Shown here: positions 1 through 64,000 of the stretch, one piece after another
How the letters are laid out: the number at the start of each line of letters is the position of its first letter
Position numbering within the stretch: position 1 is the first letter of the stretch
Assembly (NCBI RefSeq): GCF_037078405.1
Contig: NZ_JAYMGZ010000001.1
Span: 992,001 to 1,056,000 of the forward strand
Direction: 5' to 3'
Length of the DNA: 64,000 bases
DNA from: Haloarcula sp. DT43
GTDB lineage: Archaea > Halobacteriota > Halobacteria > Halobacteriales > Haloarculaceae
Position numbers and translations under genes: made by a program
Notes under the pieces: generated by a model
What the model saw: the letters and a program-made list of their open reading frames with translations, nothing else
The model's database searches: none
Told to the model about the DNA's origin: nothing

Positions 1-544
1 CCTTCCCGGCGATGTCGGCCGCGTTGACCATCGCCGCCCCGGAGATTATCGCGGTACCGTGTTGGTCATCGTGGAACACCGGGATGTCCAGTTCCTCGCT
101 GAGTCGGCGCTCCACCTCGAAACACTCCGGGGCGGCGATGTCTTCGAGGTTGATGCCGCCGAAGGTCGGCTCCATCGCCTGGACCGTCTGTATCATCGCC
201 TCGGCGTCGTCGGCGTCCAGTTCCACGTCGAAGACGTCGATGTCGGCGAAGCGCTTGAACAGCACGCCCTTCCCCTCCATAACTGGCTTGCCGGCCTCCG
301 GGCCGATGTCGCCCAGGCCGAGCACCGCCGACCCGTCCGAGACGACCCCGACGAGGTTCCCCTTCGCGGTGTACTCGAAGGCCCGCTCGGGGTCCTTGTC
401 GATTTCCCGACAGGGTGCCGCGACGCCGGGAGAGTACGCCAGCGAGAGGTCACGCTGTGTGTTCGTCGGCTTCGTCGTCGCTATCTCTATCTTGCCCGGC
501 GGCTCGCTCCGGTGGTACTCCAGTGCGTCCTCGTCAAGTCCCAT
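1..544 (-). CDS. Malic enzyme, N-terminal part (runs off the window)
   Basis: Malic enzyme oxidatively decarboxylates malate to pyruvate with NAD(P)+ and a divalent metal; it is cytosolic. The visible 181 residues cover the N-terminal malic domain. Near residues 36-44 is the family segment AYSPGVAAP, and LGLGDIGP follows at about 75-82. [13 protein letters not shown] (131-143) and FHDDQHGTA (157-165) carry the acidic metal ligands. The start is the ATG at 544-542; an AT-rich box at 565-574 sits 21-30 nt before it, as expected for a leaderless haloarchaeal transcript. The C-terminal NAD(P)-binding part lies outside, so cofactor choice and any phosphotransacetylase-like extension cannot be judged. 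Confidence 0.93.
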
Positions 545-564
545 ACCCCGACGTCGAACCCAAC

Positions 565-574
565 TGTAAAAAAG
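565..574 (-). promoter_or_regulatory. TATA-like box for the malic enzyme
   Basis: The minus strand reads CTTTTTTACA, the only AT-dense stretch between the malic enzyme start (544) and the transducer 3' end (702). Its distance to the ATG, 21-30 nt, fits a leaderless transcript. The promoter role is inferred from position. Confidence 0.5.
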
Positions 575-701
575 ACAAGTTTACCGTCAACGGACGAGCG
601 GTACAACGACAGCTGTCGAATACAGTCGCCGAGTGGCGGTCTACGGCACCGGAACGTCCCGTCAATTGGAAAACAGCCGCCGGCTGTGCCGCCCGCGCCC
701 C

Positions 702-2615
702 TCAGTTCGCGTTGGTGAGTTCGCCGACCCGGGCGGTGAGTTCGGTGACCGCGTCCTCCTGCTGGTCGGCCGCCTCGACGATTTCCTTCGTCGCCGACTC
801 GGCCTCCTGGGCGTGGGTCTGGGCGTCTTCGACCATCGAAGTCACGTCCTCGATAGCGCTCGCCTGGTCGTCGTTGGCGTCGGCGACCTCCTGGATGCCC
901 CGCGTCGCCTCCTCGACGGCGTCGGAGATACGGTCCAGCGCGTCCAGTGCGTCCGAAATCTCGGACTCCGCGTGCTCGACCTGTTCGTGGGTGGTCCCGA
1001 CCATGTCCGCGGTCTCGTTCGCCTGCGCCTGAATCGTCGTGATGCTGGTCGATATCTCCGAGGCGTACTCGCTCGTTTCGTTGGCGAGTGTCTTCACCTC
1101 GTCGGCGACGACGGCGAACCCGCTCCCGCTCTCGCCGGCGCGGGCCGCCTCGATGTTGGCGTTCAGCGCGAGCATGTTCGTCTGCTCGGCCACGTCGGCG
1201 ATTATCTCGACGATTTCGCTGACTTCGTCCATCTGTTCGTCGAGGTCGGTGACGGTGTCGACGAGGTCGTCGCTCGTCTCGGCGAGCCCGTCCGTGACCT
1301 CCATGACCGCTTCGCCGGCGTCCGACCCGTCCTCGGCGGCCTCTCTCGCCCGTTTGGCCGCCGACGCGACCTCGCTCGACGTCGCGGCGACCTCCTCCAT
1401 CCCGGCCCCGATGTTCTGGATGTTGTCGGCCGCCTCCGACAGGGCCTCGGTCTGTTCGGTGACCCGGCTCTCGACGGTTTCGGCTGACGAGTTCGTCTGT
1501 TCGATGGCGACTGCGAGCTGCTGGGCCTGTTCGTCGACCTTGTCCGCCAGCCGCTCGACCTGTTCGGCCATGTCGTTGAGCGAGGTGACGACCTCACACA
1601 GCTGGTCGTCGACGTACTCGGCACCGTCGGACCGGTCGAACGACGCCCGGGCGTCGAGCTGGCCGCTCTCGAGCGCGGCCATGGTCGATTTGACCTCCTC
1701 GACCAGGTTCGTCACCGCCTCGTGACGGTTGGCCTCGTCGGTCCGGTCCTGGACCATCTCGACGACGGCGATGAGTTCGCCGTCCTCGTCGTAGATGGGG
1801 GCGGCGCTGAACGAGATGTTGCGCTCGTTGCCGTGCTGGTCGGCCATCACGCTCGTATCGCGGTACAGCGTGAAGTCCTCGCCCTCGACCTTCGGCACGT
1901 CGTACTCCGTGTGAGTGGTCTCGGGCGCGTCGAGGACCTTGTCGGCGAGGGTCTTCCCGCGTCGCCCGTCCGGGTAAAACGCCATGCTCGCCATCTCCAT
2001 CTCCTTCGCCTCGGCCTCCGAGACGCCGGTGAGGTTCTCGATAGAACGGTTCCAGGTGAGGATGTCGCCGTCGGTATCCAGCACGAAGAGCGGCGTTCCG
2101 ATGTGGTGTAACACGTCGTGGTAGTTCAGCCCCGCGGCGGAGCCGCCACTCGGTTCGGACTCGGCGAACGCGTCGACGCCGGTCCGGGAGACGTACTGTG
2201 TCGCCTCCAGACCCTCCTGGAGTTCGGTCTCGACGGCGTCGATGGCAGCCTGTGCGTCCGGACCGAGTTCGTCCCGGAGCTGGTCGAACGCGCCCTCGAC
2301 GAGCGATTCGGTGACGAACTCCTGGGTCGCGACGAACTCGTCTCGGCTGATTCCGGCGGCTTCGTACTCCTCGACGAGCGTCCGCAGCTCGTCGGGCGCG
2401 AGTTCGAACTGCCGTTCGACGTGCTGGGTTCCGATGGCGGCGGTTTCTGGGTCGTCGAAGCGGTCCCTGAGCCGCGGCGAGTCCGGGTCGAGAGCGTCGG
2501 TCAGAAAGCGGGTCTGCCCGTCACTCGCCGTGAGTCCTCCGTCCGCCCGTGGGGCCGGAGCGTCCGAAGAACTGGACTCCTGGCCGTAGATGTAGGTGCG
2601 GATGCGTTCGAACAT
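702..2615 (-). CDS. Soluble PAS-containing methyl-accepting (Htr-type) transducer
   Basis: Cytoplasmic chemotaxis-type signal transducer of 637 aa that would control CheA through CheW. No membrane segment is visible. Residues 1-150 are a helical acidic domain I do not recognise. About 165-285 is a PAS domain (GTPLFVLDTDGDILTWNRS opens it). From about 380 there is a long coiled coil ending in the signalling hairpin, with the hallmark EQTNMLALNANIEAARAGE and FAVVADEVKTLA. Upstream in-frame codons exist to 2798 but would overlap the divergent ctaA-like gene; the ATG at 2615 follows a TATA-like box by 33-40 nt. No che genes are in the window. The stimulus is unknown; a cytosolic redox or metabolite cue is only a guess. 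Confidence 0.93.
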   Translation of the reverse strand: MFERIRTYIYGQESSSSDAPAPRADGGLTASDGQTRFLTDALDPDSPRLRDRFDDPETAAIGTQHVERQFELAPDELRTLVEEYEAAGISRDEFVATQEFVTESLVEGAFDQLRDELGPDAQAAIDAVETELQEGLEATQYVSRTGVDAFAESEPSGGSAAGLNYHDVLHHIGTPLFVLDTDGDILTWNRSIENLTGVSEAEAKEMEMASMAFYPDGRRGKTLADKVLDAPETTHTEYDVPKVEGEDFTLYRDTSVMADQHGNERNISFSAAPIYDEDGELIAVVEMVQDRTDEANRHEAVTNLVEEVKSTMAALESGQLDARASFDRSDGAEYVDDQLCEVVTSLNDMAEQVERLADKVDEQAQQLAVAIEQTNSSAETVESRVTEQTEALSEAADNIQNIGAGMEEVAATSSEVASAAKRAREAAEDGSDAGEAVMEVTDGLAETSDDLVDTVTDLDEQMDEVSEIVEIIADVAEQTNMLALNANIEAARAGESGSGFAVVADEVKTLANETSEYASEISTSITTIQAQANETADMVGTTHEQVEHAESEISDALDALDRISDAVEEATRGIQEVADANDDQASAIEDVTSMVEDAQTHAQEAESATKEIVEAADQQEDAVTELTARVGELTNAN

Positions 2616-2647
2616 GGGGTAACTATCTTCCCTTCCATGACACCTGT

Positions 2648-2655
2648 AGATAAAG
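2648..2655 (-). promoter_or_regulatory. TATA-like box for the transducer gene
   Basis: The plus strand reads AGATAAAG (minus CTTTATCT), 33-40 nt before the transducer ATG at 2615. This implies a leader of roughly ten nucleotides. The role is inferred from position and composition. Confidence 0.45.
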
Positions 2656-2685
2656 ATGACCCCAATAGTATCAGTAAAGATAATT

Positions 2686-2704
2686 GCACTCGTCGGTCGA
2701 GTGC
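2686..2704. promoter_or_regulatory. Inverted repeat between the divergent transducer and heme A synthase genes
   Basis: GCACTCG (2686-2692) and CGAGTGC (2698-2704) are perfect 7-nt inverted arms around a 5-nt spacer. The element lies just before the ctaA-like TATA box (2713-2720) and about 30 bp behind the transducer box. It is a candidate operator for one or both genes. No regulator is identified. Confidence 0.45.
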
Positions 2705-2712
2705 GAAAAGAG

Positions 2713-2720
2713 AGCATAAG
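2713..2720 (+). promoter_or_regulatory. TATA-like box for the heme A synthase gene
   Basis: ATAAGT-type AT box 24-31 nt before the ATG at 2744, fitting a leaderless transcript. Confidence 0.5.
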
Positions 2721-2743
2721 TACGTGCAACCGAAGGTCTAGGT

Positions 2744-3232
2744 ATGACCACCCGTTTCCGCCGACTGGTGGCGACGACGACGGTGCTGACGTTCGCACTC
2801 ATCCTGCTTGGCGTGTACACCGGTGCTATCGGTGCCGGGCTCACCTGCGAGGCACGCTGGCCGTTCTGTGACGGCTGGATGGGGCTGTTCCCCGCAAACT
2901 GGGCGAGCTTCGTCGAGTGGTTCCACCGGCTGGTCGCGATGATTACCGGCTTCGGTATCCTCGGCTCGACGGTCGCCGCGTGGCGCGGTGAGTACAGCCG
3001 GCGGATAAAGCTCGCGACCGGCGTCGCCACGGTCGTGCTCCCGGTGCAGATACTGCTGGGCGCGAACACCATCTTCAACTTCGGTGCCACGGCGCAGGTC
3101 CTCCACCACGGGGCCGCACAGCTCATCTTCGGCGCGATGGTCGCGGCGACGGCGTGGGCCTACACAGACACCGCGGAGTCGCCGTCCGTGCAGTCGGCCG
3201 ACAGCCAGCACGCGGCCCGCGCCGACGACTGA
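2744..3232 (+). CDS. ctaA: Short heme A synthase (CtaA/COX15 type)
   Basis: Converts heme O to heme A for haem-copper oxidases; integral membrane protein. The 162-aa product has four predicted membrane helices, about half the bacterial length, as is usual for archaeal CtaA. The first external loop holds a cysteine pair (LTCEARWPFC, about residues 33-42). Conserved histidines follow in the second helix (WFHRLVA) and near the fourth (VLHHGAAQ), the expected haem ligands. The C-terminal 20 residues are polar and acidic. No oxidase or cox genes lie nearby. Identification rests on motif layout and length. Confidence 0.85.
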   Translation: MTTRFRRLVATTTVLTFALILLGVYTGAIGAGLTCEARWPFCDGWMGLFPANWASFVEWFHRLVAMITGFGILGSTVAAWRGEYSRRIKLATGVATVVLPVQILLGANTIFNFGATAQVLHHGAAQLIFGAMVAATAWAYTDTAESPSVQSADSQHAARADD

Positions 3233-3270
3233 CCACGGCGGCGGGTACCACCCCTGTAGTTAACACGTAA

Positions 3271-3278
3271 GATATATT
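3271..3278 (+). promoter_or_regulatory. TATA box for the amino-acid ABC operon
   Basis: GATATATT, the clearest TATA box in this part of the window. It lies 25-32 nt before ATG 3303, so the transcript is probably leaderless. That favours ATG 3303 over the in-frame GTG at 3291. Confidence 0.65.
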
Positions 3279-3302
3279 CCGGTCTGTCGTGTGGTCGGGA
3301 TT

Positions 3303-4097
3303 ATGTCAGACGACGGCCTTTCACGACGACAGTACCTCTCCACGGTCGGTGGAACCGCAGTGACCGTCTCGCTCGCCGGCTGTTTCGGCGGCGGTGGCGG
3401 CGGCGACGGGAGCACGGAAATCACTGCCGGGACCGCACCCGGGTTCCCGCCCTTCGAGATGAAGCAGGACGGCGAACTCGTCGGGTTCGACGTCGACCTG
3501 CTCGAAGCGGTCGTCGACGAGACCGACTACACGCTGGCCGGCTGGGAAGAGTACGAGTTCAAGTCCCTGATTCCGGCGCTGACGAACAGCAACATCGACG
3601 TGGTCGCGGCGGGGATGACTATCAACGACGAGCGCGACCAGACCATCGACTTCACTGACCCCTACTACAGCTCGAACCAGGCTATCGTCGTCCGCGAGGA
3701 CGGCGACTTCTCCCCGTCGTCGCTGTCGGACCTCTCGGGACGTCCCGTCGGCGCACAGAAGGGGACCACCGGCGAGAGCACGATTCAGTCGGAGCTCATC
3801 GAGCCGGGCAACCTCGAGGAGTCGAACTACAACTCGTATGGCAACTACGTGCTGGCCATCGAGGACCTCCAGAACGGCAACATCGACGCCGTCGTCATCG
3901 ACGAGCCGGTCGCCCAGACCTTCGCCGCCCAGCGCCCGGTCACCATCGCGTTCACCTACGAGACCGGCGAGAACTTCGGGTTCGGGGTTCGGGAGGACGA
4001 CGACGAGTTCACGCAGGCGCTGAACGACGGCCTGGCCACGGTACGGGACGGGAGCACGTACCAGGACCTGACGAACAAGTGGTTCGGCCAGCAGTAA
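3303..4097 (+). CDS. Polar amino-acid ABC transporter, substrate-binding lipoprotein
   Basis: Extracellular binding protein (264 aa) that delivers an amino acid to the permeases encoded downstream. The N terminus has a Tat signal (SRRQYLSTVGG) followed by the lipobox LAGC near residue 27, so it is predicted to be exported folded and lipid-anchored. A glycine-rich linker follows. The mature part is a family 3 (GlnH/HisJ-like) fold: FPPFEMKQDGELVGFDVDL, the signature DVVAAGMTINDER, and DPYYSSNQAIVV. The ligand cannot be told from sequence; glutamine, glutamate, arginine or cystine are possible. The permease gene starts 3 nt after the stop. Confidence 0.93.
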   Translation: MSDDGLSRRQYLSTVGGTAVTVSLAGCFGGGGGGDGSTEITAGTAPGFPPFEMKQDGELVGFDVDLLEAVVDETDYTLAGWEEYEFKSLIPALTNSNIDVVAAGMTINDERDQTIDFTDPYYSSNQAIVVREDGDFSPSSLSDLSGRPVGAQKGTTGESTIQSELIEPGNLEESNYNSYGNYVLAIEDLQNGNIDAVVIDEPVAQTFAAQRPVTIAFTYETGENFGFGVREDDDEFTQALNDGLATVRDGSTYQDLTNKWFGQQ

Positions 4098-4100
4098 CCG

Positions 4101-4781
4101 ATGCCACTCCTCCCGCTGCAGAGTGACTGGGCGTTCGTCGTCGGGAACCTCGACCTGCTGCTCGCCGGCACCGGCGTCACAATCGGGCTGACAGCGGCGA
4201 GTATTCTGCTGGGCTTCCTGCTCGGGTTCCCCGCGGGCGCCGTCGAAGTGTACGGCAGCGGCCCGCTCAAGCGCGCCGTCGAGACGGCCGGCGTCGTGCT
4301 CCGGGGGACGCCGCTGCTGGTCATCATCATCCTGCTTTTCTTCGGGCTCTCGGTGTCCAGTAGCGCCTTCGTGACCGCGACTGTCGCCCTGGGCCTGCGG
4401 AGCGCCGCCTACCAGTCACAGATATTCCGCGGCGCGCTCCAGAGCGTCGACGAGGGGCAACTGGAAGCCGCCCGCGCCGTCGGCATGGGTCGGCTGCAGG
4501 CGATACGCAGCGTGGTCGTCCCGCAGGCGCTTCGCCGGAGCGTCCCGGGCTTCCAGAACGAGTTCACCATCGTCCTGAAGGACACGAGCATCGCCATCGT
4601 CATCGGCCTCGGCGAACTGCTGACCGTCGGCCAGAACCTCTACCAGGGCGGCCAGAGCACGGCCGCGCTCGAAATCTTCCTGACTGTGAGCCTCATCTAC
4701 TTCGTCCTCACGTTCGTGACGAACCGCTCGCTCGACCGCCTCGACGACCGCTTCAGCATTCCGGGGGGTGAGCGGGCGTGA
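4101..4781 (+). CDS. Polar amino-acid ABC transporter permease (first)
   Basis: Inner-membrane permease of the His/Glu/Gln/Arg type, 226 aa, about five membrane helices. The cytoplasmic EAA loop that docks on the ATPase is present: EAARAVGMGRLQAIRSVVVP (about 126-145). The N terminus is slightly shorter than usual. Its stop overlaps the GTG start of the ATPase gene (GTGA, 4778-4781), so the two are probably translationally coupled. Confidence 0.93.
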   Translation: MPLLPLQSDWAFVVGNLDLLLAGTGVTIGLTAASILLGFLLGFPAGAVEVYGSGPLKRAVETAGVVLRGTPLLVIIILLFFGLSVSSSAFVTATVALGLRSAAYQSQIFRGALQSVDEGQLEAARAVGMGRLQAIRSVVVPQALRRSVPGFQNEFTIVLKDTSIAIVIGLGELLTVGQNLYQGGQSTAALEIFLTVSLIYFVLTFVTNRSLDRLDDRFSIPGGERA

Positions 4782-5530
4782 GCGACCCCCTGCTGAAACT
4801 CGACGATGTGTACAAGTCCTACGGCGCGGAGCAGGTGCTCTCGGGCGTCAGTTTCGACATGGACGCCGGTGATGTCGACGTGGTCATCGGCCCCAGCGGC
4901 AGCGGGAAGTCGACTATGCTACGGTGTGTCAACCGCCTTACAGAAATCGACAGCGGCGACATCTACCTTGACGGCGATTGCGTCACCGACGCCGACACGG
5001 ACGTGAACGAACTCCGCAAGCAAGTGGGGATGGTGTTCCAGGACTTCAACCTCTTTGCCCACCTCACGGCGCTCGGCAACGTCACGCTCGGCCTGCGGAA
5101 AGTCCGTGGCATGGACAAGGAGGCGGCCCAGGAGAAGGGCTACGACCACCTGGAACAGGTGGGACTGCTGGACCAGGCCGACTCCTATCCGGCGGAACTC
5201 TCCGGCGGCCAGAAACAGCGGGTCGGCATCGCCCGCGCGCTCGCGATGGACCCGAAGCTGCTGCTGTTCGACGAGCCGACCAGCGCGCTCGACCCGGAAC
5301 TCGTCGGCGAAGTCGTCGACGTGATGCGTGACCTCGCCGCCGAGGGCATCACGATGCTCGTCGTCAGCCACGAGATGGGGTTCGCCCGCTCGGCCGCCTC
5401 GGACATCATCTTCCTCGACGAGGGGCGCATCGTCGAACACGGCCCGCCGGAACAGCTGTTCGAGAACCCGCAGGCGGCCCGGACCGGCGAGTTCCTCAGC
5501 CGCCTGGAGACGAGCCACGAGGGGGAGTGA
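4778..5530 (+). CDS. Polar amino-acid ABC transporter ATP-binding protein
   Basis: GlnQ/HisP-type ATPase (250 aa) that drives amino-acid import. Walker A GPSGSGKST is near residue 38, the Q-loop is VFQDFNLF, the ABC signature is LSGGQKQR, Walker B is LLLFDEPTSALDP and the switch histidine is in VVSHEMGF. It starts at GTG 4778, overlapping the upstream permease stop by 4 nt. The second permease gene begins 3 nt after its stop, so one ATPase probably serves both permeases. Confidence 0.95.
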   Translation: MSDPLLKLDDVYKSYGAEQVLSGVSFDMDAGDVDVVIGPSGSGKSTMLRCVNRLTEIDSGDIYLDGDCVTDADTDVNELRKQVGMVFQDFNLFAHLTALGNVTLGLRKVRGMDKEAAQEKGYDHLEQVGLLDQADSYPAELSGGQKQRVGIARALAMDPKLLLFDEPTSALDPELVGEVVDVMRDLAAEGITMLVVSHEMGFARSAASDIIFLDEGRIVEHGPPEQLFENPQAARTGEFLSRLETSHEGE

Positions 5531-5533
5531 CCG

Positions 5534-6514
5534 ATGGGGACGCCGGAGTCCACGACCGCCGGGCGGACGATTCGCGCCCGTGCCGCCGGGCTGACGGACC
5601 AGCCGCTGACGGTGCTCACCGTCGCGGTCTTCTGGACGTGGCTCGTCGTGCGATGGACGAACGACTTCCTGCTTGACGGCGCGCTCGTCGAGCGCGGCAC
5701 GTCGTTCTTTCCCACCGCTCCGTTCGAGGCGGCCGCGTCGGCGCTCGGTGGTCTCGCGGCGAGCCTCGGGCCACTCGGGTTCCCCGTCGGGTGGGTCGCC
5801 GGCTTCTTCGAGTTCCTGGCGGCGTCGGTTCCCTACCTCCCGGAGCTTGCGACCGGGGTCTGGGCCACGATACTGCTGACGGTCCTGGGCACCGCGCTGG
5901 GCTTTTTCATCGCGGTTCCGCTCAGCGTCGCCCGCGTGTACGGCGGGACTGTCACCCGGTCGGCGGCGCTCGCCTACACGGAGCTGTTCCGGGGCACGCC
6001 GCTGCTCGCCCAGCTGTTCGTCCTCTATTTCGCGACGCGGCTCTCGATTTACATCCGCGGCCTGCCCGCTGTGGGGACCGGGTACATCCCCGCCCAGGCG
6101 TTCTGGGTGGCCGTCATCGCGTTCACCCTCAACAGCGCGGCTTACCAGTCGGAGTACATCCGCTCGGCGCTGAACTCCGTGCCGGAGGGCCAACTCACCG
6201 CCGCGCGCGCAATCGGGCTCTCGAAAGTCGAGGGGATACGACACGTCGTCCTGCCACAGGGCCTGCGCTACGCGATTCCGGGCTGGTCGAACGAGCTCGT
6301 CTACCTCATCAAGTACTCGTCGCTCGCGAGTTTCATCACCGTCCGCGAACTGTTCGAGCGGACCGACGCCATCGCCAGCGAGACCTACCGGTACACGGAG
6401 CTGTTCGTCCTCGCCGGCCTGCTGTACCTGGCGCTGGTCATCTCGGCGTCGCTCCTGATGGAGTACGTCGAGGGCCAGGTCGCGATTCCCGGTCTCGGCA
6501 CGACCGGCCGGTGA
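5534..6514 (+). CDS. Polar amino-acid ABC transporter permease (second, long form)
   Basis: A second permease of the same family (326 aa). An N-terminal extension of about 110 residues contains an additional hydrophobic helix (VLTVAVFWTWLVV) and an amphipathic stretch. The core permease has the EAA loop AARAIGLSKVEGIRHVVLPQ. Two unequal permeases around one ATPase suggest a heterodimeric membrane unit, as in HisQM or GltJK systems. The stop (6512-6514) abuts the rfcL stop on the other strand with no spacer. Confidence 0.92.
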   Translation: MGTPESTTAGRTIRARAAGLTDQPLTVLTVAVFWTWLVVRWTNDFLLDGALVERGTSFFPTAPFEAAASALGGLAASLGPLGFPVGWVAGFFEFLAASVPYLPELATGVWATILLTVLGTALGFFIAVPLSVARVYGGTVTRSAALAYTELFRGTPLLAQLFVLYFATRLSIYIRGLPAVGTGYIPAQAFWVAVIAFTLNSAAYQSEYIRSALNSVPEGQLTAARAIGLSKVEGIRHVVLPQGLRYAIPGWSNELVYLIKYSSLASFITVRELFERTDAIASETYRYTELFVLAGLLYLALVISASLLMEYVEGQVAIPGLGTTGR

Positions 6515-8014
6515 CTACATGAAGTCGGAGAGGCCGGACTGTTGGTCGTCCTCTTCGGCGGCCTCGCTCGCTGATTCCGCGTCGGCCTCGGCGTCGGACC
6601 CGCCGCCGTCCTCTGTCGTGAGCGGCACCTGCTGGTCGTCGCTCCCCTCGTCAGCGTCGCCGGTCGCGTCGTCGGCCTCGCCCGCGCTGTCGCCGCCTTC
6701 GGCGCTCGCGCCGTCGAAGACCCCGCCGGAGTGTTCGACGGCGGCCTCTTCCCGGAGCGCCTCCGCGTCCGCGACGATGTCTTGGACCTTGTTCGTGTCC
6801 TTGCCCGACCCGGTGACGAACGAGACGTGTTCGGCCTCCAGGTCGTAGGTCGCCGCCATCGCAACCGTTAGCTCGCGGTTCCGGCAGTGGTGGGTCATCG
6901 TCGAGAGGAAGGGCATGATTTCACGGCGGGCGGTCCGCATCGAGACGCCGTCGATGGCGGCTATCTGCTGGGCGACGTAGTCGCGGGTGTTTCGCGTCCC
7001 TTTCGACCGGCCGAGCTTCGACCAGTAGCTCGGCGGGCCGTAGCGGGTCCAGCCGCCCTTGGTGCCGTTCCGTGCTGCGGCGACCCCGGCGGTCATGTTG
7101 TCGCCCGCGTAGCGCCAGAACGAGTAGTTCTGCGTCTCGCGGACCCGCCCGAGCCACTGGTCGGCGTTCGAGAGGAACTCGTAGGCCCTGGCCAGTTCGG
7201 CCCCCTCGTAGTCTTTGGGCATGTTGTCCTCTATCCAGTTGATGAGGTCGTCCGGCGTCTCGTCCACGTCGTAGCTCGCCTCCAGCGCCTCCTGTGCGCC
7301 GCCCTCCTTGAGCACCACGTCGAGGTACTCGAAGATGCCCTCGGTGGTGTCGCGCTCGCCGGTCACCACGTCGTCGGCGGTCAGCCGCTCGGTCGTCTCG
7401 GCGATGGCCTGGAGGTCCTTGACCGCGCCACGCAAGTCGCCGCTGTTCTGCTCGGCGAGGTCCTCCAGCGCGTCGGCCTCGTACTCGACGCCCTCCTGGC
7501 GACAGAGGTCACGAAGGACCGGAACGATAGAGCGGGGCGAGACCTCGCGGAACTCGATGTCCTGGCAGTTGTTTCGCAGGCCGTTGGACATCTCGTAGTA
7601 CTCGTTGGCGATGAGCACCATCGGCTGGCTGGCCTCCTTCACGAGGGCCGTTATGGCCCGAGCACCCCCGCGGTCGGCGTTGCCGTGGATGTTGTCCGCC
7701 TCGTCCATGATGACCAGTCGGCGGCCGCGACCGCCGGCGGTCAGCGTCCCGGACTTGGCGGCCTCGCCGGCCACCCGGTTGATGATGTCTTTCGTCCGGG
7801 AGTCGCTGGCGTTGAGTTCGATGGTCGGCCACCCCATGTCGTTTGCCAGCGCGTGGGCGGCCGAGGTCTTCCCGATGCCCGGGGACCCGTGGACGATGAC
7901 CGCCTCGCGGTGGTCGTCCCACGTCTCCGCCCACTCCTTGAGTGCGTCGCGGGCCTTGTCGTTGCCCCGCACCTCCGACAGCGTCGTCGGGCGGTACTTC
8001 TCCGTCCAGTCCAT
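6515..8014 (-). CDS. rfcL: Replication factor C large subunit
   Basis: Large subunit of the clamp loader that opens and loads PCNA at primer ends; 499 aa. The start is the ATG giving DWTEKYRPTTLSEV, the conserved RFC opening. Walker A is GSPGIGKTSAA (about 44-54) and Walker B is LVIMDEAD (about 98-105). The lid and collar domains follow. The last 100 residues are a haloarchaeal acidic Glu/Asp/Ala tail ending QSGLSDFM, which matches a PCNA-interacting (PIP) box at the extreme C terminus. The small subunit gene is not in the window. Codons upstream of 8014 would run into the divergent gene's promoter. Confidence 0.95.
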   Translation of the reverse strand: MDWTEKYRPTTLSEVRGNDKARDALKEWAETWDDHREAVIVHGSPGIGKTSAAHALANDMGWPTIELNASDSRTKDIINRVAGEAAKSGTLTAGGRGRRLVIMDEADNIHGNADRGGARAITALVKEASQPMVLIANEYYEMSNGLRNNCQDIEFREVSPRSIVPVLRDLCRQEGVEYEADALEDLAEQNSGDLRGAVKDLQAIAETTERLTADDVVTGERDTTEGIFEYLDVVLKEGGAQEALEASYDVDETPDDLINWIEDNMPKDYEGAELARAYEFLSNADQWLGRVRETQNYSFWRYAGDNMTAGVAAARNGTKGGWTRYGPPSYWSKLGRSKGTRNTRDYVAQQIAAIDGVSMRTARREIMPFLSTMTHHCRNRELTVAMAATYDLEAEHVSFVTGSGKDTNKVQDIVADAEALREEAAVEHSGGVFDGASAEGGDSAGEADDATGDADEGSDDQQVPLTTEDGGGSDAEADAESASEAAEEDDQQSGLSDFM

Positions 8015-8114
8015 TGGGTCGTGGTTGGCGCGACCGGCGTTTAGTGGTTGCGGAGCCACACCGCCGCCCGGAGCCAGAAGACCTATCCCCGTCACTGGCC
8101 GCGGCCTAACCGGC

Positions 8115-8684
8115 ATGAGTGACACAGCCCGTCGGAGCTACGCCGTCGGTGCCCTCGCCGGCGTCGCGGCGTTCGTCCTGACGTACGTCCTCGTCTACGC
8201 CATGAGCATCGCCACTGTCCAGGACGCGCTGCTGACGGACATCGCCGAGTCGTTCGGCGACGGCCGGGCAGCCTGGAAAATCGTCGGCTGGGTGTTCTTC
8301 AACGCCCAGTTCGTGACGACGACGATTACCGTCACCATCCCCTTCCTCGGCGGCACGTCGGCGGTCAACTTCATCGCCGAGAGCGAGTCGCTGTCGCCGG
8401 TCCTGTACCTGCTTCCGCCGGCGCTGCTGACGGCCGCGGGAACCGCGACGGCGCGTCTCGACGGGGCGACAGACATCGGCCGCGCGGTCCGCGTCGGTCC
8501 CGCCGTCGTGCTGGGCTACCTCCCGCTGGCGGTCCTCGGGGCTGTGCTGTTCACCGTCAGCGCCGGCGAGTCGGGCCAGGGCGCGCCGACGCTGCTGACG
8601 GCAGTCCTCCTCGCCGGCATCGTCTACCCAGCCGTCTTCGGAGCCGTCGGGGCCACAGTGGCTGCCACGGTCGGCGAGTCCTAA
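8115..8684 (+). CDS. Conserved haloarchaeal membrane protein
   Basis: 189 aa with about five hydrophobic segments (near residues 10-30, 60-85, 95-115, 130-150 and 160-185). No catalytic or binding motif is visible. The longer reading frame back to 7605 overlaps rfcL antisense, so the ATG at 8115 was chosen. The gene diverges from rfcL with a 100-bp gap. I do not recognise a function; the protein resembles unnamed multi-pass proteins common in haloarchaea. Confidence 0.75.
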   Translation: MSDTARRSYAVGALAGVAAFVLTYVLVYAMSIATVQDALLTDIAESFGDGRAAWKIVGWVFFNAQFVTTTITVTIPFLGGTSAVNFIAESESLSPVLYLLPPALLTAAGTATARLDGATDIGRAVRVGPAVVLGYLPLAVLGAVLFTVSAGESGQGAPTLLTAVLLAGIVYPAVFGAVGATVAATVGES

Positions 8685-8703
8685 CGGCGACCCGCTGCTG
8701 GGG

Positions 8704-8708
8704 TTTTT
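8704..8708 (+). promoter_or_regulatory. T5 tract, at the promoter position of the pilin gene
   Basis: GGG-TTTTT-GCCC lies 19 nt after the preceding stop and 31-35 nt before the GTG at 8739. It could be a termination U-tract, a TATA substitute, or both. It belongs to a recurrent set described in the findings. Confidence 0.35.
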
Positions 8709-8738
8709 GCCCGAAGGCGCGGCAAGCGGCTACCAGCC

Positions 8739-9287
8739 GTGAGCCGCTCCAGCTACAACCGGGCCCGCCGCGGCGTCTCCCCAGTGGTCGGCGTGGTCCT
8801 CGTGCTCTCGATTACCGTCCTTCTGGCGGCGACAGTCGGCGGGGTCGCGCTGCACGCGGTCGGCGAGTCGGACCGCCGGACGCCGGTCGTCGCCAGGTCG
8901 ACGGGGCAGTTCGTGACCGGCCCGTCGTCCGGGTGCGGCGCGAACACGGTGACGGTTCGACACGCCGGCGGCGACTCGGTCCCGGCCGACGAACTGGAAG
9001 TCGCCGTCGCGCTTCCCGACGCGGCGGCCCGCCTCGTCGATCTGCCGGTCCCCGGGACGGCACTCGCGGCGAACAACACCGACGACCCGGACAACGTCGT
9101 CTACGACTACTGCGTCGGCGGCGTCATCGCCGACGGGGGCCAGCCCTGGACCGCGGGACGAGCCATCTCCTTCCAGTTGAACGCCGGCGGCGGCACCGTC
9201 GAACCGGGCGACACCATCGACGTGCGCGTCGTCCACGCCCCCTCGAACGGGGTTCTGGCCGCGGTCGAACTGACCGCTCGCCGGTAA
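8739..9287 (+). CDS. Type IV pilin-like protein
   Basis: 182-aa surface protein with an archaeal prepilin N terminus. RARRG is followed by VSPVVGVVLVLSITVLLAATVG (about 13-34), where the peptidase PibD would cut after the glycine. The hydrophobic helix then forms the pilus core or a membrane anchor. The rest is a small globular domain with two cysteines (in SSGCGANTV and YDYCVGG) that may form a disulfide, rare in haloarchaeal proteins. It starts at GTG 8739. No pilus-assembly ATPase is nearby, so it may be a minor or orphan pilin using assembly proteins from elsewhere. Confidence 0.85.
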   Translation: MSRSSYNRARRGVSPVVGVVLVLSITVLLAATVGGVALHAVGESDRRTPVVARSTGQFVTGPSSGCGANTVTVRHAGGDSVPADELEVAVALPDAAARLVDLPVPGTALAANNTDDPDNVVYDYCVGGVIADGGQPWTAGRAISFQLNAGGGTVEPGDTIDVRVVHAPSNGVLAAVELTARR

Positions 9288-9308
9288 GCGCTCGCGGTTC
9301 CGATACCC

Positions 9309-9312
9309 TTTT
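9309..9312 (+). promoter_or_regulatory. T4 tract at the promoter position of the HTH regulator
   Basis: CCC-TTTT-GTTC lies 28-31 nt before ATG 9340, where a TATA box is expected, in otherwise GC-rich DNA. See the T-tract finding. Confidence 0.3.
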
Positions 9313-9339
9313 GTTCGCGTCCCTCCAGCGTGTGAACTA

Positions 9340-10047
9340 ATGGCAGGGGGTGCACGCGACGATCTCGCGGAGAAGATGGCGGGCGAGGTGGCACTGAGCG
9401 ACGAGCCAGGGGCGACGCTCCGGAAGTGGCGCACCGACTTCGACGTCGCACAGACCGAACTCGCGGACGAACTCGACGTGTCACCGTCCGTGGTCTCGGA
9501 CTACGAGAGCGGCCGGCGGGACAACCCCGGTATCGGCGTCGTCCGGCGGCTCGTCGTCGCGCTGCTCGACATCGACGAGGAGCGGGGCGGCGACCACATC
9601 CGGCAGCACGCTCGCGTCCTCTCGGCCGGGTTCGACAGCGACGTGGTCCACGACCTCCGGGAGTACTCCGCGAACGTCGGCGTCGAGCGCGTCTACGACG
9701 CCATCGACGCCGAGGAGCTGTACCGCGGCAGCACGGACACCGTGGCGGGCCACACTGTCATCAACTCAATCGCCGCCATCACGCGGCTCTCCTCCGACGA
9801 GTTCTACCAACTGTACGGCCAGTCGACCAACCGCGCGCTCGTGTTCACGAACGTGACCCGCGGCGAGTCCCCGCTGGTCGCGCTCCGGGTCGTCTCGCCG
9901 ACCCCCAACGCGGTCATCCTTCACGGGCTCGAGGACGAGGCCGTCTGGGAGCACGCGCAGGACCTCGCCCGTATCGACGACTTCTCGCTGGCGATTACCG
10001 ATATCGACCTGGAGGACCTGCTCGGCGGCCTGCGAGACCTTCCCTGA
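9340..10047 (+). CDS. XRE-type helix-turn-helix regulator (COG1709-like)
   Basis: 235-aa DNA-binding protein. Residues about 27-75 are a Cro/C1-type HTH (LRKWRTDFDVAQTELADELD, then SPSVVSDYESGRR). The C-terminal 140 residues form a conserved archaeal effector-like domain that I cannot assign to a ligand. It converges with HMG-CoA synthase, 33 bp apart. COG1709-type regulators occurring near HMG-CoA synthase in archaea is from memory; regulation of the mevalonate pathway is therefore an inference. A gene-neighbourhood search would settle the link. Confidence 0.8.
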   Translation: MAGGARDDLAEKMAGEVALSDEPGATLRKWRTDFDVAQTELADELDVSPSVVSDYESGRRDNPGIGVVRRLVVALLDIDEERGGDHIRQHARVLSAGFDSDVVHDLREYSANVGVERVYDAIDAEELYRGSTDTVAGHTVINSIAAITRLSSDEFYQLYGQSTNRALVFTNVTRGESPLVALRVVSPTPNAVILHGLEDEAVWEHAQDLARIDDFSLAITDIDLEDLLGGLRDLP

Positions 10048-10059
10048 GCGGCTCGCTGT

Positions 10060-10064
10060 AAAAA
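10060..10064 (-). terminator. U-tract in the gap between regulator and HMG-CoA synthase
   Basis: The minus strand reads GGTTTTTAC, 17-21 nt beyond the HMG-CoA synthase stop. A T5 run right after a gene end is a typical archaeal termination signal. There is no strong hairpin. Confidence 0.35.
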
Positions 10065-10080
10065 CCGTTCGCGCCCCTCG

Positions 10081-11418
10081 CTACTCCACGTACTGGTACT
10101 TCCGCTCGCCCATCCGGCCCCAGCCGTCGAAGGCGAACTCGCCTTCCGGTGCGGTGAACTCCTCGACGTCCGTCTCCGTCTCGTGGTTGTGTACGTCGTG
10201 GACCTGTTCGTACTCCGCGAAGGAGAGTTCGTAGCGGTTTCGAATCTGCTCGTCGACGTCGAGTGCGGCGATTTCGTCCTCCCAGCCGGGGACGACAGTC
10301 TCGGCGTGGACCTCCGCCTGCGCGCCGGAGCCGTAGGAGGCGACCAGCAGTCGGGCGTCGTCCAGGTCCAGGCCGTTCTCGCGGGCGTGTTTCAGACCCG
10401 ACGCGCGGGCGATGTGGACGGAGCCGGTGTACCAGTTGCCGACCTCGCGGGAGATTTCCAGCGTCGGCTCGATGGCGCTCGCGTACCAGTCCCGGTAGCG
10501 TTCGGTCTCGGTGAGCGCGTCCGTGTACTCCTTGATGGCCGCGTGGAACTCGTCGTCGGTCTCGAACTCCGAGCGGGTCGGCTGGTGCCCGATTTCCTCG
10601 GCGAGGAGGTCGCCCACGTCGGTCCCGCGGACGATGTGTCGGTAGCCGAGCGCCGCGGCCTTTCGGACCATCCCCGGGAACGGCGTGTGGAACGGAATCA
10701 TCTCGTAGTCGCCCGGGTGGATGTCGCCGGCCACCGCGGCGAAGTCCTCCAGCGCCTCGCGCATGCGGGCGAGGTAGACGTTCACCGAGCGTTTCCCGTC
10801 GACCGACGGGAACTGCTGGTTCGGCTTCAGGAAGTCAGTCTCGTCGGCGCTGCCGTACCCCTGTTCGGTCGAGAGTTCCACCAGGTTGGGGTCCTCGTCG
10901 ACGAGCATCGCCACCGCGCCGGCCCCCTGCGTGGCCTCGCCGGGGTCGTCGCGGGCGTACAGCGCGGTGTCGGTCGCGATGACGAGCGCGGCCCGGCCGC
11001 GGTTCCGCCCGGCGCGAATCCAGTTGTAGGCGTCGTCGAGGCTCTGTGTGCCGGAGATACAGGCGAACTTCCGCTCGCCCTTGTTGGCGTGGTGGAAGTT
11101 CTCGTCGTACACCTGTTCGAGACAGCCCGCGATGTACGTCGAGACCGGCTTCGAGTTGTCGAAGGCGCTCTCGGTCGCCACGTCGATACGGCCGATATCG
11201 TCGGGTGTCAGCCCCTTCCGGTCCATCAGTCGGTAGGCCGCGTTCGCCCCCATCGTGACGATGTCCTCGTACACGTCCGGGAACGACGAGGCGCGCAGTC
11301 CCAGCCCCTTCGTGTACTTCCCCGGGTCGTCTCCCTGCGCCGGCGCGAACGTCTCCGCGAGGTCGAGTTTGAGCTTCCCGGTCCATATCTCCATGGCGTC
11401 GATACCGACTGCAGTCAT
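10081..11418 (-). CDS. hmgB: Hydroxymethylglutaryl-CoA synthase
   Basis: Condenses acetyl-CoA with acetoacetyl-CoA to HMG-CoA, an early mevalonate-pathway step for archaeal lipids; cytosolic, 445 aa. The catalytic cysteine lies in FACISGTQS (Cys about 120). The upstream glutamate is in ATESAFD (about 83) and a catalytic-type histidine is in IPFHTPFPGM. The start ATG (11418) is preceded by an AT box near 11441-11446. Bacterial-type short and archaeal HMGS are similar in length; the haloarchaeal type is expected. No HMG-CoA reductase is in the window. Confidence 0.93.
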   Translation of the reverse strand: MTAVGIDAMEIWTGKLKLDLAETFAPAQGDDPGKYTKGLGLRASSFPDVYEDIVTMGANAAYRLMDRKGLTPDDIGRIDVATESAFDNSKPVSTYIAGCLEQVYDENFHHANKGERKFACISGTQSLDDAYNWIRAGRNRGRAALVIATDTALYARDDPGEATQGAGAVAMLVDEDPNLVELSTEQGYGSADETDFLKPNQQFPSVDGKRSVNVYLARMREALEDFAAVAGDIHPGDYEMIPFHTPFPGMVRKAAALGYRHIVRGTDVGDLLAEEIGHQPTRSEFETDDEFHAAIKEYTDALTETERYRDWYASAIEPTLEISREVGNWYTGSVHIARASGLKHARENGLDLDDARLLVASYGSGAQAEVHAETVVPGWEDEIAALDVDEQIRNRYELSFAEYEQVHDVHNHETETDVEEFTAPEGEFAFDGWGRMGERKYQYVE

Positions 11419-11516
11419 GGGTCTAACGTCAGGACGGACGTATATGGGTTTGTCGACTGGTCTTTCGACGATTGACTAGTACTGTGCCGACGGACTGTGA
11501 GCTATCCGTGAGCCGG

Positions 11517-12203
11517 CTACTCGCTGGATGCCGGTTCCGTACTGAACGAGAGGTCGACGATGCACTCGCCCTCGAGAGCGTCGTACGGCTCGTCGACCGA
11601 CGGAACGGCGCGCTCCCAGTCGGTGTTGTTGACCACGAGCCGATACGTTCCCGGCCCGATGGTAATCCGGTTCTCGCGGACGTTCGTCCGGTGGAACCGC
11701 GACACTTCGTCGGCGTACCGGGCCCGGTAGTGGCGCTGGAACGCCCGGTACTCCTCTTCGGTGAACAGGATGACGTCGACGGCCGGGCCGCGCCGGACGA
11801 TGAGGTCGTACGTCAGCGTCGTCTGGCCGGTCGCCTCGACCGTGTAATCCTGGTACTCGTTTTCCTCAAGCCGGAACGACGTGTCGACCGACCGGTGGTC
11901 CGGTTCGGGCGTCGGCGTCGGTGTCTCGGTTTCGACCTGGAGGCGGGCCGAAGATTCTTCCGTGCTGTTCGTCTGGACCGCTTCGGCCCGCTGTGCCGGC
12001 GGCGTGTCGGCCCGCGCGACGGCGTTGTCGGCCGCCGGTGTCGAAGCCGTACCGGTGCCGTCAGGCGTAGCGACTCGCTGTGACGCTGTCGGGTCCGGGA
12101 CTGGCGTCGTCTCGGACTCCCGTTCAGGTCGACTCCCGAGACAGCCGGCGGAGAGCGCGGCAAGCACCGAGGCTCCGAAGCCGCGCCGCGACAGGTCACC
12201 CAT
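11517..12203 (-). CDS. Tat-exported lipoprotein, function unknown
   Basis: 228 aa. The N terminus is a Tat signal (LSRRGFGASVLAAL) with lipobox LSAGC near residue 21, so the protein is predicted to be lipid-anchored outside the cell. A Thr/Pro/Ala-rich spacer (about 25-95) separates it from a C-terminal domain of beta-rich character. That domain includes YQDYTVEATGQTTLTYDLIV and GPGTYRLVVNNT, reminiscent of small carbohydrate-binding-like or pre-peptidase-like domains. I cannot name the family. It lies in a block of surface genes. Confidence 0.8.
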   Translation of the reverse strand: MGDLSRRGFGASVLAALSAGCLGSRPERESETTPVPDPTASQRVATPDGTGTASTPAADNAVARADTPPAQRAEAVQTNSTEESSARLQVETETPTPTPEPDHRSVDTSFRLEENEYQDYTVEATGQTTLTYDLIVRRGPAVDVILFTEEEYRAFQRHYRARYADEVSRFHRTNVRENRITIGPGTYRLVVNNTDWERAVPSVDEPYDALEGECIVDLSFSTEPASSE

Positions 12204-12383
12204 ACCTCAGGACACTCATCCACAGTAAAGATGTTTACGGGCGGGTTTTCGTCGCTGGTAATCGGGGCCCGAATTCGTCCAAACATATTTGTGGAGAGAA
12301 AGCCGAGTCTACGCCGTTCGAGCCAGTTCCGAGAGAGTTGTTATCCAAGTATCATTTCTCGGAACGGGACGGGAACGATTCAC

Positions 12384-13133
12384 ATGAACAGGTCGGTCAT
12401 CACGTTCGGACTGGTGGTTGTCGCGGCGGTCAGTGTCTCGCTCCTCGCGGGAGTGGCGGTCGAAGGGTCGGCCGGAGCGTCCGCGACCGAGTCAGCGCCG
12501 GCTCCGGCGACGAATGCGTCACCGGCGGCGACCCCCACCGCCGACAGGACGTCGCCGGCGGCGCCGAGTCGTGCGGGGACTCCGGCCGCCGCGATGCAGT
12601 CCGCGGACCCTACCCCGACGGCGGCACAGCCCACACCGGTGGACGCGGGGCCGGAGACGGCTGTCGATACGGCCCGCGTAGAAGCACACCTCATCGCGGC
12701 TATCAACGACCGACGCGGCAATCCGGTCGTCAACGACGCCTTCGACGGGAGCCTCTCGAACGAGACACGGACCGGACAGAAACTGTCGGCCATGGCCGCC
12801 ACCCACAGCGAGCGCATGGCCGCCCAGGGGCTCGCCTCCCCCATTGCGAACGGGACTGACACGCGGGACCGCTACGCGGCCGCCGGGCTCGCAGACCAGT
12901 GTCGCCTCCGCCACGAGGGCAACGCGTACTTCCGCCCGGTGACTGACCTCGAACTCGTCACGAGCGTCGACCCCAACGGCGCGAACGCGACCCGGGTGGC
13001 AAACGCCGTCGCCGACCACTGGTTCGACCTCTCCGGGCCCCGTGATACGCTGTACATAGCACAGGCGAACCACATCGGCGTCGGCGCCGCGACCGCCGAC
13101 GGCGTCGTCTACATCACCGTGAACCTTTGCTGA
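12384..13133 (+). CDS. Secreted CAP-superfamily (SCP/PR-1) protein
   Basis: 249 aa. A signal helix (VITFGLVVVAAVSVSLLAGVAV) is followed by a Ser/Thr/Pro/Ala-rich spacer to about residue 100. The C-terminal 145 residues resemble a CAP domain: AAINDRRGNPV, MAATHSERMAAQGL (family histidine) and ANHIGVGAAT with a final VYITVNLC. Two to three cysteines could be paired. CAP proteins act extracellularly, but no enzymatic role is established for archaeal members. The longer frame back to 12231 adds an unlikely N terminus without a signal, so ATG 12384 was chosen. Confidence 0.78.
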   Translation: MNRSVITFGLVVVAAVSVSLLAGVAVEGSAGASATESAPAPATNASPAATPTADRTSPAAPSRAGTPAAAMQSADPTPTAAQPTPVDAGPETAVDTARVEAHLIAAINDRRGNPVVNDAFDGSLSNETRTGQKLSAMAATHSERMAAQGLASPIANGTDTRDRYAAAGLADQCRLRHEGNAYFRPVTDLELVTSVDPNGANATRVANAVADHWFDLSGPRDTLYIAQANHIGVGAATADGVVYITVNLC

Positions 13134-13166
13134 GGCCGGTGACGGGACGGAGTGCCGGAACGGACG

Positions 13167-15167
13167 TTATGGAACCACTTTACGGACAGTGTCCGCGTTC
13201 CCTTCCGAGTCGACGACCCGGAGCGCTACCGTCGTATCAGACGGGACCCTCTCTCTCACCGTCTGGCCGGTCGCATCGTCGAAGATGCCGTCGCCGTCGA
13301 GGTCCCACTCGTAGGCGGCGATGTCTCCCTGTGGGTCGCTGGACGGGCTGGCGTCGAAGTCTCGATTGTTACTGTTTCCTGAACTGTCTATCGTGAAGTC
13401 GGCGTTCGGCTGCTCGTTCGCGTTCGGGCCGCCGGGAGTGACCGTGAACATCTTCGAATCGGTACCGCCGCTCGATAGCTCGTAGGTGACCGTTATGGTG
13501 ACGCTCTCACCATCCATGTCCACCTCGTCGGGACCCCAGCCGCCGTCCTGGAATTCGAACAGGTGGAACGTGGCGATAGAGCCATCGGACATGACCGGAT
13601 TTGGTCCGGACAGGGAGCGGCTGTCGTCGTCGACGTCGATGACCCGTGGAACGTCTGTCCCGCCACCGAAATCAGTGTAGCCGTCAGTATCGGCCTCGAT
13701 GTACAGTTCGTTTTCCTGTGGTGCCGGGTCGCGGTCATTGGCATACGTGTCGCTAAGGTAGTCTATATCGTCGTCGACGGGGTCGACCGCCACTGTCGTT
13801 ATCGTGATTTCCTCGCCTAATTCGTTGGTGACACTGAACTCGACGCCGCCGTCGATGCCGTCGTTACTGTCGCGGGCAACGGCGTCCTCGTTGTAGATGA
13901 GTCCGTTGTTGCCGGACCCGTCACCGTCACCCGGTCCTTGACTCGCCTCGGTGACCGTCACCGGCACCGCGACATCTTCGGGTGTTTCGCTGTCGAACGA
14001 ACCGTGGAGTTCGTCGATGCTGAACTCGACGGTGTGGTTCCCGGTCTCCGTCGACTGGGTCGTTTCGTAGACGAACTCGACCCGACCGTCGTTGTCGGCG
14101 GATTCCGAATCCGTCGTAAGCGCCCCTGTGTTCTCCCCTTCCACCGACCCGTTGACCGTCGCACCGCTCACGGGGTTGTTGTACGCGTCTCGGACCTCCA
14201 GAACTATCTCTTCGCTGTCACCTCTTGCAACGCTGATGCTGTCACTGTCGACCGTCGTGAGGTACGCTTCGCTCTCATCGGTTGTGCCCGTGCCGACGCC
14301 CGCCTTCGCCATCTGCAGGCGGTAGGTCGCCCCGCGCTCGAAGACGAGAGTGATGTTGTAGAGCGAGCCCGGTCCCTCGGACCCGATGACGTTTGCCACG
14401 TACCGGTCGTTGCTCATGTTGCCCGGATTCGGGTCGACTTCCTCGCCGAGCGTCTCGTTCCACTGCGAGGCCGGGAGCCGGGAGAGAAACGAGACCGAGA
14501 CGTTCGACCCTGTCGCGTTCCGGACGCGGACCGTCCGGGACGACTGGGATTTGGGTTGCACGTCGACCGTGACCGAATCGCTCGCTGAACGGCTCAGCGA
14601 CCCGTTGAGCGCGACCAGCGTGACGTCGCGGCCGTCGACCATCGCCTGCTCCGAGAGCGTGAGGTTCGCCCTCCGGAACTGGTTGTAGACGACGGAGTGC
14701 TCGTAGACCGTCTCCGGGGCACCGTCGTAGACGTTGTACTCCGGCTTGTAGGCGATGGCCCCCGTGTTGTAGTGTCTCGACGCCGTTCCGTTCCAGTAGT
14801 CCGCCGTCTCTGGGTTGACCGCCTCGGCGTTGCGGACCGTGAGGTTCCGCGATTCGTTGGCCGTCCCGTCCGTGTACAGCAGGCCCGACGGCGGCCCGGG
14901 GTTGGTCGCCACCAGCCGGCTCGGGTACCGCGTCCCCAGATGGACCGAGACGGCCTGTTGGCTCGGTTGTCCCGGGACGGAGACGATGGCGTTTCGCAGG
15001 TCCTGCAGCTGCGTCTGGACCTGCTGGTTGTGGTTGAACTCCACCTCCCGGTTTTGCTCGGGCACGGCGAACGCCTGGTACGACGAGAAGGCGATGATAA
15101 GCACGCCGAACAACAGCACAGCCCCGACCTGCACCGACTGCGCGCGCTCATCGCCCGTGAAACTCAT
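13167..15167 (-). CDS. Large pilin-like surface protein with Ig-like and PKD domains
   Basis: 666 aa. The N terminus (DERAQSVQVGAVLLFGVLII) resembles archaeal pilin/DUF7289-type anchors: a short charged segment, then one hydrophobic helix. The remainder is extracellular and carries at least ten NxS/T sequons. About residues 310-410 is an invasin-like Ig domain (DAYNNPVSGATVNGSV). A linker rich in Gly/Asp/Asn follows, then a C-terminal PKD domain (NADFTIDSSG, YEWDLDGDGIFDD). The stretch around 13,480-13,900 is visibly less GC-rich than its surroundings. Adhesion or a cell-surface structural role is inferred from the architecture. Confidence 0.8.
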   Translation of the reverse strand: MSFTGDERAQSVQVGAVLLFGVLIIAFSSYQAFAVPEQNREVEFNHNQQVQTQLQDLRNAIVSVPGQPSQQAVSVHLGTRYPSRLVATNPGPPSGLLYTDGTANESRNLTVRNAEAVNPETADYWNGTASRHYNTGAIAYKPEYNVYDGAPETVYEHSVVYNQFRRANLTLSEQAMVDGRDVTLVALNGSLSRSASDSVTVDVQPKSQSSRTVRVRNATGSNVSVSFLSRLPASQWNETLGEEVDPNPGNMSNDRYVANVIGSEGPGSLYNITLVFERGATYRLQMAKAGVGTGTTDESEAYLTTVDSDSISVARGDSEEIVLEVRDAYNNPVSGATVNGSVEGENTGALTTDSESADNDGRVEFVYETTQSTETGNHTVEFSIDELHGSFDSETPEDVAVPVTVTEASQGPGDGDGSGNNGLIYNEDAVARDSNDGIDGGVEFSVTNELGEEITITTVAVDPVDDDIDYLSDTYANDRDPAPQENELYIEADTDGYTDFGGGTDVPRVIDVDDDSRSLSGPNPVMSDGSIATFHLFEFQDGGWGPDEVDMDGESVTITVTYELSSGGTDSKMFTVTPGGPNANEQPNADFTIDSSGNSNNRDFDASPSSDPQGDIAAYEWDLDGDGIFDDATGQTVRERVPSDTTVALRVVDSEGNADTVRKVVP

Positions 15168-15213
15168 GGCGAGGAGTTGCGGAGACGGCGGTAAAAACCT
15201 GACTGCCGAATTA

Positions 15214-15795
15214 TCAACTCTCGTCTTCTTCGACGACTTCCGGGTCGCTCATCGCGGTCTGGAGGCTGTCGAGTCCGTTGACCCACTCGGAGACGAGCCC
15301 GTATTCGAGGTCTTCGGCGACCTCCATCGGGAGCTCCGAGCCGCCGATTATCTGCGTCCCGGCCTGGACGCAGTAGCCAAGCGCCGCGTCGAGGTCCTCT
15401 TGGGCTTCGGCGTCGGCGGCGGCCTCGATGTAGTCGGCGATGGCCGCGTCGTCGGCGGCCCCTTCGGCGACGAACTCCTCTGCCGCGTAGAACACGCACA
15501 GTAGCGAGGTCTGGACGCCGTCTATCAGCATCACGGTCTCCTCGTCGTCGATGTCGATGTCGTCGAGAACTATCTCGCGGACGCCGGTAAGCTCGTCGAG
15601 GGTCGCCTCCTTGTCGAGCGGCCCGTCCTCGTAGTCCGTGAGAATCTTCGCGACCGCGATTGCGGCGTCGTCCTGCAGGTTCAACAGGAGCCGCGCCGAA
15701 TCCTCGTCTTCGGGGTCGACGTCCTCTTCCTCGATACGGTCTAGCCAGTTCTGCCAGCGTTCTTCGGTGTAATACTCCCCCGGCGGAGTGCTCAT
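15214..15795 (-). CDS. DUF2150 family protein
   Basis: 193 aa, strongly acidic and largely helical, without membrane segments or catalytic motifs. The opening (TPPGEYYTEERWQNWLDRI) and the body match the haloarchaeal DUF2150 family as I remember it; the function is unknown. The ATG at 15795 was preferred to 15843, whose added N terminus (basic, then ERRGM) looks non-coding. It lies 46 bp from the start of the pilin-like gene, on the same strand. Confidence 0.75.
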   Translation of the reverse strand: MSTPPGEYYTEERWQNWLDRIEEEDVDPEDEDSARLLLNLQDDAAIAVAKILTDYEDGPLDKEATLDELTGVREIVLDDIDIDDEETVMLIDGVQTSLLCVFYAAEEFVAEGAADDAAIADYIEAAADAEAQEDLDAALGYCVQAGTQIIGGSELPMEVAEDLEYGLVSEWVNGLDSLQTAMSDPEVVEEDES

Positions 15796-15976
15796 ACCTC
15801 TCCGTTCGTCCCGTTGGGGATAGTAGTTTCGACCGGCGGCCACTGGACTGGAGCGCCACCGTCGCCGGGAGAACGCAGAAGACTGGCGTTTCAGTACCAG
15901 AGGAGGCTGTTGTGACGATGCACCGGCTCGATGTCTGACTCCGAGCGCCGGTCGCGGCCGCCACCGAGGAACGGAC

Positions 15977-15983
15977 TTTTATG
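15977..15983 (+). promoter_or_regulatory. TATA box for the small membrane protein at 16009
   Basis: TTTTATG within GGACTTTTATGAC, 26-32 nt before ATG 16009. It supports that ATG over the in-frame GTG at 15994. Confidence 0.45.
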
Positions 15984-16008
15984 ACAGGCGGTCGTGTCAT
16001 GGAACACC

Positions 16009-16317
16009 ATGGCACAGAGACAGCCGGCCGCGACCGTCGGCGGCCCGCTGGACCCGGCCACAGTCGCCAGACTGGCCGAACGGGCCGGTCTGGCGCTGGT
16101 CGCCGTCGCGCTGCCGGTGGCCGTCGGCGCGTTCGCCGGCATGGCCCTCACCGCCGGGTCGCTCCCGGCCGCGACTGCCGCCGCGGCCGCCGCGATGAGC
16201 GGGCCGCTGACCGCGGGGCAGGGGCTGTCCTGGCTGTTCTACGTCGGCGCGCTCGGAACCGTGCTTGGCTGTTGGGTGCTCGGGCTGGGGCTCGTCCTCG
16301 ACGGTCTCGACCTGTAG
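16009..16317 (+). CDS. Small membrane protein, unknown
   Basis: 102 aa with an Ala-rich helix near residues 27-50, a second hydrophobic stretch around 52-70, and a C-terminal helix (YVGALGTVLGCWVLGLGLVL). No motif is recognised. It converges with the MscS-type gene with a 1-nt gap between stops. Codon use matches the neighbours, so I consider it real but uncharacterised. Confidence 0.6.
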   Translation: MAQRQPAATVGGPLDPATVARLAERAGLALVAVALPVAVGAFAGMALTAGSLPAATAAAAAAMSGPLTAGQGLSWLFYVGALGTVLGCWVLGLGLVLDGLDL

Positions 16318-16318
16318 G

Positions 16319-17536
16319 TCAGCCGTCGCCGTCCGGCCGCATCTCCACGCCGCGCTCCGGCGACACCTCCTCGGCCGCGTCCGCGCGCTCCGAGAGGGTC
16401 CGCTGGGGAAACGGAATCGAGACCTCCTCCTCGTCGAAGGCGGCTTTCACGCCGCGGACGACCGCCGAGATGGCGCGCCACTTCCGCGGCGGCGTCGGGT
16501 GGTCTATCCAGAACCGGAGCTCCATCACCACGGCGGAGTCCCCGAAGTCCTTCGGGACCACGTCCGGCGTCGGCGAGTCGACGACGTGCTCGATGTCGGT
16601 CATCGCCTCGCGGGCGAGCTCCATCGCCCGGTCCACGTCGGTGTCGTAATCCACGCCGACGTCGACCGTGAGCCGCAGGAGCCCCTTCCGGCTGCGGTTC
16701 GTCACCGCGCGGTCGCTCACGCGGTCGTTCGGGATGATGACGAACTCGCCGTCGAAGTTCTCCAGGCGCGTGTTGAAGATGGTGATGTCCGTCACGATGC
16801 CCTCCTCCTCGCCGATGAGCACCCAGTCGCCGATGGTGAACGGCCGGGAGAACATCAGCACGAAGCCGGCGATGAGCGACCCGAGCGTCTGTCTCGCGGC
16901 CAGGCCGACGACGATACCGAGGAACCCCGCCCCGACGAGCAGGCCGCTGAGGTCGATGCCCCAGACGGCGAAGACCGTCGCACCGATGGTGACGAACACG
17001 GTGACCTGCCCCAGTCGGAGGAGGATTTCCTCCTGGTGTTCGGTGAACCCGGTGACCGCCTGGCTGAACCGGCCTATCCACCGCTGCATCTGGTCGGACA
17101 GGACGAACGCCAGCATGACGAGGACGACCGTCTGTATCGTCGCCAGGACCGACCGGTTGCTGCCGTTGAGGTACGGTCCCACGGTCTGGACGATGTCGAG
17201 GACCCCCCAGACGACGAGAAACGAGAGGACGACGAGGACGACCATCGAGAACTGGGCGATGCGGAGGAACACGCCCCGGATGGTCGTCGGCGTGTAGTCG
17301 GCCATGACCTGCACCCAGTCGCCGGTCCGGTCCGCGGCGACGGCCCGCAGCCGCGAGAGGGCCGCGGGCACGGCGACGACGCTGAAAAGCAGGACGACCA
17401 GGAGGATGACCGTCGCGACGAGTCGCCCCTGCGTCGCGACGAGCTGTTCCAGCGACCGCTGTAACACGGTAAAGAGTTCCAGCAGTCCCTCACCGGTCTC
17501 GTTGGCGGCCGGCGTCGGCGTAGCCGTCCCCTGCAC
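16319..17536 (-). CDS. MscS-family mechanosensitive channel
   Basis: 405-aa membrane channel expected to release solutes on hypo-osmotic shock. There are four to five hydrophobic helices in the first 200 residues. The pore-lining helix is GAGFLGIVVGLAARQTLGSLIAGFVLMF, followed by the beta domain opening (RPFTIGDWVLIGEEEGIVTDI). The RLENFDGEFVIIPNDRV strand and the C-terminal alpha/beta cage follow. The last 30 residues are charged and probably disordered. It begins with a short Thr/Pro-rich external segment. Confidence 0.93.
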   Translation of the reverse strand: MQGTATPTPAANETGEGLLELFTVLQRSLEQLVATQGRLVATVILLVVLLFSVVAVPAALSRLRAVAADRTGDWVQVMADYTPTTIRGVFLRIAQFSMVVLVVLSFLVVWGVLDIVQTVGPYLNGSNRSVLATIQTVVLVMLAFVLSDQMQRWIGRFSQAVTGFTEHQEEILLRLGQVTVFVTIGATVFAVWGIDLSGLLVGAGFLGIVVGLAARQTLGSLIAGFVLMFSRPFTIGDWVLIGEEEGIVTDITIFNTRLENFDGEFVIIPNDRVSDRAVTNRSRKGLLRLTVDVGVDYDTDVDRAMELAREAMTDIEHVVDSPTPDVVPKDFGDSAVVMELRFWIDHPTPPRKWRAISAVVRGVKAAFDEEEVSIPFPQRTLSERADAAEEVSPERGVEMRPDGDG

Positions 17537-17613
17537 AGCCGTCTATCGCCGCCGTAGGAACTTGTGTCTTCGTCTTCCTGTCACCGCGACCATGCGAGAA
17601 ACCGACGGCCCCG

Positions 17614-18522
17614 TCAGACGCCGCGGCCCTGCAGCTGCTCTTCCTCGTCGAGGTCCGCGTTCGCCTGGCCTCTCATCCCCTTGCCGGGGTTCTTCGCGAT
17701 TTCCTTGAGCTGGTCGGGGTCGTCGTAGTTGTTGACCGCCGCGACGATGGACTCGCCCATCGCCTGCGGGTTCTCCGCGCCGAAGATGCCGGAGCCGACG
17801 AAGATGCCGTCACAGCCGTGTTGCATCATGAGCGCGGCGTCGGCGGGCGTCGCGATGCCGCCGGCCGCGAAGTTGACGACCGGGAGCCGGCCGCGGTCCG
17901 CCGTCTCGTGGACGAGCCGCCGGGGCGCGCCGTGCTCGCGGGCCCACTCGTCGCGCTCCTCGTAGGCCATCCCTTCGAGCATGCGGATGGAGCGCTGGAT
18001 GTTGCGCTGGTGGGTAACGGCCTGGTTCACGTCGCCGGTGCCCGCCTCGCCCTTCGTGCGAATCATCGCCGCGCCCTCGTCGATACGGCGCAGCGCCTCG
18101 GCGAGGTTCCGCGCCCCGCAGACGAACGGCGCGGTGAACTCGCGCTTGTCGATGTGGTAGCGGTCGTCGGCCTGTGTCAGCACTTCCGACTCGTCGACCA
18201 TGTCCGCGCCCGCGGCCTCCAGAATCTGGGCCTCGGCGGTGTGGCCGATGCGGGCCTTGCCCATCACCGGAATCGACACTTCCTCGGTTATCTCTTCGAG
18301 CTTGCCGGGGTCGGCCATCCGGGCGACGCCGCCGCGCTTGCGGATGTCGGCCGGCACCGACTCCAGGTGCATCACGGCGACCGCGCCGGCGTCTTCGGCG
18401 ATTCGGGCCTGCTCGCGGTCGACGACGTCCATGATGACGCCGCCCTTCTGCATCTTCGCGAAGCCGCGCTTGACCAGGTCGGTCCCGCGGCGAAGGTCCT
18501 CGAGGTCGGTCTCTTCAGTCAT
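17614..18522 (-). CDS. pdxS: Pyridoxal 5'-phosphate synthase lyase subunit PdxS
   Basis: Makes PLP from ribose 5-phosphate, glyceraldehyde 3-phosphate and ammonia (from the PdxT glutaminase); 302-aa cytosolic TIM barrel. Family segments present are [20 protein letters not shown], the Schiff-base lysine region VMGKARIGH, and [30 protein letters not shown] near the phosphate site. The length is normal. The pdxT partner is not adjacent. An AT stretch on the minus strand around 18543-18552 is the likely promoter. Confidence 0.96.
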
Positions 18523-18657
18523 TACTCCGGCTTGGAACTGGATTTACTTAACGCGTGTCCTTCCGAGGGACAGAACGCCGTCCGCCCGTCCGTCGGGGGC
18601 GGAACACCGAGCCACCGACGCTGACACGTCCAGGGGGCGGCCCCGAGACCACTACCG

Positions 18658-18661
18658 TTTT
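18658..18661 (+). promoter_or_regulatory. T4 tract at the promoter position of the DUF1405 gene
   Basis: ACCG-TTTT-CATC lies 26-29 nt before ATG 18687 in GC-rich DNA with no other AT box. It is one member of the T-tract set. Confidence 0.3.
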
Positions 18662-18686
18662 CATCGCGTCTCCCCACTGCACCGAC

Positions 18687-19454
18687 ATGGCTCCGGACGA
18701 GGGTGTCGGCGGGCGCATCGACGCGGCTGTCGCGCGGGTGTTCGGCCGGCGGCTCCCCGCCGCCGAGGGACTCCCGCGGTACGTCGCGCCACTGCCGCCG
18801 TGGCTGGAGAACGTCGGGCTCCGGCTCGCCTGGCCAATCGCGCTCGTCAATCTGGTCGGGACGCTGTTCGGGTTCTGGTACTACGCCGGCCGGCCGCTGA
18901 ACACAGCGCCACCGCTCGTGGAGGGGCAGCTCGGCGCGGCTCCGCTGGCTGCCTACCCCCTGATTCCGGACTCGCCCGTGGCGACGATGTTCATCGGGCT
19001 CTCGCTGGCCGCCTGGCGGCTCGACTGGGATAGCCAGTGGCTCCACATGCTCGGCTTCTTCGGCTGTATCAAGCTCGGCCTGTGGACGCCGTACGTCCAG
19101 CTGGTCCTCAACGGGCCGGGCGGGATTCCGCTGTGGCTCTACTGGTTCCTGATTCTGAGCCACCTGGCGATGGCCCTGGAGGCGTTTCTCATCCACCGCT
19201 ACGCGAGCTTCTCCGTGCCGGCCGTCGCGGTCGCTGTCGCCTGGTACGGGTTCAACGACGTGGTCGACTACTTCGTCCCGGTGCTGGACGGCCCCCACCA
19301 CACCTGGCTCCGGGCCGAGCCGCTGGTCACCGGCGGGTTCGACCACACGGTGCTGGCCCACGACCTCGCGGCGAGCTGGGCAGTCGTGCTAACGCTCGCG
19401 GCGACGTTTCTCGCGCTGGCGACGCGCGTAGAGAAAGTGAAACGGCAGGCGTGA
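18687..19454 (+). CDS. DUF1405 membrane protein
   Basis: 255 aa with about six hydrophobic helices. It carries conserved DUF1405-like segments such as NLVGTLFGFWYY, LMGIS-equivalent MFIGLSLAAW, and WYGFNDVVDYF near the fifth helix. The family is found in archaea and Bacillus with unknown function. The start ATG 18687 was chosen over 18555, which would add a Pro/Arg-rich N terminus running through the upstream promoter region. It diverges from pdxS. Confidence 0.8.
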   Translation: MAPDEGVGGRIDAAVARVFGRRLPAAEGLPRYVAPLPPWLENVGLRLAWPIALVNLVGTLFGFWYYAGRPLNTAPPLVEGQLGAAPLAAYPLIPDSPVATMFIGLSLAAWRLDWDSQWLHMLGFFGCIKLGLWTPYVQLVLNGPGGIPLWLYWFLILSHLAMALEAFLIHRYASFSVPAVAVAVAWYGFNDVVDYFVPVLDGPHHTWLRAEPLVTGGFDHTVLAHDLAASWAVVLTLAATFLALATRVEKVKRQA

Positions 19455-19483
19455 CCGGCGCGGCCCTCCGCCAGTGGTCACAC

Positions 19484-19660
19484 TCAGGTCGTGAACCCGT
19501 CCTCGGCGTCGCGCTCGTCGAGGACCCACTCCAGTTCCTCGATGGCGCGCAGGATGGCGACCTCGGCCTCGTCCTCCAGTTCTGTCGACGGCGGGTCGTG
19601 CTTGTCGTACTCGTTTTGCAGCGCCTCGATGCGGTCCCGAATGGCCTCCTCCGTTTGCAT
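19484..19660 (-). CDS. Small acidic helical protein (58 aa)
   Basis: A 58-residue protein, mostly helical and rich in Glu/Asp, with the central phrase AILRAIEELEWVLDERD. The reading frame extends much further upstream, but that part is arginine-rich antisense of valS and not coding. The ATG at 19660 is the first that yields haloarchaeal-type composition. The function is not recognised. It lies 92 bp beyond the valS stop on the same strand. Confidence 0.6.
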   Translation of the reverse strand: MQTEEAIRDRIEALQNEYDKHDPPSTELEDEAEVAILRAIEELEWVLDERDAEDGFTT

Positions 19661-19752
19661 GGTTCGAATGACCGGACCGGCAGGTCTTGATGGTACTGGT
19701 CGCGGCGATGTGCGGCCCGACAGCCGCTGGAACCGCCGGAAGCGCGCCGGGC

Positions 19753-22425
19753 TTACCGGACGACGACGACGGCGCTGTCGGTCTCGGTCATCTCGCCCTC
19801 GCCGGAGTAGGTCCGGGACTCCTCGACGGCGAACATCTCGTCGGTGAGCGTGACGCCGGCGACGTGGAGTTCGTCGCCGTCTATCTCGTAGTCGCCGTCC
19901 TCGATGGCGGCGTCGATAGCGCCGACCTCGCTCCCGAACTCGGGGCCGACCAGCGAGTAGTCGAGGTCGATGCCGCTGACCGCGGTCGTGATGTCCGGTG
20001 CCTCGTCGTAGGTGTCCAGTCGGTCGACGTGCATCGCCTCGGCGACGGCGTCCTCGAAGCCGGCGACGTGGCCGAACACCTCGACGTGGTCGAGGTCGGC
20101 GTTCAGCGGCAGACCGTGCTCGGTCTTGTACCGCCGGAGCGCGGAGACGACCTCCATCGCCGTCTCGCCCGCGTCGAGGTCGGCGTCGTAGCCGCCCGCG
20201 GTCGGCCAGTCGGTCGTGTGAATCGAGCCGTCCTCGTCGTAGACGCGGTCCCACAGTTCCTCCGTGATGTGGGGCAGGAACGGCGCGAACAGTTGCAGGA
20301 AGGTCCGGTGGGCCTGCAGCAGGGTGAACTCCGTCGACGTATCTTCCCCGTCCGAAAGCCGCTGCTTGGCGATTTCGAGGTAGTCGTCACAGAACGTGTT
20401 CCAGAAAAAGGAGCGGAGCTCGTTGCGGGCCTTCGAGAACTCGTAGGCCTCGAACTTCGCCGTGACCGACTCGACGGTCGCGTCCAGTTCGGCCAGCAGC
20501 CACTCGTCGACCGCGGCGAGGTCGTCCGGTTCGGCGGGTCGCTCCGCCGGAGTGAGCTGGTCGACCAGCCGCGAGGCGTTCCAGAGCTTCTGGAGCAGGC
20601 GCTCGCCGGCCTCCAGGTCGCCCTCCTTGTACGGGAAGTCGTCGCCGATGGAGGTCCCGGCGGCCCAGTAGCGGGTGGCGTCGACCGGGAACTGCTCTAG
20701 CACCTCGCTGGGCGGGATGACGTTGCCCTTGGACTTGGACATCGCCTCCCGGTTCTCGTCTAGCACCATCCCGTTTATCATCACGTTCTCGAAGGGGACC
20801 TCGCCGGTGTGTTCGTAGCACTTGACGACGGTGTGGAACAGCCAGAACGAGATGATGTCGTGGCCCTGCGGGCGCAGGTCGAAGGGGTACAGCTCGGGGT
20901 TCTCCCAGGTGAAATCCCCGGCGTCGTCGTCCCAGTCCCAGCCGGCGTTGACGAGCGGCGTCAGCGACGACGTGGCCCACGTGTCGAAGACGTCCTCCTC
21001 GGGCGTCAGCGAGCCGTGGCCACACTCGGGACAGCTATCGACCGGCGGGTCGTCCGACAGCGGGTCGACCGGGAGCTGGTCGCGCTCGGCCATCACGGGC
21101 TCGCCGCAGTCGTCGCAGTACCACACCGGAATCGGGATGCCCGAGTCGCGCTGGCGGGAGATACACCAGTCCCACTCCAGCCCCTCTATCCAGTGCTCGT
21201 AGCGGGTGGCCATCTTCTCGGGGAACCACTCCATCTGGCGGCCGGCCTCGATGTACTCTTCCTTCTTGTCGAGCAGTTCGATGTACCACTGCTCGGTGAC
21301 GAGGTACTCGACCTCCTCCTCGCAGCGCTCGTGGACCTGAACGGTGTGGTCGTGGTCGCGGCTCTCCAGCAGCGACCCCTCCTCGCGCAGGTCCTCGATG
21401 ATGGCCTCGCGGGCCTCGGTGGTGTGCAGCCCGGCGTAGTCGCCGGCGAGGTCGGTCATCGTCGCGGACTCGTCGATGGCGAGCCGCAGCGGCAGGTCGT
21501 GGGCCTGGTACCACTCGATGTCGTTCTGGTCGCCGAACGTACAGCACATCACGATGCCGCTGCCGGTCTCCATGTCGACGCGCTCGTCGGCGATGACGGG
21601 GACCTCCTGCTCGAAGATTGGCACCCGCGCCGTCCCGCCGACGAGGTGCTGATTGTCGTCGTCCTCGGGATGGACGAAGACGGCGACACAGGCCGGCAAC
21701 AGTTCGGGACGGGTCGTCGAGATGGTGAACGTCGCGTCCTCCTCGGCAGGTCCATCGCCAGTCTCGACGAGGTCGAACGCGATGTCGTTGAACAGCGTCG
21801 ACTTGTCCTTGTCCTCCTGTTCGACCTGCGAAATCGCGGTTTCGCAGTCGGGACACCAGATGGTCGGCGCACGCTGGCGGTACTCCCGGCCCTGCTCGTA
21901 GAGGTCGAGGAAGGACAACTGGGAGACGCGCTGGACGTCCGGCGCGATGGTCTTGTAGGTGTTGTCCCAGTCGACTGAGATGGCGAGCGACTGCACGTCC
22001 TGGGTGAACTCGTCCTCGTACTGCGTGCAGACGTCGCGGCACTTCTCCTGGAACTCCCGCCGGGAGAAGTCCTGGTGGCGGATGTCGAGTTCGCGCTCGG
22101 TCAGCCGCTCCGAGGCGATGCCGTTGTCGTCGTAGCCGAAGGGGAAGTAGACGGTGTCGTCGGCCATCCGGTGGTAGCGGGCGACGAAGTCCTGGAGCGT
22201 GAACTGGTAGAGATGGCCCATGTGGAGGTTCCCCGACACCGTCGGCGGCGGCGTGTCGATGGTGAAGCGGGTGTCGGCGTCCTCGTCGTAGGCGTAGGTC
22301 TCGTCGGCGACCCAGCGGTCCTGCCACTCCGGCTCTACCTCGCGGGGGTCGTACTCCCCGTCGAGGGCGTCGGCTGACTGGTCTGCGGTCGATTCCTCCT
22401 GCGGTGGGTCCTGTGTATCACTCAT
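19753..22425 (-). CDS. valS: Valyl-tRNA synthetase
   Basis: Charges tRNA-Val with valine; class I synthetase of 890 aa. The HIGH signature reads HMGH (in GNLHMGHLYQF, about residue 67) and the KMSKS loop reads AMSKSKGNVI. The editing (CP1) domain lies between, and two zinc-type clusters are visible (WCPDCETA; YCDDCGEP with DSCPECGHG). The anticodon-binding domain occupies the last 250 residues. The start ATG 22425 is about 150 nt behind a separate promoter; the leader holds a small ORF and a hairpin (see 22477-22575). Confidence 0.96.
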   Translation of the reverse strand: MSDTQDPPQEESTADQSADALDGEYDPREVEPEWQDRWVADETYAYDEDADTRFTIDTPPPTVSGNLHMGHLYQFTLQDFVARYHRMADDTVYFPFGYDDNGIASERLTERELDIRHQDFSRREFQEKCRDVCTQYEDEFTQDVQSLAISVDWDNTYKTIAPDVQRVSQLSFLDLYEQGREYRQRAPTIWCPDCETAISQVEQEDKDKSTLFNDIAFDLVETGDGPAEEDATFTISTTRPELLPACVAVFVHPEDDDNQHLVGGTARVPIFEQEVPVIADERVDMETGSGIVMCCTFGDQNDIEWYQAHDLPLRLAIDESATMTDLAGDYAGLHTTEAREAIIEDLREEGSLLESRDHDHTVQVHERCEEEVEYLVTEQWYIELLDKKEEYIEAGRQMEWFPEKMATRYEHWIEGLEWDWCISRQRDSGIPIPVWYCDDCGEPVMAERDQLPVDPLSDDPPVDSCPECGHGSLTPEEDVFDTWATSSLTPLVNAGWDWDDDAGDFTWENPELYPFDLRPQGHDIISFWLFHTVVKCYEHTGEVPFENVMINGMVLDENREAMSKSKGNVIPPSEVLEQFPVDATRYWAAGTSIGDDFPYKEGDLEAGERLLQKLWNASRLVDQLTPAERPAEPDDLAAVDEWLLAELDATVESVTAKFEAYEFSKARNELRSFFWNTFCDDYLEIAKQRLSDGEDTSTEFTLLQAHRTFLQLFAPFLPHITEELWDRVYDEDGSIHTTDWPTAGGYDADLDAGETAMEVVSALRRYKTEHGLPLNADLDHVEVFGHVAGFEDAVAEAMHVDRLDTYDEAPDITTAVSGIDLDYSLVGPEFGSEVGAIDAAIEDGDYEIDGDELHVAGVTLTDEMFAVEESRTYSGEGEMTETDSAVVVVR

Positions 22426-22476
22426 GTTCGAACGGTGGGCGGATAGCCCGGATAGCGGTGGACTGCGGCGCGGTTG

Positions 22477-22575
22477 TCAGCGGTGCGTGCGTCGAGTGGT
22501 GGGGGTGGTGTGGGGCGTGGGGACCCCTACACCGACCGGGGCGAGAACCAGCGTCTGGGAGAGTCGACGCACCAT
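22477..22575 (-). CDS. Candidate leader peptide before valS (32 codons)
   Basis: A short ORF in the valS leader. It opens with ATG at 22575, 27-32 nt after a TATA-like box (22602-22607), so it would be translated leaderless from the 5' end. It closes with TGA at 22477-22479, 52 nt before the valS ATG. It encodes five valines, three in a VGVGV cluster (codons GTC, GTA, GTC) preceded by GTG and GTT. A hairpin (22508-22532) is built from the same nucleotides. Valine content alone is only modestly above average for a haloarchaeon. Promoter, start and hairpin together make a sensing leader plausible, not proven. Confidence 0.4.
   Translation of the reverse strand: MVRRLSQTLVLAPVGVGVPTPHTTPTTRRTHR
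22508..22532 (-). promoter_or_regulatory. Hairpin in the valS leader, overlapping the Val codons
   Basis: Read on the minus strand, GTGT, one bulged A, and GGGG (22532-22524) can pair with CCCC and ACAC (22515-22508) around an 8-nt loop. The 5' arm is made of codons for Val-Gly-Val of the leader ORF. A ribosome stalled there would melt the hairpin. An alternative GGGG/CCCC pairing within 22519-22527 is also possible. Confidence 0.4.
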
Positions 22576-22601
22576 CTGGTCAGTACTCGGCCGACGGCGG
22601 G

Positions 22602-22607
22602 ATTAAC
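22602..22607 (-). promoter_or_regulatory. TATA-like box for the valS leader transcript
   Basis: The minus strand reads GTTAATCC, the only AT-rich hexamer between the upstream gene's stop (22661) and valS. It lies 27-32 nt before the leader ORF's ATG (22575) and about 180 nt before valS. Confidence 0.45.
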
Positions 22608-22660
22608 GACTTCGGTTTCCGGTGGCTTCTCGGCAGGGCCACGATGACCACCAACTCAGG

Positions 22661-23578
22661 TCACGTCAGGTCGGGCTCGCGCCGGTCGCGGTCCTCGGCG
22701 GAGTGGGCGCGGACCCACAGCTGTCCGATGCGGGAGAGCGTCGTCCGGTAGGACTTCCCGTGTTCCTCCTGCTCGATGTACCCCTTGCCGCCGGGGCCGA
22801 GGCGGTCGACGTTGTAGATGACCTTCGAGCGGAAGGAGTCGGTGTACTCCTCGCCCATGTCCCGGGCCAGTTGCTGGGCCAGTTCGGAGACGGACTCGAA
22901 CTCGCCGTGCTCGCCCAGCGTGAAGAGGATGACCTCCTCGAAGGGCTTGACGTTCGAGAAGGAGGCGACCGGAAGTTCCACGATGTGGGAGCCGTCGATT
23001 TCCTTCGCGCCGATGGTCGTCCCGCGCTCGTCGAACTCCGCCAGCAGGTCCCGCGCGGTTTCGAGTCGCTCGTCGACGCGCTCGTCGACCTCTTCGCCGG
23101 TGCGCATGTCCTCCAGCATGTCTATCTGCTTGCGCAGTTCCTCCGCGAGTTCGGTTTCGAGGTACTTCTCGGGGACCGTGTAGTAGGTGTGGATGCGGTC
23201 CCGGTCGCCCTCACGCTCGACCATGATGGAGTGGGCGGCGGTGGCGAAGGCGAACGAGACAGTCCGGGGCATCGCGGAGACGTTGACCCACACTTCGCTG
23301 CCCGCGTCGAGTTCGGCGTTGATGAGCTCGAAGGCCTGCTCGAAGGCCTCGTCGTAGTCGTACACGTCGGCGACGACGAACCGCTCGGTTTCGGCCCCGA
23401 GGAGGTTCTGGTAGTCCTTCTCCAGCTTTTCCGCGAGGTTGCGTGAGTACTCGACGTTGGCCTCGCTGCCGACCGCCCCTTCGAGCAGGATGACGCGGTC
23501 CACGTCGAGTTGCTCGCGCACGAGCGGCGCGATGAGCCGGTCGTAGTCGAACCCGACCGGGACGATGTGGGTCTGCAT
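22661..23578 (-). CDS. CARF-like winged-helix regulator (HFX_2341/DUF6293 family)
   Basis: 305 aa. The N-terminal 130 residues are a Rossmann-like domain opening MQTHIVPVGFDYDRL, with conserved VWVNVSAMPRTVSFAF near 95-110. The arrangement is similar to the CARF domain of Csa3-type proteins. Its C-terminal part is a winged-helix region (about 210-300, FEEVILFTLGEHGEF onward, GKGYIEQEEHGKSYRTTLS as the wing). The family name is from memory. No CRISPR or cas gene is in the window, so a role outside CRISPR is likely. The ATG 23578 follows a TATA box by 22-28 nt; repeats around that box suggest self-regulation. Confidence 0.82.
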   Translation of the reverse strand: MQTHIVPVGFDYDRLIAPLVREQLDVDRVILLEGAVGSEANVEYSRNLAEKLEKDYQNLLGAETERFVVADVYDYDEAFEQAFELINAELDAGSEVWVNVSAMPRTVSFAFATAAHSIMVEREGDRDRIHTYYTVPEKYLETELAEELRKQIDMLEDMRTGEEVDERVDERLETARDLLAEFDERGTTIGAKEIDGSHIVELPVASFSNVKPFEEVILFTLGEHGEFESVSELAQQLARDMGEEYTDSFRSKVIYNVDRLGPGGKGYIEQEEHGKSYRTTLSRIGQLWVRAHSAEDRDRREPDLT

Positions 23579-23616
23579 ACCTGGTACGGTCGGCTGGTAT
23601 TTATAAAAAACACCAG
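23578..23616 (-). promoter_or_regulatory. TATA box and flanking CTGGT/ACCAG repeats before the CARF-like regulator
   Basis: Plus-strand TTATAAA (23600-23606) is the TATA box. CTGGTA occurs at 23581-23586 and 23594-23599, and ACCAG at 23612-23616. The second CTGGT and the ACCAG form an inverted repeat embracing the TATA box. The first copy is part of the near-palindrome TACCTGGTA that overlaps the start codon. The layout is typical of an operator that blocks its own promoter. Confidence 0.5.
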
Positions 23617-23724
23617 TCTTCGGCCCGTCGGCACGCACGCCGGCGCTGGCCGTCGCCGTCCCGTAGCCGGCCGGCGAGCAGCGACGGACTAGGTCCGTCA
23701 GCCGTCGGGCCGACGAACGTGGGC

Positions 23725-24954
23725 TCAATCGTCGAAGACGTGCATCTCGAACTCGTCGCCAGACTCGCGGAGGAGCCGTTCGGTCCCGTCGTGTCGCTGC
23801 AGCGAGCCCTCTTCGAGGTGATTGACCGCTTCGATGGTCTCGGGGGTCACCTTCTCGGTCACCTCGAACTCTTCGACGGGGGAGACGACGCCCCACAGCG
23901 CACCGGTGGCGTGAAGCACGACGGCCACCGGCGTCAGCAGGAGGAAGACGGGCCAGAGAATCGGGTGTTTCCGGTACGCGACGACGCCGAGGAACATGTA
24001 CACGAACAGGATGCCGAGCAGCACCGTCGAGACGAGCCCGTACAGTTCGATGCCGGGCGCGGTGCCCGGCAGCAGGTACGACGCGAGAGCCAGCAGCGGC
24101 ACGAACGGGGAGAAGGCCCAGGCGACCACGCGAGTGAGGTAGAGCGGTCGGTACAGCAGCGGCAGCAGGTAGTCGTCCCTGATGGTCCCGCTCATCCACC
24201 GACGGCGTTGTTTGAGCATCGACTTGACCGACGGCGGGGCCTGGTTCCGGAAGCGGCTGTCGACGAGCTGGTACGTGAGGTCGTACTCCCTGGCGGCGCG
24301 CCAAATCAGGTTCGTGTCCTCGGTGATAGTCGCCACGTCCCAGCCGAGTTCCTGCTCGATGTCGTGCCGGATAGCGAACCCACCGCCCCACGCGTACAGC
24401 GGGTACGAAAGCTGGTGAAACCCGAGCTGTTCGAACTGGTAGCCGGTCCGGAAGACCTCACAGAGATACGTCAGCCGCGAGCCGGTGTATATCGGTTTCT
24501 CCGTGAACTGAACGAAGTCGGCGTCCGGCAGGCCGGTGAAGTCGGTGACTATCGTGTCTTCGTCGAGATAGAGCGTGTACTCCCTGTCACAGTCGACGTT
24601 GCGCCGCGCCCACTCGACGGCACGCCCCTTGTTCGTCGCCGCACAGGTGAATTCGTCGGGAACGACGTGGACCGTCGCGCCCTCCACAGTGATGTCCGAC
24701 TCGGCGATGACGCGAACGTCCGTCACCTCGTCCGGTATCGCGTCGACCGTCTGCTGGACGACCGGCGCGGCATCAATCGTCAGGATGCGGACCTGTACGT
24801 CGTCGAGTCCCCACACGTCGGTGCTGTCCGGCTTCCACCCGCGCGACAGGACGAACGTCTCGACGCTCCACCAGAGCGACGAGAAGCCGTACACGCCGAG
24901 CGCAGCCCACAGCAGTACCGACAGCAGCACCTGGACCGACACGGATTCGACCAT
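23725..24954 (-). CDS. Processive family 2 glycosyltransferase, membrane-bound
   Basis: 409 aa. An N-terminal helix (about 5-25) is followed by a GT-A domain with a DxD-type motif (LYLDED, about 148-153), TED (ATITEDTN, catalytic base) and QRRRW (about 260), the Q(Q/R)xRW signature of cellulose/hyaluronan synthase-like enzymes. Four membrane helices follow. The arrangement with TED resembles Egghead/Bre-3-like transferases. The likely role is adding a sugar to a lipid or a growing polysaccharide at the membrane; donor and acceptor are unknown. An AT-rich 100-bp stretch precedes the start, then the gap to 25228 is featureless. Confidence 0.88.
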   Translation of the reverse strand: MVESVSVQVLLSVLLWAALGVYGFSSLWWSVETFVLSRGWKPDSTDVWGLDDVQVRILTIDAAPVVQQTVDAIPDEVTDVRVIAESDITVEGATVHVVPDEFTCAATNKGRAVEWARRNVDCDREYTLYLDEDTIVTDFTGLPDADFVQFTEKPIYTGSRLTYLCEVFRTGYQFEQLGFHQLSYPLYAWGGGFAIRHDIEQELGWDVATITEDTNLIWRAAREYDLTYQLVDSRFRNQAPPSVKSMLKQRRRWMSGTIRDDYLLPLLYRPLYLTRVVAWAFSPFVPLLALASYLLPGTAPGIELYGLVSTVLLGILFVYMFLGVVAYRKHPILWPVFLLLTPVAVVLHATGALWGVVSPVEEFEVTEKVTPETIEAVNHLEEGSLQRHDGTERLLRESGDEFEMHVFDD

Positions 24955-25227
24955 CTCCTGTTTACCTCCGTGTTTGCACCTACTATTAGCTGTTCGTTTA
25001 CGAGATACTATCCAGAAACCACTCGCGCTCGTCAGTTACATTCGTCCCGCCGGTCACGCAGGCCCGGCGAACTGCTTCCCGCGGAGGACTTCTGGCGTTG
25101 CTCGTCGAAACTCGGCTACAGTCGGAGCCGTACCGCGGCGCGCCGGCCACAGCCGGGGCTGGGCGACACAGCTGAGCGTCGGGTTCAGGCGACCCACAAA
25201 AAACCAGATTCGCGTCCAGCGGCGACG

Positions 25228-25662
25228 TTACTCGCAGCTCTCGTGGACGATAGCGCCCTCGTCGTTGGGCCCGCGGCGCTCCCCGGGGACGATTGGGTCC
25301 TCACAGACCGCGCAGGTCAGCGTGCCGTTAGCGCGGACCTCGGTGGTCGCCGCGTCGTCGGACGCGGCGAAGTCGACGCTCACGTCGGCCGAGTCGTCGG
25401 TCGCCGGTTCCTCGTCGGAGTCGCTCGGCGAGAACACGTCGTCGTCATCGGGTTCGCTTGTCGTGTCGATGTCGAACGTGTCGTTGAAGCCGCAGTAGCC
25501 CGTCGAGGCGTTGAAGCCCAGGCCGAGCGCGCCGACGCCGGCCAGCAGGCCGCGCTTTCGCTTCCCGCTGCGAAGCCAGCGCACGGAGACGATTGTCAGG
25601 ACGACTGCAAGCACCGCTCGAAGCAGGCGGTCGCGACCGCCGACGTTCGTATCGGAGTCCAT
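25228..25662 (-). CDS. DUF2892 (YgaP-like) membrane protein with C-terminal zinc-finger-like module
   Basis: 144 aa. The N-terminal 60 residues match the YgaP-type inner-membrane domain: VGGRDRLLRAVLAVVLTIVS, a second helix around GLLAGVGALGLGF, and NASTGYCGFN. An acidic Asp/Ser spacer (about 65-105) follows. The last 30 residues contain CAVCEDPI and HESC, a CxxC plus HxxC arrangement that could bind zinc. The fusion of the two parts is less usual than the DUF2892 domain alone. The function is unknown; rhodanese-linked sulfur roles known for YgaP are not supported here. Confidence 0.8.
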   Translation of the reverse strand: MDSDTNVGGRDRLLRAVLAVVLTIVSVRWLRSGKRKRGLLAGVGALGLGFNASTGYCGFNDTFDIDTTSEPDDDDVFSPSDSDEEPATDDSADVSVDFAASDDAATTEVRANGTLTCAVCEDPIVPGERRGPNDEGAIVHESCE

Positions 25663-25764
25663 ACCGGTACATTGGCCTGGACGCTTTTGTAGGTTTACAT
25701 GTCGACCGACGGCCGCCGTCCGGTGGTTCCCGCGCCGAACGGCCGGCGAGCGGACCCGGTCGCT

Positions 25765-27291
25765 TCAGTCGCTCTCGACGCCGGAGACGGCATAGGCGGT
25801 GCGGTCCTCGGTCGCGGCGGGGGCGGTCACCAGCGAGACGCCGACCGTCAGCACGAGGCCGACCAGGATGCCCACGACGCCGGGCGTCCAGCCCATGTAC
25901 GTCGCCGGGAGGGCGACGTCGAGGCCGACCAGTCCCGCAATCGTCGCTACGACCGGGAAGACGTGCAGGCCGTAGAACACCTGACTGCCGACGACGCCGG
26001 CGTACATGCCGGAGCGCGTCGTTCCCTGCCAGTACAGCGCGAGCGCGACGGGGACGGTCAGCTGGGCGAAGCCGCTGAATGCGGTGTCGCCTATCTGGAC
26101 CAGCGTCCCGGGCGTGTAGAGGCTCGCGACGAACGAGAGGGTGGCGAAGGCGACGACGCCGACGCGGGCGACCAACCCCTCACGGCGGTCGGTCCGCTCG
26201 TCGCTGGCGTCGCTCCGGCCAGTCAACGGCCGGTAGATGTCCCGGGTCAGGTACGACGACCCCGACAGCAGCATCGAGTCGCTGGAGGACATCATCGCGG
26301 CCATCGCCCCGGCGATGACCAGGGCGGTGAACCACGCTGGCGTGTACTCGCCCAGCAGCGCCGGGATGACGTTGCCGCTCTCCGGGACCGTGACCCCGAG
26401 GCCGGCCGCCCACGCCCCCAGCATGAACGCCGGGACGAACAGGAGCAGGACCAGCACCGGCCAGAGCGCGAACGTGCGCTTGAGCACCTTCTTGGACCCG
26501 GCGGCGAAGAACCGCTGGTTTATCTGCGGGAACATCGTCACGCCGAAGGCGATGCTGACCGCGGTGGAGACGATGTACTGGGGCGTGTAGAGCCCGCCGC
26601 CGAGCGCGACGAACGCGGGCGCTTCGGACGCCAGCAGGTCGGTCGCCGCGCCCGCGCCGCCGACGGCCGATAGCACCCACGCGACGGCGACCCAGACCAG
26701 CGAGAGCATGAACAGGCCCTGGAGCGTGTCGGTCCAGGCGACGCCGCGCATCCCCGAAAGCGCGACGTAGAGAACCATGAACAGCGTGATACCGCCGGCC
26801 CCGACCCAGAACGGGACCGCGCCGTTCGTGAGGCCGACGATGGCCTGCCCGGCCCCTTTCTGCTGGAGCATCACGTAGGGGAACAGCCAGAACAGGCTCA
26901 CGCCCGCGACGACGACCCGCAGCGCCGTCGAGCCGAAGCGGTCGCCCAGCATCTCCCCCAGCGTGACGTAGCCGTGGCGCTTGCCGACGAGCCACTGCTT
27001 GTACCCGAGCACGTACCAGAGGACGGCGAAGATGATGCCGTCCATCAGCCCCATGACGAGTATCCACTCGGGGCCGGCGCTGAACGCGAGGTTCGGGCCG
27101 CCGAAGAACGTAAACGCCGACAGCAGCGTCGCGAAGGTGGTAAACAGCAGGACGACCGTCCCGAGCGTCCGGCTGGCGAGGTAGTAGTCCTCGGCGGTCC
27201 GGTCGGTCAGCCGGTACGCGACCGCACCGACCGCGAGCGCGACGACCATGTACGCGCCGACGATGCCCAACTGGAGCGCGGTGTCGGCCAC
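25765..27291 (-). CDS. Sodium:solute symporter (SSS family)
   Basis: 508-aa membrane transporter with about 13 hydrophobic helices, coupling Na+ influx to uptake of an organic solute. SSS landmarks are the opening DYYLASRTLG, LSAFTFFGGPNLAF, the signature region in GAMAAMMSSSDSMLLSGSSYLTRD, and QLTVPVALALYW. It resembles the pantothenate/proline/urea branch; the substrate cannot be told. It starts at GTG 27291. The DUF3311 gene ends 1 nt upstream, the usual SSS partner arrangement. Confidence 0.92.
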   Translation of the reverse strand: MADTALQLGIVGAYMVVALAVGAVAYRLTDRTAEDYYLASRTLGTVVLLFTTFATLLSAFTFFGGPNLAFSAGPEWILVMGLMDGIIFAVLWYVLGYKQWLVGKRHGYVTLGEMLGDRFGSTALRVVVAGVSLFWLFPYVMLQQKGAGQAIVGLTNGAVPFWVGAGGITLFMVLYVALSGMRGVAWTDTLQGLFMLSLVWVAVAWVLSAVGGAGAATDLLASEAPAFVALGGGLYTPQYIVSTAVSIAFGVTMFPQINQRFFAAGSKKVLKRTFALWPVLVLLLFVPAFMLGAWAAGLGVTVPESGNVIPALLGEYTPAWFTALVIAGAMAAMMSSSDSMLLSGSSYLTRDIYRPLTGRSDASDERTDRREGLVARVGVVAFATLSFVASLYTPGTLVQIGDTAFSGFAQLTVPVALALYWQGTTRSGMYAGVVGSQVFYGLHVFPVVATIAGLVGLDVALPATYMGWTPGVVGILVGLVLTVGVSLVTAPAATEDRTAYAVSGVESD

Positions 27292-27292
27292 G

Positions 27293-27502
27293 CTACCGCA
27301 CCTCCTCGACGCCGAGGCCCCAGTCTGTGCGCGCGAAGACGGCGAAGACGACGCTCGCCAGCGCCATCCACCCGATGTGCCACCACAGCCACACCGGCAG
27401 CCCGGCCGCGATTGTGCTTGTATCCCAGAGGAACCACGGCACTGCCAGCGCCATCAACACGAGCGCGACGACTGCCCACCCGGCAGCTCTGACGGTACTC
27501 AT
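27293..27502 (-). CDS. DUF3311 small membrane protein
   Basis: 69 aa with two helices (residues 7-28 and 35-58) and the family pattern VPWFLWDTSTIAAGLPVWLWWHIGWM. DUF3311 proteins are typically encoded directly before an SSS symporter, as here (1-nt gap), and are thought to be accessory subunits. The ATG at 27502 is the first gene of the pair. Confidence 0.88.
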   Translation of the reverse strand: MSTVRAAGWAVVALVLMALAVPWFLWDTSTIAAGLPVWLWWHIGWMALASVVFAVFARTDWGLGVEEVR

Positions 27503-27577
27503 ATTACGACAGGCTAGCCGCTGCCGGTACTAATGGGTAACGAACCTTCACCGACTCTCGTTGAAGAACAATCTTCT

Positions 27578-27922
27578 TCAATACACACGAGTGCCGGGTT
27601 CGACCTCCCGCTCGGGGGTCAGGTGGACGACGCCCTCCTCGCTGTCCACGCCGGTCACCAGACACTCGCTCTCGAAGCCGGCGATAGAGACGGTCCCGAG
27701 ATTGACGACCGCGACGACCTGTGAACCCAGCAGTTCCTCCGGGTCGTATACGTCGGTCAGCCCCGCGGCGGACTGTCGGCGTTCGTCGCCGAAATCGACG
27801 TCGAGCTTGTACACGTCCTTGCGCGCTTCGGGGAACGGCTCGACGTCGACTATCTCGCCGATGCGCATCTCCACGTCTTCGAGGAACCGCGCGGGGTCGA
27901 TTTCGGTTTCCGTGAATCCCAT
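27578..27922 (-). CDS. tRNA-binding-fold (CsaA/EMAPII-like) protein
   Basis: 114-aa OB-fold protein of the tRNA-binding domain family: VEMRIGEIVDVEPFPEARK, LDVDFG, GSQVVAVVNLG and the ECLVTGV/VVHLTPEREVEPGT end. Such stand-alone domains resemble CsaA (secretion chaperone in bacteria) or the C terminus of methionyl-tRNA synthetase. Role here is unknown; RNA binding is likely. ATG 27922 lies 21-29 nt from an AT box shared with the divergent gene; the ATG at 27943 would fall on that box. Confidence 0.85.
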   Translation of the reverse strand: MGFTETEIDPARFLEDVEMRIGEIVDVEPFPEARKDVYKLDVDFGDERRQSAAGLTDVYDPEELLGSQVVAVVNLGTVSIAGFESECLVTGVDSEEGVVHLTPEREVEPGTRVY

Positions 27923-27942
27923 GGGCTCCGGTAGTACGTCCA

Positions 27943-27952
27943 CTTATTTTAC
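27943..27952. promoter_or_regulatory. Single AT box shared by two divergent genes
   Basis: CTTATTTTAC is the only AT-rich element in the 51-bp gap between the divergent starts at 27922 and 27974. It lies 21-30 nt from the minus-strand start and 22-31 nt from the plus-strand start. It could serve as TATA box in both directions. Confidence 0.5.
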
Positions 27953-27973
27953 GACAGCGTTCGCAGCGACGGT

Positions 27974-28684
27974 ATGCGAACGGCCATTCAGCTCTGGACG
28001 CTCCGGGACCTCCGCGAGCCGCTGTCGGACGTACTCGACCGTATCGCGGCCGCTGGCTACGACGGCGTGGAGTTCGCCGGCATCGGCGACCCCGGTGTGT
28101 CCCGGCGTGCCCTCGACGAGACGGGGCTGGGTATCGCCGGTGTCCACGTCGGGCTGGACGACTTACAGTCCGACTCCCGCACCGTCGGCAATCAGGTCCG
28201 GACGCTCGACGCGCCGTATCTCGTGCTCCCGTACCTCGACGACGACCACTTCGCGAGCGAGAGCGCCGTCGAGTCGACCGCGGCGCTGCTGGAACTGCTC
28301 GAGGCGGAGTTCGACCGCCCCCTGCTGTACCACAACCACGACCACGAGTTCGTCCCGCTCGGCGACGGCACCGCCTTCGACGCGCTCCTCGACCGGACGA
28401 CGGTCGGCGTCGAGTTCGACGCCGGCTGGGCCCACGCGGCGGGCCAGGACCCCGTGACACTGCTCCGGCGACTCGACGGCCGCGTTCCCGTCGTCCACCT
28501 CAAGGACATGACCGCGGACGGCGAGCCGACGGCGCTCGGCGAGGGCGTCGTTCCGCTGCAGGCGGTGGTCGACGCGGCCCGCGAGGCCGGGACCGAGTGG
28601 CTCGTCTTCGAGCACGACGACCCCGAGAACCCCGTCGACGCCATCCAGGCCGGTATCGACGGCATGCGGCCGCTGCTGGAGTGA
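27974..28684 (+). CDS. Sugar phosphate isomerase/epimerase-like TIM-barrel protein
   Basis: 236 aa, xylose-isomerase-like TIM barrel of the IolE/hydroxypyruvate isomerase group. Visible signatures are IQLWTLRDLR, GYDGVEFAGI (strand 2), LLYHNHDHEF with metal-ligand type His/Glu, VEFDAGWA, VVHLKDM (metal-site His) and WLVFEHDD. Proteins of this type interconvert sugars or inositol derivatives with a divalent metal. The substrate is unknown and no sugar operon surrounds it. The start ATG is probably leaderless. Confidence 0.87.
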   Translation: MRTAIQLWTLRDLREPLSDVLDRIAAAGYDGVEFAGIGDPGVSRRALDETGLGIAGVHVGLDDLQSDSRTVGNQVRTLDAPYLVLPYLDDDHFASESAVESTAALLELLEAEFDRPLLYHNHDHEFVPLGDGTAFDALLDRTTVGVEFDAGWAHAAGQDPVTLLRRLDGRVPVVHLKDMTADGEPTALGEGVVPLQAVVDAAREAGTEWLVFEHDDPENPVDAIQAGIDGMRPLLE

Positions 28685-28846
28685 GCCGTCGCGGTCGGCA
28701 CTGCGAGAAGACCTGCGGCGACCCGCAGGGGGCCCGCTCAGGCACCGGCTCGCGTGCGCAAGGTTATTCCGCTGTACTACCCAACATCAGTATAGTGACA
28801 GCAGTCCGTCGGGACATCCCGAGACGGGCTGGAAAACAGGACAATC

Positions 28847-30169
28847 ATGCAAGATACGGCGAAATATCTGATACATGCCGACATCACGGCGGCGGGAGTC
28901 GTCGAGCGAAGCGACGTCGTCGGCGCGGTGTTCGGCCAGACGGAAGGGCTGCTCGGCGACGAACTGGACCTGCGGGACCTGCAGGACTCGAAGAAGGTCG
29001 GTCGCATCGACGTGGAGATACGCTCCGAAGGGGGCCAGTCCTTCGGCGAGATTACCGTCGCGAGCGGCCTCGACAGGGTCGAGACAGCGATTCTCGCCGC
29101 GGCACTGGAGACAATCGAACAGGTCGGGCCGTGCCGCGCCGAGATAGAGGTCTCCGAAATCGAGGACGTGCGCAGCGCCAAGCGCCGCGAGGTCGTCGAG
29201 CGGGCCACGGAACTGCTGAACGACTTCGAGGAGACGTCCATCCAGACCGCGGACATCGTCGAGACCGTCCGCCAGCAGGTCCGGGTCGCCGACGTGACCG
29301 AGTACGAGGGGCTCCCGGCCGGGCCGCGCGTGGCCGACTCCGACGCCATCGTCGTCGTCGAGGGCCGCTCGGACGTGCTGCAACTGCTGAAATACGGCAT
29401 CAAGAACGCCGTAGCGGTCGAGGGTACGGACGTCCCCGATGCCATCGCGGACCTGACGGCCGGCCGCACGGTGACCTCGTTCCTCGACGGCGACCGCGGC
29501 GGCGACCTCATCCTGAAGGAACTCGCGCAGGTCGGCGACGTGGACTACGTCGCGGTCACGCCCAGCGGCAAGTCCGTCGAGGACCTCTCGCGCAGCGAGG
29601 TGATGGCGGCGTTGCGGGACAAGGTCCCCTACGAGACGGTCGCAAGCGCACAGAGCCTCGACACCATCCGCGAGGAGCTGTCCCACGCCGGGGAATCGAC
29701 GACCGCCGACGGCGGTGCCGTGGCGGCCGCGGTGCCGGATGACTCCGTCGACGACCAGCCCGCGCCCGGAGAGGCCGGGTCAGCCGGGGCCGAGACGGCC
29801 GGCGAGGCGACGGTGGCGTCCGACGAGTCGAACGCGGCCGCGACGGCGGGCGACGCGACGGACGAGGACGCCGACGAACCGGCCATCCCTTCGCTTTCGG
29901 ACCACATCGAAGCGGTCGTCAAGGACCACAGCGGGACGGCGCGGCTGGTCGACGAGGACGCGACGCTGCTCGCGGAGGGCGAAGCCGACGACGTCGTCTC
30001 GCTGCTTGCGTCGGCCGAGACCGTTCCCAGGACGGTCGTCGTCGACGGCGACTGCACGCAGAAGCTCCTTGACGTGGCCGCCCAGCGCGGCGTCGGCGTC
30101 GTCGTCGCCGGCGGGCACGGCGAGTACGTCAAGCAGCCGACCGCCGTCCAGGTCCGCATCGAGGGCTAG
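28847..30169 (+). CDS. dnaG: DnaG-like primase / exosome subunit
   Basis: Archaeal DnaG (440 aa), a Toprim protein implicated in primer synthesis and RNA-exosome binding. The N-terminal domain opens DTAKYLIHADITAAGVVE. The Toprim domain has VVVEGRSDVLQLL (catalytic Glu, about 168) and FLDGDRGGDL (DxD, about 210). A disordered Ala/Glu/Asp spacer (about 285-350) separates it from the conserved C-terminal domain (ARLVDEDATLLAEG to GHGEYVKQPT), which in other archaea contacts the exosome. Its stop overlaps the convergent GNAT stop (CTAG, 30166-30169). Confidence 0.95.
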   Translation: MQDTAKYLIHADITAAGVVERSDVVGAVFGQTEGLLGDELDLRDLQDSKKVGRIDVEIRSEGGQSFGEITVASGLDRVETAILAAALETIEQVGPCRAEIEVSEIEDVRSAKRREVVERATELLNDFEETSIQTADIVETVRQQVRVADVTEYEGLPAGPRVADSDAIVVVEGRSDVLQLLKYGIKNAVAVEGTDVPDAIADLTAGRTVTSFLDGDRGGDLILKELAQVGDVDYVAVTPSGKSVEDLSRSEVMAALRDKVPYETVASAQSLDTIREELSHAGESTTADGGAVAAAVPDDSVDDQPAPGEAGSAGAETAGEATVASDESNAAATAGDATDEDADEPAIPSLSDHIEAVVKDHSGTARLVDEDATLLAEGEADDVVSLLASAETVPRTVVVDGDCTQKLLDVAAQRGVGVVVAGGHGEYVKQPTAVQVRIEG

Positions 30170-30582
30170 AGCTCTCGAACGAGCAACACGCCGTCACCGT
30201 CGTCGTAGTGGCCGGGCAGCTCGTCGGCGACCGAGAACCCGAACCCGTCGTAGAAGGAACGGGCCCGCTCGTCGTCCGCGCGGGCGGTGAGCCTGACGGT
30301 CTCGAACCCGCCGGCACGGAGCCGGTCGAGCAGGCCGTCCATCAGCGCCGTCCCGAGGCCCTGGCCCTGTTTTTCGGGCGCGATGGCGAACTCCGCCACG
30401 TACGCGACCGGGCGGTCCGGCACCACCAGCGCGTAGCCGAGCGGCTCGCCGATGTCGAGGACCAGCACGAGCGGCGGCCCGTTGAGTCCGACGCCGAGCA
30501 GTTCCGGCCACGGCTCGTCCAGCGCCTCGGTCTGGATGGCCCGGATGCGGGCCTCGTCCTCGGGACGGCCCTCCCGAATCAT
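30166..30582 (-). CDS. GNAT family N-acetyltransferase
   Basis: 138 aa. Acetyl-CoA binding motif A is APEKQGQGLGTALMDGLLDRL (Q/RxxGxG/A pattern), preceded by beta-4 AYVAEFAI and followed by VRLTARADDERARSFYDGFGF. It resembles RimI-type enzymes; the acceptor is unknown. The start ATG at 30582 overlaps the DUF92 stop by 4 nt (30579-30582), so the two are probably cotranscribed and translationally coupled. Confidence 0.88.
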   Translation of the reverse strand: MIREGRPEDEARIRAIQTEALDEPWPELLGVGLNGPPLVLVLDIGEPLGYALVVPDRPVAYVAEFAIAPEKQGQGLGTALMDGLLDRLRAGGFETVRLTARADDERARSFYDGFGFSVADELPGHYDDGDGVLLVREL

Positions 30583-31937
30583 AGGAGGCCGACGGCCAGT
30601 ACGACGCCGGCTCCGGTCAGCGCGGCCGCCAGCGTCGCGAGCATGTTGACGCCCTGGTTGCCGACCACCGAGCCCTCGACGGTTGCGCCCAAGAGGCTGT
30701 CGACGGTCATCCCGACCAGGCCACACAGGAGGATGACGCCGCTCCCGACCGTGCTGATGTCCTGGGTGAGCGCGGCGATACCGGCGATGATGCCCGCCCC
30801 GACGGCCCCGGCGGCGACGCCCTGCCAGGTGACGCCGCCGTCGGTGCCGGGCTCGACGGGTCTGAGCGTCGTGATGAGCCGCGGGTTGTCGTAGAGCCCG
30901 CCGAACTCGCTGGAGAACGTGTCGGTCATCGCGGCGGCGACGGCCCCGGCGAAGGCATAGAAGAACAGCAGCGGATCGACGGCGATGTGGCTCGGGCTCG
31001 CCGCCGCGGCGACGACGGCGAACAGCGCGACGATTGAGTTCGCCAGCACGTTCCCGCTCCCGCGTGCCCCCTCGTTTTCCTCCGCGATGCCCCGCTCCAG
31101 TTTCTCGTCGTATCGGTACTTCGTCGAGAGGCCGCCGAGCCCGAAGAAGGAAATCAGCATGGCGAACCAGCCGAAACCGCCGAGCACGATGGTCAAAAAG
31201 GAGAGGAGGACGCCGGTGAGCATTCCCGGGAGCGACGCGGTGTCGAGCGCGTAGGAGAGATAGCCGAGCAGTACTGTCACGGCCAGGGCGATGACGGCGC
31301 GCTGGCCCGTCACCGACGGGTCGAGTTCGAAGAACAGCCACAGCAGGAGGCCGACGGTGAGCATCACCAGCGGGTCGTCCCGCTCGAACAGGACCGAGCG
31401 GAGCAGGGCGGCGACGAACGCGCCGCTGGCGGCGAGAAACAGCACGAGCGGGAGGTCGACGGCGACCGCCCCCTCGCCGACGGCGGCCTGAATCCGCGTC
31501 CCCAGCACCTGGCCCGCGACGCCGGCGACGAAGCCGACGAGCACGAAGCCCGCGGTTGCGACCACCTCGTCGGAGCGGACGGTGTACGCGAGCCGCTGGC
31601 CGAGGTTGCCGTAGGCGACGATGACGACGACGCCGACGAACACCGGCACCGGGAGGCCAAAGCGGACGGCGAGCAACGCGAGGCCGGCGGCGGCGAGCGA
31701 GAAGGCCGCCAGCCCGTACAGTTTCCCGTCCTCGTAGTCGCCGGGCCGCGCGAACAGGTCGAACAGCCGCGAGTTCTGGTCGATGGCGGTCACGCCGAGC
31801 GCGGCGACGAGGACGAACGGCGCGATAGCGGCGACAGTCGCGAGTTCGAGCGAGCGAAAGCCCGTCGCGGCCGGGACGACGACCGCGAGGGTCCCCACCG
31901 CGGCGAACGCGCCTGCCCGACGGACTGTGCCAGTCAC
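30579..31937 (-). CDS. DUF92 family membrane protein
   Basis: 452 aa with about twelve hydrophobic helices. The C-terminal half is the DUF92 domain: GGLSTKYRYDEKLERGIAEENEG, NSIVALFAVVAAA, AAMTDTFSSEFG and GTDGGVTWQGVAAGAVGA with VDSLLGATVEG. DUF92 includes plant VTE6 phytyl-phosphate kinase, so a kinase acting on an isoprenoid phosphate is possible, but archaeal members are not characterised. The N-terminal half is an extra membrane domain common in haloarchaea. It diverges from the cis-prenyltransferase-like gene. Confidence 0.85.
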   Translation of the reverse strand: MTGTVRRAGAFAAVGTLAVVVPAATGFRSLELATVAAIAPFVLVAALGVTAIDQNSRLFDLFARPGDYEDGKLYGLAAFSLAAAGLALLAVRFGLPVPVFVGVVVIVAYGNLGQRLAYTVRSDEVVATAGFVLVGFVAGVAGQVLGTRIQAAVGEGAVAVDLPLVLFLAASGAFVAALLRSVLFERDDPLVMLTVGLLLWLFFELDPSVTGQRAVIALAVTVLLGYLSYALDTASLPGMLTGVLLSFLTIVLGGFGWFAMLISFFGLGGLSTKYRYDEKLERGIAEENEGARGSGNVLANSIVALFAVVAAAASPSHIAVDPLLFFYAFAGAVAAAMTDTFSSEFGGLYDNPRLITTLRPVEPGTDGGVTWQGVAAGAVGAGIIAGIAALTQDISTVGSGVILLCGLVGMTVDSLLGATVEGSVVGNQGVNMLATLAAALTGAGVVLAVGLL

Positions 31938-32030
31938 GTGCCACCGGTATCCCCGAGAGGCACTTACCCTTTCCGAACTGCGGAGGGCGGTACCGTGGGA
32001 TTTACTGTGGCCGTCGGCATACCGGCGGAC

Positions 32031-32639
32031 GTGGGGTTGTACGACCGCTATCTCGCGATGCGCGTCCGACGTAGCGACGCCGACCTGCCCGAGACGGTCG
32101 CGCTGGTAATCACGGAGCGTGACCTGCTGGGCGACGGTGCCTACCGGACGCTCGAACGCTTCTTCGACTGGGCGGTCCAGTACGGCACCGACACGGTCGT
32201 CGTCTACGTGAGCGTCCTCGACGAGGAGGCGATTCCGACGCTCCAGCGCGAACTCGAAAGCGTCACCGCGCCGCGGGAGATAGCGGTCAGAGTCCCGGAC
32301 GACGAGACGACGGCCGACGCCCCGATTCAGATTTCAATCGGCCTGGGCGGGCAGTCCGAGTTCGCGACGGCCGTCCAGAAACTCGCGGCGGACGTCGACG
32401 CCGGCGAACTCGACCCGGCGGACATCGACGAGACCGCGGTCGAGGAACACCTCGTCTTCCCGACCGACCCGGACCTGGTCATCAAGACCGGGGCCGAGCG
32501 GCTCTCCGATTTCATGATATGGCAGTCCGTCTACTCGGAGCTGTATTTCACCGACGTGAACTGGCAGAACTTCCGGCTGCGGGACTACCTGCGGGCGCTG
32601 CGTGACTACCAGGACCGCCAGCGGCGCTTTGGCCGGTAA
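32031..32639 (+). CDS. NgBR-like non-catalytic cis-prenyltransferase subunit
   Basis: 202 aa from the GTG at 32031. An earlier GTG at 31995 gives 214 aa, but a TATA-like ATTTACT at 32000-32006 lies 25-31 nt before 32031. The family is undecaprenyl diphosphate synthase. The N-terminal catalytic DGNRRxA segment is replaced (LVITERDLLGDG), while the C-terminal part keeps DLVIKTGAERLSDFMIWQSVYSELYFTDV and an RRFG ending, the RxG motif. Non-catalytic partners of this type (NgBR/Nus1 in eukaryotes) complete the active site of a catalytic subunit. The next gene, converging with zero spacer, keeps DGNRR and lacks RxG. Confidence 0.8.
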   Translation: MGLYDRYLAMRVRRSDADLPETVALVITERDLLGDGAYRTLERFFDWAVQYGTDTVVVYVSVLDEEAIPTLQRELESVTAPREIAVRVPDDETTADAPIQISIGLGGQSEFATAVQKLAADVDAGELDPADIDETAVEEHLVFPTDPDLVIKTGAERLSDFMIWQSVYSELYFTDVNWQNFRLRDYLRALRDYQDRQRRFGR

Positions 32640-33557
32640 TCAGTCCGCGAGGTCGTACTCCTCGTCGAGCTGTTCGCGTTCGGCGTTGGGGAGCGCGTCA
32701 CGGAACCGCCCGAGCATCCGCTTTGCCGTCGGCAGCTCCGACTGCTCGATGGCACGCACAAGCGCGAGCGAGCGCTCGGCGCGGGTCGTCCGCCAGGACT
32801 GCTCGCGGTTTTGGTAGGTCCGAATCGCCCGGAGGAAGTCGACCTTCCGGAACTCGGGCCAGTAGGGGGTACAGAAGAACGTCGCGGCCTCGTTGCCGTT
32901 GGCGTGCCAGGGGAGGAAGTTCGAGGTGCGCTCGTCGCCGCCGGTCCGGACGATGAGGTCGACGTCGCGGGTCGGCCCCTCGTAGAGCCGTTCCTCGATA
33001 GTCTCCGCGGAGACGTCGGACGGGTCCAGCGCGCCGTCCTCGACGGCGGTGGCGACGTCGCGGGCCGCGCCGAGCAGTTCGGCCCGGCCGCCGTAGGCCA
33101 GCGCGACGTTGAGGTTGAGCTGGTCGTACTGTGCGGTTCGGCCCTCCGCGTAGTCGATGGCCTCCTGGACCCGCTCGGGGAGCATCTCCGTCTCGCCGAT
33201 GGCGCGGATGCACACGCCGGCCTCGTGGACCCGGTCGGCGTCGGCGAAGGTCCGGAGCTTCTGCTCGACGAGGTCGAAGATGTGCTCCCGCTCCGCGGGG
33301 TCGCGGTCGAAGTTCTCCGTCGAGAACGCGTACAGCGTCACCTCCCTGACGTCGAGTTCGTCACACCAGTTCAGGAGCGCCTCGGTCGTCTCGGCCCCCT
33401 CCCGGTGACCCTCCTGTTTCTCGGCCCCCTGTTTCTCGGCGTACCGCCGGTTCCCGTCCTGAATGACGGCGACGTGGTCCGGCGTTCCCGACAGTTCCCA
33501 CTTGAGCAGCCGCTCGTAGGCCGCGTAACCCAGTCGCTTCCCCCTCGATAGCATCAT
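32640..33557 (-). CDS. uppS: cis-Prenyltransferase (UppS/DHDDS-type) catalytic subunit
   Basis: 305 aa. Makes long polyprenyl diphosphate by adding isopentenyl units, supplying the lipid carrier for glycan transfer. The catalytic Asp lies in VAVIQDGNRRYAEKQG (about 34). VTLYAFSTENF, LNVALAYGGRAEL and DLIVRTGGDERTSNFLPW follow. The usual AYSELYFTD is altered (HANGNEAATFFCTPYW), and the C terminus lacks the RxG motif that homomeric enzymes carry. Start options are ATG 33566, 33557 or 33554; an AT box near 33577-33585 favours 33557. Confidence 0.9.
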   Translation of the reverse strand: MMLSRGKRLGYAAYERLLKWELSGTPDHVAVIQDGNRRYAEKQGAEKQEGHREGAETTEALLNWCDELDVREVTLYAFSTENFDRDPAEREHIFDLVEQKLRTFADADRVHEAGVCIRAIGETEMLPERVQEAIDYAEGRTAQYDQLNLNVALAYGGRAELLGAARDVATAVEDGALDPSDVSAETIEERLYEGPTRDVDLIVRTGGDERTSNFLPWHANGNEAATFFCTPYWPEFRKVDFLRAIRTYQNREQSWRTTRAERSLALVRAIEQSELPTAKRMLGRFRDALPNAEREQLDEEYDLAD

Positions 33558-33647
33558 CGTATACATTTCAACCACTCAATAAGGGCTTTGTGGAAGGGGG
33601 CTGGTACAGTTATTTCCCGCCTAATATAACGAAATATATGCGCATAG

Positions 33648-33655
33648 TTTTAATA
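33648..33655 (+). promoter_or_regulatory. TATA box for the cold-shock gene pair
   Basis: TTTAATAG, 26-33 nt before ATG 33681. The region 33621-33655 is unusually AT-rich and holds further TATA-like stretches (TAATATAA near 33622, AAATATAT near 33632), as expected for a strongly expressed promoter. Confidence 0.6.
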
Positions 33656-33680
33656 GACCCCGGCTTAACGTTCAACTGCA

Positions 33681-33875
33681 ATGGCGACCGGTACGGTAGA
33701 CTTCTTCAACGACACAGGCGGTTACGGTTTCATCGATACCGAAGACTCCGACGAGGACGTCTTCTTCCACATGGAGGACATCGAAGGTCCTGACCTCGAA
33801 GAGGGGCAAGAAGTGGAATTCGAGATAGAGCAGGCCGACAAAGGCCCGCGCGCGAAAAACCTCACGCGGCTGTAA
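33681..33875 (+). CDS. cspA: Cold-shock domain protein, copy 1
   Basis: 64-aa single-stranded nucleic-acid chaperone with a five-strand OB fold. The RNP1-like segment is GGYGFIDT (13-20) and RNP2-like is DVFFHMED (26-33). It is acidic, as expected for a salt-in organism. It is followed after 2 nt by a second copy that differs at six of 64 positions. The tandem pair probably shares one transcript driven by the AT-rich promoter upstream and ended by the hairpin at 34073-34091. Confidence 0.95.
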
Positions 33876-33877
33876 CC

Positions 33878-34072
33878 ATGGCGACAGGCACTGTAGACTT
33901 CTTCAACGACACGGGTGGCTACGGTTTCATCGAAACCGACGACGCCGACGAAGACGTGTTCTTCCACATGGAAGACGTCGGCGGCCCGGACCTCGAAGAA
34001 GGGCAAGAAGTCGAATTCGACATCGAACAGGCAGACAAAGGCCCGCGGGCGAAGAACCTCACGCGGCTGTAG
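33878..34072 (+). CDS. cspA: Cold-shock domain protein, copy 2
   Basis: 64 aa. The protein is identical to copy 1 except at residues 19, 21, 23, 34, 35 and 48, nearly all conservative changes. It has the same RNP motifs ([16 protein letters not shown]). The start ATG lies 2 nt after the copy 1 stop, with no room for an independent promoter. The high identity points to a recent tandem duplication or gene conversion. Confidence 0.95.
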   Translation: MATGTVDFFNDTGGYGFIETDDADEDVFFHMEDVGGPDLEEGQEVEFDIEQADKGPRAKNLTRL

Positions 34073-34091
34073 GCGAGAGCGACTCGCTTTT
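34073..34091 (+). terminator. Hairpin plus T4 after the cold-shock pair
   Basis: GCGAG (34073-34077) and CTCGC (34083-34087) form a 5-bp stem around AGCGA, followed directly by TTTT (34088-34091). The element starts one nucleotide after the stop codon. It looks like a bacterial-style intrinsic terminator, although archaeal termination mainly needs the U-tract. Confidence 0.55.
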
Positions 34092-34247
34092 CGAGAGGAC
34101 TGTTGCTCGACGGAGCGGTGCGCCCGGGTAGTGCGTGGCTTCTCACCGCTACCCGCGCGCCGTCTCACGGACCGAATATCTTCGGGTAGAGCCGACAAGC
34201 GCTCGGAATCCGAAGTGTCTTAGGCACAGGGCCGCCGACCGCATGGT

Positions 34248-34658
34248 ATGAGCGAGGCCGACGCACTCGACGAGGACCTCTACCGCCGGACCAAACAACT
34301 GCTCGAGCCGGGCGAGATACAGCTCAACGGCGCCGTCGTCCACACGGAGTACGACGGCAGCGACGAAATCGAGATGATGCAGGCCACCATCGAGGTCGGC
34401 GAACTCATCGCCGAGGGCGCGGGGCTCGACCCCACGGACACGTTCGTCTACTCCGGCAGCGACGACCCCGAGTTCGCGTCGAACCAGCACCAGGGGCTCA
34501 CGCTCGACGGCGAGGAGTTCGTCTGGGAGTGCCAGCAGCTCCTGCGCAACGGCTCCTTCGACCTGGTGTTTTACTACGAGGCCAGCGCCGACCACGACGG
34601 CATCCTCGCCGCCATCGAAGAGGCCGGCTACGCGGTCACGGGCGTCGAAGGCGAGTAA
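34248..34658 (+). CDS. Conserved haloarchaeal protein (DUF5778-like)
   Basis: 136-aa acidic cytosolic protein. There are no membrane segments or catalytic motifs; notable phrases are ALDEDLYRRTKQLLEPGEIQ and VWECQQLLRNGSFDLVFYYE. I associate it with the haloarchaeal DUF5778 family from memory; the function is unknown. Its stop abuts the stop of the opposite-strand gene with no spacer. Confidence 0.7.
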   Translation: MSEADALDEDLYRRTKQLLEPGEIQLNGAVVHTEYDGSDEIEMMQATIEVGELIAEGAGLDPTDTFVYSGSDDPEFASNQHQGLTLDGEEFVWECQQLLRNGSFDLVFYYEASADHDGILAAIEEAGYAVTGVEGE

Positions 34659-34949
34659 TCAGTCGCCAGCCGACAGCCGTTCCTGGCAGTTGTGACAGTA
34701 GGTGTAGTCCGGACCGTTGGCCGCGCCGCAGATGCGACAGGTCGTCGCCTCGACCGCGGCCTGTTCGAAGTAGGCGTTGAGCTGGCCGGTGTCGCGCCCG
34801 GCGCGCCGGCCGCTGAACTGCTCGACGAGCGGCTCGTGTGCGGCGTAGTCCATGAGCCGGAACATGAGGACGAACCACAGCGGCACCCCTATCAGGACGA
34901 ACAGGTAGACCAGCAGCCGGACCGCCAGTTCGGCCGTCGAGATTGCCAC
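34659..34949 (-). CDS. Small membrane protein with zinc-ribbon tail
   Basis: 96 aa. One long or two short hydrophobic helices (about 8-32) precede a soluble tail ending in CRICGAANGPDYTYCHNC, a CxxC...CxxC zinc ribbon. Such membrane-tethered ribbons are frequent in haloarchaea without known function. The stop abuts the convergent gene at 34658. Confidence 0.75.
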   Translation of the reverse strand: MAISTAELAVRLLVYLFVLIGVPLWFVLMFRLMDYAAHEPLVEQFSGRRAGRDTGQLNAYFEQAAVEATTCRICGAANGPDYTYCHNCQERLSAGD

Positions 34950-35048
34950 GCCCGGAGTACGGGCCCAGAGGGGTAAAACGCTCCGGCGACCGGGCAGGCG
35001 GGCGGCCGTCCCGGACTATTTTTATTCGCAGAACCCCCAGATTGCGGC

Positions 35049-36104
35049 ATGAGCGAAGACCTCGGAACAGTAGACCGGGCCGTGCTGAACGCCTTTCAGG
35101 GGGGCTTCCCGGTCGTCGAACGGCCGTTCGAGCCGGCCGCGTCGGCGCTTGCCGAGCACGGCGTCGACATCGACGCGGACGAGCTGTTGGCGCGCGTACA
35201 GGACCTCGACGACGCGGGCGTGCTCACGCGGTTCGGCGCGCTCATCAACGCCGAAGCCATCGGCGGCACCGCGACGCTCGTCGCGACCCACGCTCCCGAG
35301 GACAGCTACGACGAGCACGCGGAACTGATAAACGCCCACCCCGAGGTCGCGCACAACTACGAGCGCGAACACCCCCATCTGAACATGTGGTTCGTGGTCT
35401 CCGTGGCCGAGGAGGGACGGGTCGAGGAGGTCCTGGCCGAAATCGAAGCCGAGACCGGCGAGGAGACGTACAACCTCCCGAAACAGCAGGAGTTCCACGT
35501 CGGCGCGAAGTTCCCCGTCGAGGGGCCACAGACACAGGCCGTCGACTGTTCGGACCTGGGGCCGGACGTGACGCCGACCGCGGAGCGGTCGCTCACTGCC
35601 GACGAACTGGACCTCGTGCTGGAAATCCAGGACGGGCTGCCGATTACCGCCACGCCCTACGCCGACGTGGCCGACGCAATCGACGCCGACGTCGACTGGG
35701 TGCTGGAGACGATACGGCGGTTCAACGCGGAGGGGAAGGTCCGTCGCGTCGGCGTCATCCCGAACCACTACGCGCTGGGCTACAGCGAGAACGGGATGAC
35801 CGTCTGGGACGTGCCCGACGAGGTCATCGACGAGGTGGGGCCGGCCATCGCCGAGTTCGACTTCGTGACCCACTGCTACGAACGGCCGCGCCACGACGGC
35901 GTCTGGCCGTACAACTTCTTCGCGATGACTCACGGGCGAAGCGAGGCCGAGAGCCAGGAGCGCATCCAGCAGGTCCGCGACCGGATGGCCGAACACTGGG
36001 ACGTGTCCGAGGACGATTGGGACACGCTGTTCTCGACGCGCATCCTGAAGAAGACGGGCATCAGGCTGGACGAACGAGCGCGGCGGAACGCAGAGACGCC
36101 GTGA
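35049..36104 (+). CDS. Siroheme decarboxylase, fused AhbA-AhbB type
   Basis: Decarboxylates siroheme to 12,18-didecarboxysiroheme in the archaeal alternative heme (or heme d1) route. The 351 aa contain two Lrp/AsnC-like repeats. The first (about 8-165) has an HTH-like segment (LLARVQDLDDAGVLTRFGALIN) and HNYEREHPHLNMWFVVS. The second (about 185-345) has ILEI-type VLEIQDGLPIT, KVRRVGVIPNHYALGY, THCYERPRHDGVWPYNFFAMTHG. AhbA and AhbB are usually separate subunits of a heterodimer; both are in one chain here. The met8-like gene follows after 31 nt. An AT-rich box TTTTTATT (35019-35026) precedes the ATG. Confidence 0.9.
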   Translation: MSEDLGTVDRAVLNAFQGGFPVVERPFEPAASALAEHGVDIDADELLARVQDLDDAGVLTRFGALINAEAIGGTATLVATHAPEDSYDEHAELINAHPEVAHNYEREHPHLNMWFVVSVAEEGRVEEVLAEIEAETGEETYNLPKQQEFHVGAKFPVEGPQTQAVDCSDLGPDVTPTAERSLTADELDLVLEIQDGLPITATPYADVADAIDADVDWVLETIRRFNAEGKVRRVGVIPNHYALGYSENGMTVWDVPDEVIDEVGPAIAEFDFVTHCYERPRHDGVWPYNFFAMTHGRSEAESQERIQQVRDRMAEHWDVSEDDWDTLFSTRILKKTGIRLDERARRNAETP

Positions 36105-36135
36105 CCGTCCGCATCCGGGCACGGGGCGGTGGCCG

Positions 36136-36783
36136 ATGATTCCGCTCATGCACGACTTCGAGGGCGAGACGGTGCTCGTCGTCGGCGGCGGTCCGGTCGG
36201 TGCGCGCAAGGCCCGTCGGTTCGCCGCGGAGGCGCGCGTCGTCGTCCTCAGCCCCGAGTTCGCCGACCGGTCGTTCGCGGACGCGGAAAAGGTCCGGGCC
36301 GCACCGACCCCCGAGCAGGCACAGGCGTGGGTCGAGCGGACCGACCCGGCGCTGGTCGTCGCCGCGACGGACGACCCGGCCCTGAACGACGCCTTCAGCG
36401 CGGCCGCCGAGGCCCACGGCGCGCTCGTCAATCGGGCCGACGACCACGGCGACCAGTCGTTCGGCAACGTCGTCGTTCCCGCGACAGTGCGTGACGACCC
36501 CGTGACGCTGGCGATTGCGACCGGCGGGCGCGCGCCGGCGCTGTCGAAGCACCTGCGCGAGCGCTTCGAATCGGAGTTCGACAACGCCGGGCTGATGGCG
36601 GCCCTCGTCGGCGACCTCCGCGAGGACCTCCGGGACAGGGGCGTCCCCCCGTCCGAGCGGCGTGACGCCGTTAGGCTCGTTGTCAGGTCACGGGAAGTTT
36701 GGAAGGCTTTAGATAGTGGCAGGTCCAATGGGGAGCAAGTAGCTAGAGACGTGATCGGAGAGTTACCTGGTGATCAAACGTGA
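36136..36783 (+). CDS. Precorrin-2 dehydrogenase / ferrochelatase-type (Met8/CysG N-terminal)
   Basis: 215 aa. Oxidises precorrin-2 to sirohydrochlorin with NAD+, possibly also inserting iron to give siroheme. The Rossmann motif is VLVVGGGPVGARKARRF (about 14-30). The family phrases LVNRADD, FGNVVVPATV and IATGGRAPALSKHLRER follow. It lies between the siroheme decarboxylase and hemA, and its stop overlaps the hemA GTG by 4 nt (36780-36783). Confidence 0.92.
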   Translation: MIPLMHDFEGETVLVVGGGPVGARKARRFAAEARVVVLSPEFADRSFADAEKVRAAPTPEQAQAWVERTDPALVVAATDDPALNDAFSAAAEAHGALVNRADDHGDQSFGNVVVPATVRDDPVTLAIATGGRAPALSKHLRERFESEFDNAGLMAALVGDLREDLRDRGVPPSERRDAVRLVVRSREVWKALDSGRSNGEQVARDVIGELPGDQT

Positions 36784-38126
36784 GAGGGGACACTGGTGCA
36801 ATCGTTGGGGTCTGTATCTCCCATGAGCGCGCGAGCGTCGACCAGCTAGAGACCGCTGCGGCGGACAGCGAGCGCCACGCCGTCGAATCCCTGCTCGCAC
36901 ACCCCGAGGTCGAGGAGGCGATTGCGCTGCAGACGTGCAACCGGACCGAGGGGTACGTCGTCGTCTCGGACCGCGAGGACGGCCTCGACGCGCTCGAACT
37001 GTTCACCCGCGCCGTCCCCGACGACGTCGTCGTCGAGATGGGGCACGAGGAGAGTCTCCGTCACCTGCTCCGGGTCGCCGCCGGGCTCGAATCGATTGTA
37101 CTCGGCGAGGACCAGATTCTCGGACAGCTCCGGACCGCCTACGAGACCGCCCGCGGCGTCGGCGGCGTCGGGCCGACGCTGGAAGACGGCGTCACGAAGG
37201 CGATTCACGTCGGCGAGCGCGCTCGCACGGAGACGGAAATCAACGAGGGCGTCGTCTCGCTGGCCTCCGCCGCGGTTCGCCTGCTCGACAAGGAGTGTTC
37301 CCTCGACGGCGAGACGGCCCTGGTCGTCGGTGCCGGCGAGATGGGCCAACTGGCGGCGAAGGCGCTCGGCGAGGAGGTCGACCGGCTCCTCGTGGCCAAC
37401 CGGACGGTGCCACACGCCGAACACGTCGCCGAGTCGGTCGACACCGACGCCAGCGCGGTCGCGCTCGAGGGCATCGAAGCGGCCGTCTCCGAGGCCCGCG
37501 TCGTCATCTCGGCCACCGGGAGCAGCGACCAGGTGTTCGACATCGGGACGTTCGGCGACGCCGGCGAGGTGTCCATCGTCGACATCGCACAGCCGCGTGA
37601 CGTTCCGGCCGGCGCGGACCGCCTCCCGTCGGTGACGGTGTACGACCTCGACGCACTGGAGTCGGTGACCGCCGAAACCCGGAACAAGCGACAGCGGGCC
37701 GCCGAAGCCGTCGAGCGCATCGTCGACGAGGAGTTCGACCGGCTGCTCACCCAGTACAAGCGCAAGCGCGCCGACAGGGTCATCTCGACGATGTACGAGA
37801 GCGCCGAACAGGTGAAAGCGGCGGAGCTAAACAGCGCACTCTCGGCGGCGGACTTCGACGAGGACCAGGCGGAGGTCGTCGAAGCGATGGCCGACGCCAT
37901 CGTCTCCCAGATACTCGCCGCGCCGACCAAGAGCCTGCGCGACGCCGCCGAGGAGGACGACTGGTCGACGATTCACACGGCCTTACAGCTGTTCGACCCG
38001 GACTTCGGCGGTCCCGACCAGGCCACTCAGCCCGAGTTCACCAAGGGCATGTCGGTCGAAGACATCCCGGACGGCATGCGCGACGAGATTCCGAACGCGA
38101 TGCTCGACCGGCTCTCGGACGACTGA
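36780..38126 (+). CDS. hemA: Glutamyl-tRNA reductase
   Basis: First committed step of tetrapyrrole synthesis by the C5 route: reduces glutamyl-tRNA to glutamate 1-semialdehyde with NADPH. 448 aa. The catalytic cysteine is in LQTCNRTEGY (about 53). Substrate and hinge elements are GLESIVLGEDQILGQLR, the NADPH site is ALVVGAGEMGQLAAKAL (about 177-193), and the dimerisation helix is rich in RKRAD-type repeats. It starts at GTG 36780, overlapping the upstream stop. HemL and HemB are not in the window. Confidence 0.96.
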   Translation: MRGDTGAIVGVCISHERASVDQLETAAADSERHAVESLLAHPEVEEAIALQTCNRTEGYVVVSDREDGLDALELFTRAVPDDVVVEMGHEESLRHLLRVAAGLESIVLGEDQILGQLRTAYETARGVGGVGPTLEDGVTKAIHVGERARTETEINEGVVSLASAAVRLLDKECSLDGETALVVGAGEMGQLAAKALGEEVDRLLVANRTVPHAEHVAESVDTDASAVALEGIEAAVSEARVVISATGSSDQVFDIGTFGDAGEVSIVDIAQPRDVPAGADRLPSVTVYDLDALESVTAETRNKRQRAAEAVERIVDEEFDRLLTQYKRKRADRVISTMYESAEQVKAAELNSALSAADFDEDQAEVVEAMADAIVSQILAAPTKSLRDAAEEDDWSTIHTALQLFDPDFGGPDQATQPEFTKGMSVEDIPDGMRDEIPNAMLDRLSDD

Positions 38127-38137
38127 CCACGCCCACC

Positions 38138-38142
38138 TTTTT
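38138..38142 (+). promoter_or_regulatory. T5 tract between hemA and the PCD gene
   Basis: CACC-TTTTT-GCCC lies 12 nt after the hemA stop and 26-30 nt before ATG 38168. It may serve both as hemA terminator and as promoter element for the next gene. Confidence 0.4.
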
Positions 38143-38167
38143 GCCCACGCCGCCCGACCCATGCAGT

Positions 38168-38446
38168 ATGGCAGACCTGCTCTCCGACGAGGAGATTAGC
38201 GACCGGCTACCCGACGGGTGGAGCCGCGACGGCGACGAAATCGTGCGCGTCTTCGAGTTCGACGGCTACCTGGACGCGTCGGGCTTTCTGAGCGCCGCGG
38301 CCGGCCTCGCAGAGGACGCGTGGCATCACCCGGAGATGACCATCCGCTGGGGCGAAGTCGAGGTCCGGCTCACGACCCACGACGCCGGCGGCATCACCGA
38401 CAACGACATCGACCTCGCCGAGCGGCTGAACGGCATCCACGACTGA
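38168..38446 (+). CDS. Pterin-4a-carbinolamine dehydratase
   Basis: 92 aa. Dehydrates 4a-hydroxytetrahydropterin, recycling pterin cofactor. The family active-site segment is ED-AWHHPEMTIRWGEVEVRLTTHD (about 47-70), with the paired histidines, followed by GGITDNDIDLAERLN. The length is normal for PCD/DCoH. The reading frame can be extended to 38141, but ATG 38168 gives the typical start (ADLLSDEEI). Its stop is 1 nt before the GTG of the frameshifted next gene. Confidence 0.93.
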   Translation: MADLLSDEEISDRLPDGWSRDGDEIVRVFEFDGYLDASGFLSAAAGLAEDAWHHPEMTIRWGEVEVRLTTHDAGGITDNDIDLAERLNGIHD

Positions 38447-38447
38447 C

Positions 38448-38881
38448 GTGCCCGCCGACGGACTCGCCGCCCTCCGGCCGACCGACCCGGACGGCGAACC
38501 GCGCGGTACGTCTTCCGCATCGAGGTCGACCCGGAGCCGGACGCGCCGGGACTGTGGCTCGACCCCGACCGGTTCGAGACGACGCTGTCCCGGGCGGCCG
38601 ACGAACCGGGAACCGACGGGTGGCTGTTCTTCCGGGACACCCTCTGGCGGGGCGAACTGGCCGACGAACCGCATTTCCGGCGGCTCGTCGCGGACGAACT
38701 CGGCTGTCCGGTCGTCTCGGCGTCGTTCAGCGAACTCCGGACCGACGAGGCGCACCTGGCTGCGCTGAAAACCGCCATCGCCGGCGACCTGTCCCTGTTC
38801 AACGCCGAGTCGGTCAGCGACGTACTCACCAAGTACCTCGGCAGTTCGATACGCGTGGAGCCGGGCGGCGACGTCGCGTAG
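38448..38881 (+). pseudogene. LWR-salt-type protein gene with a one-base frameshift
   Basis: Reading from GTG 38448 gives MPADGLAALRPTDPDGEP. From about 38501 the coding frame shifts to one that reads ARYVFRIEVDPEPDAPGLWL and continues to TAG 38879-38881 through WLFFRDTLWRGELADEP, ASFSELRTDEAHL and VLTKYLGSSIRVE. That second frame has no ATG, GTG or TTG between the previous gene's stop (TGA 38444-38446) and the conserved block. Inserting one C in the CC at 38499-38500 would restore a single 145-codon frame. The conserved part resembles the haloarchaeal LWR-salt family (name from memory). It is a true pseudogene, a programmed shift or a sequence error. Confidence 0.75.
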
Positions 38882-38968
38882 TCACCGCCTACAGCGTGTT
38901 ATACGCGTCAAAACCGGTCGTAGGGCCCGAAAGACTATATCCGAAACTCCCCAACGAACTGACCCCCA

Positions 38969-39616
38969 ATGACCACCGACTACGACTTCTGGCTGTTCGA
39001 CCTCGACGGGACGCTCGTCGACATCGAGCCAGCGTATCCCCGGAAAGTGATGGGCGCCGTCGGCGACCGCCTCGGCGTCGAGTTCACGGAGCGGGAGCGG
39101 GACGCGCTCTGGTACGGGTTCGGTGGGACGCGGTCGCGGACGCTCGCGGAGCGGGGCGTCGACCAGCGGGAGTTCTGGCGGCTGTTCCACGAGGAGGAAG
39201 ACCCCGTCGCCCGGGCGGAGGCGACGTACCTCTACGACGACGCCGAGGCGTTTCTCGCCACCCTCACCGGGCCGGTCGGGCTGGTCACGCACTGCCAGCA
39301 GTACCTCACCGACCCGGTCCTCGACCACTTGGACATCGCCGACTGGTTCGAGACGGTCGTCTGCTGTGACGACGACGTCGGCTGGAAGCCCGACCCGAGG
39401 CCCGTGGAACTGGCGATGCGGGAGATGGACGTCGGGGCCGACGGCCACCGCGGCGTGCTCGCCGGCGACAACCCGTCCGACATCGGCGCGGCGTGGAACG
39501 CGGGCCTCGACGGGGTCCACGTCGGGCGGCGGTCCCCGGCGGAGACGGGTCGGTGCGTGCGAGGCGACAGGCGCGTCGCCTCACTGCTCGACCTCGCCGC
39601 CTCTCAGGGCAGGTAG
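38969..39616 (+). CDS. HAD-family hydrolase
   Basis: 215 aa, phosphoglycolate phosphatase-like. Motif I is WLFDLDGTLVD (nucleophile Asp about 10), motif II lies around LVTHCQQ, and motifs III/IV are WKPDPRPVELAM and VLAGDNPSDIGAAWNAG. The cap domain lies between residues 20 and 95. The substrate is unknown. The 3' end overlaps the convergent MoeA-like gene by 13 nt (39604-39616). AT-rich TATAT at 38937-38941 is the likely promoter. Confidence 0.9.
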   Translation: MTTDYDFWLFDLDGTLVDIEPAYPRKVMGAVGDRLGVEFTERERDALWYGFGGTRSRTLAERGVDQREFWRLFHEEEDPVARAEATYLYDDAEAFLATLTGPVGLVTHCQQYLTDPVLDHLDIADWFETVVCCDDDVGWKPDPRPVELAMREMDVGADGHRGVLAGDNPSDIGAAWNAGLDGVHVGRRSPAETGRCVRGDRRVASLLDLAASQGR

Positions 39617-40530
39617 TCCCAGTCCTCGACGCCGACGGTGGTGCCGGACTCGAGGCCGGCTTCGTCCGCGGGCACGGACACCCAGCCGTCGGCCCGGGTC
39701 GCCACGGCGAGGTCCGCGCCCGGCAGCGGCGTCGCCGTCCCGTCGTCTACGGCGACCGGCGCGAACGTCCGGACCGTTTCCCGGCTGTCGATTCGCTCCG
39801 TCAGGGTCGCCGACGTCCGTGGGTGCGCGGACAGCGGGGCGTCGGCGAACGACTTCAGGAGCGGGCGAACGAGTTGGACGGCGCTGACGCGCGCTCCGGT
39901 CGGCGACTCCGGCAGCAACACCACCGGCCGGTCCTCGACGACGGCCAGCCCGGTCCGGCCGCCGGGGTCGACAGCGACGGTGTCCGTGAGCACGTCGCCG
40001 AGTTCGGCGACGACGTCCCTGAGCGTGTCGCCCGGCTCCGTCCCGGTGACGACGAGGAGGTCACGGGTGAGGTCGCGCTGGACTGCCATCCGGAGCGCCG
40101 GCGCGTCGTCGGCGACGGGGTCCCGGTAGGTCACCTTGCCGCCCCAGCGGTCGACGTACTGCGCCAGCGTGAACCCCGCCGTCTCGGCCTGTGGGGACTC
40201 GTCGCCGGTCCGCTGGAGTTCGTCGCCCGTGGGCAGGATACCCACCTGCGGTCGCTGGCGGACGAGCAGTTCGGTGACGCCGGCGGCTCTCAGCAGGCCC
40301 ACGTCGCCGGGCCGTATCTGGTGGCTCCGCTCGAAGACGGCGTCACCGGCGCTGCGGTCGGCCGCCGCGACGGGGTCGTTCGCCGTCGCGTCCGTCGCCA
40401 GGACCCGGCCGACGGCGACGGAGAGTGGAATCCGGTCCGTCCGGTCGACGGGGCCGGCGACGCTGCCGACCCGTCGGCGTGCGGTCTCCAGCGGAAGCGA
40501 CTCGGCGTCCGACGGCGAGGAACCAGCCAT
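39604..40530 (-). CDS. MoeA-like protein lacking the domain with the NSAMDG motif
   Basis: 308 aa against about 400 for MoeA. The N-terminal segment (RIPLSVAVGRVLATDATANDPV) continues directly into VFERSHQIRPGDVGLLRAAGV. The PPFDNSAMDGYA region and the linked domain II are missing. The MogA/MoaB-like domain (PQVGILPTGDELQ, VVTGTEPGDTLRDV) and the C-terminal domain remain. MoeA inserts molybdate into molybdopterin-AMP; this paralogue may be inactive or have another role. The deletion lies in frame with normal flanks, so it appears a stable variant and not a broken gene. The ATG 40530 was chosen over 40578. Confidence 0.8.
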   Translation of the reverse strand: MAGSSPSDAESLPLETARRRVGSVAGPVDRTDRIPLSVAVGRVLATDATANDPVAAADRSAGDAVFERSHQIRPGDVGLLRAAGVTELLVRQRPQVGILPTGDELQRTGDESPQAETAGFTLAQYVDRWGGKVTYRDPVADDAPALRMAVQRDLTRDLLVVTGTEPGDTLRDVVAELGDVLTDTVAVDPGGRTGLAVVEDRPVVLLPESPTGARVSAVQLVRPLLKSFADAPLSAHPRTSATLTERIDSRETVRTFAPVAVDDGTATPLPGADLAVATRADGWVSVPADEAGLESGTTVGVEDWDYLP

Positions 40531-40606
40531 ACCCGCCCTAGCGGCCGCTGTGTCAAAAGCGCCTCGTAGCGACCCCATCTCGTCGTCACCGCGGGACCGG
40601 GAACGC

Positions 40607-40612
40607 TTTTTT
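40607..40612 (+). promoter_or_regulatory. T6 tract at the promoter position of the GIDE gene
   Basis: ACGC-TTTTTT-CCG lies 23-28 nt before ATG 40635. The divergent MoeA-like gene starts at 40530, so no upstream plus-strand gene needs a terminator here. That favours a promoter role. Confidence 0.4.
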
Positions 40613-40634
40613 CCGTCGGCGACGGCGTCGACGT

Positions 40635-41408
40635 ATGGTCCTCCCGCAACTGGTCGCTACCGTGTTCCTGGTCGTCGGCGGGTTCCTGCTCGTCCGCGGC
40701 GGCCGGGAACTCCGAACCGTGTTCCACATCCTCCGCAACGACCCGGTCCCGGTGCGTTCGCTCGACGGACACGCCGGCCCCGTCGAAATCACCGGCACGG
40801 CCGTCGCCGACGAGGACGCCGGGACGGTCACGGCTCCCTTCACCGGCAGCGAGTGTCTGGCCTACACCTACGAAGTCGAGGAGTTCCGCTCGTCGGGGAA
40901 ACACTCCAGCTGGGAGACGCTCGACGCCGGACAGGCCGGCGTCGACTTCGTCGTCGACGACGGAACTGCCCGCGTCCGCGTGAATCCCGAGGGCGCGGAC
41001 GTGCGGTTCGAGCCCCAGTCGGTCACCGTCGCGCCCGGCACGGAGCTTCCCGAACGCCTGGCCGAGTACGTCGAGCGGACGGAGGCCGTCGAGGCACAGG
41101 ACGGGTCCGTGAACCTGCTCGTGACGGAGCTCAGTCTGGGGAACAAACAGCGCTTCACCGAGCGCCGGCTGGACGTCGGCGAGGACGTGTACGTCTACGG
41201 CCAGGCGACCCGCGGCCCCGCGACGGAGTGGGGGAGCAACCTCGTCGACGCCGTCGTCGGGGACGGCGACGGGACGCCGGTGTTCGTCGTCTCCGACGCC
41301 AGCGAGCGCGCCACCGCCTGGCGGATTGTGCGGGGCGCGGTCGTCGAGACGGCGTTCGGGCTGCTGGCCGTCGTCGTCGGCAGCGTCGCCCTCCTGTCCG
41401 TGTGGTAG
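40635..41408 (+). CDS. GIDE-domain membrane protein (MULAN-like without RING)
   Basis: 257 aa. An N-terminal helix (LVATVFLVVGGFLLVRGG) and a C-terminal helix (TAFGLLAVVVGSVALLSVW) flank a GIDE-type domain: GPVEITGTAVADEDAGTVTA, PFTGSECLAYTYEVEE, VTVAPGTELPE and ERRLDVGEDVYVYGQA. The eukaryotic relative MULAN carries a RING finger, absent here. Archaeal GIDE proteins are uncharacterised; a membrane scaffold or regulated-proteolysis role is speculation. Confidence 0.82.
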   Translation: MVLPQLVATVFLVVGGFLLVRGGRELRTVFHILRNDPVPVRSLDGHAGPVEITGTAVADEDAGTVTAPFTGSECLAYTYEVEEFRSSGKHSSWETLDAGQAGVDFVVDDGTARVRVNPEGADVRFEPQSVTVAPGTELPERLAEYVERTEAVEAQDGSVNLLVTELSLGNKQRFTERRLDVGEDVYVYGQATRGPATEWGSNLVDAVVGDGDGTPVFVVSDASERATAWRIVRGAVVETAFGLLAVVVGSVALLSVW

Positions 41409-41449
41409 AGACCGTCGGGTTTACCACTGCGTACCACTTAGGTGGGCGC

Positions 41450-41806
41450 ATGTCTGCCCTGCGTGAAGCGCTTCGGGACCTCCCCGACGCCGTGTTCGCG
41501 GACGTGCTCGAATCCGAGGACGAATACCTCCTCGTGCTCGACCTGCCGGGCGTGACCGCGGACACAATCGACGTGACCGTTGAAGGGGGCCGCCTTCGTA
41601 TCGACGGGCAACGGACCAAGGACGTTCCCGGGGAGTTCACCTTCGTCCGCGAGGACCGCTCCGTGTTCCTCGACGCCGAACTCCCGCTCCCGCCGGACAC
41701 GACCGGGCAGGGCGGTGAAGGGACCGTGGAAAACGGCGTCCTCGAACTCCGCCTGCCGAAGGCGACAGCGGCACCGAGCACGACGATTCCCATCGACGGG
41801 GACTGA
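41450..41806 (+). CDS. Small heat-shock protein (Hsp20/alpha-crystallin)
   Basis: 118-aa holdase chaperone. The alpha-crystallin domain runs from about 20 to 110: EDEYLLVLDLPGVTADTIDVTVEGGRL, FTFVREDRSVFLDAELPLP, GTVENGVLELRLPKA (the conserved GVL end). The N-terminal arm is very short and the C-terminal tail has a loose IxI-like TTIPI. Start ATG 41450. It lies 18 nt before the UbiB gene on the same strand. Confidence 0.93.
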   Translation: MSALREALRDLPDAVFADVLESEDEYLLVLDLPGVTADTIDVTVEGGRLRIDGQRTKDVPGEFTFVREDRSVFLDAELPLPPDTTGQGGEGTVENGVLELRLPKATAAPSTTIPIDGD

Positions 41807-41824
41807 CCCAGAGGTGGCAAGCCG

Positions 41825-43543
41825 GTGAACCTTCGCGCGTACTGGCGGTTCCTCGTCGTCGCCCGCCACTTCCTGCCTCTGTTGGTCGCGTACGCACGGG
41901 ACCGGAAGCGGTTCTTCGTGGTCGGCTCGTCGCGCCGCGTCACGCCCGAACAGCGCCGGAAGCGGGCACAGCAACTGCTCGACTCGCTGTTGACGCTCGG
42001 CCCGACGTTCATCAAACTCGGGCAAATCCTCTCGACGCGGCCCGACGTCCTGCCGCCGGAGTACATCGAGGAGTTCTCGAAGCTACAGGACCGCGTGCCG
42101 CCGGCGGACTGGGACGAGGCACGGGTCGTCCTGGAGGACGAACTGGGACCCGTCGACGACCGCTTCGACGAGTTCGAGACGGAGGCGATAAGCGGGGCGT
42201 CGCTCGGGCAGGTGTACCTGGCGGAGGTCGACGGCGAGAAAGTCGCGGTCAAGATTCGCCGCCCCGGCATCGAGGCGCTCGTCGAGGCCGACCTGCGGGT
42301 CGTCCGCTGGTCGCTCCCGCTGCTGATGTATTTCATCGACGACTCCCGGTCGTTCTCGCTGGAGACGCTGGCCGACGAGTTCTCGAAGACCATCCGCGAG
42401 GAGATGGACTACCAGCGTGAGGGGCGCATGCTCACCGAAATCCGGGAGAACTTCCGGGACAACGACCGCATCTGCATCCCCAAGGTCGAGGAGTCCCACT
42501 CCACACAGCGGGTCCTGACGATGGAGTACGTCCCCGGCACGAAGATAAACGACATCGACAGCCTCGACGCGGGCGGCATCGACCGGACGGAACTGGCCGA
42601 GACGCTCCAGCGGGCGTACCTCCAGATGATTATCGACGACGGCGTGTTCCACGCCGACCCCCACCCGGGCAACCTCGCGGTCCAGGACGACGGGACGCTC
42701 GTCTTCTACGACTTCGGGATGTCGGGCCGGGTCGACCCGTTCGTCCAGGACAAGATAATCGACTTCTACGCCGCCGTCGCCGACCAGGACATCGACGCCA
42801 TCCTCGACGCGCTCATCGAGATGGGGACGCTCTCGCCGGAGGCCGACCGGCAGGTGATGGGCGACGTGATGGAACTGGCCATCGCCGACGCCCGCGGCGA
42901 GGACATCGAGCAGTACCGCGTCCAGCAGATAATTCAGCAGGTCGAAGACACCATCTACGAGTTCCCGCTCCGACTGCCGGCGAACCTGGCGCTCGTGTTG
43001 CGGGTCGCCACGGTCGTCGAGGGCGTCTGCGTCACGCTCGACGAGGACTTCGACTTCATCGGCGTCGCCACCGACTACCTGCGCGAGGAGGGGTACCTCG
43101 CTGAGGGCGTGCGGAACTTCGTCGAGGACCGGGCCACGGAGGTGTCCGACGCGGCCCGGTCGGCCGTCCGCATCCCGCCGAAACTGGAGTCCGTCCTCGA
43201 CAGGGTCGAGCGGGAGGACTTCCGCGTGCAGGCCGACATCGAGGACTCCGACGGCCTGCTGGCGACGCTGACCAAGCGTCTCATCCTCGGGATGTTGCTC
43301 GCGAGCACGCTGTTCTCGACGGCGTTTCTCTACACGCAGGCGTCGCTGCCGGCCACCGGGGTCGGCATCGCCGGCACGGTCGGCCTGTCACTGGCGCTGT
43401 GGTGGTCGTTCCGCTCGAAGAAGACCGTCCGCGCCAAGCCACAGTTCACCCGCCAGAGCATGCGCGAGCGCGACCGGGAGAGCCCGGGCGGGCTCAACAC
43501 CGCCTTCGGCGAGGACACCGACGACGCCTACGGCGGCGACTGA
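41825..43543 (+). CDS. UbiB/ABC1/AarF-family atypical kinase
   Basis: 572 aa, GTG start. Family elements: the KxGQ motif in FIKLGQILSTRPDVLPPEY, the Ala-rich nucleotide loop in ISGASLGQVYLAEVDG, the catalytic lysine in KVAVKIRRPG, ExD-type DEFSKTIREEMDYQRE, HADPHPGNLAV and YDFGMSGR (DFG). Two C-terminal membrane helices precede a charged tail. Bacterial and mitochondrial relatives support quinone lipid synthesis; menaquinone-related roles in haloarchaea are inferred. Confidence 0.93.
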   Translation: MNLRAYWRFLVVARHFLPLLVAYARDRKRFFVVGSSRRVTPEQRRKRAQQLLDSLLTLGPTFIKLGQILSTRPDVLPPEYIEEFSKLQDRVPPADWDEARVVLEDELGPVDDRFDEFETEAISGASLGQVYLAEVDGEKVAVKIRRPGIEALVEADLRVVRWSLPLLMYFIDDSRSFSLETLADEFSKTIREEMDYQREGRMLTEIRENFRDNDRICIPKVEESHSTQRVLTMEYVPGTKINDIDSLDAGGIDRTELAETLQRAYLQMIIDDGVFHADPHPGNLAVQDDGTLVFYDFGMSGRVDPFVQDKIIDFYAAVADQDIDAILDALIEMGTLSPEADRQVMGDVMELAIADARGEDIEQYRVQQIIQQVEDTIYEFPLRLPANLALVLRVATVVEGVCVTLDEDFDFIGVATDYLREEGYLAEGVRNFVEDRATEVSDAARSAVRIPPKLESVLDRVEREDFRVQADIEDSDGLLATLTKRLILGMLLASTLFSTAFLYTQASLPATGVGIAGTVGLSLALWWSFRSKKTVRAKPQFTRQSMRERDRESPGGLNTAFGEDTDDAYGGD

Positions 43544-43733
43544 CGGGGTCGAGCGGGCCGGCGTAGCAGTGTATGGTTCTAGTATCCCCGCCTGAATTTA
43601 TCCGGAACGTTCAGTATTCAGTGTCTGGTATACGGGGTATGAGAGAATTCGGTGGTACGTGCCGGGTGCGACCCCGGCCCCGCGGGCGCGATACGTCGGT
43701 CCCGGTACCGTCCAGGGGGAGGGCGGGCCGACG

Positions 43734-45152
43734 ATGACAGCCCCAGCGACGAACAACGTGGTGCTCGTCACGGTCGACTCGCTGCGGGCGGACGCGCTGG
43801 GCGGCACCGACAGCGTCTCCCCCGTCATAGACTCGCTCGCCGAATCGGGCGTCGTCTTCGAGAACGCCGTCGCACAGGGGAACTGGACGCCGTTCTCGTT
43901 CCCCAGCATCCACGGCTCGCGGCCGGTGTTCGCCGAGAGCGACGACATCGGACTGGCGTCGACGCCGACCCTAGCCGAGCAGGTGTCCGACGCTGGCATC
44001 GAGACGGCGGGGTTCAACGCCGCGAACGGCTTTCTCACGGACCACTGGGGGTACGACCGGGGGTTCGACGAGTTCGAGCCGTTCGTCGACAGCGGCGGTT
44101 ACAGCAAGTACCTGGCAGCCCACCCGACCGTCCAGGCGTGGGTCCAGCTCGGGACCTCGCCGTTCCGCCGCGCCGCGACCGTTCTCAGCGGCGGGTCCGA
44201 CGAGCGCCCCTTCGCCGACGTGTCCCGGATGGGCGACCTCGAAGACCGCGCGACCGAGTTCCTGGAGACGACCGACGGGCCGTTCTTCCTGTGGGTGCAC
44301 TACATGGACACGCACACGCCGTACGTCCCGGCCCCGCGACACATCCGCGAGGTGTCGGACAACCACTTCGGCGTCCTCCGGATGCTCAACGCCCACCTCC
44401 GGACGGGGCTGGGCTGGGAGGTCGACGACCGGACGCTGGAGACGCTCCGGACGCTGTACGAGGCGACGGTTCGGCAGGTCGACGCCAGCATCGGCCGGCT
44501 CCTCGACACCCTCGAAAGCGAGGGCCACCGCGAGGAGACGGCCGTCGTCGTCGCCGGCGACCACGGCGAGGAGTTCCTCGAACACGGGCACCTCGCGCAC
44601 TACCCCAAGCTCTACCGGGAGCTCATCGACGTGCCGTACATCGTCTCGACGCCCGACAGCGAGCGCCAGTCGGTCGAGACGCCGGTCGGCCTCGACACCA
44701 TCGCGCCGACGGTGTGTGACCTGCTGTCGCTCACGCCGGCGCCGGAGTGGGACGGGGCCTCGGTCGCCCCGGCGGTCGACGGCGAGGTCATCGCGGACCG
44801 CGGCCCAATCGTCTCCGCGGCGGTCCGGGGCGAGAGCGTGACCAGCCAGCCGATTCCCCGGAGCCGCGCGGACGGCGAACTCCTCCTCAGCGCACGCGAC
44901 GAGCGGTACACGTACATCGAGTTCACGGAGTCGGGCCGCCGGGAGCTGTACGACCGGACGGACGACCCCGAGGAACAGGTCGACTTGTGCGCGGAATCGA
45001 ACGATAGCGACCCGCCGGCGACCGTTCTCGACCGGCTCTCCGAGGCCGTCGCCGACCATCTCGCCGACCTCGACAGCGACGGGACGGGGGCGGAAAACAC
45101 CGAGGCGTCCGACGAGATAACAGCACGATTAAAGGCGCTCGGTTATCAGTAA
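43734..45152 (+). CDS. Sulfatase/alkaline-phosphatase-superfamily protein
   Basis: 472 aa. The metal-site opening is VVLVTVDSLRADALGG (about 11-26) and the second metal site is VVVAGDHGEEFLEHGHLAHY; LWVHYMDTHTPY is also typical. The sulfatase CxPxR signature, where Cys becomes formylglycine, reads FSFPSIHGS, with serine and no arginine. It may be a Ser-type or non-sulfatase member such as a phosphotransferase. ATG 43734 was chosen over GTG 43659, which adds a Pro/Arg-rich segment. It is followed after 6 nt by gtrA, suggesting a role in surface glycan modification. Confidence 0.87.
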   Translation: MTAPATNNVVLVTVDSLRADALGGTDSVSPVIDSLAESGVVFENAVAQGNWTPFSFPSIHGSRPVFAESDDIGLASTPTLAEQVSDAGIETAGFNAANGFLTDHWGYDRGFDEFEPFVDSGGYSKYLAAHPTVQAWVQLGTSPFRRAATVLSGGSDERPFADVSRMGDLEDRATEFLETTDGPFFLWVHYMDTHTPYVPAPRHIREVSDNHFGVLRMLNAHLRTGLGWEVDDRTLETLRTLYEATVRQVDASIGRLLDTLESEGHREETAVVVAGDHGEEFLEHGHLAHYPKLYRELIDVPYIVSTPDSERQSVETPVGLDTIAPTVCDLLSLTPAPEWDGASVAPAVDGEVIADRGPIVSAAVRGESVTSQPIPRSRADGELLLSARDERYTYIEFTESGRRELYDRTDDPEEQVDLCAESNDSDPPATVLDRLSEAVADHLADLDSDGTGAENTEASDEITARLKALGYQ

Positions 45153-45158
45153 GGCTGT

Positions 45159-45569
45159 ATGGCGTCCGCTGTCGTCACACCGGCCCGGCGACAGCAACTC
45201 GTCCGGTTCTTCCTCGTCGGCGTCGTCGCAGCTACCGTCCAGACGGCGCTGCTGTGGTCGTTCGTCGACATCGGCGGTTTGAACTACATCTTCGGGGCGG
45301 CGCTCGCCATCGAGTTCACGATACTGTTCCAGTACGTCCTCAACAACGCCTGGACGTTCCACCGCTCGCAGCACTCGACGCTCAGAGAGTACGTGGTGGG
45401 GATGGGGAAGACGAACCTCGTCCGCGGGACGGCCATCCCGCTGCAGCTGGGCCTCCTCTACGCGTTCGTCACCTGGGGCGGCGTCGCGTACCTCCTGGGG
45501 AACGGCGGCGCTATCGTCATCACCGGCGTGTACCGCTACGCGCTCGACGCCCACTGGACGTGGGGTTAG
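45159..45569 (+). CDS. GtrA-family membrane protein
   Basis: 136 aa with four helices. GtrA signatures are FFLVGVVAATVQTALLW, the second-helix region ending FQYVLNNAWTFHRS (family N-x-x-W-T-F), and a terminal YALDAHWTW. GtrA proteins are proposed to flip polyprenyl-linked sugars across the membrane. It is probably cotranscribed with the sulfatase-like gene 6 nt upstream. The stop overlaps the MoxR stop by 4 nt. Confidence 0.92.
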   Translation: MASAVVTPARRQQLVRFFLVGVVAATVQTALLWSFVDIGGLNYIFGAALAIEFTILFQYVLNNAWTFHRSQHSTLREYVVGMGKTNLVRGTAIPLQLGLLYAFVTWGGVAYLLGNGGAIVITGVYRYALDAHWTWG

Positions 45570-46513
45570 ACGGTCGGCACGGGTACCTCGTCGAGCACGC
45601 TCTGGACGACCGTCTTCTTGTCGACCTGTTCGACCCGAGCGTCGGGTGTCAACACCAGCCTGTGTGCCAGCACCGGCTGTGCGACCCGCTTGACGTCGTC
45701 CGGGGCGACGTACTCCCGGCCGGCGATTGTCGCCATCGCCCGCGCCGCCTCGAACAGCCGCTGGGTCCCGCGCGGGGAGACCCCAACGTCCACGCGGTAG
45801 TCGTCCCTGGTCGCCCGCGCGAGGTCGGCCATGTACCGCAGCAGGTCGTCGTCGACGGTGACCGACTCCGGGACCGCCCGGAGTTCCTCGACCGACGCCG
45901 CGTCGAGGACCGGTTCCACGGTCGGGCTCTGTGTCGTCCGCCCGGCCCGTCGTCGGAGGAGTTCGACCTCGCCCTCGTCGTCGGGGTAGCCCAGCGAGGT
46001 CTTCGCGAGGAACCGGTCGACCTGGGCTTCGGGGAGTTCGAAGGTCCCCTCCATGTCAACGGGGTTCTGCGTGGCGATGACGAAGAACGGCTCTGGCAAG
46101 TGGTAAGTGTCCCCGTCGACGGTGACCTGCCCCTCCTCCATCGCTTCCAGCAGGGCCGACTGGGTCTTGGGCGGCGCGCGGTTGATTTCGTCGGCCAGCA
46201 CGACGTTGGCGAACACCGGACCTTCGGTGAACTCGAAGCTCCGGGACTCCTCGTTGAAGATGTGCGTCCCGGTGATGTCGGCCGGCAGGAGGTCCGGCGT
46301 GAACTGAATCCGGGAGAAAGACAGCCCGAGCGCGGTCGCGACGCTGCGGGCGGTCAGCGTCTTTCCCGTGCCGGGCACGTCTTCCAGAAGGACGTGACCA
46401 TTCGCAACGACGCCCAGCAGCACCGTCTCGAAGAAGCCGCGGTCGGCGATGACGGCACTCCCGATTTCGTCGAGTATCTGCGTCGACACCTCGCTCGCCT
46501 CGGTAGCGTCCAT
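45566..46513 (-). CDS. MoxR-type AAA+ ATPase
   Basis: 315 aa. Walker A is LLEDVPGTGKTLTA (about 43-56), Walker B is VVLADEINRAPP (about 104-115), sensor 1 is FFVIATQNPVDMEGT, and sensor 2 is in GVSPRGTQRL. MoxR ATPases act as chaperones with VWA-domain proteins, often next to DUF58. No such partner lies in the window, since the adjacent gene converges. The promoter region (46514-46598) is shared with the tRNA gene. Confidence 0.93.
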   Translation of the reverse strand: MDATEASEVSTQILDEIGSAVIADRGFFETVLLGVVANGHVLLEDVPGTGKTLTARSVATALGLSFSRIQFTPDLLPADITGTHIFNEESRSFEFTEGPVFANVVLADEINRAPPKTQSALLEAMEEGQVTVDGDTYHLPEPFFVIATQNPVDMEGTFELPEAQVDRFLAKTSLGYPDDEGEVELLRRRAGRTTQSPTVEPVLDAASVEELRAVPESVTVDDDLLRYMADLARATRDDYRVDVGVSPRGTQRLFEAARAMATIAGREYVAPDDVKRVAQPVLAHRLVLTPDARVEQVDKKTVVQSVLDEVPVPTV

Positions 46514-46598
46514 AGCCTGTCATGTTGCGGGGCCGGTAAATGGGTATCGAGACCGAAATCGAAACCCCTAAAGAGCAAACGGCGGTACTGACGGGTGA

Positions 46599-46683
46599 GC
46601 CGAGGTAGCCTAGCCTGGCCAAGGCGGTTGCTTCGAGAGCAACTGTCCTCACGGACTCAGGAGTTCAAATCTCCTCCTCGGCG
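46599..46683 (+). tRNA. tRNA-Ser(CGA)
   Basis: The acceptor stem GCCGAGG (46599-46605) pairs with CCTCGGC (46676-46682); discriminator G 46683. D stem GCCT/AGGC. The anticodon stem GTTGC/GCAAC holds the loop TTCGAGA, so the anticodon is CGA (reads UCG, serine). The long variable arm pairs GTCC with GGAC, typical of serine. T arm AGGAG/CTCCT with loop TTCAAAT. No intron, and CCA is not encoded. Confidence 0.96.
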
Positions 46684-46724
46684 TTCTCTGCAATCGACGC
46701 ACGAGCGACGGCCGCGGTCGCCGC

Positions 46725-48581
46725 TCACGTCAGCAGGAATATCAGCACGCTGACGGTCATCACCGCGAGGATGAACGCCACAGCCAGCGCGCCGCCCATC
46801 GAGACCATCGCGTTGGCGGTCGAGGCCAGCGTCTCGGTGCGGTCGTTGCCGAACACCGTCACGGTCGCCTGCTCGCTTGCCATTCCGGCTTCGACGGGTT
46901 CGAGGTCGGCGACCGCCCTGTCGACGAGGTCCTCGATGAGCGCGACGACTTCCTTCTCGGGAATCGCCTGCCCGACCTGGTTCTCGGCTTCGACGGTGTT
47001 GACGATGTGCGTGTCGCTGGTCATCACCTCCATGACGTCCACGCCGTTGACGGCGTCGACGATGCGCTCGCGGAGACCGGGCTCCATGTTGTTGCCGTCG
47101 ATGAGGACGTAGGCCGTTCGCTGGCCCGCCACCTCGAAGACGCAGACGCGGATGCCGAGCGGACCGACGCCGTCTTCGGGTTCCCAGGGGGTCTCGTCCC
47201 AGGCGACGCCACAGCGGAGCCGGCCGGTCTCGGCCTCCGTGAGCAGGCCACCGAGCTGTCCGGCCCCGTGGAGCATGTCGAAGGACCGCTGGCTGCCGGG
47301 GACGACGTGACCGAGGTCGTCGCCCTCCAGCCCGTCGTTGCAGTTGTGGGCGTCGACCAGGAGCACGTCGTCCAGTCCGTCGACCCGCGCCTCCGACATG
47401 GCCGAGAGGCCCACCGCGTACTCCACGTCGTCGGCACAGCCCGGCGCGTACGTGTTCACGACGAGGGCGTCCGAGCCGAACGCCTGGCCCGTCAGCGTGG
47501 CCTCGCCCTCGGTGACCCGGTGGCCCGCTGTCGCCTGGTCGTCGTATTCGAGGTTCTGGTACGCCGTCTCGGCGGTCACGAGGATTTTGTCGACCTCCCG
47601 CTCGGTGACGAGGTTGAAGTCGTGGCCGGCGGTCGCGTGCGGCGGGAAGGCCAGGCCGTCGGCCGACTCGGCGACGCGTCTGGGGAGGTTCCCGCCCCCG
47701 ATTTCCCCCATCGGGCCGGGGTGAATCATCGGCAGGACGAACCGCGCCTTCTCCTCCCCGTCGGGTCGGCGGACCGACAACACGGTGACCGGGACGACGG
47801 CCTCCTCGCCGATGTCCTCGAAGAACTCCTCCAGTTCGCGGGTCCCCTCGGCGATGTGGCCGATGAAGCCACGGAGGAAATCCAGCGCCGAGACGCCCAG
47901 CGAGGAGCGCCACGGCTGGTCGATGACGACCAGAAACAGCCAGACCGCCAGCGCGTAGATGACACAGATGACCGCGAGGATGATGAAGTCCTGCGGGATG
48001 AACCCCTGTACCTGCGGGGGCACCTCCTCCGGGCGGGAGAGGTACTCCCGGAGCATCGGGTCTTCGAGGATGAACGCGGTCGCGCCGCTGTATATCGCCA
48101 GCAACACCGCGGCGGTGACCGTCTGGACGCTCGCCGGAACCGCGGCCTTCAGCAGCGAGTGCCGCGAGACGGCCATCAGGACCAGCAGCCGGAGCGCGAA
48201 AATCGACGCCAGCGCGACCAACAGCACGTCGAAGACGAAGTTCTGGCCGAGTCGGACGGTGAGGACGGCGATGACGCCGGCGACGGTGAGCATCGCAATC
48301 GTGATGAGCTCACAGATGAGCGCGAGCAGGGTGGCCCGGTTCGGGGTCAGCTGCCCGCCCAGTTGCCGGTCGACCCACGGCGTGACGGCACTGGCGATGG
48401 AGGTCGGCAGGCCGATGAGGAACACGCCCTGCCAGGCGTCGTCGAGGATGAACCGCGAGTCGAAGGCGACGACCCCGGTCATCGCGGCGATGACCAGCGC
48501 GAAGGCCAGACTCGTGTACCAGGTCGGAGCCCGGAAAATGAACCGCGAGAGGCTGGCGAGGTTGCCCTGTGTCGCCGTCAT
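46725..48581 (-). CDS. DUF2070 family membrane protein
   Basis: 618 aa. Seven or so hydrophobic helices in the first 220 residues, a large soluble domain and a final helix (about 590-615). The soluble part has conserved metal-ligand-like phrases: RPDGEEKARFVLPMIHPGPMG, GGGNLPRRVAE, ATAGHDFNLV, LLVDAHNC and MTSDTHIVN. The spread of His/Asp pairs suggests a metal-dependent hydrolase. DUF2070 is common in archaea, with no established function. Confidence 0.88.
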   Translation of the reverse strand: MTATQGNLASLSRFIFRAPTWYTSLAFALVIAAMTGVVAFDSRFILDDAWQGVFLIGLPTSIASAVTPWVDRQLGGQLTPNRATLLALICELITIAMLTVAGVIAVLTVRLGQNFVFDVLLVALASIFALRLLVLMAVSRHSLLKAAVPASVQTVTAAVLLAIYSGATAFILEDPMLREYLSRPEEVPPQVQGFIPQDFIILAVICVIYALAVWLFLVVIDQPWRSSLGVSALDFLRGFIGHIAEGTRELEEFFEDIGEEAVVPVTVLSVRRPDGEEKARFVLPMIHPGPMGEIGGGNLPRRVAESADGLAFPPHATAGHDFNLVTEREVDKILVTAETAYQNLEYDDQATAGHRVTEGEATLTGQAFGSDALVVNTYAPGCADDVEYAVGLSAMSEARVDGLDDVLLVDAHNCNDGLEGDDLGHVVPGSQRSFDMLHGAGQLGGLLTEAETGRLRCGVAWDETPWEPEDGVGPLGIRVCVFEVAGQRTAYVLIDGNNMEPGLRERIVDAVNGVDVMEVMTSDTHIVNTVEAENQVGQAIPEKEVVALIEDLVDRAVADLEPVEAGMASEQATVTVFGNDRTETLASTANAMVSMGGALAVAFILAVMTVSVLIFLLT

Positions 48582-48629
48582 TTACGTATCACACCCTACG
48601 AGCGAATATAAAACCAGTCACATCATCGG

Positions 48630-49199
48630 CTACTGGCGGGCGACGGACCGCCGGTCACAGACCGACAGGAAGTTCTCGAACACTTCCTCGCCCTCTTCGG
48701 TGTGGGCGACTTCCGGGTGCCACTGGACGCCGTATATCGCCTCGTCGGTGTTGCTCATCGCCTCGACGCCACAGACGTCCGAGGTCGCGGTCCGCTTGAA
48801 ACCCGGCGGGACCTCCTTGACCTCGTCCGCGTGGCTGGCCCACACGCGCGTCTCGGGGTACAGCGAGCCAAGCAGCGGGTCGTCGTCGTCGAGAATCTCG
48901 ACGGTCACGTCCGCGTATCCGCCGTACTCGCCGCTGCCGACCCGGCCGCCGAGTTCGTCGGCGATGAGCTGCATCCCCAGACAGATGCCCAGCACGGGCA
49001 CGTCGAGGTCGAGGTACGCGGGGCAGTTGCCGATGTCGTCCATGTCCGGGCCCCCGGAGAGGACGATGCCGTCGGCGTCGATGTCTTCGGGCGGGGTCGT
49101 GTTGTCCCTGAGCGAGACGTCGACGCCCATGTCCCGGAGCGCGCGCTGCTCCAGGTGCGTGAACTGTCCGTGGTTGTCGATAACGTCGATTCGGGTCAT
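48630..49199 (-). CDS. guaAA: GMP synthase glutaminase subunit
   Basis: 189 aa. Releases ammonia from glutamine for XMP amination in purine synthesis, with the separately encoded ATP-PPase subunit. Class I glutaminase triad: Cys in VLGICLGMQL (about 79), His in VQWHPEVAH (about 168) and the nearby Glu. The oxyanion region is LSGGPD. The ATG 49199 is 25-33 nt from a strong TATA box, so the upstream codons to 49250 were rejected. Confidence 0.95.
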   Translation of the reverse strand: MTRIDVIDNHGQFTHLEQRALRDMGVDVSLRDNTTPPEDIDADGIVLSGGPDMDDIGNCPAYLDLDVPVLGICLGMQLIADELGGRVGSGEYGGYADVTVEILDDDDPLLGSLYPETRVWASHADEVKEVPPGFKRTATSDVCGVEAMSNTDEAIYGVQWHPEVAHTEEGEEVFENFLSVCDRRSVARQ

Positions 49200-49223
49200 T
49201 ACTGACGCGAAGGCCACGAAGGC

Positions 49224-49232
49224 GTATATATC
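49224..49232 (-). promoter_or_regulatory. TATA box for the GMP synthase subunit gene
   Basis: The minus strand reads GATATATAC, a near-ideal archaeal TATA box 25-33 nt before the ATG at 49199. Confidence 0.6.
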
Positions 49233-49256
49233 TCCTGATGCGGTCGACAACCCCGG

Positions 49257-50354
49257 TCAGGGCCACGTTCGGAGGGTCCGGCGGAGTTCGTCGAGGGCCG
49301 TCGGGCCACGCAGTTCGAGCGTCACGGTGTTGCCGTCGTCCGACGTCGTGAGGTGGACCGCTCCGCCGTAACTCTCGACAATCCACGTCGTCAGCCACAG
49401 CCCGATGCCCTTCGAGTGGCGCAGTTGCGTCTCCGTGCCGCTGTCGAGGACCGCCCGTTCGTGCTGTGGAATCGACGGACAGTTGTCGCCGATGTGGACG
49501 AACACGGTTCGGCCCCGTTCCTCGACCGATACGTACAGCGTCGGGGTCTCCTCGCAGTGGACGACCGCGTTCTCGATGACGTTTTGCAACACGGTGTCCA
49601 GCAGCCAGTCGGCGTACACGTGCGACTGCGCCGGGAGGTCGAGTTCGACCGTCGTCTCGGGGTGGGACTGCGTTATCTTCTCGGTCTGTTCGCGGATTCG
49701 CGGCACGACGTCGACTGGCTGCTGTGCGCGGCGGTCCGCGTCGAACGCGAACTCTATCTGTCTCGCCTTCTCCGAAGTGCCGATGATGTCGTCGACGGTG
49801 TCGCTCAGTTTCTCGACGTGTGCACGCGTCTTGGGGTCGTCACGCTCCGCCGCTTCCCGCTGTAGTTCGCCGAGGTGCCCGAGCGCGACGTTGAGGTCGT
49901 TCCGGAGGTCGTGGCGGAGGACCCGGAATAGCACCTCGTTGCTCTGGGCGAGCCGGCGTCTGGACCGCCGGAGTTCGAGGAGCCAGCCGAACAGGATGCC
50001 GCCGAACCCCCCGACTGCGACGCCGCTCGCGAGTATGGCCGGGACCATCGAGGACTGTGGCATCGGGGCGAGCAACACGACGACGTTGATGAGCGTAAAC
50101 AGCGCGATGCCGAACCCACACCACTCCGCGGCGGTCCACACCTGGTCGCCGGTCAGCCCGCTCACCGGGAGCCAGTAGTTCGCCGCGACCAGGACGAGGG
50201 CCGGTATCAACCCCACGCTGAGGATGACCACGTCGACCGGGGACCGCTGGACGAGATACGCGCCGTGTGCGAGCAACGCACCGGAGAGTACGACGCCGGC
50301 CGAGACGACGTACCCCGTCCCTAACGACTGTTTCGTGATTACGGGAGGGGTCAC
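49257..50354 (-). CDS. Membrane sensor histidine kinase
   Basis: 365 aa. The first 130 residues contain about four hydrophobic helices and little extracellular sensor. The H box is FRVLRHDLRNDLNVALGH (about 144). The N box is VIENAVVH; the G1 box reads GDNCPSIP where DxGxGIP is usual; the G2 region is GIGLWLTTWIVESYGG. The atypical G1 box may weaken ATP binding. No response regulator is adjacent. Starts at GTG 50354, 26-33 nt after a TATA box (50380-50387). Confidence 0.88.
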   Translation of the reverse strand: MTPPVITKQSLGTGYVVSAGVVLSGALLAHGAYLVQRSPVDVVILSVGLIPALVLVAANYWLPVSGLTGDQVWTAAEWCGFGIALFTLINVVVLLAPMPQSSMVPAILASGVAVGGFGGILFGWLLELRRSRRRLAQSNEVLFRVLRHDLRNDLNVALGHLGELQREAAERDDPKTRAHVEKLSDTVDDIIGTSEKARQIEFAFDADRRAQQPVDVVPRIREQTEKITQSHPETTVELDLPAQSHVYADWLLDTVLQNVIENAVVHCEETPTLYVSVEERGRTVFVHIGDNCPSIPQHERAVLDSGTETQLRHSKGIGLWLTTWIVESYGGAVHLTTSDDGNTVTLELRGPTALDELRRTLRTWP

Positions 50355-50379
50355 TCTAGGTGCGGTTATCGTATGACTA

Positions 50380-50387
50380 CTTATTAT
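50380..50387 (-). promoter_or_regulatory. TATA box for the histidine kinase gene
   Basis: AT-rich element (minus ATAATAAG) 26-33 nt before the GTG at 50354. It supports the leaderless GTG start. Confidence 0.5.
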
Positions 50388-50420
50388 TCGGCCGCCAGTT
50401 ATTAATTCTGATAGCCAGAG

Positions 50421-50969
50421 TCACGAACCGTCGTAGCGGTCGGCGGCCGACTCGAACCCCAGTTCCGACTGTTCCTCAGAACGGCGCTGTTCACGCTCTG
50501 CAATGGCTTCTGAGTCCGGATTCGCGTCGTCGCCGAGCCGCGCCCACGACTGGTGAACCTTCGCGTGACACCACCGGCAGAGGTATACCGTTATCTCGTG
50601 TGATAGCTCCTCGCCGTCCCCGCGGTACGAGAGGTGGTGTTCCTCGAGCAGCGGTCGGTCGTCGGAGTGGGCCATCCGCCGCTCTTCGAGCCCACAGCGA
50701 ACGCACTCCCGGTCGTGGTTCCGTGAGCGGAAGTGCGGGCAGTCGCTCCAGTCCCACTCCGGCTCTGCGTCGGCCTCTGCGTCCTCCGGTGCGACTGCCG
50801 CCGGACAGCGGAAGCCGTCGGCGCTGCGGGCGTCGGCGAACTCGGGGTCGTGGTGGCCGTGCTCGCGCGCCCAGCGACACTTCCCCTCGTCGGTGACGAA
50901 GTCGCACCGCCGGACGTGGTCGTACGGGTCGTCGACGCCGACGGAGGTGCCCCCCGGTGCCTTCTCCAT
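50421..50969 (-). CDS. HNH-endonuclease-like zinc protein
   Basis: 182 aa. The first 70 residues contain CDFVTDEGKCRWAREHGH, a Cys/His cluster. The C-terminal part has CPHF...CVRCG followed by LLEEHHLSYRG and LCRWCHAKVH, the pattern of an HNH nuclease fold (ExHH...CxxCHxxVH). The long acidic spacer and the double zinc site are typical of small haloarchaeal HNH-like proteins, which have no known target. The last 30 residues are charged and probably disordered. Confidence 0.78.
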   Translation of the reverse strand: MEKAPGGTSVGVDDPYDHVRRCDFVTDEGKCRWAREHGHHDPEFADARSADGFRCPAAVAPEDAEADAEPEWDWSDCPHFRSRNHDRECVRCGLEERRMAHSDDRPLLEEHHLSYRGDGEELSHEITVYLCRWCHAKVHQSWARLGDDANPDSEAIAEREQRRSEEQSELGFESAADRYDGS

Positions 50970-51021
50970 AGGTCACGGTGTGGGCTCGCGGCCTCTCAAA
51001 CCCTCCGTTCCGACAGAAGGC

Positions 51022-51026
51022 TTTTT
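51022..51026 (+). promoter_or_regulatory. T5 tract at the promoter position of the DUF192 gene
   Basis: AGGC-TTTTT-GACT lies 25-29 nt before ATG 51051. The upstream gene is on the other strand and diverges, so it cannot be that gene's terminator. This is one of the cleanest cases of the T-tract set. Confidence 0.45.
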
Positions 51027-51050
51027 GACTCCTGTGGCCTCCGCGGTGGT

Positions 51051-51398
51051 ATGCGGCTCGTCCACGACCCCGACGGCGCGGCCCGCCCCCTCGCGACGGA
51101 GGTAGCGTACGCCGAGTCGCCCCTCGAACAGAGTCGGGGGCTGATGTTCCGGTCGTCGATTCCCGACGACTACGCGCTCGTGTTCCCGTTCGACCGGCCC
51201 AGCCGGCAGTTCATCCACATGCTGTTCGTCCGGTTCCCCCTCGACGTGCTCTGGCTCGTCGACGACGAGGTTCAGGCCGTCGAGACTCTCAGACCCTGGC
51301 GGTCGGTCGGCTACGCGAAGGCGGACACCGTCGTCGAACTCCCCGGCGGTGCCGCCGCCGGCGTCTCCGAGGGCGATACGGTTCGGCTCGTCTCCTGA
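51051..51398 (+). CDS. DUF192 family protein
   Basis: 115 aa without a signal peptide. Family signatures are SPLEQSRGLMFRSSIPDDYALVFPF, FIHMLFVRFPLDVLWL and WRSVGYAKADTVVELPGG. Bacterial and archaeal DUF192 proteins are often exported; this short form is probably cytosolic. No enzymatic function is established. Confidence 0.9.
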   Translation: MRLVHDPDGAARPLATEVAYAESPLEQSRGLMFRSSIPDDYALVFPFDRPSRQFIHMLFVRFPLDVLWLVDDEVQAVETLRPWRSVGYAKADTVVELPGGAAAGVSEGDTVRLVS

Positions 51399-51433
51399 GC
51401 GGTGCGTTCGGGGGCGTGGTAGTCGGTTTCGTC

Positions 51434-51442
51434 ACCTTTTAG
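51434..51442 (+). promoter_or_regulatory. TATA-like box before the citramalate synthase leader
   Basis: CACCTTTTAGACC contains TTTTAG 28-36 nt before the ATG of the leader ORF (51470) and about 150 nt before the synthase ATG. Confidence 0.4.
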
Positions 51443-51469
51443 ACCATGAAGATTAGAGTAGAGACCACT

Positions 51470-51541
51470 ATGTCGGAACACCCGACGGAGGATAGAGGAA
51501 GTCGCCGCGAGGCGGCTGGCCGCGAAATTCGTGGCGCGTGA
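51470..51541 (+). CDS. Candidate leader ORF before citramalate synthase (23 codons)
   Basis: ATG 51470 to TGA 51539-51541. An in-frame ATG at 51446 would lengthen it by eight codons (some rare: ATT, AGA, GTA). The peptide is charged (MSEHPTEDRGSRREAAGREI, then RGA). Its TGA overlaps the ATG of a five-codon ORF (MEYLL, 51541-51558), whose own TGA overlaps the GTG at 51555 that opens the synthase frame. A six-base-pair stem with a GCGA tetraloop (51501-51516) lies inside. The chain of stop/start overlaps suggests translational coupling; coding is not proven. Confidence 0.35.
   Translation: MSEHPTEDRGSRREAAGREIRGA
51501..51516 (+). promoter_or_regulatory. GNRA-tetraloop hairpin in the citramalate synthase leader
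   Basis: GTCGCC (51501-51506) pairs with GGCGGC (51511-51516; one G-U pair) around the tetraloop GCGA. It falls within the leader ORF. Confidence 0.4.
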
Positions 51542-51590
51542 TGGAGTATCTTCTGTGAGTCAGAACACCTTATTCGGAGGGCACCCAGCC

Positions 51591-53099
51591 ATGCGTGCCC
51601 TCTCAGACGTCGGTGAGGTACAGTTTCTCGACACGACACTGCGCGACGGCGAGCAAGCGCCCGGGGTCTCGCTGACGCCGGACGACAAGGCCGACATCGC
51701 CCGCTCGCTCGACGCGGCGCGTATCGACGTCATCGAAGCCGGGAGCGCCTGTACCGGGCCCGGCGAGCGCGAGACCATCTCGCGGGTCGCGGGGCTCGAC
51801 CTCGACGCGACGGTGACGAGCTTCTGTCGCGGCATCCAGAACGACATCGACCTCGCACTGGAGTGTGGTGTCGACGGCATCAACCTCGTCGTTCCGGCCA
51901 GCGACAAACACGTCGAGCAGAAGGTCGGGACCTCGAAAGACGAGAACGTCGAGATGACCGTCGAACTGGTGGAGTACGCCACCGACCACGGTCTGTGGGT
52001 CGAGGTCATCGGCGAGGACGGCTCGCGGGCCGACCTGGACTACCTCGAAGAGCTGCTCGGAGCCGCAATCGACGCCGGCGCGGACCGCGTCTGCTGGGCC
52101 GATACCGTCGGTCACGCGACGCCGGACCGGGCCCTCGAATGCGTCTCGCGGCTCTCGGACCTGGGACCGGTCAGCACCCACACCCACGACGACCTGGGGC
52201 TCGCGGTGACGAACGCCCTGGTCTCCATCGCGGCGGGCGCGGACCTCGTCCACGGGACCATCAACGGCATCGGCGAACGGGCCGGCAACGTCGCACTGGA
52301 GGAGGTCGCAATCGCGCTGGACCACGGTTACGGGGTCGAGACGATGGACCTGACCGAGGTCCACGACCTCGCCCAGCTCATCGCCAACCGGACCGGCATC
52401 CCGCTGGCCCCGAACAAGGCCGTGGTCGGCGAGAACGCCTTCACCCACGAGTCCGGCATCCACACCGACGGGACGCTCAAGGACGACTCGATGTACGAGC
52501 CGTACCCACCCGAGAAGGTCGGCCGCGAGCGCCGCCTCGCGCTCGGCAAGCACGCCGGCCGCGCGGGGGTCCGGGCCGCCCTCGACGAACACGACGTGGA
52601 GGTGACCGAGGACCAGCTCTCGGACATCGTCGCCCGCGTCAAGGAAATCGGCGACCGCGGCAAGCGGGTCACCGACGCCGATCTGCTGACCATCGCCGAC
52701 GAGGTGACCGGCGACGCGCGCGACCGCCGGGTCGAACTGCTCGGCCTGACCGCCGTCTCCGGCTCCGATACGCCGACTGCCAGCGTCCGGCTCGCGGTCG
52801 ACGGCGAGGAGCGCAAGGAGGCGGCGGTCGGCTCCGGACCGGTCGACGCCGCGATGAACGCCGCGGAGGTGGCGCTGTCCCACACCGCCGACGCGACGCT
52901 CGAAGCCTACCACGTCGACGCCATCACCGGCGGGACGGACGCGCTCGTGACCGTCGAAATCGAGATGTCCCGCGGCGACGACCACGTCGTCGTCTCCGCC
53001 AGCGACTCCGACATCACCCGTGCGTCCGTGCGCGCGATGGTGGACGCGATGGACCGGCTCGTCGCCGACGACGAGGAACCGCTCGTCGCCGACGACTGA
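51591..53099 (+). CDS. (R)-citramalate / 2-isopropylmalate synthase
   Basis: About 502 aa from ATG 51591. Condenses acetyl-CoA with pyruvate (citramalate, isoleucine route) or with 2-oxoisovalerate (leucine route). The HMGL-type barrel opens FLDTTLRDGEQAPGVSL; THTHDDLGLAVTNAL carries metal-site histidines; HGTINGIGERAGN and FTHESGIHTDGTLKD are diagnostic. The C-terminal 150 residues are the LeuA regulatory domain, so feedback control by leucine or isoleucine is expected. The GTG at 51555 adds twelve residues (SQNTLFGGHPA) and is a possible alternative start. Citramalate synthase is favoured because haloarchaea often use that route; the sequence does not decide it. Confidence 0.9.
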   Translation: MRALSDVGEVQFLDTTLRDGEQAPGVSLTPDDKADIARSLDAARIDVIEAGSACTGPGERETISRVAGLDLDATVTSFCRGIQNDIDLALECGVDGINLVVPASDKHVEQKVGTSKDENVEMTVELVEYATDHGLWVEVIGEDGSRADLDYLEELLGAAIDAGADRVCWADTVGHATPDRALECVSRLSDLGPVSTHTHDDLGLAVTNALVSIAAGADLVHGTINGIGERAGNVALEEVAIALDHGYGVETMDLTEVHDLAQLIANRTGIPLAPNKAVVGENAFTHESGIHTDGTLKDDSMYEPYPPEKVGRERRLALGKHAGRAGVRAALDEHDVEVTEDQLSDIVARVKEIGDRGKRVTDADLLTIADEVTGDARDRRVELLGLTAVSGSDTPTASVRLAVDGEERKEAAVGSGPVDAAMNAAEVALSHTADATLEAYHVDAITGGTDALVTVEIEMSRGDDHVVVSASDSDITRASVRAMVDAMDRLVADDEEPLVADD

Positions 53100-53145
53100 G
53101 TAGCTGATTTACGCAGAACAGACTCCCCGGGGCTGTGCCCAGTCG

Positions 53146-54114
53146 TTACTTGTGGCCGCGGCTGGCCTCGTGGTACTGGAACACCGTCTCCATACCCCTG
53201 ACCAGCGCGTCGAGGTCCACGCTCTCCGTGTCGAACTCGCGGTCGCGCACGGACTGGTAGATGTCGGCCCACCGGTCCCGGAACCGGGACTCGAACTGCT
53301 CGGCTTTGATTCGGTCAATGAGTTCCGCCTTCCCGTCGGGGTCTTCCAGCTCGTCCGGCGTGACGAGTCCCTCCTGAAGCGCCAGCACGACGATGCCGGC
53401 GGTGTAGTCGCCTTCCTTGACTTCCCGCTCCCAGGTCGTGAGCCAGTTGCCGATGCGGGCCATCTCCTGGAGGTCCCAGATGAGGTCCCGGACTGTGCCG
53501 TAGTCGGCGAGTTCGAAATCCGGCGAGTACATGAGGTCGACAGCCGCGTAGGGAAACATTACCATGTTGTGCGCCCCGTACGTTTCGGCCCCGCTGAGGT
53601 TCGCAATCCGGGGGTTCTCGTTGACGACGGCGCTGTAGTCCATCGCGTTCAGCGTCTGTCGCATGTCGTAGGTGAACACGTCGTAGAACTCGTCGACGCG
53701 CGGCGCGTCGGTCAGGCCGCCCTCGAACTCCCGCCACACGCGCTCGATGAAGGCGAAGTACTCCTCGCTTACCGCCGCACGGCTCGGGTCCATGGCCGAC
53801 GGGTCCTGGACGAGTCGCCGGGCCTCCTCGAAGGTATCCCGGTCGCCGTCGTTCTCAACGATGTCGTCCAGGATGGTGACGTACATCGTGAGTATGGTCT
53901 TCTGTTTCCGGACGTGGTCGGCGTGGGCCGGGTGGACGGAGGAGAGCGTGAACTCGGGGAACAGCGAGTAAATCCACTGCCAGAGGAACCGGTCGCGCTC
54001 GCCACAGACCCGCTCGTACTCGTCGGCCAGCTCCGCGACCTCGTCGGGCAGGCTGGTCGTCCGGACCTCTTCGAGGAGGTCCTCGGCATCGGCCGTGGGG
54101 GACTCAACACTCAT
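53146..54114 (-). CDS. Class I terpene-synthase-like protein
   Basis: 322-aa all-helical protein with the layout of a bacterial-type terpene cyclase. The first metal motif is TILDDIVENDGD (DDxxE at 83-87). The second, about 140 residues later, is RIGNWLTTWEREV, matching NxxxTxxxE (Asn223, Thr227, Glu231). The usual second Asp of NDxxSxxxE is Trp. Aromatic and flexible helices around 150-200 (MDYSAVV, GAHNMVMFPYAAVDLMY) fit a hydrophobic pocket. Substrate and product are unknown; no P450 or prenyltransferase is adjacent. ATG 54114 is 19-25 nt from an AT box (54133-54139). Confidence 0.65.
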   Translation of the reverse strand: MSVESPTADAEDLLEEVRTTSLPDEVAELADEYERVCGERDRFLWQWIYSLFPEFTLSSVHPAHADHVRKQKTILTMYVTILDDIVENDGDRDTFEEARRLVQDPSAMDPSRAAVSEEYFAFIERVWREFEGGLTDAPRVDEFYDVFTYDMRQTLNAMDYSAVVNENPRIANLSGAETYGAHNMVMFPYAAVDLMYSPDFELADYGTVRDLIWDLQEMARIGNWLTTWEREVKEGDYTAGIVVLALQEGLVTPDELEDPDGKAELIDRIKAEQFESRFRDRWADIYQSVRDREFDTESVDLDALVRGMETVFQYHEASRGHK

Positions 54115-54514
54115 CGGACTCACCCTCCGGACGATAAGTACTGACTAACTGACGTTTGTCGGCTACTACTGTCCGCCGTTGGACGGCTGCTGCATCGTTG
54201 CTCGTGCCCTGCGGGCCGGGTTCGCTCGGTTGTTTGCCGCGGTCCATACAATCGAAAGGCGAAGTCGCGCTTATAGTGGTACTGACGCGTCGGCTGCGGG
54301 TAGTATACTGTTAACGACTCGCTTACCCGGCTTTACTCCAGATTACGTACCAGTTTTTCAGTTACTACCACAAAATAAGTATTTGCCTACTGAAAATTCC
54401 GGGAGTCACCTCCATAGAAAAGGAAATTAGGACGATACTACTAGCGTCCTGGGGGACGGTACCCTGACTGGTCAGGGTATGAAGTGCCGGTAGAACAGCC
54501 GCAGTCGGACCGCG
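54115..54514. other. 400-bp gap with an AT-rich segment and a perfect palindrome
   Basis: No convincing gene. A plus-strand ORF (54179-54430) lacks haloarchaeal composition. From about 54290 to 54440 the sequence is far more AT-rich than the genome average, with several TATA-like runs. GTCC/GGAC can pair at 54446-54457, and a perfect palindrome lies at 54460-54479. It is bounded by the 5' end of the terpene-synthase-like gene and the 3' end of the HalOD1 gene. It could be remnant, regulatory or a small unrecognised RNA. Confidence 0.6.
54460..54479. repeat. Perfect 20-bp palindrome
   Basis: TACCCTGAC (54460-54468), TG, GTCAGGGTA (54471-54479): 9-bp perfect arms with a 2-bp centre. It is 35 bp beyond the HalOD1 gene's stop. 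No T-tract follows on either strand, so it is not a simple terminator. A protein-binding site or recombination remnant is possible. Confidence 0.6.
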
Positions 54515-54814
54515 TTACGCTTCGAGGCCAGTGGCGACGGAGACGTCACGGGACGGCGTCACCAGCACCGACCGGCTCCCCTCGACTTCGATGCGACAGC
54601 CGGCCATGTTGAACACGACCAGGCCGTCGGGAGATGGATTGTCGTCCGTCTCGGGACGGAACAGTCTGTCCAGCGCGTCCGGGTCAATGCAGTCGCTGAT
54701 TCGGTCGTCGAGGTCGACGGGGTCGACACCCAGCGTGTCGGCCACGGCGTGGACGATGGTCTCGCTCAGCGGTTCGTTCGGTGACGGTCTGTAGACCAGT
54801 TTTGCCTGGGACAT
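54515..54814 (-). CDS. HalOD1 output-domain protein
   Basis: 99 aa, a single HalOD1 domain: SETIVHAVADTLGVDPVDLDDRISDCIDPDALDRLF and SPDGLVVFNMAGCRIEVEG. HalOD1 is a haloarchaeal domain linked to signalling output, often at the end of response-regulator-like proteins. Here it is alone, 98 bp downstream of the Bat-type regulator on the same strand. The function is unproven. Confidence 0.87.
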   Translation of the reverse strand: MSQAKLVYRPSPNEPLSETIVHAVADTLGVDPVDLDDRISDCIDPDALDRLFRPETDDNPSPDGLVVFNMAGCRIEVEGSRSVLVTPSRDVSVATGLEA

Positions 54815-54912
54815 GGTTCGTCGCTGTCTGTCCCTACCGCCCCTACTGAAAAGGTGATTGTGGCTATACAGATACGGCCGGCCGGGCAGGCCACTAACAG
54901 TATAGCGACGGC

Positions 54913-57366
54913 TCAGCTGTCGCCGAACACGAGTTCGAGCAGTTTCCGCTCGCTGACCCGGAGGTGTCGGTTGACCGTCGGCTGTGACACGTCCAGGCTG
55001 GACGCGATTTCCTGGCCGGTCGTCTCCCGTGGCCAGTCGAAGAAGCCGCTCAGATACGCCGTCTGGAGTACTTCGAGCTGTCTGTCGGTGAGTTGCTCCT
55101 CAAGCGCCGACCGGACGGTTCCGTCGTGGTGCCCGTCAGACTGCGTGTCGTCGCGGCGCGCGACCAGGTCCACGTTCGCGTAGCGCTCGCCCAGCCGTTC
55201 GACGAACTGCCGAACGTCGGTCTCGCCCGAGACGGCGACAGTGACGGTGAGGCCGCCCGCCGACGTTCGGAGCGACTTCAACCGGCCGCCCTGTTCCAGG
55301 AGCGTCTCCGCGACGGTCCGGCCGGTCACGACGACCTCGTAGAGGCCGTCCAGCTCGTCGGCCGAAATCGCCCGCATCGCGTCGACCCGCGCCATCGCCT
55401 CCAGTTGCTGCTCGACGGCGTCCGGGTCACAGTCCGAGATAGCGAGGAAGAGGCGAATCGCGCCGTCGCCCCGACGCACGGCCCCCTCACAGACGACTGG
55501 GACGCCGAGCCGGTTCGAGAGGAGGGTCAGGAACGACTGGGGAGCCGACAGCGACAGTTCGAGTTCGACGGTGCCGTCCCCGGCCCGGCGCTGTCTGGAC
55601 TCGACCTCTCGAATCGCGTTCGCGATAGTCTCGCCGAGCTCGGAGAACACCTCCTGGAGCATCTCGTCGAAGCCGTCCTCCTCCCCGGCGTACACCGTCA
55701 GGACGCCGTAAACGAAGTCGTCGTATTCCAGCGGGACGCTGAGCGCCGACTGGAACTCGCGGGAGAGCGCCTCCGTCCGCCAGTGCTCGCCACGGAGGTT
55801 GTCGGCCACCGACGGCACCACGGTCATCGTCTCCGACTGAGCGGTCTGGACGGCCGGCGGCCCGCCATCGCGCTCCAGCGACAGCGAGACGGCGTCGAGG
55901 TAGCTAGCGGTGTCGCCCGCCCACGCTCTCGGGACGAGTTCCGTCGCGTCCTGTCTGCCCAGCCAGGCGAAGGCGAACCACTGGGACTCGGCCAGCTGGT
56001 CACACACGGCCTGCTCGATTTCCTCGCAGGTCTCGGCCTCGACGAGCACCTGGTCTATCCGGCGGATGATGGCGTTGACCTGCTTGAGCCGGCGCAGTTC
56101 GCGGTTCTGTTCGCGCCGCTCGGCCTCGCGCTCGCGCAGCGTCGTCTCGCGGTCGACCCGCGCGAGCGCGGCCTCCGCGCTGGCGGCGAGCAGGTCGACC
56201 ATCTCGCGGGTCCTGGCGTCGCCGTGTTGCTCACCCAGTTCGATGTAGAACACGCCGTGGTCCTCGAGCGGGAGACAGAGGCGCTCCGCGTCCGTCGTGA
56301 CCGGTCCCGCCCCGAGGTCGAGACGCTCGCCGGGCGCGGCCTCGACGGCGCTGTCCCGGACGAACACCTCCCAGACCGTGCTCCCGCCCGGCCCGATGGC
56401 CCCGCTCCGGTCCGGCCCGGCGTCGCCGACGCTGCGAAGGGTGTTGTCGCTCCGGTCGAACAGGTAGATTTCCACGTCGGGGAGTTCCAGCACGTCGACG
56501 GCCGTCTCGAGTATCTGCTCGGCCACGGCCGTCTTGGTCTCCGTGTGGAGCAGCTTCCTGGTCGACTCGTGTAACGCCGCCAGCGTCTCCTCGAACCGCT
56601 TCCGGTCGGAGATGTCACGCACGACGCCGACCTGCCGGTAGCTCCCGTCATTGCGGTCGTACGTGGTGAACTTGGTCTCTATCGGGAGCGTGTCGCCGTC
56701 GGCGGTCCGGAGGTCCGTCGTCAGCGTCCCCACGTCGCGCTCGCCCTCGATGAACTGCCGCGACATCTCCGCGGCCTCCTCGATGACCGATTCGTCCGCG
56801 AGTAGCGTCGCGTTCGACCCGACCAGCGTGTCCTTGTCGTAGCCGGTCATCGACTCGACGGCGCTGTTGACCGTCTGCATCGTGAACGACTCGTCGAGCG
56901 TGTAGATGCCGTCCTCGATGGTCTCGACGATGCGCTCGTACTGTTCGAGCATCTCCGTGCGCTCGTGGCGCTCGGTCACGTCGTGAACGATGCCCAAGTA
57001 CAGCTCCTCACCGTCCCACTGCTGGGGCTCGAAGGCGATTTCGACCCACCGCTCCGTGTCGCCGGCGGAACACGGCGACGTCAGCGGCATTCCCGGCGAC
57101 TGACTGCAGTGGGCCCCGAGGTCCACGTCGCTCAACCCCGGGAAGAGCTCGTCCAGTTGGCTCCCGAAGACGTCCTCCGGGTCCGAATCGAGGAGGGCAC
57201 AGAGGTGGTCGTTCCCGGTCCGTATCTCCCCGTCCGTGGCGGTGACGACCACTGGCTCGGGCATTCGCGCGGCGAGCGTCTCCAACAGCACAGGGGGAGA
57301 TTGCTGTGCCGGTGTATCGCGTGCCGCCTGTTCGTTCTCGTCCGTTCCACCGACCGGGTTCTCCAT
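54913..57366 (-). CDS. Bacterio-opsin-activator-type regulator (PAS-PAS-GAF-GAF-HTH_10)
   Basis: 817 aa. PAS 1 lies about 25-130 (MPEPVVVTATDGEIRTGNDH), PAS 2 about 145-265 (IYTLDESFTMQTVNSAVESM), then a GAF domain about 270-400 and a second about 435-590. The Bat-associated domain spans about 610-735, and the HTH_10 helix-turn-helix is LTDRQLEVLQTAYLSGFF...ASSLDVSQPTVNRHLR (about 755-800). This is the architecture of Bat-like regulators that sense light or oxygen in haloarchaea. Targets are unknown; no opsin gene is in the window. Confidence 0.93.
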   Translation of the reverse strand: MENPVGGTDENEQAARDTPAQQSPPVLLETLAARMPEPVVVTATDGEIRTGNDHLCALLDSDPEDVFGSQLDELFPGLSDVDLGAHCSQSPGMPLTSPCSAGDTERWVEIAFEPQQWDGEELYLGIVHDVTERHERTEMLEQYERIVETIEDGIYTLDESFTMQTVNSAVESMTGYDKDTLVGSNATLLADESVIEEAAEMSRQFIEGERDVGTLTTDLRTADGDTLPIETKFTTYDRNDGSYRQVGVVRDISDRKRFEETLAALHESTRKLLHTETKTAVAEQILETAVDVLELPDVEIYLFDRSDNTLRSVGDAGPDRSGAIGPGGSTVWEVFVRDSAVEAAPGERLDLGAGPVTTDAERLCLPLEDHGVFYIELGEQHGDARTREMVDLLAASAEAALARVDRETTLREREAERREQNRELRRLKQVNAIIRRIDQVLVEAETCEEIEQAVCDQLAESQWFAFAWLGRQDATELVPRAWAGDTASYLDAVSLSLERDGGPPAVQTAQSETMTVVPSVADNLRGEHWRTEALSREFQSALSVPLEYDDFVYGVLTVYAGEEDGFDEMLQEVFSELGETIANAIREVESRQRRAGDGTVELELSLSAPQSFLTLLSNRLGVPVVCEGAVRRGDGAIRLFLAISDCDPDAVEQQLEAMARVDAMRAISADELDGLYEVVVTGRTVAETLLEQGGRLKSLRTSAGGLTVTVAVSGETDVRQFVERLGERYANVDLVARRDDTQSDGHHDGTVRSALEEQLTDRQLEVLQTAYLSGFFDWPRETTGQEIASSLDVSQPTVNRHLRVSERKLLELVFGDS

Positions 57367-57456
57367 ACCGTTTCACGGCACTTGCCATGGGAAAGGTTGC
57401 TTTCAGTATACGTACCAGAATCCGATGCCTGCGTGTCCGTTGGGTCCGGATACGGC

Positions 57457-58119
57457 TCAGTCGCTCCGAGCGACGCGGACGACGTCTTCCAGGCCGGACA
57501 CGTCGTAGTCCGGAGTCACGTCGAGTCGGGCGTCGACCCGGTGTGGCCGGCGGATGAACGCCGCGTCGATGCCGGCCCGGTGTGCCGCTTCGACGTCGGA
57601 TTCGTTGTCGCCGACGAACAGGGCGTCGCTGACGCCGAGGTCCGCCATCGCCCGCTCGATGTAGTACGGCCGCGGCTTCTTCCGGCGGAGGCTCTCGACC
57701 GTCGGCTCGCGGGCCCAAACGCTGTCGAAGTAGTGCCCGATGTCGAAGTGCTCGAAGGCGAAGGCGACGGTGTCGCGCTGGTTCGACGAGACCACGCCCA
57801 GCGGGCAGTCGAGTCGGTCGAGGGCGGACACGTCGCCGTAGGGTCGCTTCCCGCCGGCACGGATGAGCGACCGCTGGACCGCGGTCAGCGCCTCGTCGCG
57901 GGCCCGGAAGAACCGCTCGGGGTCGATGTCGTACTGGGTACAGATGTCGGTGAGTTCGGGCACCGTGACGCCGATGCTCATCGCCTCGACGTGGGCTGTC
58001 GCCGGCGAAACCACGCCGAGTTCCTCGAAGGCCCGGCGCGCGCCGACGTAGTGTGCGTCCATGTCTGTCAGCGTCAGCAACACGCCGTCGTTGTCGAAGA
58101 TGACCGATTCGTACCCCAT
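57457..58119 (-). CDS. HAD-family phosphatase
   Basis: 220 aa. Motif I is VIFDNDGVLL (the nucleophile Asp sits in DND, a common variant), motif II is LGVVSSNQ, and motifs III/IV are RRKKPRPYYIERAM and ALFVGDNESDVEAAHRAG. Resembles phosphoglycolate phosphatase/beta-phosphoglucomutase-like proteins. The substrate is unknown. ATG 58119 was chosen; the upstream frame is antisense to DUF151. Confidence 0.88.
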   Translation of the reverse strand: MGYESVIFDNDGVLLTLTDMDAHYVGARRAFEELGVVSPATAHVEAMSIGVTVPELTDICTQYDIDPERFFRARDEALTAVQRSLIRAGGKRPYGDVSALDRLDCPLGVVSSNQRDTVAFAFEHFDIGHYFDSVWAREPTVESLRRKKPRPYYIERAMADLGVSDALFVGDNESDVEAAHRAGIDAAFIRRPHRVDARLDVTPDYDVSGLEDVVRVARSD

Positions 58120-58162
58120 CACCCATCCAGAGGGCGGACACACGCAGAAAGGTTTCGCGTGT

Positions 58163-58630
58163 TTACAGGCCGAAGTCCCCGCTCCCGCCCCGGCCCCCTT
58201 CCTGGTCGAACTGCTCGGGCGGTCGCCCGGCCTCGTCGAGGACTTCGTCCGTGACGACGACCGGACACTCCACCCGGAGGGCAATCGCGATGGCGTCGGA
58301 GGGGCGCGCGTCGAACACCATGTCCTTGCGCCGGTCGTCGGTGTACTGCTCCGCGTCTATCTTCCCGTAGAAGGTCCCGTCGGCTAGGTCGTCGATGCGG
58401 ACCCGGTCGATGGCGGCCCCGAACTCCGTCACCATCTCGACCACCAGGTCGTGGGTGAGCGGGCGCTCGAAGGGCTCGCCGGCCATCGCCAGTTGCATCG
58501 ACTGGGCCTGGTCCTTGCTGACGAAGATGGGGACGATTTCCTCGCGCGCACGGAGCAGGACGACCGGCGTGCCGCTCCCCTCCTCGCTGACACCGACGCC
58601 GACCCCTTCGACCGTGGCATCGTGTTCCAT
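58163..58630 (-). CDS. Bifunctional nuclease family (DUF151) protein
   Basis: 155 aa. The bifunctional-nuclease domain has PIFVSKDQAQSMQLAMAGE, RPLTHDLVVEMVTEFGA, TFYGKIDAEQ and DARPSDAIAIALRVECPV, the diagnostic segment. Bacterial members cleave DNA and RNA; archaeal ones are untested. The last 20 residues are a Gly-rich tail. Confidence 0.92.
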   Translation of the reverse strand: MEHDATVEGVGVGVSEEGSGTPVVLLRAREEIVPIFVSKDQAQSMQLAMAGEPFERPLTHDLVVEMVTEFGAAIDRVRIDDLADGTFYGKIDAEQYTDDRRKDMVFDARPSDAIAIALRVECPVVVTDEVLDEAGRPPEQFDQEGGRGGSGDFGL

Positions 58631-58811
58631 GGCCCAGTGTTGGGTTCGCGGGTATGAAAAGCTACCCCGGCGGTGGTTTCGAGGGCCTGCACCCGCTCGT
58701 GTGCCCGGCCCCGACTCACCTGTTCGTGGCCCGACCTCGACGCGCGCGCCAGCCGTCCCCGCCGGTCGGCCAGCCCTGACTTGAGGGCAGGTACGCGCCC
58801 GGCGAAGCCGG

Positions 58812-58880
58812 ATTAAACCGAATTAAATCGGCCGATAGACCGTTCAAATCGGGCAAATCCGAGTTAATTCGCCTTTTCCG
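58812..58880. promoter_or_regulatory. Helically phased AT tracts upstream of the secreted-protein promoter
   Basis: ATTAAA (58812), AATTAAA (58821), ATAGA (58835), TTCAAAT (58843), CAAAT (58854), TTAATT (58864) and TTTT (58874) start roughly 9-14 bp apart, close to one helical turn, with CCG/CGG spacers. CCGA/TCGG (58818-58831) and GAATTAA/TTAATTC are inverted repeats. Phased tracts of this type can bend DNA. Confidence 0.45.
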
Positions 58881-58919
58881 CTTGCCCCCTTCTTATGCCA
58901 TCGGGCCAGAGAGACGAGC

Positions 58920-58924
58920 GGAGG
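58920..58924 (+). promoter_or_regulatory. Shine-Dalgarno-like site of the secreted-protein gene
   Basis: GGAGG ten nucleotides before ATG 58935. This is unusual here because most genes in the window look leaderless. With the TATA-like box at 58890-58897, a short leader of about 10-20 nt is expected. Confidence 0.5.
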
Positions 58925-58934
58925 CAACGACACG

Positions 58935-59426
58935 ATGAAACTCACTACGATTGCCGGCGGCCTGCTCGCCGTGCTCGTCATCACGGGCTCGGCGGCGGCA
59001 CTGCCCGGCGCAGCAGGCGCACAGGCCGACGACCACGCGGACGACGCACAGGCGGACAACGCCGAACAGGCGGCGAACGAGACAGCGAACGCGGACGGGA
59101 CCGAAGCTGGCGGCGCTGCCGAAGCGGCTGACCGCCGCGGCCCGCCCGCCGACGCCGGCGCGTCGGCCGACCAGCGCGGCCCGCCGTCGGACCTCCCCGG
59201 ACAGGTCCCCGACTTCGTCAGCGAGATTCACACGCTCGTCGGGCAGAAACTGGCCGGCGACCTCACGGGCGACCTGGGCGCACAGATAAGCGACCTGACC
59301 CCCGGTGACGAGACCGAATCGCCGCCCGAGAACGCTGACGACCAGTCCGACGACGCTGAGAGCGACAGCGACGACGCGGACCAAGAACAGTCTACTGACG
59401 GCGCGGACGACGACAACGACGCGTAA
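58935..59426 (+). CDS. Secreted acidic low-complexity protein
   Basis: 163 aa. Signal peptide (LTTIAGGLLAVLVITGSAAA, ending ALPGAAGAQA about residue 30). The mature protein is rich in Ala, Asp, Glu and Gly, with two RRGPP/QRGPP-like repeats and one likely helix (VPDFVSEIHTLVGQKLAGDL). No family is recognised. Preceded by the phased AT tracts and a clear Shine-Dalgarno. Confidence 0.75.
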   Translation: MKLTTIAGGLLAVLVITGSAAALPGAAGAQADDHADDAQADNAEQAANETANADGTEAGGAAEAADRRGPPADAGASADQRGPPSDLPGQVPDFVSEIHTLVGQKLAGDLTGDLGAQISDLTPGDETESPPENADDQSDDAESDSDDADQEQSTDGADDDNDA

Positions 59427-59471
59427 TCCCCCTGACCTGCCGGCGCTCCACCCGTGACAGACCAAGCGCGG

Positions 59472-59478
59472 TTTTTTT
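59472..59478 (+). terminator. T7 tract after the secreted-protein gene (also at promoter position of the next)
   Basis: GCGG-TTTTTTT-GC lies 46 nt after TAA 59424-59426 and 26-32 nt before ATG 59504. The longest T run in the window. Likely a terminator U-tract; it may also act as promoter element for the next gene. Confidence 0.5.
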
Positions 59479-59503
59479 GCTTGCTGAACCCCGAGTGAGG
59501 GGT

Positions 59504-59830
59504 ATGGATGACACCGCCGAGTCCGGCGTCCGCGCCGACGACGGAACCGGGGACCGCACGACGGCGGACCTGCTCGCGGGCGACGAGGGCTCGTCGGCGT
59601 CGGACGAGTCCGACGGGATGAACCGGAAGCGGGCGCTCCTGTTCGTCGCGCCGTTCCTCGCTATCGGGCTGTTCGACCTGGCCCTGTTGCTCGGCTGGGG
59701 GCTGGACCCGCTGTGGGGGTTCATGATCCTCCCGCCGATACTGTTCGTCTCGGTGCTCGGCTGGATTGCGTTCCGAACCGGGTTCGCCAGCGACCGGACC
59801 GGTGACCCGGCCCTCGACAGCCGCGACTGA
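59504..59830 (+). CDS. Small membrane protein, unknown
   Basis: 108 aa. A polar acidic N-terminal 38 residues, then two helices (LLFVAPFLAIGLFDLALLLGWG and LWGFMILPPILFVSVLGWIAF) and a short polar tail. No family motif. It converges with DUF3194 across a 47-bp gap. Confidence 0.65.
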   Translation: MDDTAESGVRADDGTGDRTTADLLAGDEGSSASDESDGMNRKRALLFVAPFLAIGLFDLALLLGWGLDPLWGFMILPPILFVSVLGWIAFRTGFASDRTGDPALDSRD

Positions 59831-59877
59831 GCCCGACAGCGCAGTAAAACCCGATTGCCCGCTCGCCGTGCGGGTGT

Positions 59878-60114
59878 CTACTCCTCGAACAGGTCGTCGA
59901 CGGCGGCCCGCGCGGCGAGCGCGGCGTCGTCCGCGACCCGTGCCTCGTCCTGCCGACTGTCGGGCGCGTTGACGTACACGTCCACGTCGAGCACGCCGTC
60001 CTCGAAGGTGACAGTCACGTCGAGGTCTTCGACCGCGCCGACGTCGTATCGGGAGAAGACAACGTCTTCGGCCGCGGTCGAGGCTGTCTCGACGACCTCA
60101 TCGTCCGTCGGCAT
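59878..60114 (-). CDS. DUF3194 family protein
   Basis: 78-aa acidic protein: VVETASTAAEDVVFSRYDV, DLDVTVTFEDGVLDVDVYVN, ARVADDAALAARAAVDDLF. DUF3194 is an archaeal family commonly next to prefoldin beta, as here (3 nt after its stop). The function is unknown. The pair is probably cotranscribed. Confidence 0.85.
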   Translation of the reverse strand: MPTDDEVVETASTAAEDVVFSRYDVGAVEDLDVTVTFEDGVLDVDVYVNAPDSRQDEARVADDAALAARAAVDDLFEE

Positions 60115-60117
60115 CCC

Positions 60118-60507
60118 TTACGCGCCGCCAGCGCCGGGGCCACCGGCCGGACCCGCGCCGCCCGCGCCGCCGAGCATCTGCTGGAGCTCGCCCTGGAGGT
60201 CCTCGAACTGCTCCTGGACGCGCTCTTCCTGCTTTTCGAGGGTCTCGACGCGGACTTCGAGGCTGTTGACCTTCTCTTCGAGGTCGTCCTTGGCCTCGTC
60301 GAACTCCGTCTTCACGAGGAGCTCGCCGACCTCGCGGTACATGGTCGCGTCCTCGTCGATGTCGTCGAGTTCGTCTAGGGCCGTCTGGGACTCCTGGAGC
60401 TCCGTCTCGGCCTGCTGTTTCTGTGCGGCGACCTGCTGTGCTGTCTGCTGGAGGTCCTGCAGTTCCTCGAGCTTCTCCTGTGCTTCAGGCGGAAGATTAC
60501 CCTGCAT
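60118..60507 (-). CDS. pfdB: Prefoldin subunit beta
   Basis: 129-aa chaperone subunit: two long coiled-coil helices (about 8-45 and 75-110) linked by a beta-hairpin region with [19 protein letters not shown], the prefoldin beta signature. The last 20 residues are Gly/Ala/Pro-rich. Prefoldin hands unfolded proteins to the thermosome. The alpha subunit is elsewhere. Confidence 0.95.
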
Positions 60508-60637
60508 ACCTCCAGAGTTGGGGGCCGCACTGTTAAACCCACGCTTTCAGCTCCAGCAGCGGGACGGGACGCGACCGACAGTCCAGCCGTTTTGCCGAAA
60601 ACCGCTTGAGACAGTCACTGCTGCCCTGATAGCGCAG

Positions 60638-61147
60638 TCAGGCGACCTCACCGACTGCCCGCTCCCGCAACTCCCCGGTCAGGTGCGTTCCGTGCTGGTC
60701 GATGCGCCGGACGATACGCTTTGCCTGGGTCGGTTTGAGGTACTTGTCCTCGATGGCGGCCCGGACCACGACGCCGAAACTGCTCGTCACCTCCGCGCCG
60801 AGTCCCTGGGCCATCCGGCGGACGGTGCGGTCTTCGGAGACGACGGCCACGGCGGACCGGTCCTCGCTGTCGCGGTGGGCCAGCACGCCAGCGAGCACCG
60901 TCACGGCGGCCCCGAGGTCTTTCTCGCCCAGCAGCGCCTCGGCCTGGTCGATGCGGTCCTCGTCGACGGCGGTGTCGACGCCGCTCTCGCGGTACTCGGC
61001 CAGGTTCGTCGCGGTCGGTTCGACCCGGACCTCGTCGATGACCGGCTCCGGGATGACGATGTCGCCGTCGAACGCGTCCAAAAGCGACAGTTCGCCGACC
61101 TGGCCCAGCGAGTACAGCGCCGTCGGCCCGACGTAGATGCGGGTCAT
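60638..61147 (-). CDS. PIN-domain-like (DUF3368) toxin homologue with eroded active site
   Basis: 169 aa. Resembles VapC-type DUF3368 toxins: TALYSLGQVGELSLLDAF, IVIPEPVIDEV, VAVVSEDRTVRRMAQGLG and FGVVVRAAIEDKYL. In active members the N terminus is VxDTSxL; here it is YVGPTALY with no Asp, and the usual DxGEAEA reads DLGAAVT, losing the Glu. Later acidic residues remain. It is probably a weakened or non-nuclease homologue. The ATG overlaps the antitoxin stop (61144-61147). Confidence 0.75.
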   Translation of the reverse strand: MTRIYVGPTALYSLGQVGELSLLDAFDGDIVIPEPVIDEVRVEPTATNLAEYRESGVDTAVDEDRIDQAEALLGEKDLGAAVTVLAGVLAHRDSEDRSAVAVVSEDRTVRRMAQGLGAEVTSSFGVVVRAAIEDKYLKPTQAKRIVRRIDQHGTHLTGELRERAVGEVA

Positions 61148-61446
61148 AGCTCGGCGGCCGTGTCGGCGTCGAGCTCCAGGTCGGACAGTTCGAGCTGCGT
61201 CGTGAGGTTTCGCTCCCGGGCCACGTCGAGCCACTCCGCGATGGAGAGGTCCGCGAGCTGTGCCGCCTCGGCCGCCGACACGTCGCCGGACTGGTACTGT
61301 TCGACGGCGACCCGAAGCCGGAGCGTCTCCAGCCCCTCCCGGAGCGCCTTCCGAATCGTCGTCGAGCGGTCCTCCGAGAGCAGTTCGGCCACGTCGTCGA
61401 GTTCTTCCTTCTCTTCGGCGGGGAGGCGAGCGCTGATTGTCGGCAT
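61144..61446 (-). CDS. VapB-type antitoxin (RHH plus UPF0175-like)
   Basis: 100 aa. N-terminal ribbon-helix-helix (TISARLPAEEKEELDDVAELL, SEDRSTTIRKALREGLETL), then a UPF0175-like helix (VSAAEAAQLADLSIAEWLDVA) that would bind the toxin. The overlap ATGA (61144-61147) with the PIN gene is the standard coupling. Likely autorepressor of the pair. Confidence 0.82.
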   Translation of the reverse strand: MPTISARLPAEEKEELDDVAELLSEDRSTTIRKALREGLETLRLRVAVEQYQSGDVSAAEAAQLADLSIAEWLDVARERNLTTQLELSDLELDADTAAEL

Positions 61447-61604
61447 GTTTGCACAGTCATCCGCCGTAAACGCACATCAAACTACGGGTCGACAAAGCGT
61501 CTGTCGGCTGGCCTGAAGGTCCGGGACGTGGCGGCCGTCGACCCCGTGGTAGTCCGGCGGGGCGACCACCAACCATTAACGCCGCCGGGGCCCACGGGGA
61601 GCCA

Positions 61605-62441
61605 ATGAGCGACGAAGCACACGCGTTCGTTCCCGGCCACATCACCGGTTTCTTCACGGTCGACCGGGGCGAGGACCCGGTCGAGACCGGGTCCCGCGGC
61701 GGCGGGCTGGCGCTGTCTGACGGCGTTTCCGTCACCGTCGCCCGCGGCGCGGAGACGGAGGTAACGCTGAACGGCGAGGGGATTCAGGTCGAGGCCGTCG
61801 AGCGGGTGCTGGACGCGTTGCGAACGACGGCGACCGTCACCGCCGAGACGCCGCTCCCGCTGGGGTCCGGATTCGGCGTCTCGGGCGCGCTGGCGCTTGG
61901 CACCGCACTGGCGGCCAACGCCGCCTTCGGCCACGGGCTCTCGTACAACGAACTGGTGACCATCGCCCACGGCGCGGAGGTCCAAGCCGGGTCCGGGCTG
62001 GGCGACGTGGTGGGACAGGCCCGCGGCGGCGTGCCGCTCCGACTCGAACCGGGCGGCCCGGAGTACAACTACATCGACGCGATTCCGGCCCGCAGCCGCG
62101 TCGAGTACGTCACCCTGGGCGAGCTATCGACCGAGGAAGTGGTCGGCGGCGACACGGAGCCGCTGACGGCTGCCGGCGAGCGCGCGCTCTCGGACGTGGT
62201 GAAAACGCCGACGCTGTCGGCGTTCATGCAGGCCGCCCGCCGGTTCTCCCGCGAGGCGGACCTGCTGACGCCGGCGGTCAAGGCGGTCATCGACGACGTG
62301 GCCGGAGCCGGCGGGGACGCCGCGATGGCGATGCTCGGCGAGACGGTGTTCGCGCTCGGGACCGGCCTCTCCGACGCGGGCTACGACGCCAGCGTCGCCG
62401 CCGTCTACCCGCCCGGCGCGACAGTCGAAGACGAAGAGTGA
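61605..62441 (+). CDS. Pantoate kinase
   Basis: 278 aa. Phosphorylates pantoate in the archaeal coenzyme A route (with phosphopantothenate synthetase, not in the window). GHMP fold: the opening AFVPGHITGFF, the nucleotide loop PLPLGSGFGVSGALALGTAL (GHMP motif 2, about 83-102), AGSGLGDVVGQARGG and the C-terminal AMAMLGETVFAL. AT box CATTAAC at 61574-61580 lies 25-31 nt before the ATG. Confidence 0.9.
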   Translation: MSDEAHAFVPGHITGFFTVDRGEDPVETGSRGGGLALSDGVSVTVARGAETEVTLNGEGIQVEAVERVLDALRTTATVTAETPLPLGSGFGVSGALALGTALAANAAFGHGLSYNELVTIAHGAEVQAGSGLGDVVGQARGGVPLRLEPGGPEYNYIDAIPARSRVEYVTLGELSTEEVVGGDTEPLTAAGERALSDVVKTPTLSAFMQAARRFSREADLLTPAVKAVIDDVAGAGGDAAMAMLGETVFALGTGLSDAGYDASVAAVYPPGATVEDEE

Positions 62442-62500
62442 CGACCGTCGGAGAGCCCGCGAACCGTCCCCCTTATCAGCGCGGACCCGTAGCCACAGCT

Positions 62501-63229
62501 ATGGACTGTCGGCAGTGTGCCACGCCACTGGACCGACCGGGCGACTACTGCCTGGTCTGTCACACTGCTAACACGGACGCCGTCGTCCTCGAACTCGACC
62601 GCGAGCGGGCGACGGTGACCGCGCTCTTCGACGGGTCTGTCGTCGGTCAGCGGACGGTGACGACGACGCCGGAGGGCGAGGGCAGCGACGAGGCCGTCGT
62701 CGTCGAACTGCGGAACTTCGCCGGCCTCGTCGCCGACGAAGTCCGGCGCAAGCGGCCCGAGGAGGTGTACGTCACGGGCGACCGCGACGTCATCGCCGCC
62801 GTCCGGCCCCAGTTGCACTACGAGTTCTTCCGCGTCGAGGGCGAGGACCCGGTCCAGCGAGTCATCGACCGCCAGGGCGAACCCGCACTCGAAGTCGTCG
62901 ACGCCGCGCCGGCGGAGAAACTCGGCGGAAGCCACTCGACGCTCATCGGCGGCCGGTCGGGCCAGCGAGTCATCCAGACCGTCGCCGGCCACCCCCACGT
63001 CAAGAAGGTCATCCCCGGCCCCATCGACGCCGGCGGCGCGAGTTCGCCGACGGGCGTCCGGGCGAAGGCGACCCGCGCCGACGACAACGGGAACGTCCGG
63101 GTGCTCATCCGCGACGGCTCCAGCGTCCAGGAGAACCGCGTCGTCACGACGGCCGGCGACCGCGAACTCGGCGAACACGTCCGGGCCGACCTGAACGAGG
63201 CGCTCCGCGAGGCGGAGCTACAGGACTGA
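62501..63229 (+). CDS. DUF2103 zinc-ribbon protein
   Basis: 242 aa. Begins with a zinc ribbon: MDCRQCATPL...CLVCHTAN (CxxC...CxxC). The family body includes LGGSHSTLIGG, HPHVKKVIPGPI and RVLIRDGSSVQENRVVT. DUF2103 is called a predicted metal-binding family; a role in RNA or ribosome metabolism is a guess. Its stop is 1 nt from the convergent gene's stop. Confidence 0.88.
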   Translation: MDCRQCATPLDRPGDYCLVCHTANTDAVVLELDRERATVTALFDGSVVGQRTVTTTPEGEGSDEAVVVELRNFAGLVADEVRRKRPEEVYVTGDRDVIAAVRPQLHYEFFRVEGEDPVQRVIDRQGEPALEVVDAAPAEKLGGSHSTLIGGRSGQRVIQTVAGHPHVKKVIPGPIDAGGASSPTGVRAKATRADDNGNVRVLIRDGSSVQENRVVTTAGDRELGEHVRADLNEALREAELQD

Positions 63230-63230
63230 G

Positions 63231-63875
63231 TCACGGCACGGCGGTGCCGACGACGAGGACGCCGGCGACCGCGACTCCGACGACCGCGGTCCGGCCAAAC
63301 GCCGGCACTGCCGTCCGCACGTCGAGAATCAGGGGGGTCGCGTGGAGCACGGCGAGCGCGAGGTAGCCGGCCGGTGCGACCAGCGGGAACGCCACGGCCC
63401 CGACGGCAAGCAGGCCGAGGCCGACGACGCCCGCGCCGAGGTAGCCGCGGCCGCGGACGGGCTGGCCGGCTCCCTCCAGCACGCCCCCGGTCCAGCAGTA
63501 GCCGACCGCCGTCGCTGCGACCCACGCGTACCAGAACGCCAGCCGCTCGGGGACGATGCCGAGGAGCCCGCCGACCGTCAGCGCCGTCGCCGCGGCGTTG
63601 ACCGTCCCCCAGGCCAGCATCGCGTCGGAGAAGCGGACCGAGTCGGGCGCGTGCAGGACGGCCAGGCCGACGAAGCCGCCGAGCAGGACGCCCCACAGCC
63701 CCGCCGCCAACAGCGCGCCGTCGGCGGCGTTCGACCACGTAATCACCTGCGTGCCGCCCCAGCCGACCAGCCCGGCCGCCGCCCCCGAAAGGAGGAACGC
63801 GGAGGGCGTGAGCCGCCCGCTCGTGGCCGGTGCGACCCGCTGGAGACGACTGCGGAGGCCGTCGAACGCTGCCAT
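63231..63875 (-). CDS. Multi-pass membrane protein, unknown
   Basis: 214 aa with about six hydrophobic helices and a basic N terminus. Small charged loops, many Gly and Ala; no motif I recognise. ATG 63875 is the first with a normal N terminus. Convergent with DUF2103. Confidence 0.68.
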   Translation of the reverse strand: MAAFDGLRSRLQRVAPATSGRLTPSAFLLSGAAAGLVGWGGTQVITWSNAADGALLAAGLWGVLLGGFVGLAVLHAPDSVRFSDAMLAWGTVNAAATALTVGGLLGIVPERLAFWYAWVAATAVGYCWTGGVLEGAGQPVRGRGYLGAGVVGLGLLAVGAVAFPLVAPAGYLALAVLHATPLILDVRTAVPAFGRTAVVGVAVAGVLVVGTAVP

Positions 63876-64000
63876 CGACCGGCGGTTCGCCCGCCTCCCC
63901 CTTGAGTGGTTCCTCTGCTACAGTGGCCGGTGAAAACCGAGACACACCCGACCACTGCGGTCGGTGCGGACCTCGTTTCGACTGTTACGATAGCTCCGCG

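Follow-up and report, generated by a model that had tools for sequence, protein, structure and literature searches.

Leader peptides that sense codons belong to the textbook mechanisms of bacteria, and the T-box riboswitch, which regulates bacterial synthetase genes, is an RNA that reads uncharged tRNA without translation. Bacterial attenuation by leader peptides has been described for trpL and ilvL, and for ilvBNC of Corynebacterium (PMC10272879, PMC11857589). For archaea, a study of Haloferax volcanii listed 16 ORFs in mapped 5'-UTRs, defined by length and isoelectric point, of which two precede trpS and pheS (PMC4983044, Table 2); valS and ilvB are not among them, and the section on these short ORFs proposes no amino-acid-sensing role. 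The open-access literature yielded bacterial attenuators and general archaeal uORF counts, with no amino-acid-specific archaeal leader peptide; subscription papers were not covered. In Haloferax, transcription appears to be coupled to translation (PMC8576121), and in the same genus T stretches ending at C act as terminators, while a hairpin alone does so in part (PMC7237163).

The window analyzed here is a 64,000-nucleotide stretch of Haloarcula sp. DT43 (contig NZ_JAYMGZ010000001.1, positions 992,001 to 1,056,000). Its valS gene, encoding a valyl-tRNA synthetase of 890 aa, lies on the minus strand (19753–22425), as do all window features described below; the assignment was based on Pfam PF00133 and PF08264 and on alignment with ValS of other haloarchaea, and the valyl specificity also rests on what is established for this protein family. 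Upstream of valS we found the promoter CCGAAGTCGTTAAT (22602–22615), composed of a BRE-like CCGAAG and a TATA-like GTTAAT (22602–22607), and, 27–32 nt beyond the latter, an ATG (22575–22573) that opens a leader ORF of 32 codons, MVRRLSQTLVLAPVGVGVPTPHTTPTTRRTHR followed by a stop (22477–22575). The stop codon, TGA at 22479–22477, is separated by 51 nt from the valS start at 22425. Five Val codons occur in the leader in the order GTG (22570–22572), GTT (22546–22548), GTC, GTA and GTC, the last three within the cluster GTC GGT GTA GGG GTC (VGVGV; 22522–22536). The box and its spacing, the 32-codon frame ending shortly before valS and the five Val codons of four kinds had all been claimed in a first-pass annotation, and direct reading of the sequence, together with the ORF listing for the frame, bore them out. 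From this spacing, the start of the leader ORF is predicted to coincide with the transcription start or to lie a few nt off, that is, to be leaderless. No bacterial-type terminator was present between 22380 and 22660, and a sigma-70 promoter was likewise absent in the window. The neighboring minus-strand gene upstream of valS (22661 to about 23578) encodes an HFX_2341-like protein (Pfam PF19810 with DUF7776, PF24989), and a small minus-strand ORF without a Pfam match (MQTEEAIRDRIEALQNEYDKHDPPSTELEDEAEVAILRAIEELEWVLDERDAEDGFTT; about 19484–19660) follows valS.

Comparison of Haloarcula genomes, including Haloarcula salina (L265 = G004; ValS 94% identical to that of the window), which was among the closest relatives in the search, revealed a promoter-positioned short ORF with GUA before valS in 30 of 31 genomes, which meets the attenuator criterion of a short ORF between promoter and regulated gene. 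The 29 aligned valS upstream regions fell into two clades, with leaders of the form M-V-R-R-L......L-V-L-A-P-V-G-V-G-(V/A) in the window's clade and M-(A/V/T)-R-R-(A/G)......V-L-V-P-V-V-G-(V/A)-x-x-P-H-stop in the second. The ATG, its spacing from the TATA box, the frame and the APVGVG/PVVG core were kept, the promoter-to-ATG spacing being unchanged and all length changes being multiples of three; the sole aligned locus without the leader ATG (L037) comes from an incomplete genome. Loss of the frame or the Val codons in relatives had been named beforehand as an outcome that would refute the leader, and this test failed to refute it, as both were kept across Haloarcula. Relatives read GTA(CCC)GTAGTAGGGGTC at the Val-codon cluster, and the Val signal is weaker in the window's clade than in relatives because GTA-GTA is replaced there by GGT-GTA.

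The leader is predicted to form two nested helices, both with compensatory changes. Hairpin P2 (22507–22533), GGTGT-(A bulge)-GGGG paired with CCCC-ACACC, lies over the Val codons; the hairpin at 22508–22532 proposed in the first-pass annotation was real and correctly placed on the Val-codon bases, but slightly too short, and the longer outer helix P1 had been missed. The 5' arm of P1, GTGCGTCGA, covers leader codons 2–4 (22564–22572), and its 3' arm, TCGACGCAC, directly precedes the leader stop codon (22487–22495). The predicted fold holds both P1 and P2 at −38 kcal/mol, but its z relative to dinucleotide-shuffled sequences is just −1.9, which makes the energy by itself weak evidence. Pairs were counted on anchored columns of 32 sequences, a MAFFT alignment having misplaced a gap in the P2 3' arm. 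In the outer part of P2, 139 of 160 cells were paired, compared with a mean of 108.6 when the 3' arms were re-dealt, and none of 2000 re-dealings reached the observed value. This outer helix reads GGTGT/ACACC in one Haloarcula clade and TAGT/ACTA in the other, with two pairs changed on both sides (G-C/U-A and U-A/A-U), which represents mostly one evolutionary event. Three loci (L024, L029, L030) have the CCCC run shifted by one base with the P2 helix still closed. The P1 core was paired in every sequence and varied little; its one clean double change, U-A to C-G, occurred in L013. The compensatory changes that the first-pass annotation had suggested looking for in the leader hairpin are thus found in P2 and also in P1. 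A small hairpin, P3 (GGGC..GCCC; 22437–22450), adjoins the valS start in the window's Haloarcula clade only and exhibited a double change as well, being GGGCG/CGCCC in L011 and GGGTG/CACCC in most others. In other families, the P2 stem changed from GGGGC/GCCCC to GGGCC/GGCCC in four genomes (G-C to C-G); for this set the double change is evidence and the total is not, since re-dealt cells come close to the observed count.

We propose, with a probability of roughly 0.83, that valS is under the control of a leader peptide that acts in cis and responds to valine. Comparison of sequences establishes the placement of the promoter, the frame, the cognate codons, the helices and the parallel ilvB and trpS leaders described below; translation, pausing and the direction of the response are inferred, without expression, profiling or start-site data for this locus. 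RNA polymerase would initiate at the leader ATG or slightly ahead of it, which would put the mini-ORF first in the mRNA, and ribosomes would load as on other leaderless haloarchaeal mRNAs. With charged tRNA-Val plentiful, above all the GUA-reading isoacceptor, the ribosome would pass the Val codons, terminate and leave, and the default fold, P1 enclosing P2, would keep valS expression low. Under a shortage of charged tRNA-Val, the ribosome would pause on Val codons in or directly before the P2 5' arm, keeping P2 open and shifting the downstream folding, and more valS would be made. With the control codons located in or directly before the P2 5' arm, a paused ribosome would hold P2 open and a departed one would let it form; the leader stop codon lies in the P2 loop or just after the P2 3' arm; as read from the predicted fold, this placement of codons and stop is the anatomy of a cognate-codon attenuator. 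Counting against attenuation at valS are the weaker Val signal in the window's clade and the lack of a valS leader in some families (see below); classical attenuation also hinges on alternative folds that exclude each other, and such folds were not shown for valS.

The output could be early transcription termination or access to the valS start, and the present data do not decide between both. A T-rich tract (CGTTTTC, CGTTTC, TTCTC) follows many valS, ilvB and trpS leaders, 20–50 nt past the control codon in relatives, and in this respect resembles the U-tracts of archaeal aCPSF1 (FttA) termination; such termination is not known to be under leader-peptide control, and the tract is a candidate for an archaeal-type terminator only. 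The window's clade lacks it and has the covarying hairpin P3 by the valS start, so control at the level of translation is not excluded. In that case, the leader ribosome would free the valS start or hand ribosomes on (translational attenuation or reinitiation). This is a form of the proposed explanation, which does not fix the level, and we consider it possible without favoring it. It would account for P3 and for a second short ORF that, in several genomes of two other families, runs with its stop codon into the valS start (ATGA); the ilvB leaders have a second ORF of similar kind, together with the motif GGAGG. These overlaps suggest a translational step in some lineages. However, the window has no second ORF overlapping valS, its leader stop being 51 nt off, and the recurrence of T-rich tracts after leaders in all gene families suits termination.

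The leader peptide reading extends to ilvB, which encodes acetolactate synthase (Pfam TPP_enzyme_N). The pattern GTAGGGG-N7-GCCCC in relatives had, besides valS, a second recurrent site, which preceded ilvB in the loci read, and the leader was present at 26 of 30 ilvB loci from the order, in most families and in the window's genome. There, on contig 2 of G000 (L406, L386; about 765740–765824 (765806)), an Ile/Leu/Val leader with a hairpin, MSAAAGRQVRPLASAATAILGVRIVGAV followed by a stop, shares the GTAGGGG..TAGCCCC core with the valS leaders. Most ilvB leaders end in Ile-Ile-Val or Ile-Val (AUU/AUC, then GUA), followed by GGG and a stop inside the hairpin; AUU makes up about 9% of Ile codons in ilvB loci. 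The second short ORF overlapping the ilvB start resembles the second ORF seen at valS in families f6 and f7. Haloferacaceae have the ilvB leader (L421, L430, L432), with peptides that end in IIVGV or IIVGA in the members examined, and lack the valS leader.

A third gene, trpS, is preceded by a Trp-Arg-Trp leader, reading WRW or WRWW, in nearly all genomes with one of two trpS types; the window's genome lacks the leader-bearing type. Leader codons pair with a stretch after the Trp codons and enclose them in a strongly covarying helix, with 295 of 306 cells paired, 17 distinct arm pairs and four pairs changed on both sides. An alternative pairing at the trpS leader is possible, by eye only and uncounted: at L216–L225 and L345–L373 a conserved motif, GCTC(A/C)CT.CGCTTTCTC, lies past the helix and could pair with the helix's 3' arm. 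The start-site map of Haloferax volcanii independently records that a tryptophan-tRNA ligase gene has a long 5'-UTR with a 23-codon ORF (PMC4983044).

Beyond Haloarcula, the start codon, promoter spacing, frame, Val codons and hairpin of the valS leader were kept, in altered form, in most haloarchaeal families. ValS of haloarchaea falls into two deep clades that the tree separates well, the second being about 39% identical to the window's type. For the window's type in other families, 40 of 44 genomes exhibited a leader ending in a GUA codon before the hairpin, and the stop codon UAG lay within the hairpin loop at 37 loci; two genomes of family f3 combined this type with a VVR-type leader. The second type was preceded by M-(4–6 codons)-GUA-GUA-few codons-stop (M..SVVR-stop) in all 34 scored loci, and GTAGTACG was nearly invariant before it. 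GTAGTA was in frame with the first ATG past the TATA box in 35 of 36 loci, at a TATA-to-ATG distance of 29–31 nt in 34 of 36; because 30 of the 36 share one ATG-to-GTA distance, the loci of this frame test amount to fewer independent cases than their number implies. No leader was found at valS in the Halorubrum/Haloferax family (Haloferacaceae; about 15 loci) or in three small-genome families. Two genomes carry both deep ValS types, G175 (L110 and L065) and G164 (L111 and L082); three of these four genes have a clear GUA leader and L065 is a weaker candidate. In families f6 and f7 (L039, L041, L044, L070, L072 and others), the second conserved short ORF between the Val leader and valS reads MYCxRPxFxEQRPV...RRRPRRAVRA, its stop overlapping the valS start.

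These comparisons bear on two further explanations that dispense with a codon sensor. The good conservation of the P1 and P2 structures and the near invariance of GTAGTACG could be expected of a protein-binding element in RNA or DNA, recognized for example by ValS itself or a repressor, with the ORF incidental. We regard this as unlikely, since nearly every genome has its Val codons in the frame of a promoter-positioned ATG, insertions and deletions come in multiples of three and stop codons stand at defined places; moreover, Ile/Val codons at ilvB and Trp codons at trpS replace the Val codons, which a binding site does not explain. Even less plausible is that the conserved ORF, with its start and stop, encodes a functional small protein from the valS transcript, because the peptides vary in length from about 9 to more than 30 residues and those of different families have no N-terminal sequence in common, sharing just the control codons near their end.

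One criterion, a promoter-positioned ORF with GUA, was applied to all sets, including 91 control upstream regions (leuS, ileS, pheS and the second trpS type). Against the frequency in Haloarcula, it was met by 1.1% of shuffled sequences and 2 of the 91 controls, and at least two GUA codons in such an ORF occurred in 17 of 31 Haloarcula loci, 34 of 34 loci of the second ValS type and none of the 91 controls. In the sampled coding sequences, GUA accounts for 7% of the codons for Val and 0.58% of codons overall. Valine is a frequent residue of haloarchaeal proteins, short ORFs are common and folding energy alone is not significant, but chance is already refuted by conservation, given 30/31 and 34/34 against 0–2/91 in controls and about 1–2% of shuffles. 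A general leader before all synthetase genes was also rejected, as ileS, archaeal leuS, pheS (30 relatives tested) and the second trpS type have none. No leader was found at trpE, which is not a fair test because trpE probably lies inside an operon. A pattern search of 197 genomes of the phylum, mostly non-haloarchaeal, returned four matches outside the order, and the three examined resemble chance. Upstream of the bacterial-type leuS in the window's genome (L006), a possible promoter-positioned ORF, MVIEREQPERPFQSYPWMTTQTMLGGPLAVHDHNLTPSRHSS, was observed. Where leaders occur, the control codons fit the downstream gene: Val for valS, Ile/Val for ilvB and Trp for trpS.

Together, the leaders are best explained as a haloarchaea-wide class of cognate-codon leader peptides acting through ribosome-mediated attenuation, in which translation, stalling, the sign of regulation and its level are inferred. 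They share with bacterial attenuators a short ORF rich in cognate codons between promoter and gene, the same gene classes (ilvB, trp genes, synthetases) and conserved RNA helices overlapping the control codons, a criterion met by P1/P2 at valS and by the trpS helix. They differ in the leaderless start at the mRNA 5' end, in a stop that often lies in the hairpin loop after the control codon, in the rare GUA/AUU control codons and in their presence on valS and trpS. Because the window lacks a bacterial-type terminator, the valS leader would work like an attenuator without being a member of the bacterial terminator-based type. T-box riboswitches likewise tie synthetase genes to the charging of the cognate tRNA, but sense uncharged tRNA by RNA only; the T-box comparison drawn in the first-pass annotation does not apply. 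Neither a T-box nor another known RNA family was matched in Rfam by the window locus (L001), the ilvB loci L406 and L421 or the trpS loci, and elsewhere the scan returned one chance miRNA match below its gathering score.

Archaea thus appear to use codon-sensing attenuation, hitherto known from bacteria. Whether haloarchaea invented it separately, with leaderless rare-codon mini-ORFs and a hairpin or helix gating a U-tract (aCPSF1-type) terminator through transcription-translation coupling to control valS, ilvB and trpS across the class, is in our judgment an even question. A haloarchaeal class of cognate-codon leaders spanning three genes would provide a natural readout of transcription-translation coupling in archaea and would explain how synthetases and branched-chain synthesis are adjusted to supply, and existing genetic tools would allow a direct test in Haloferax volcanii or Haloarcula.
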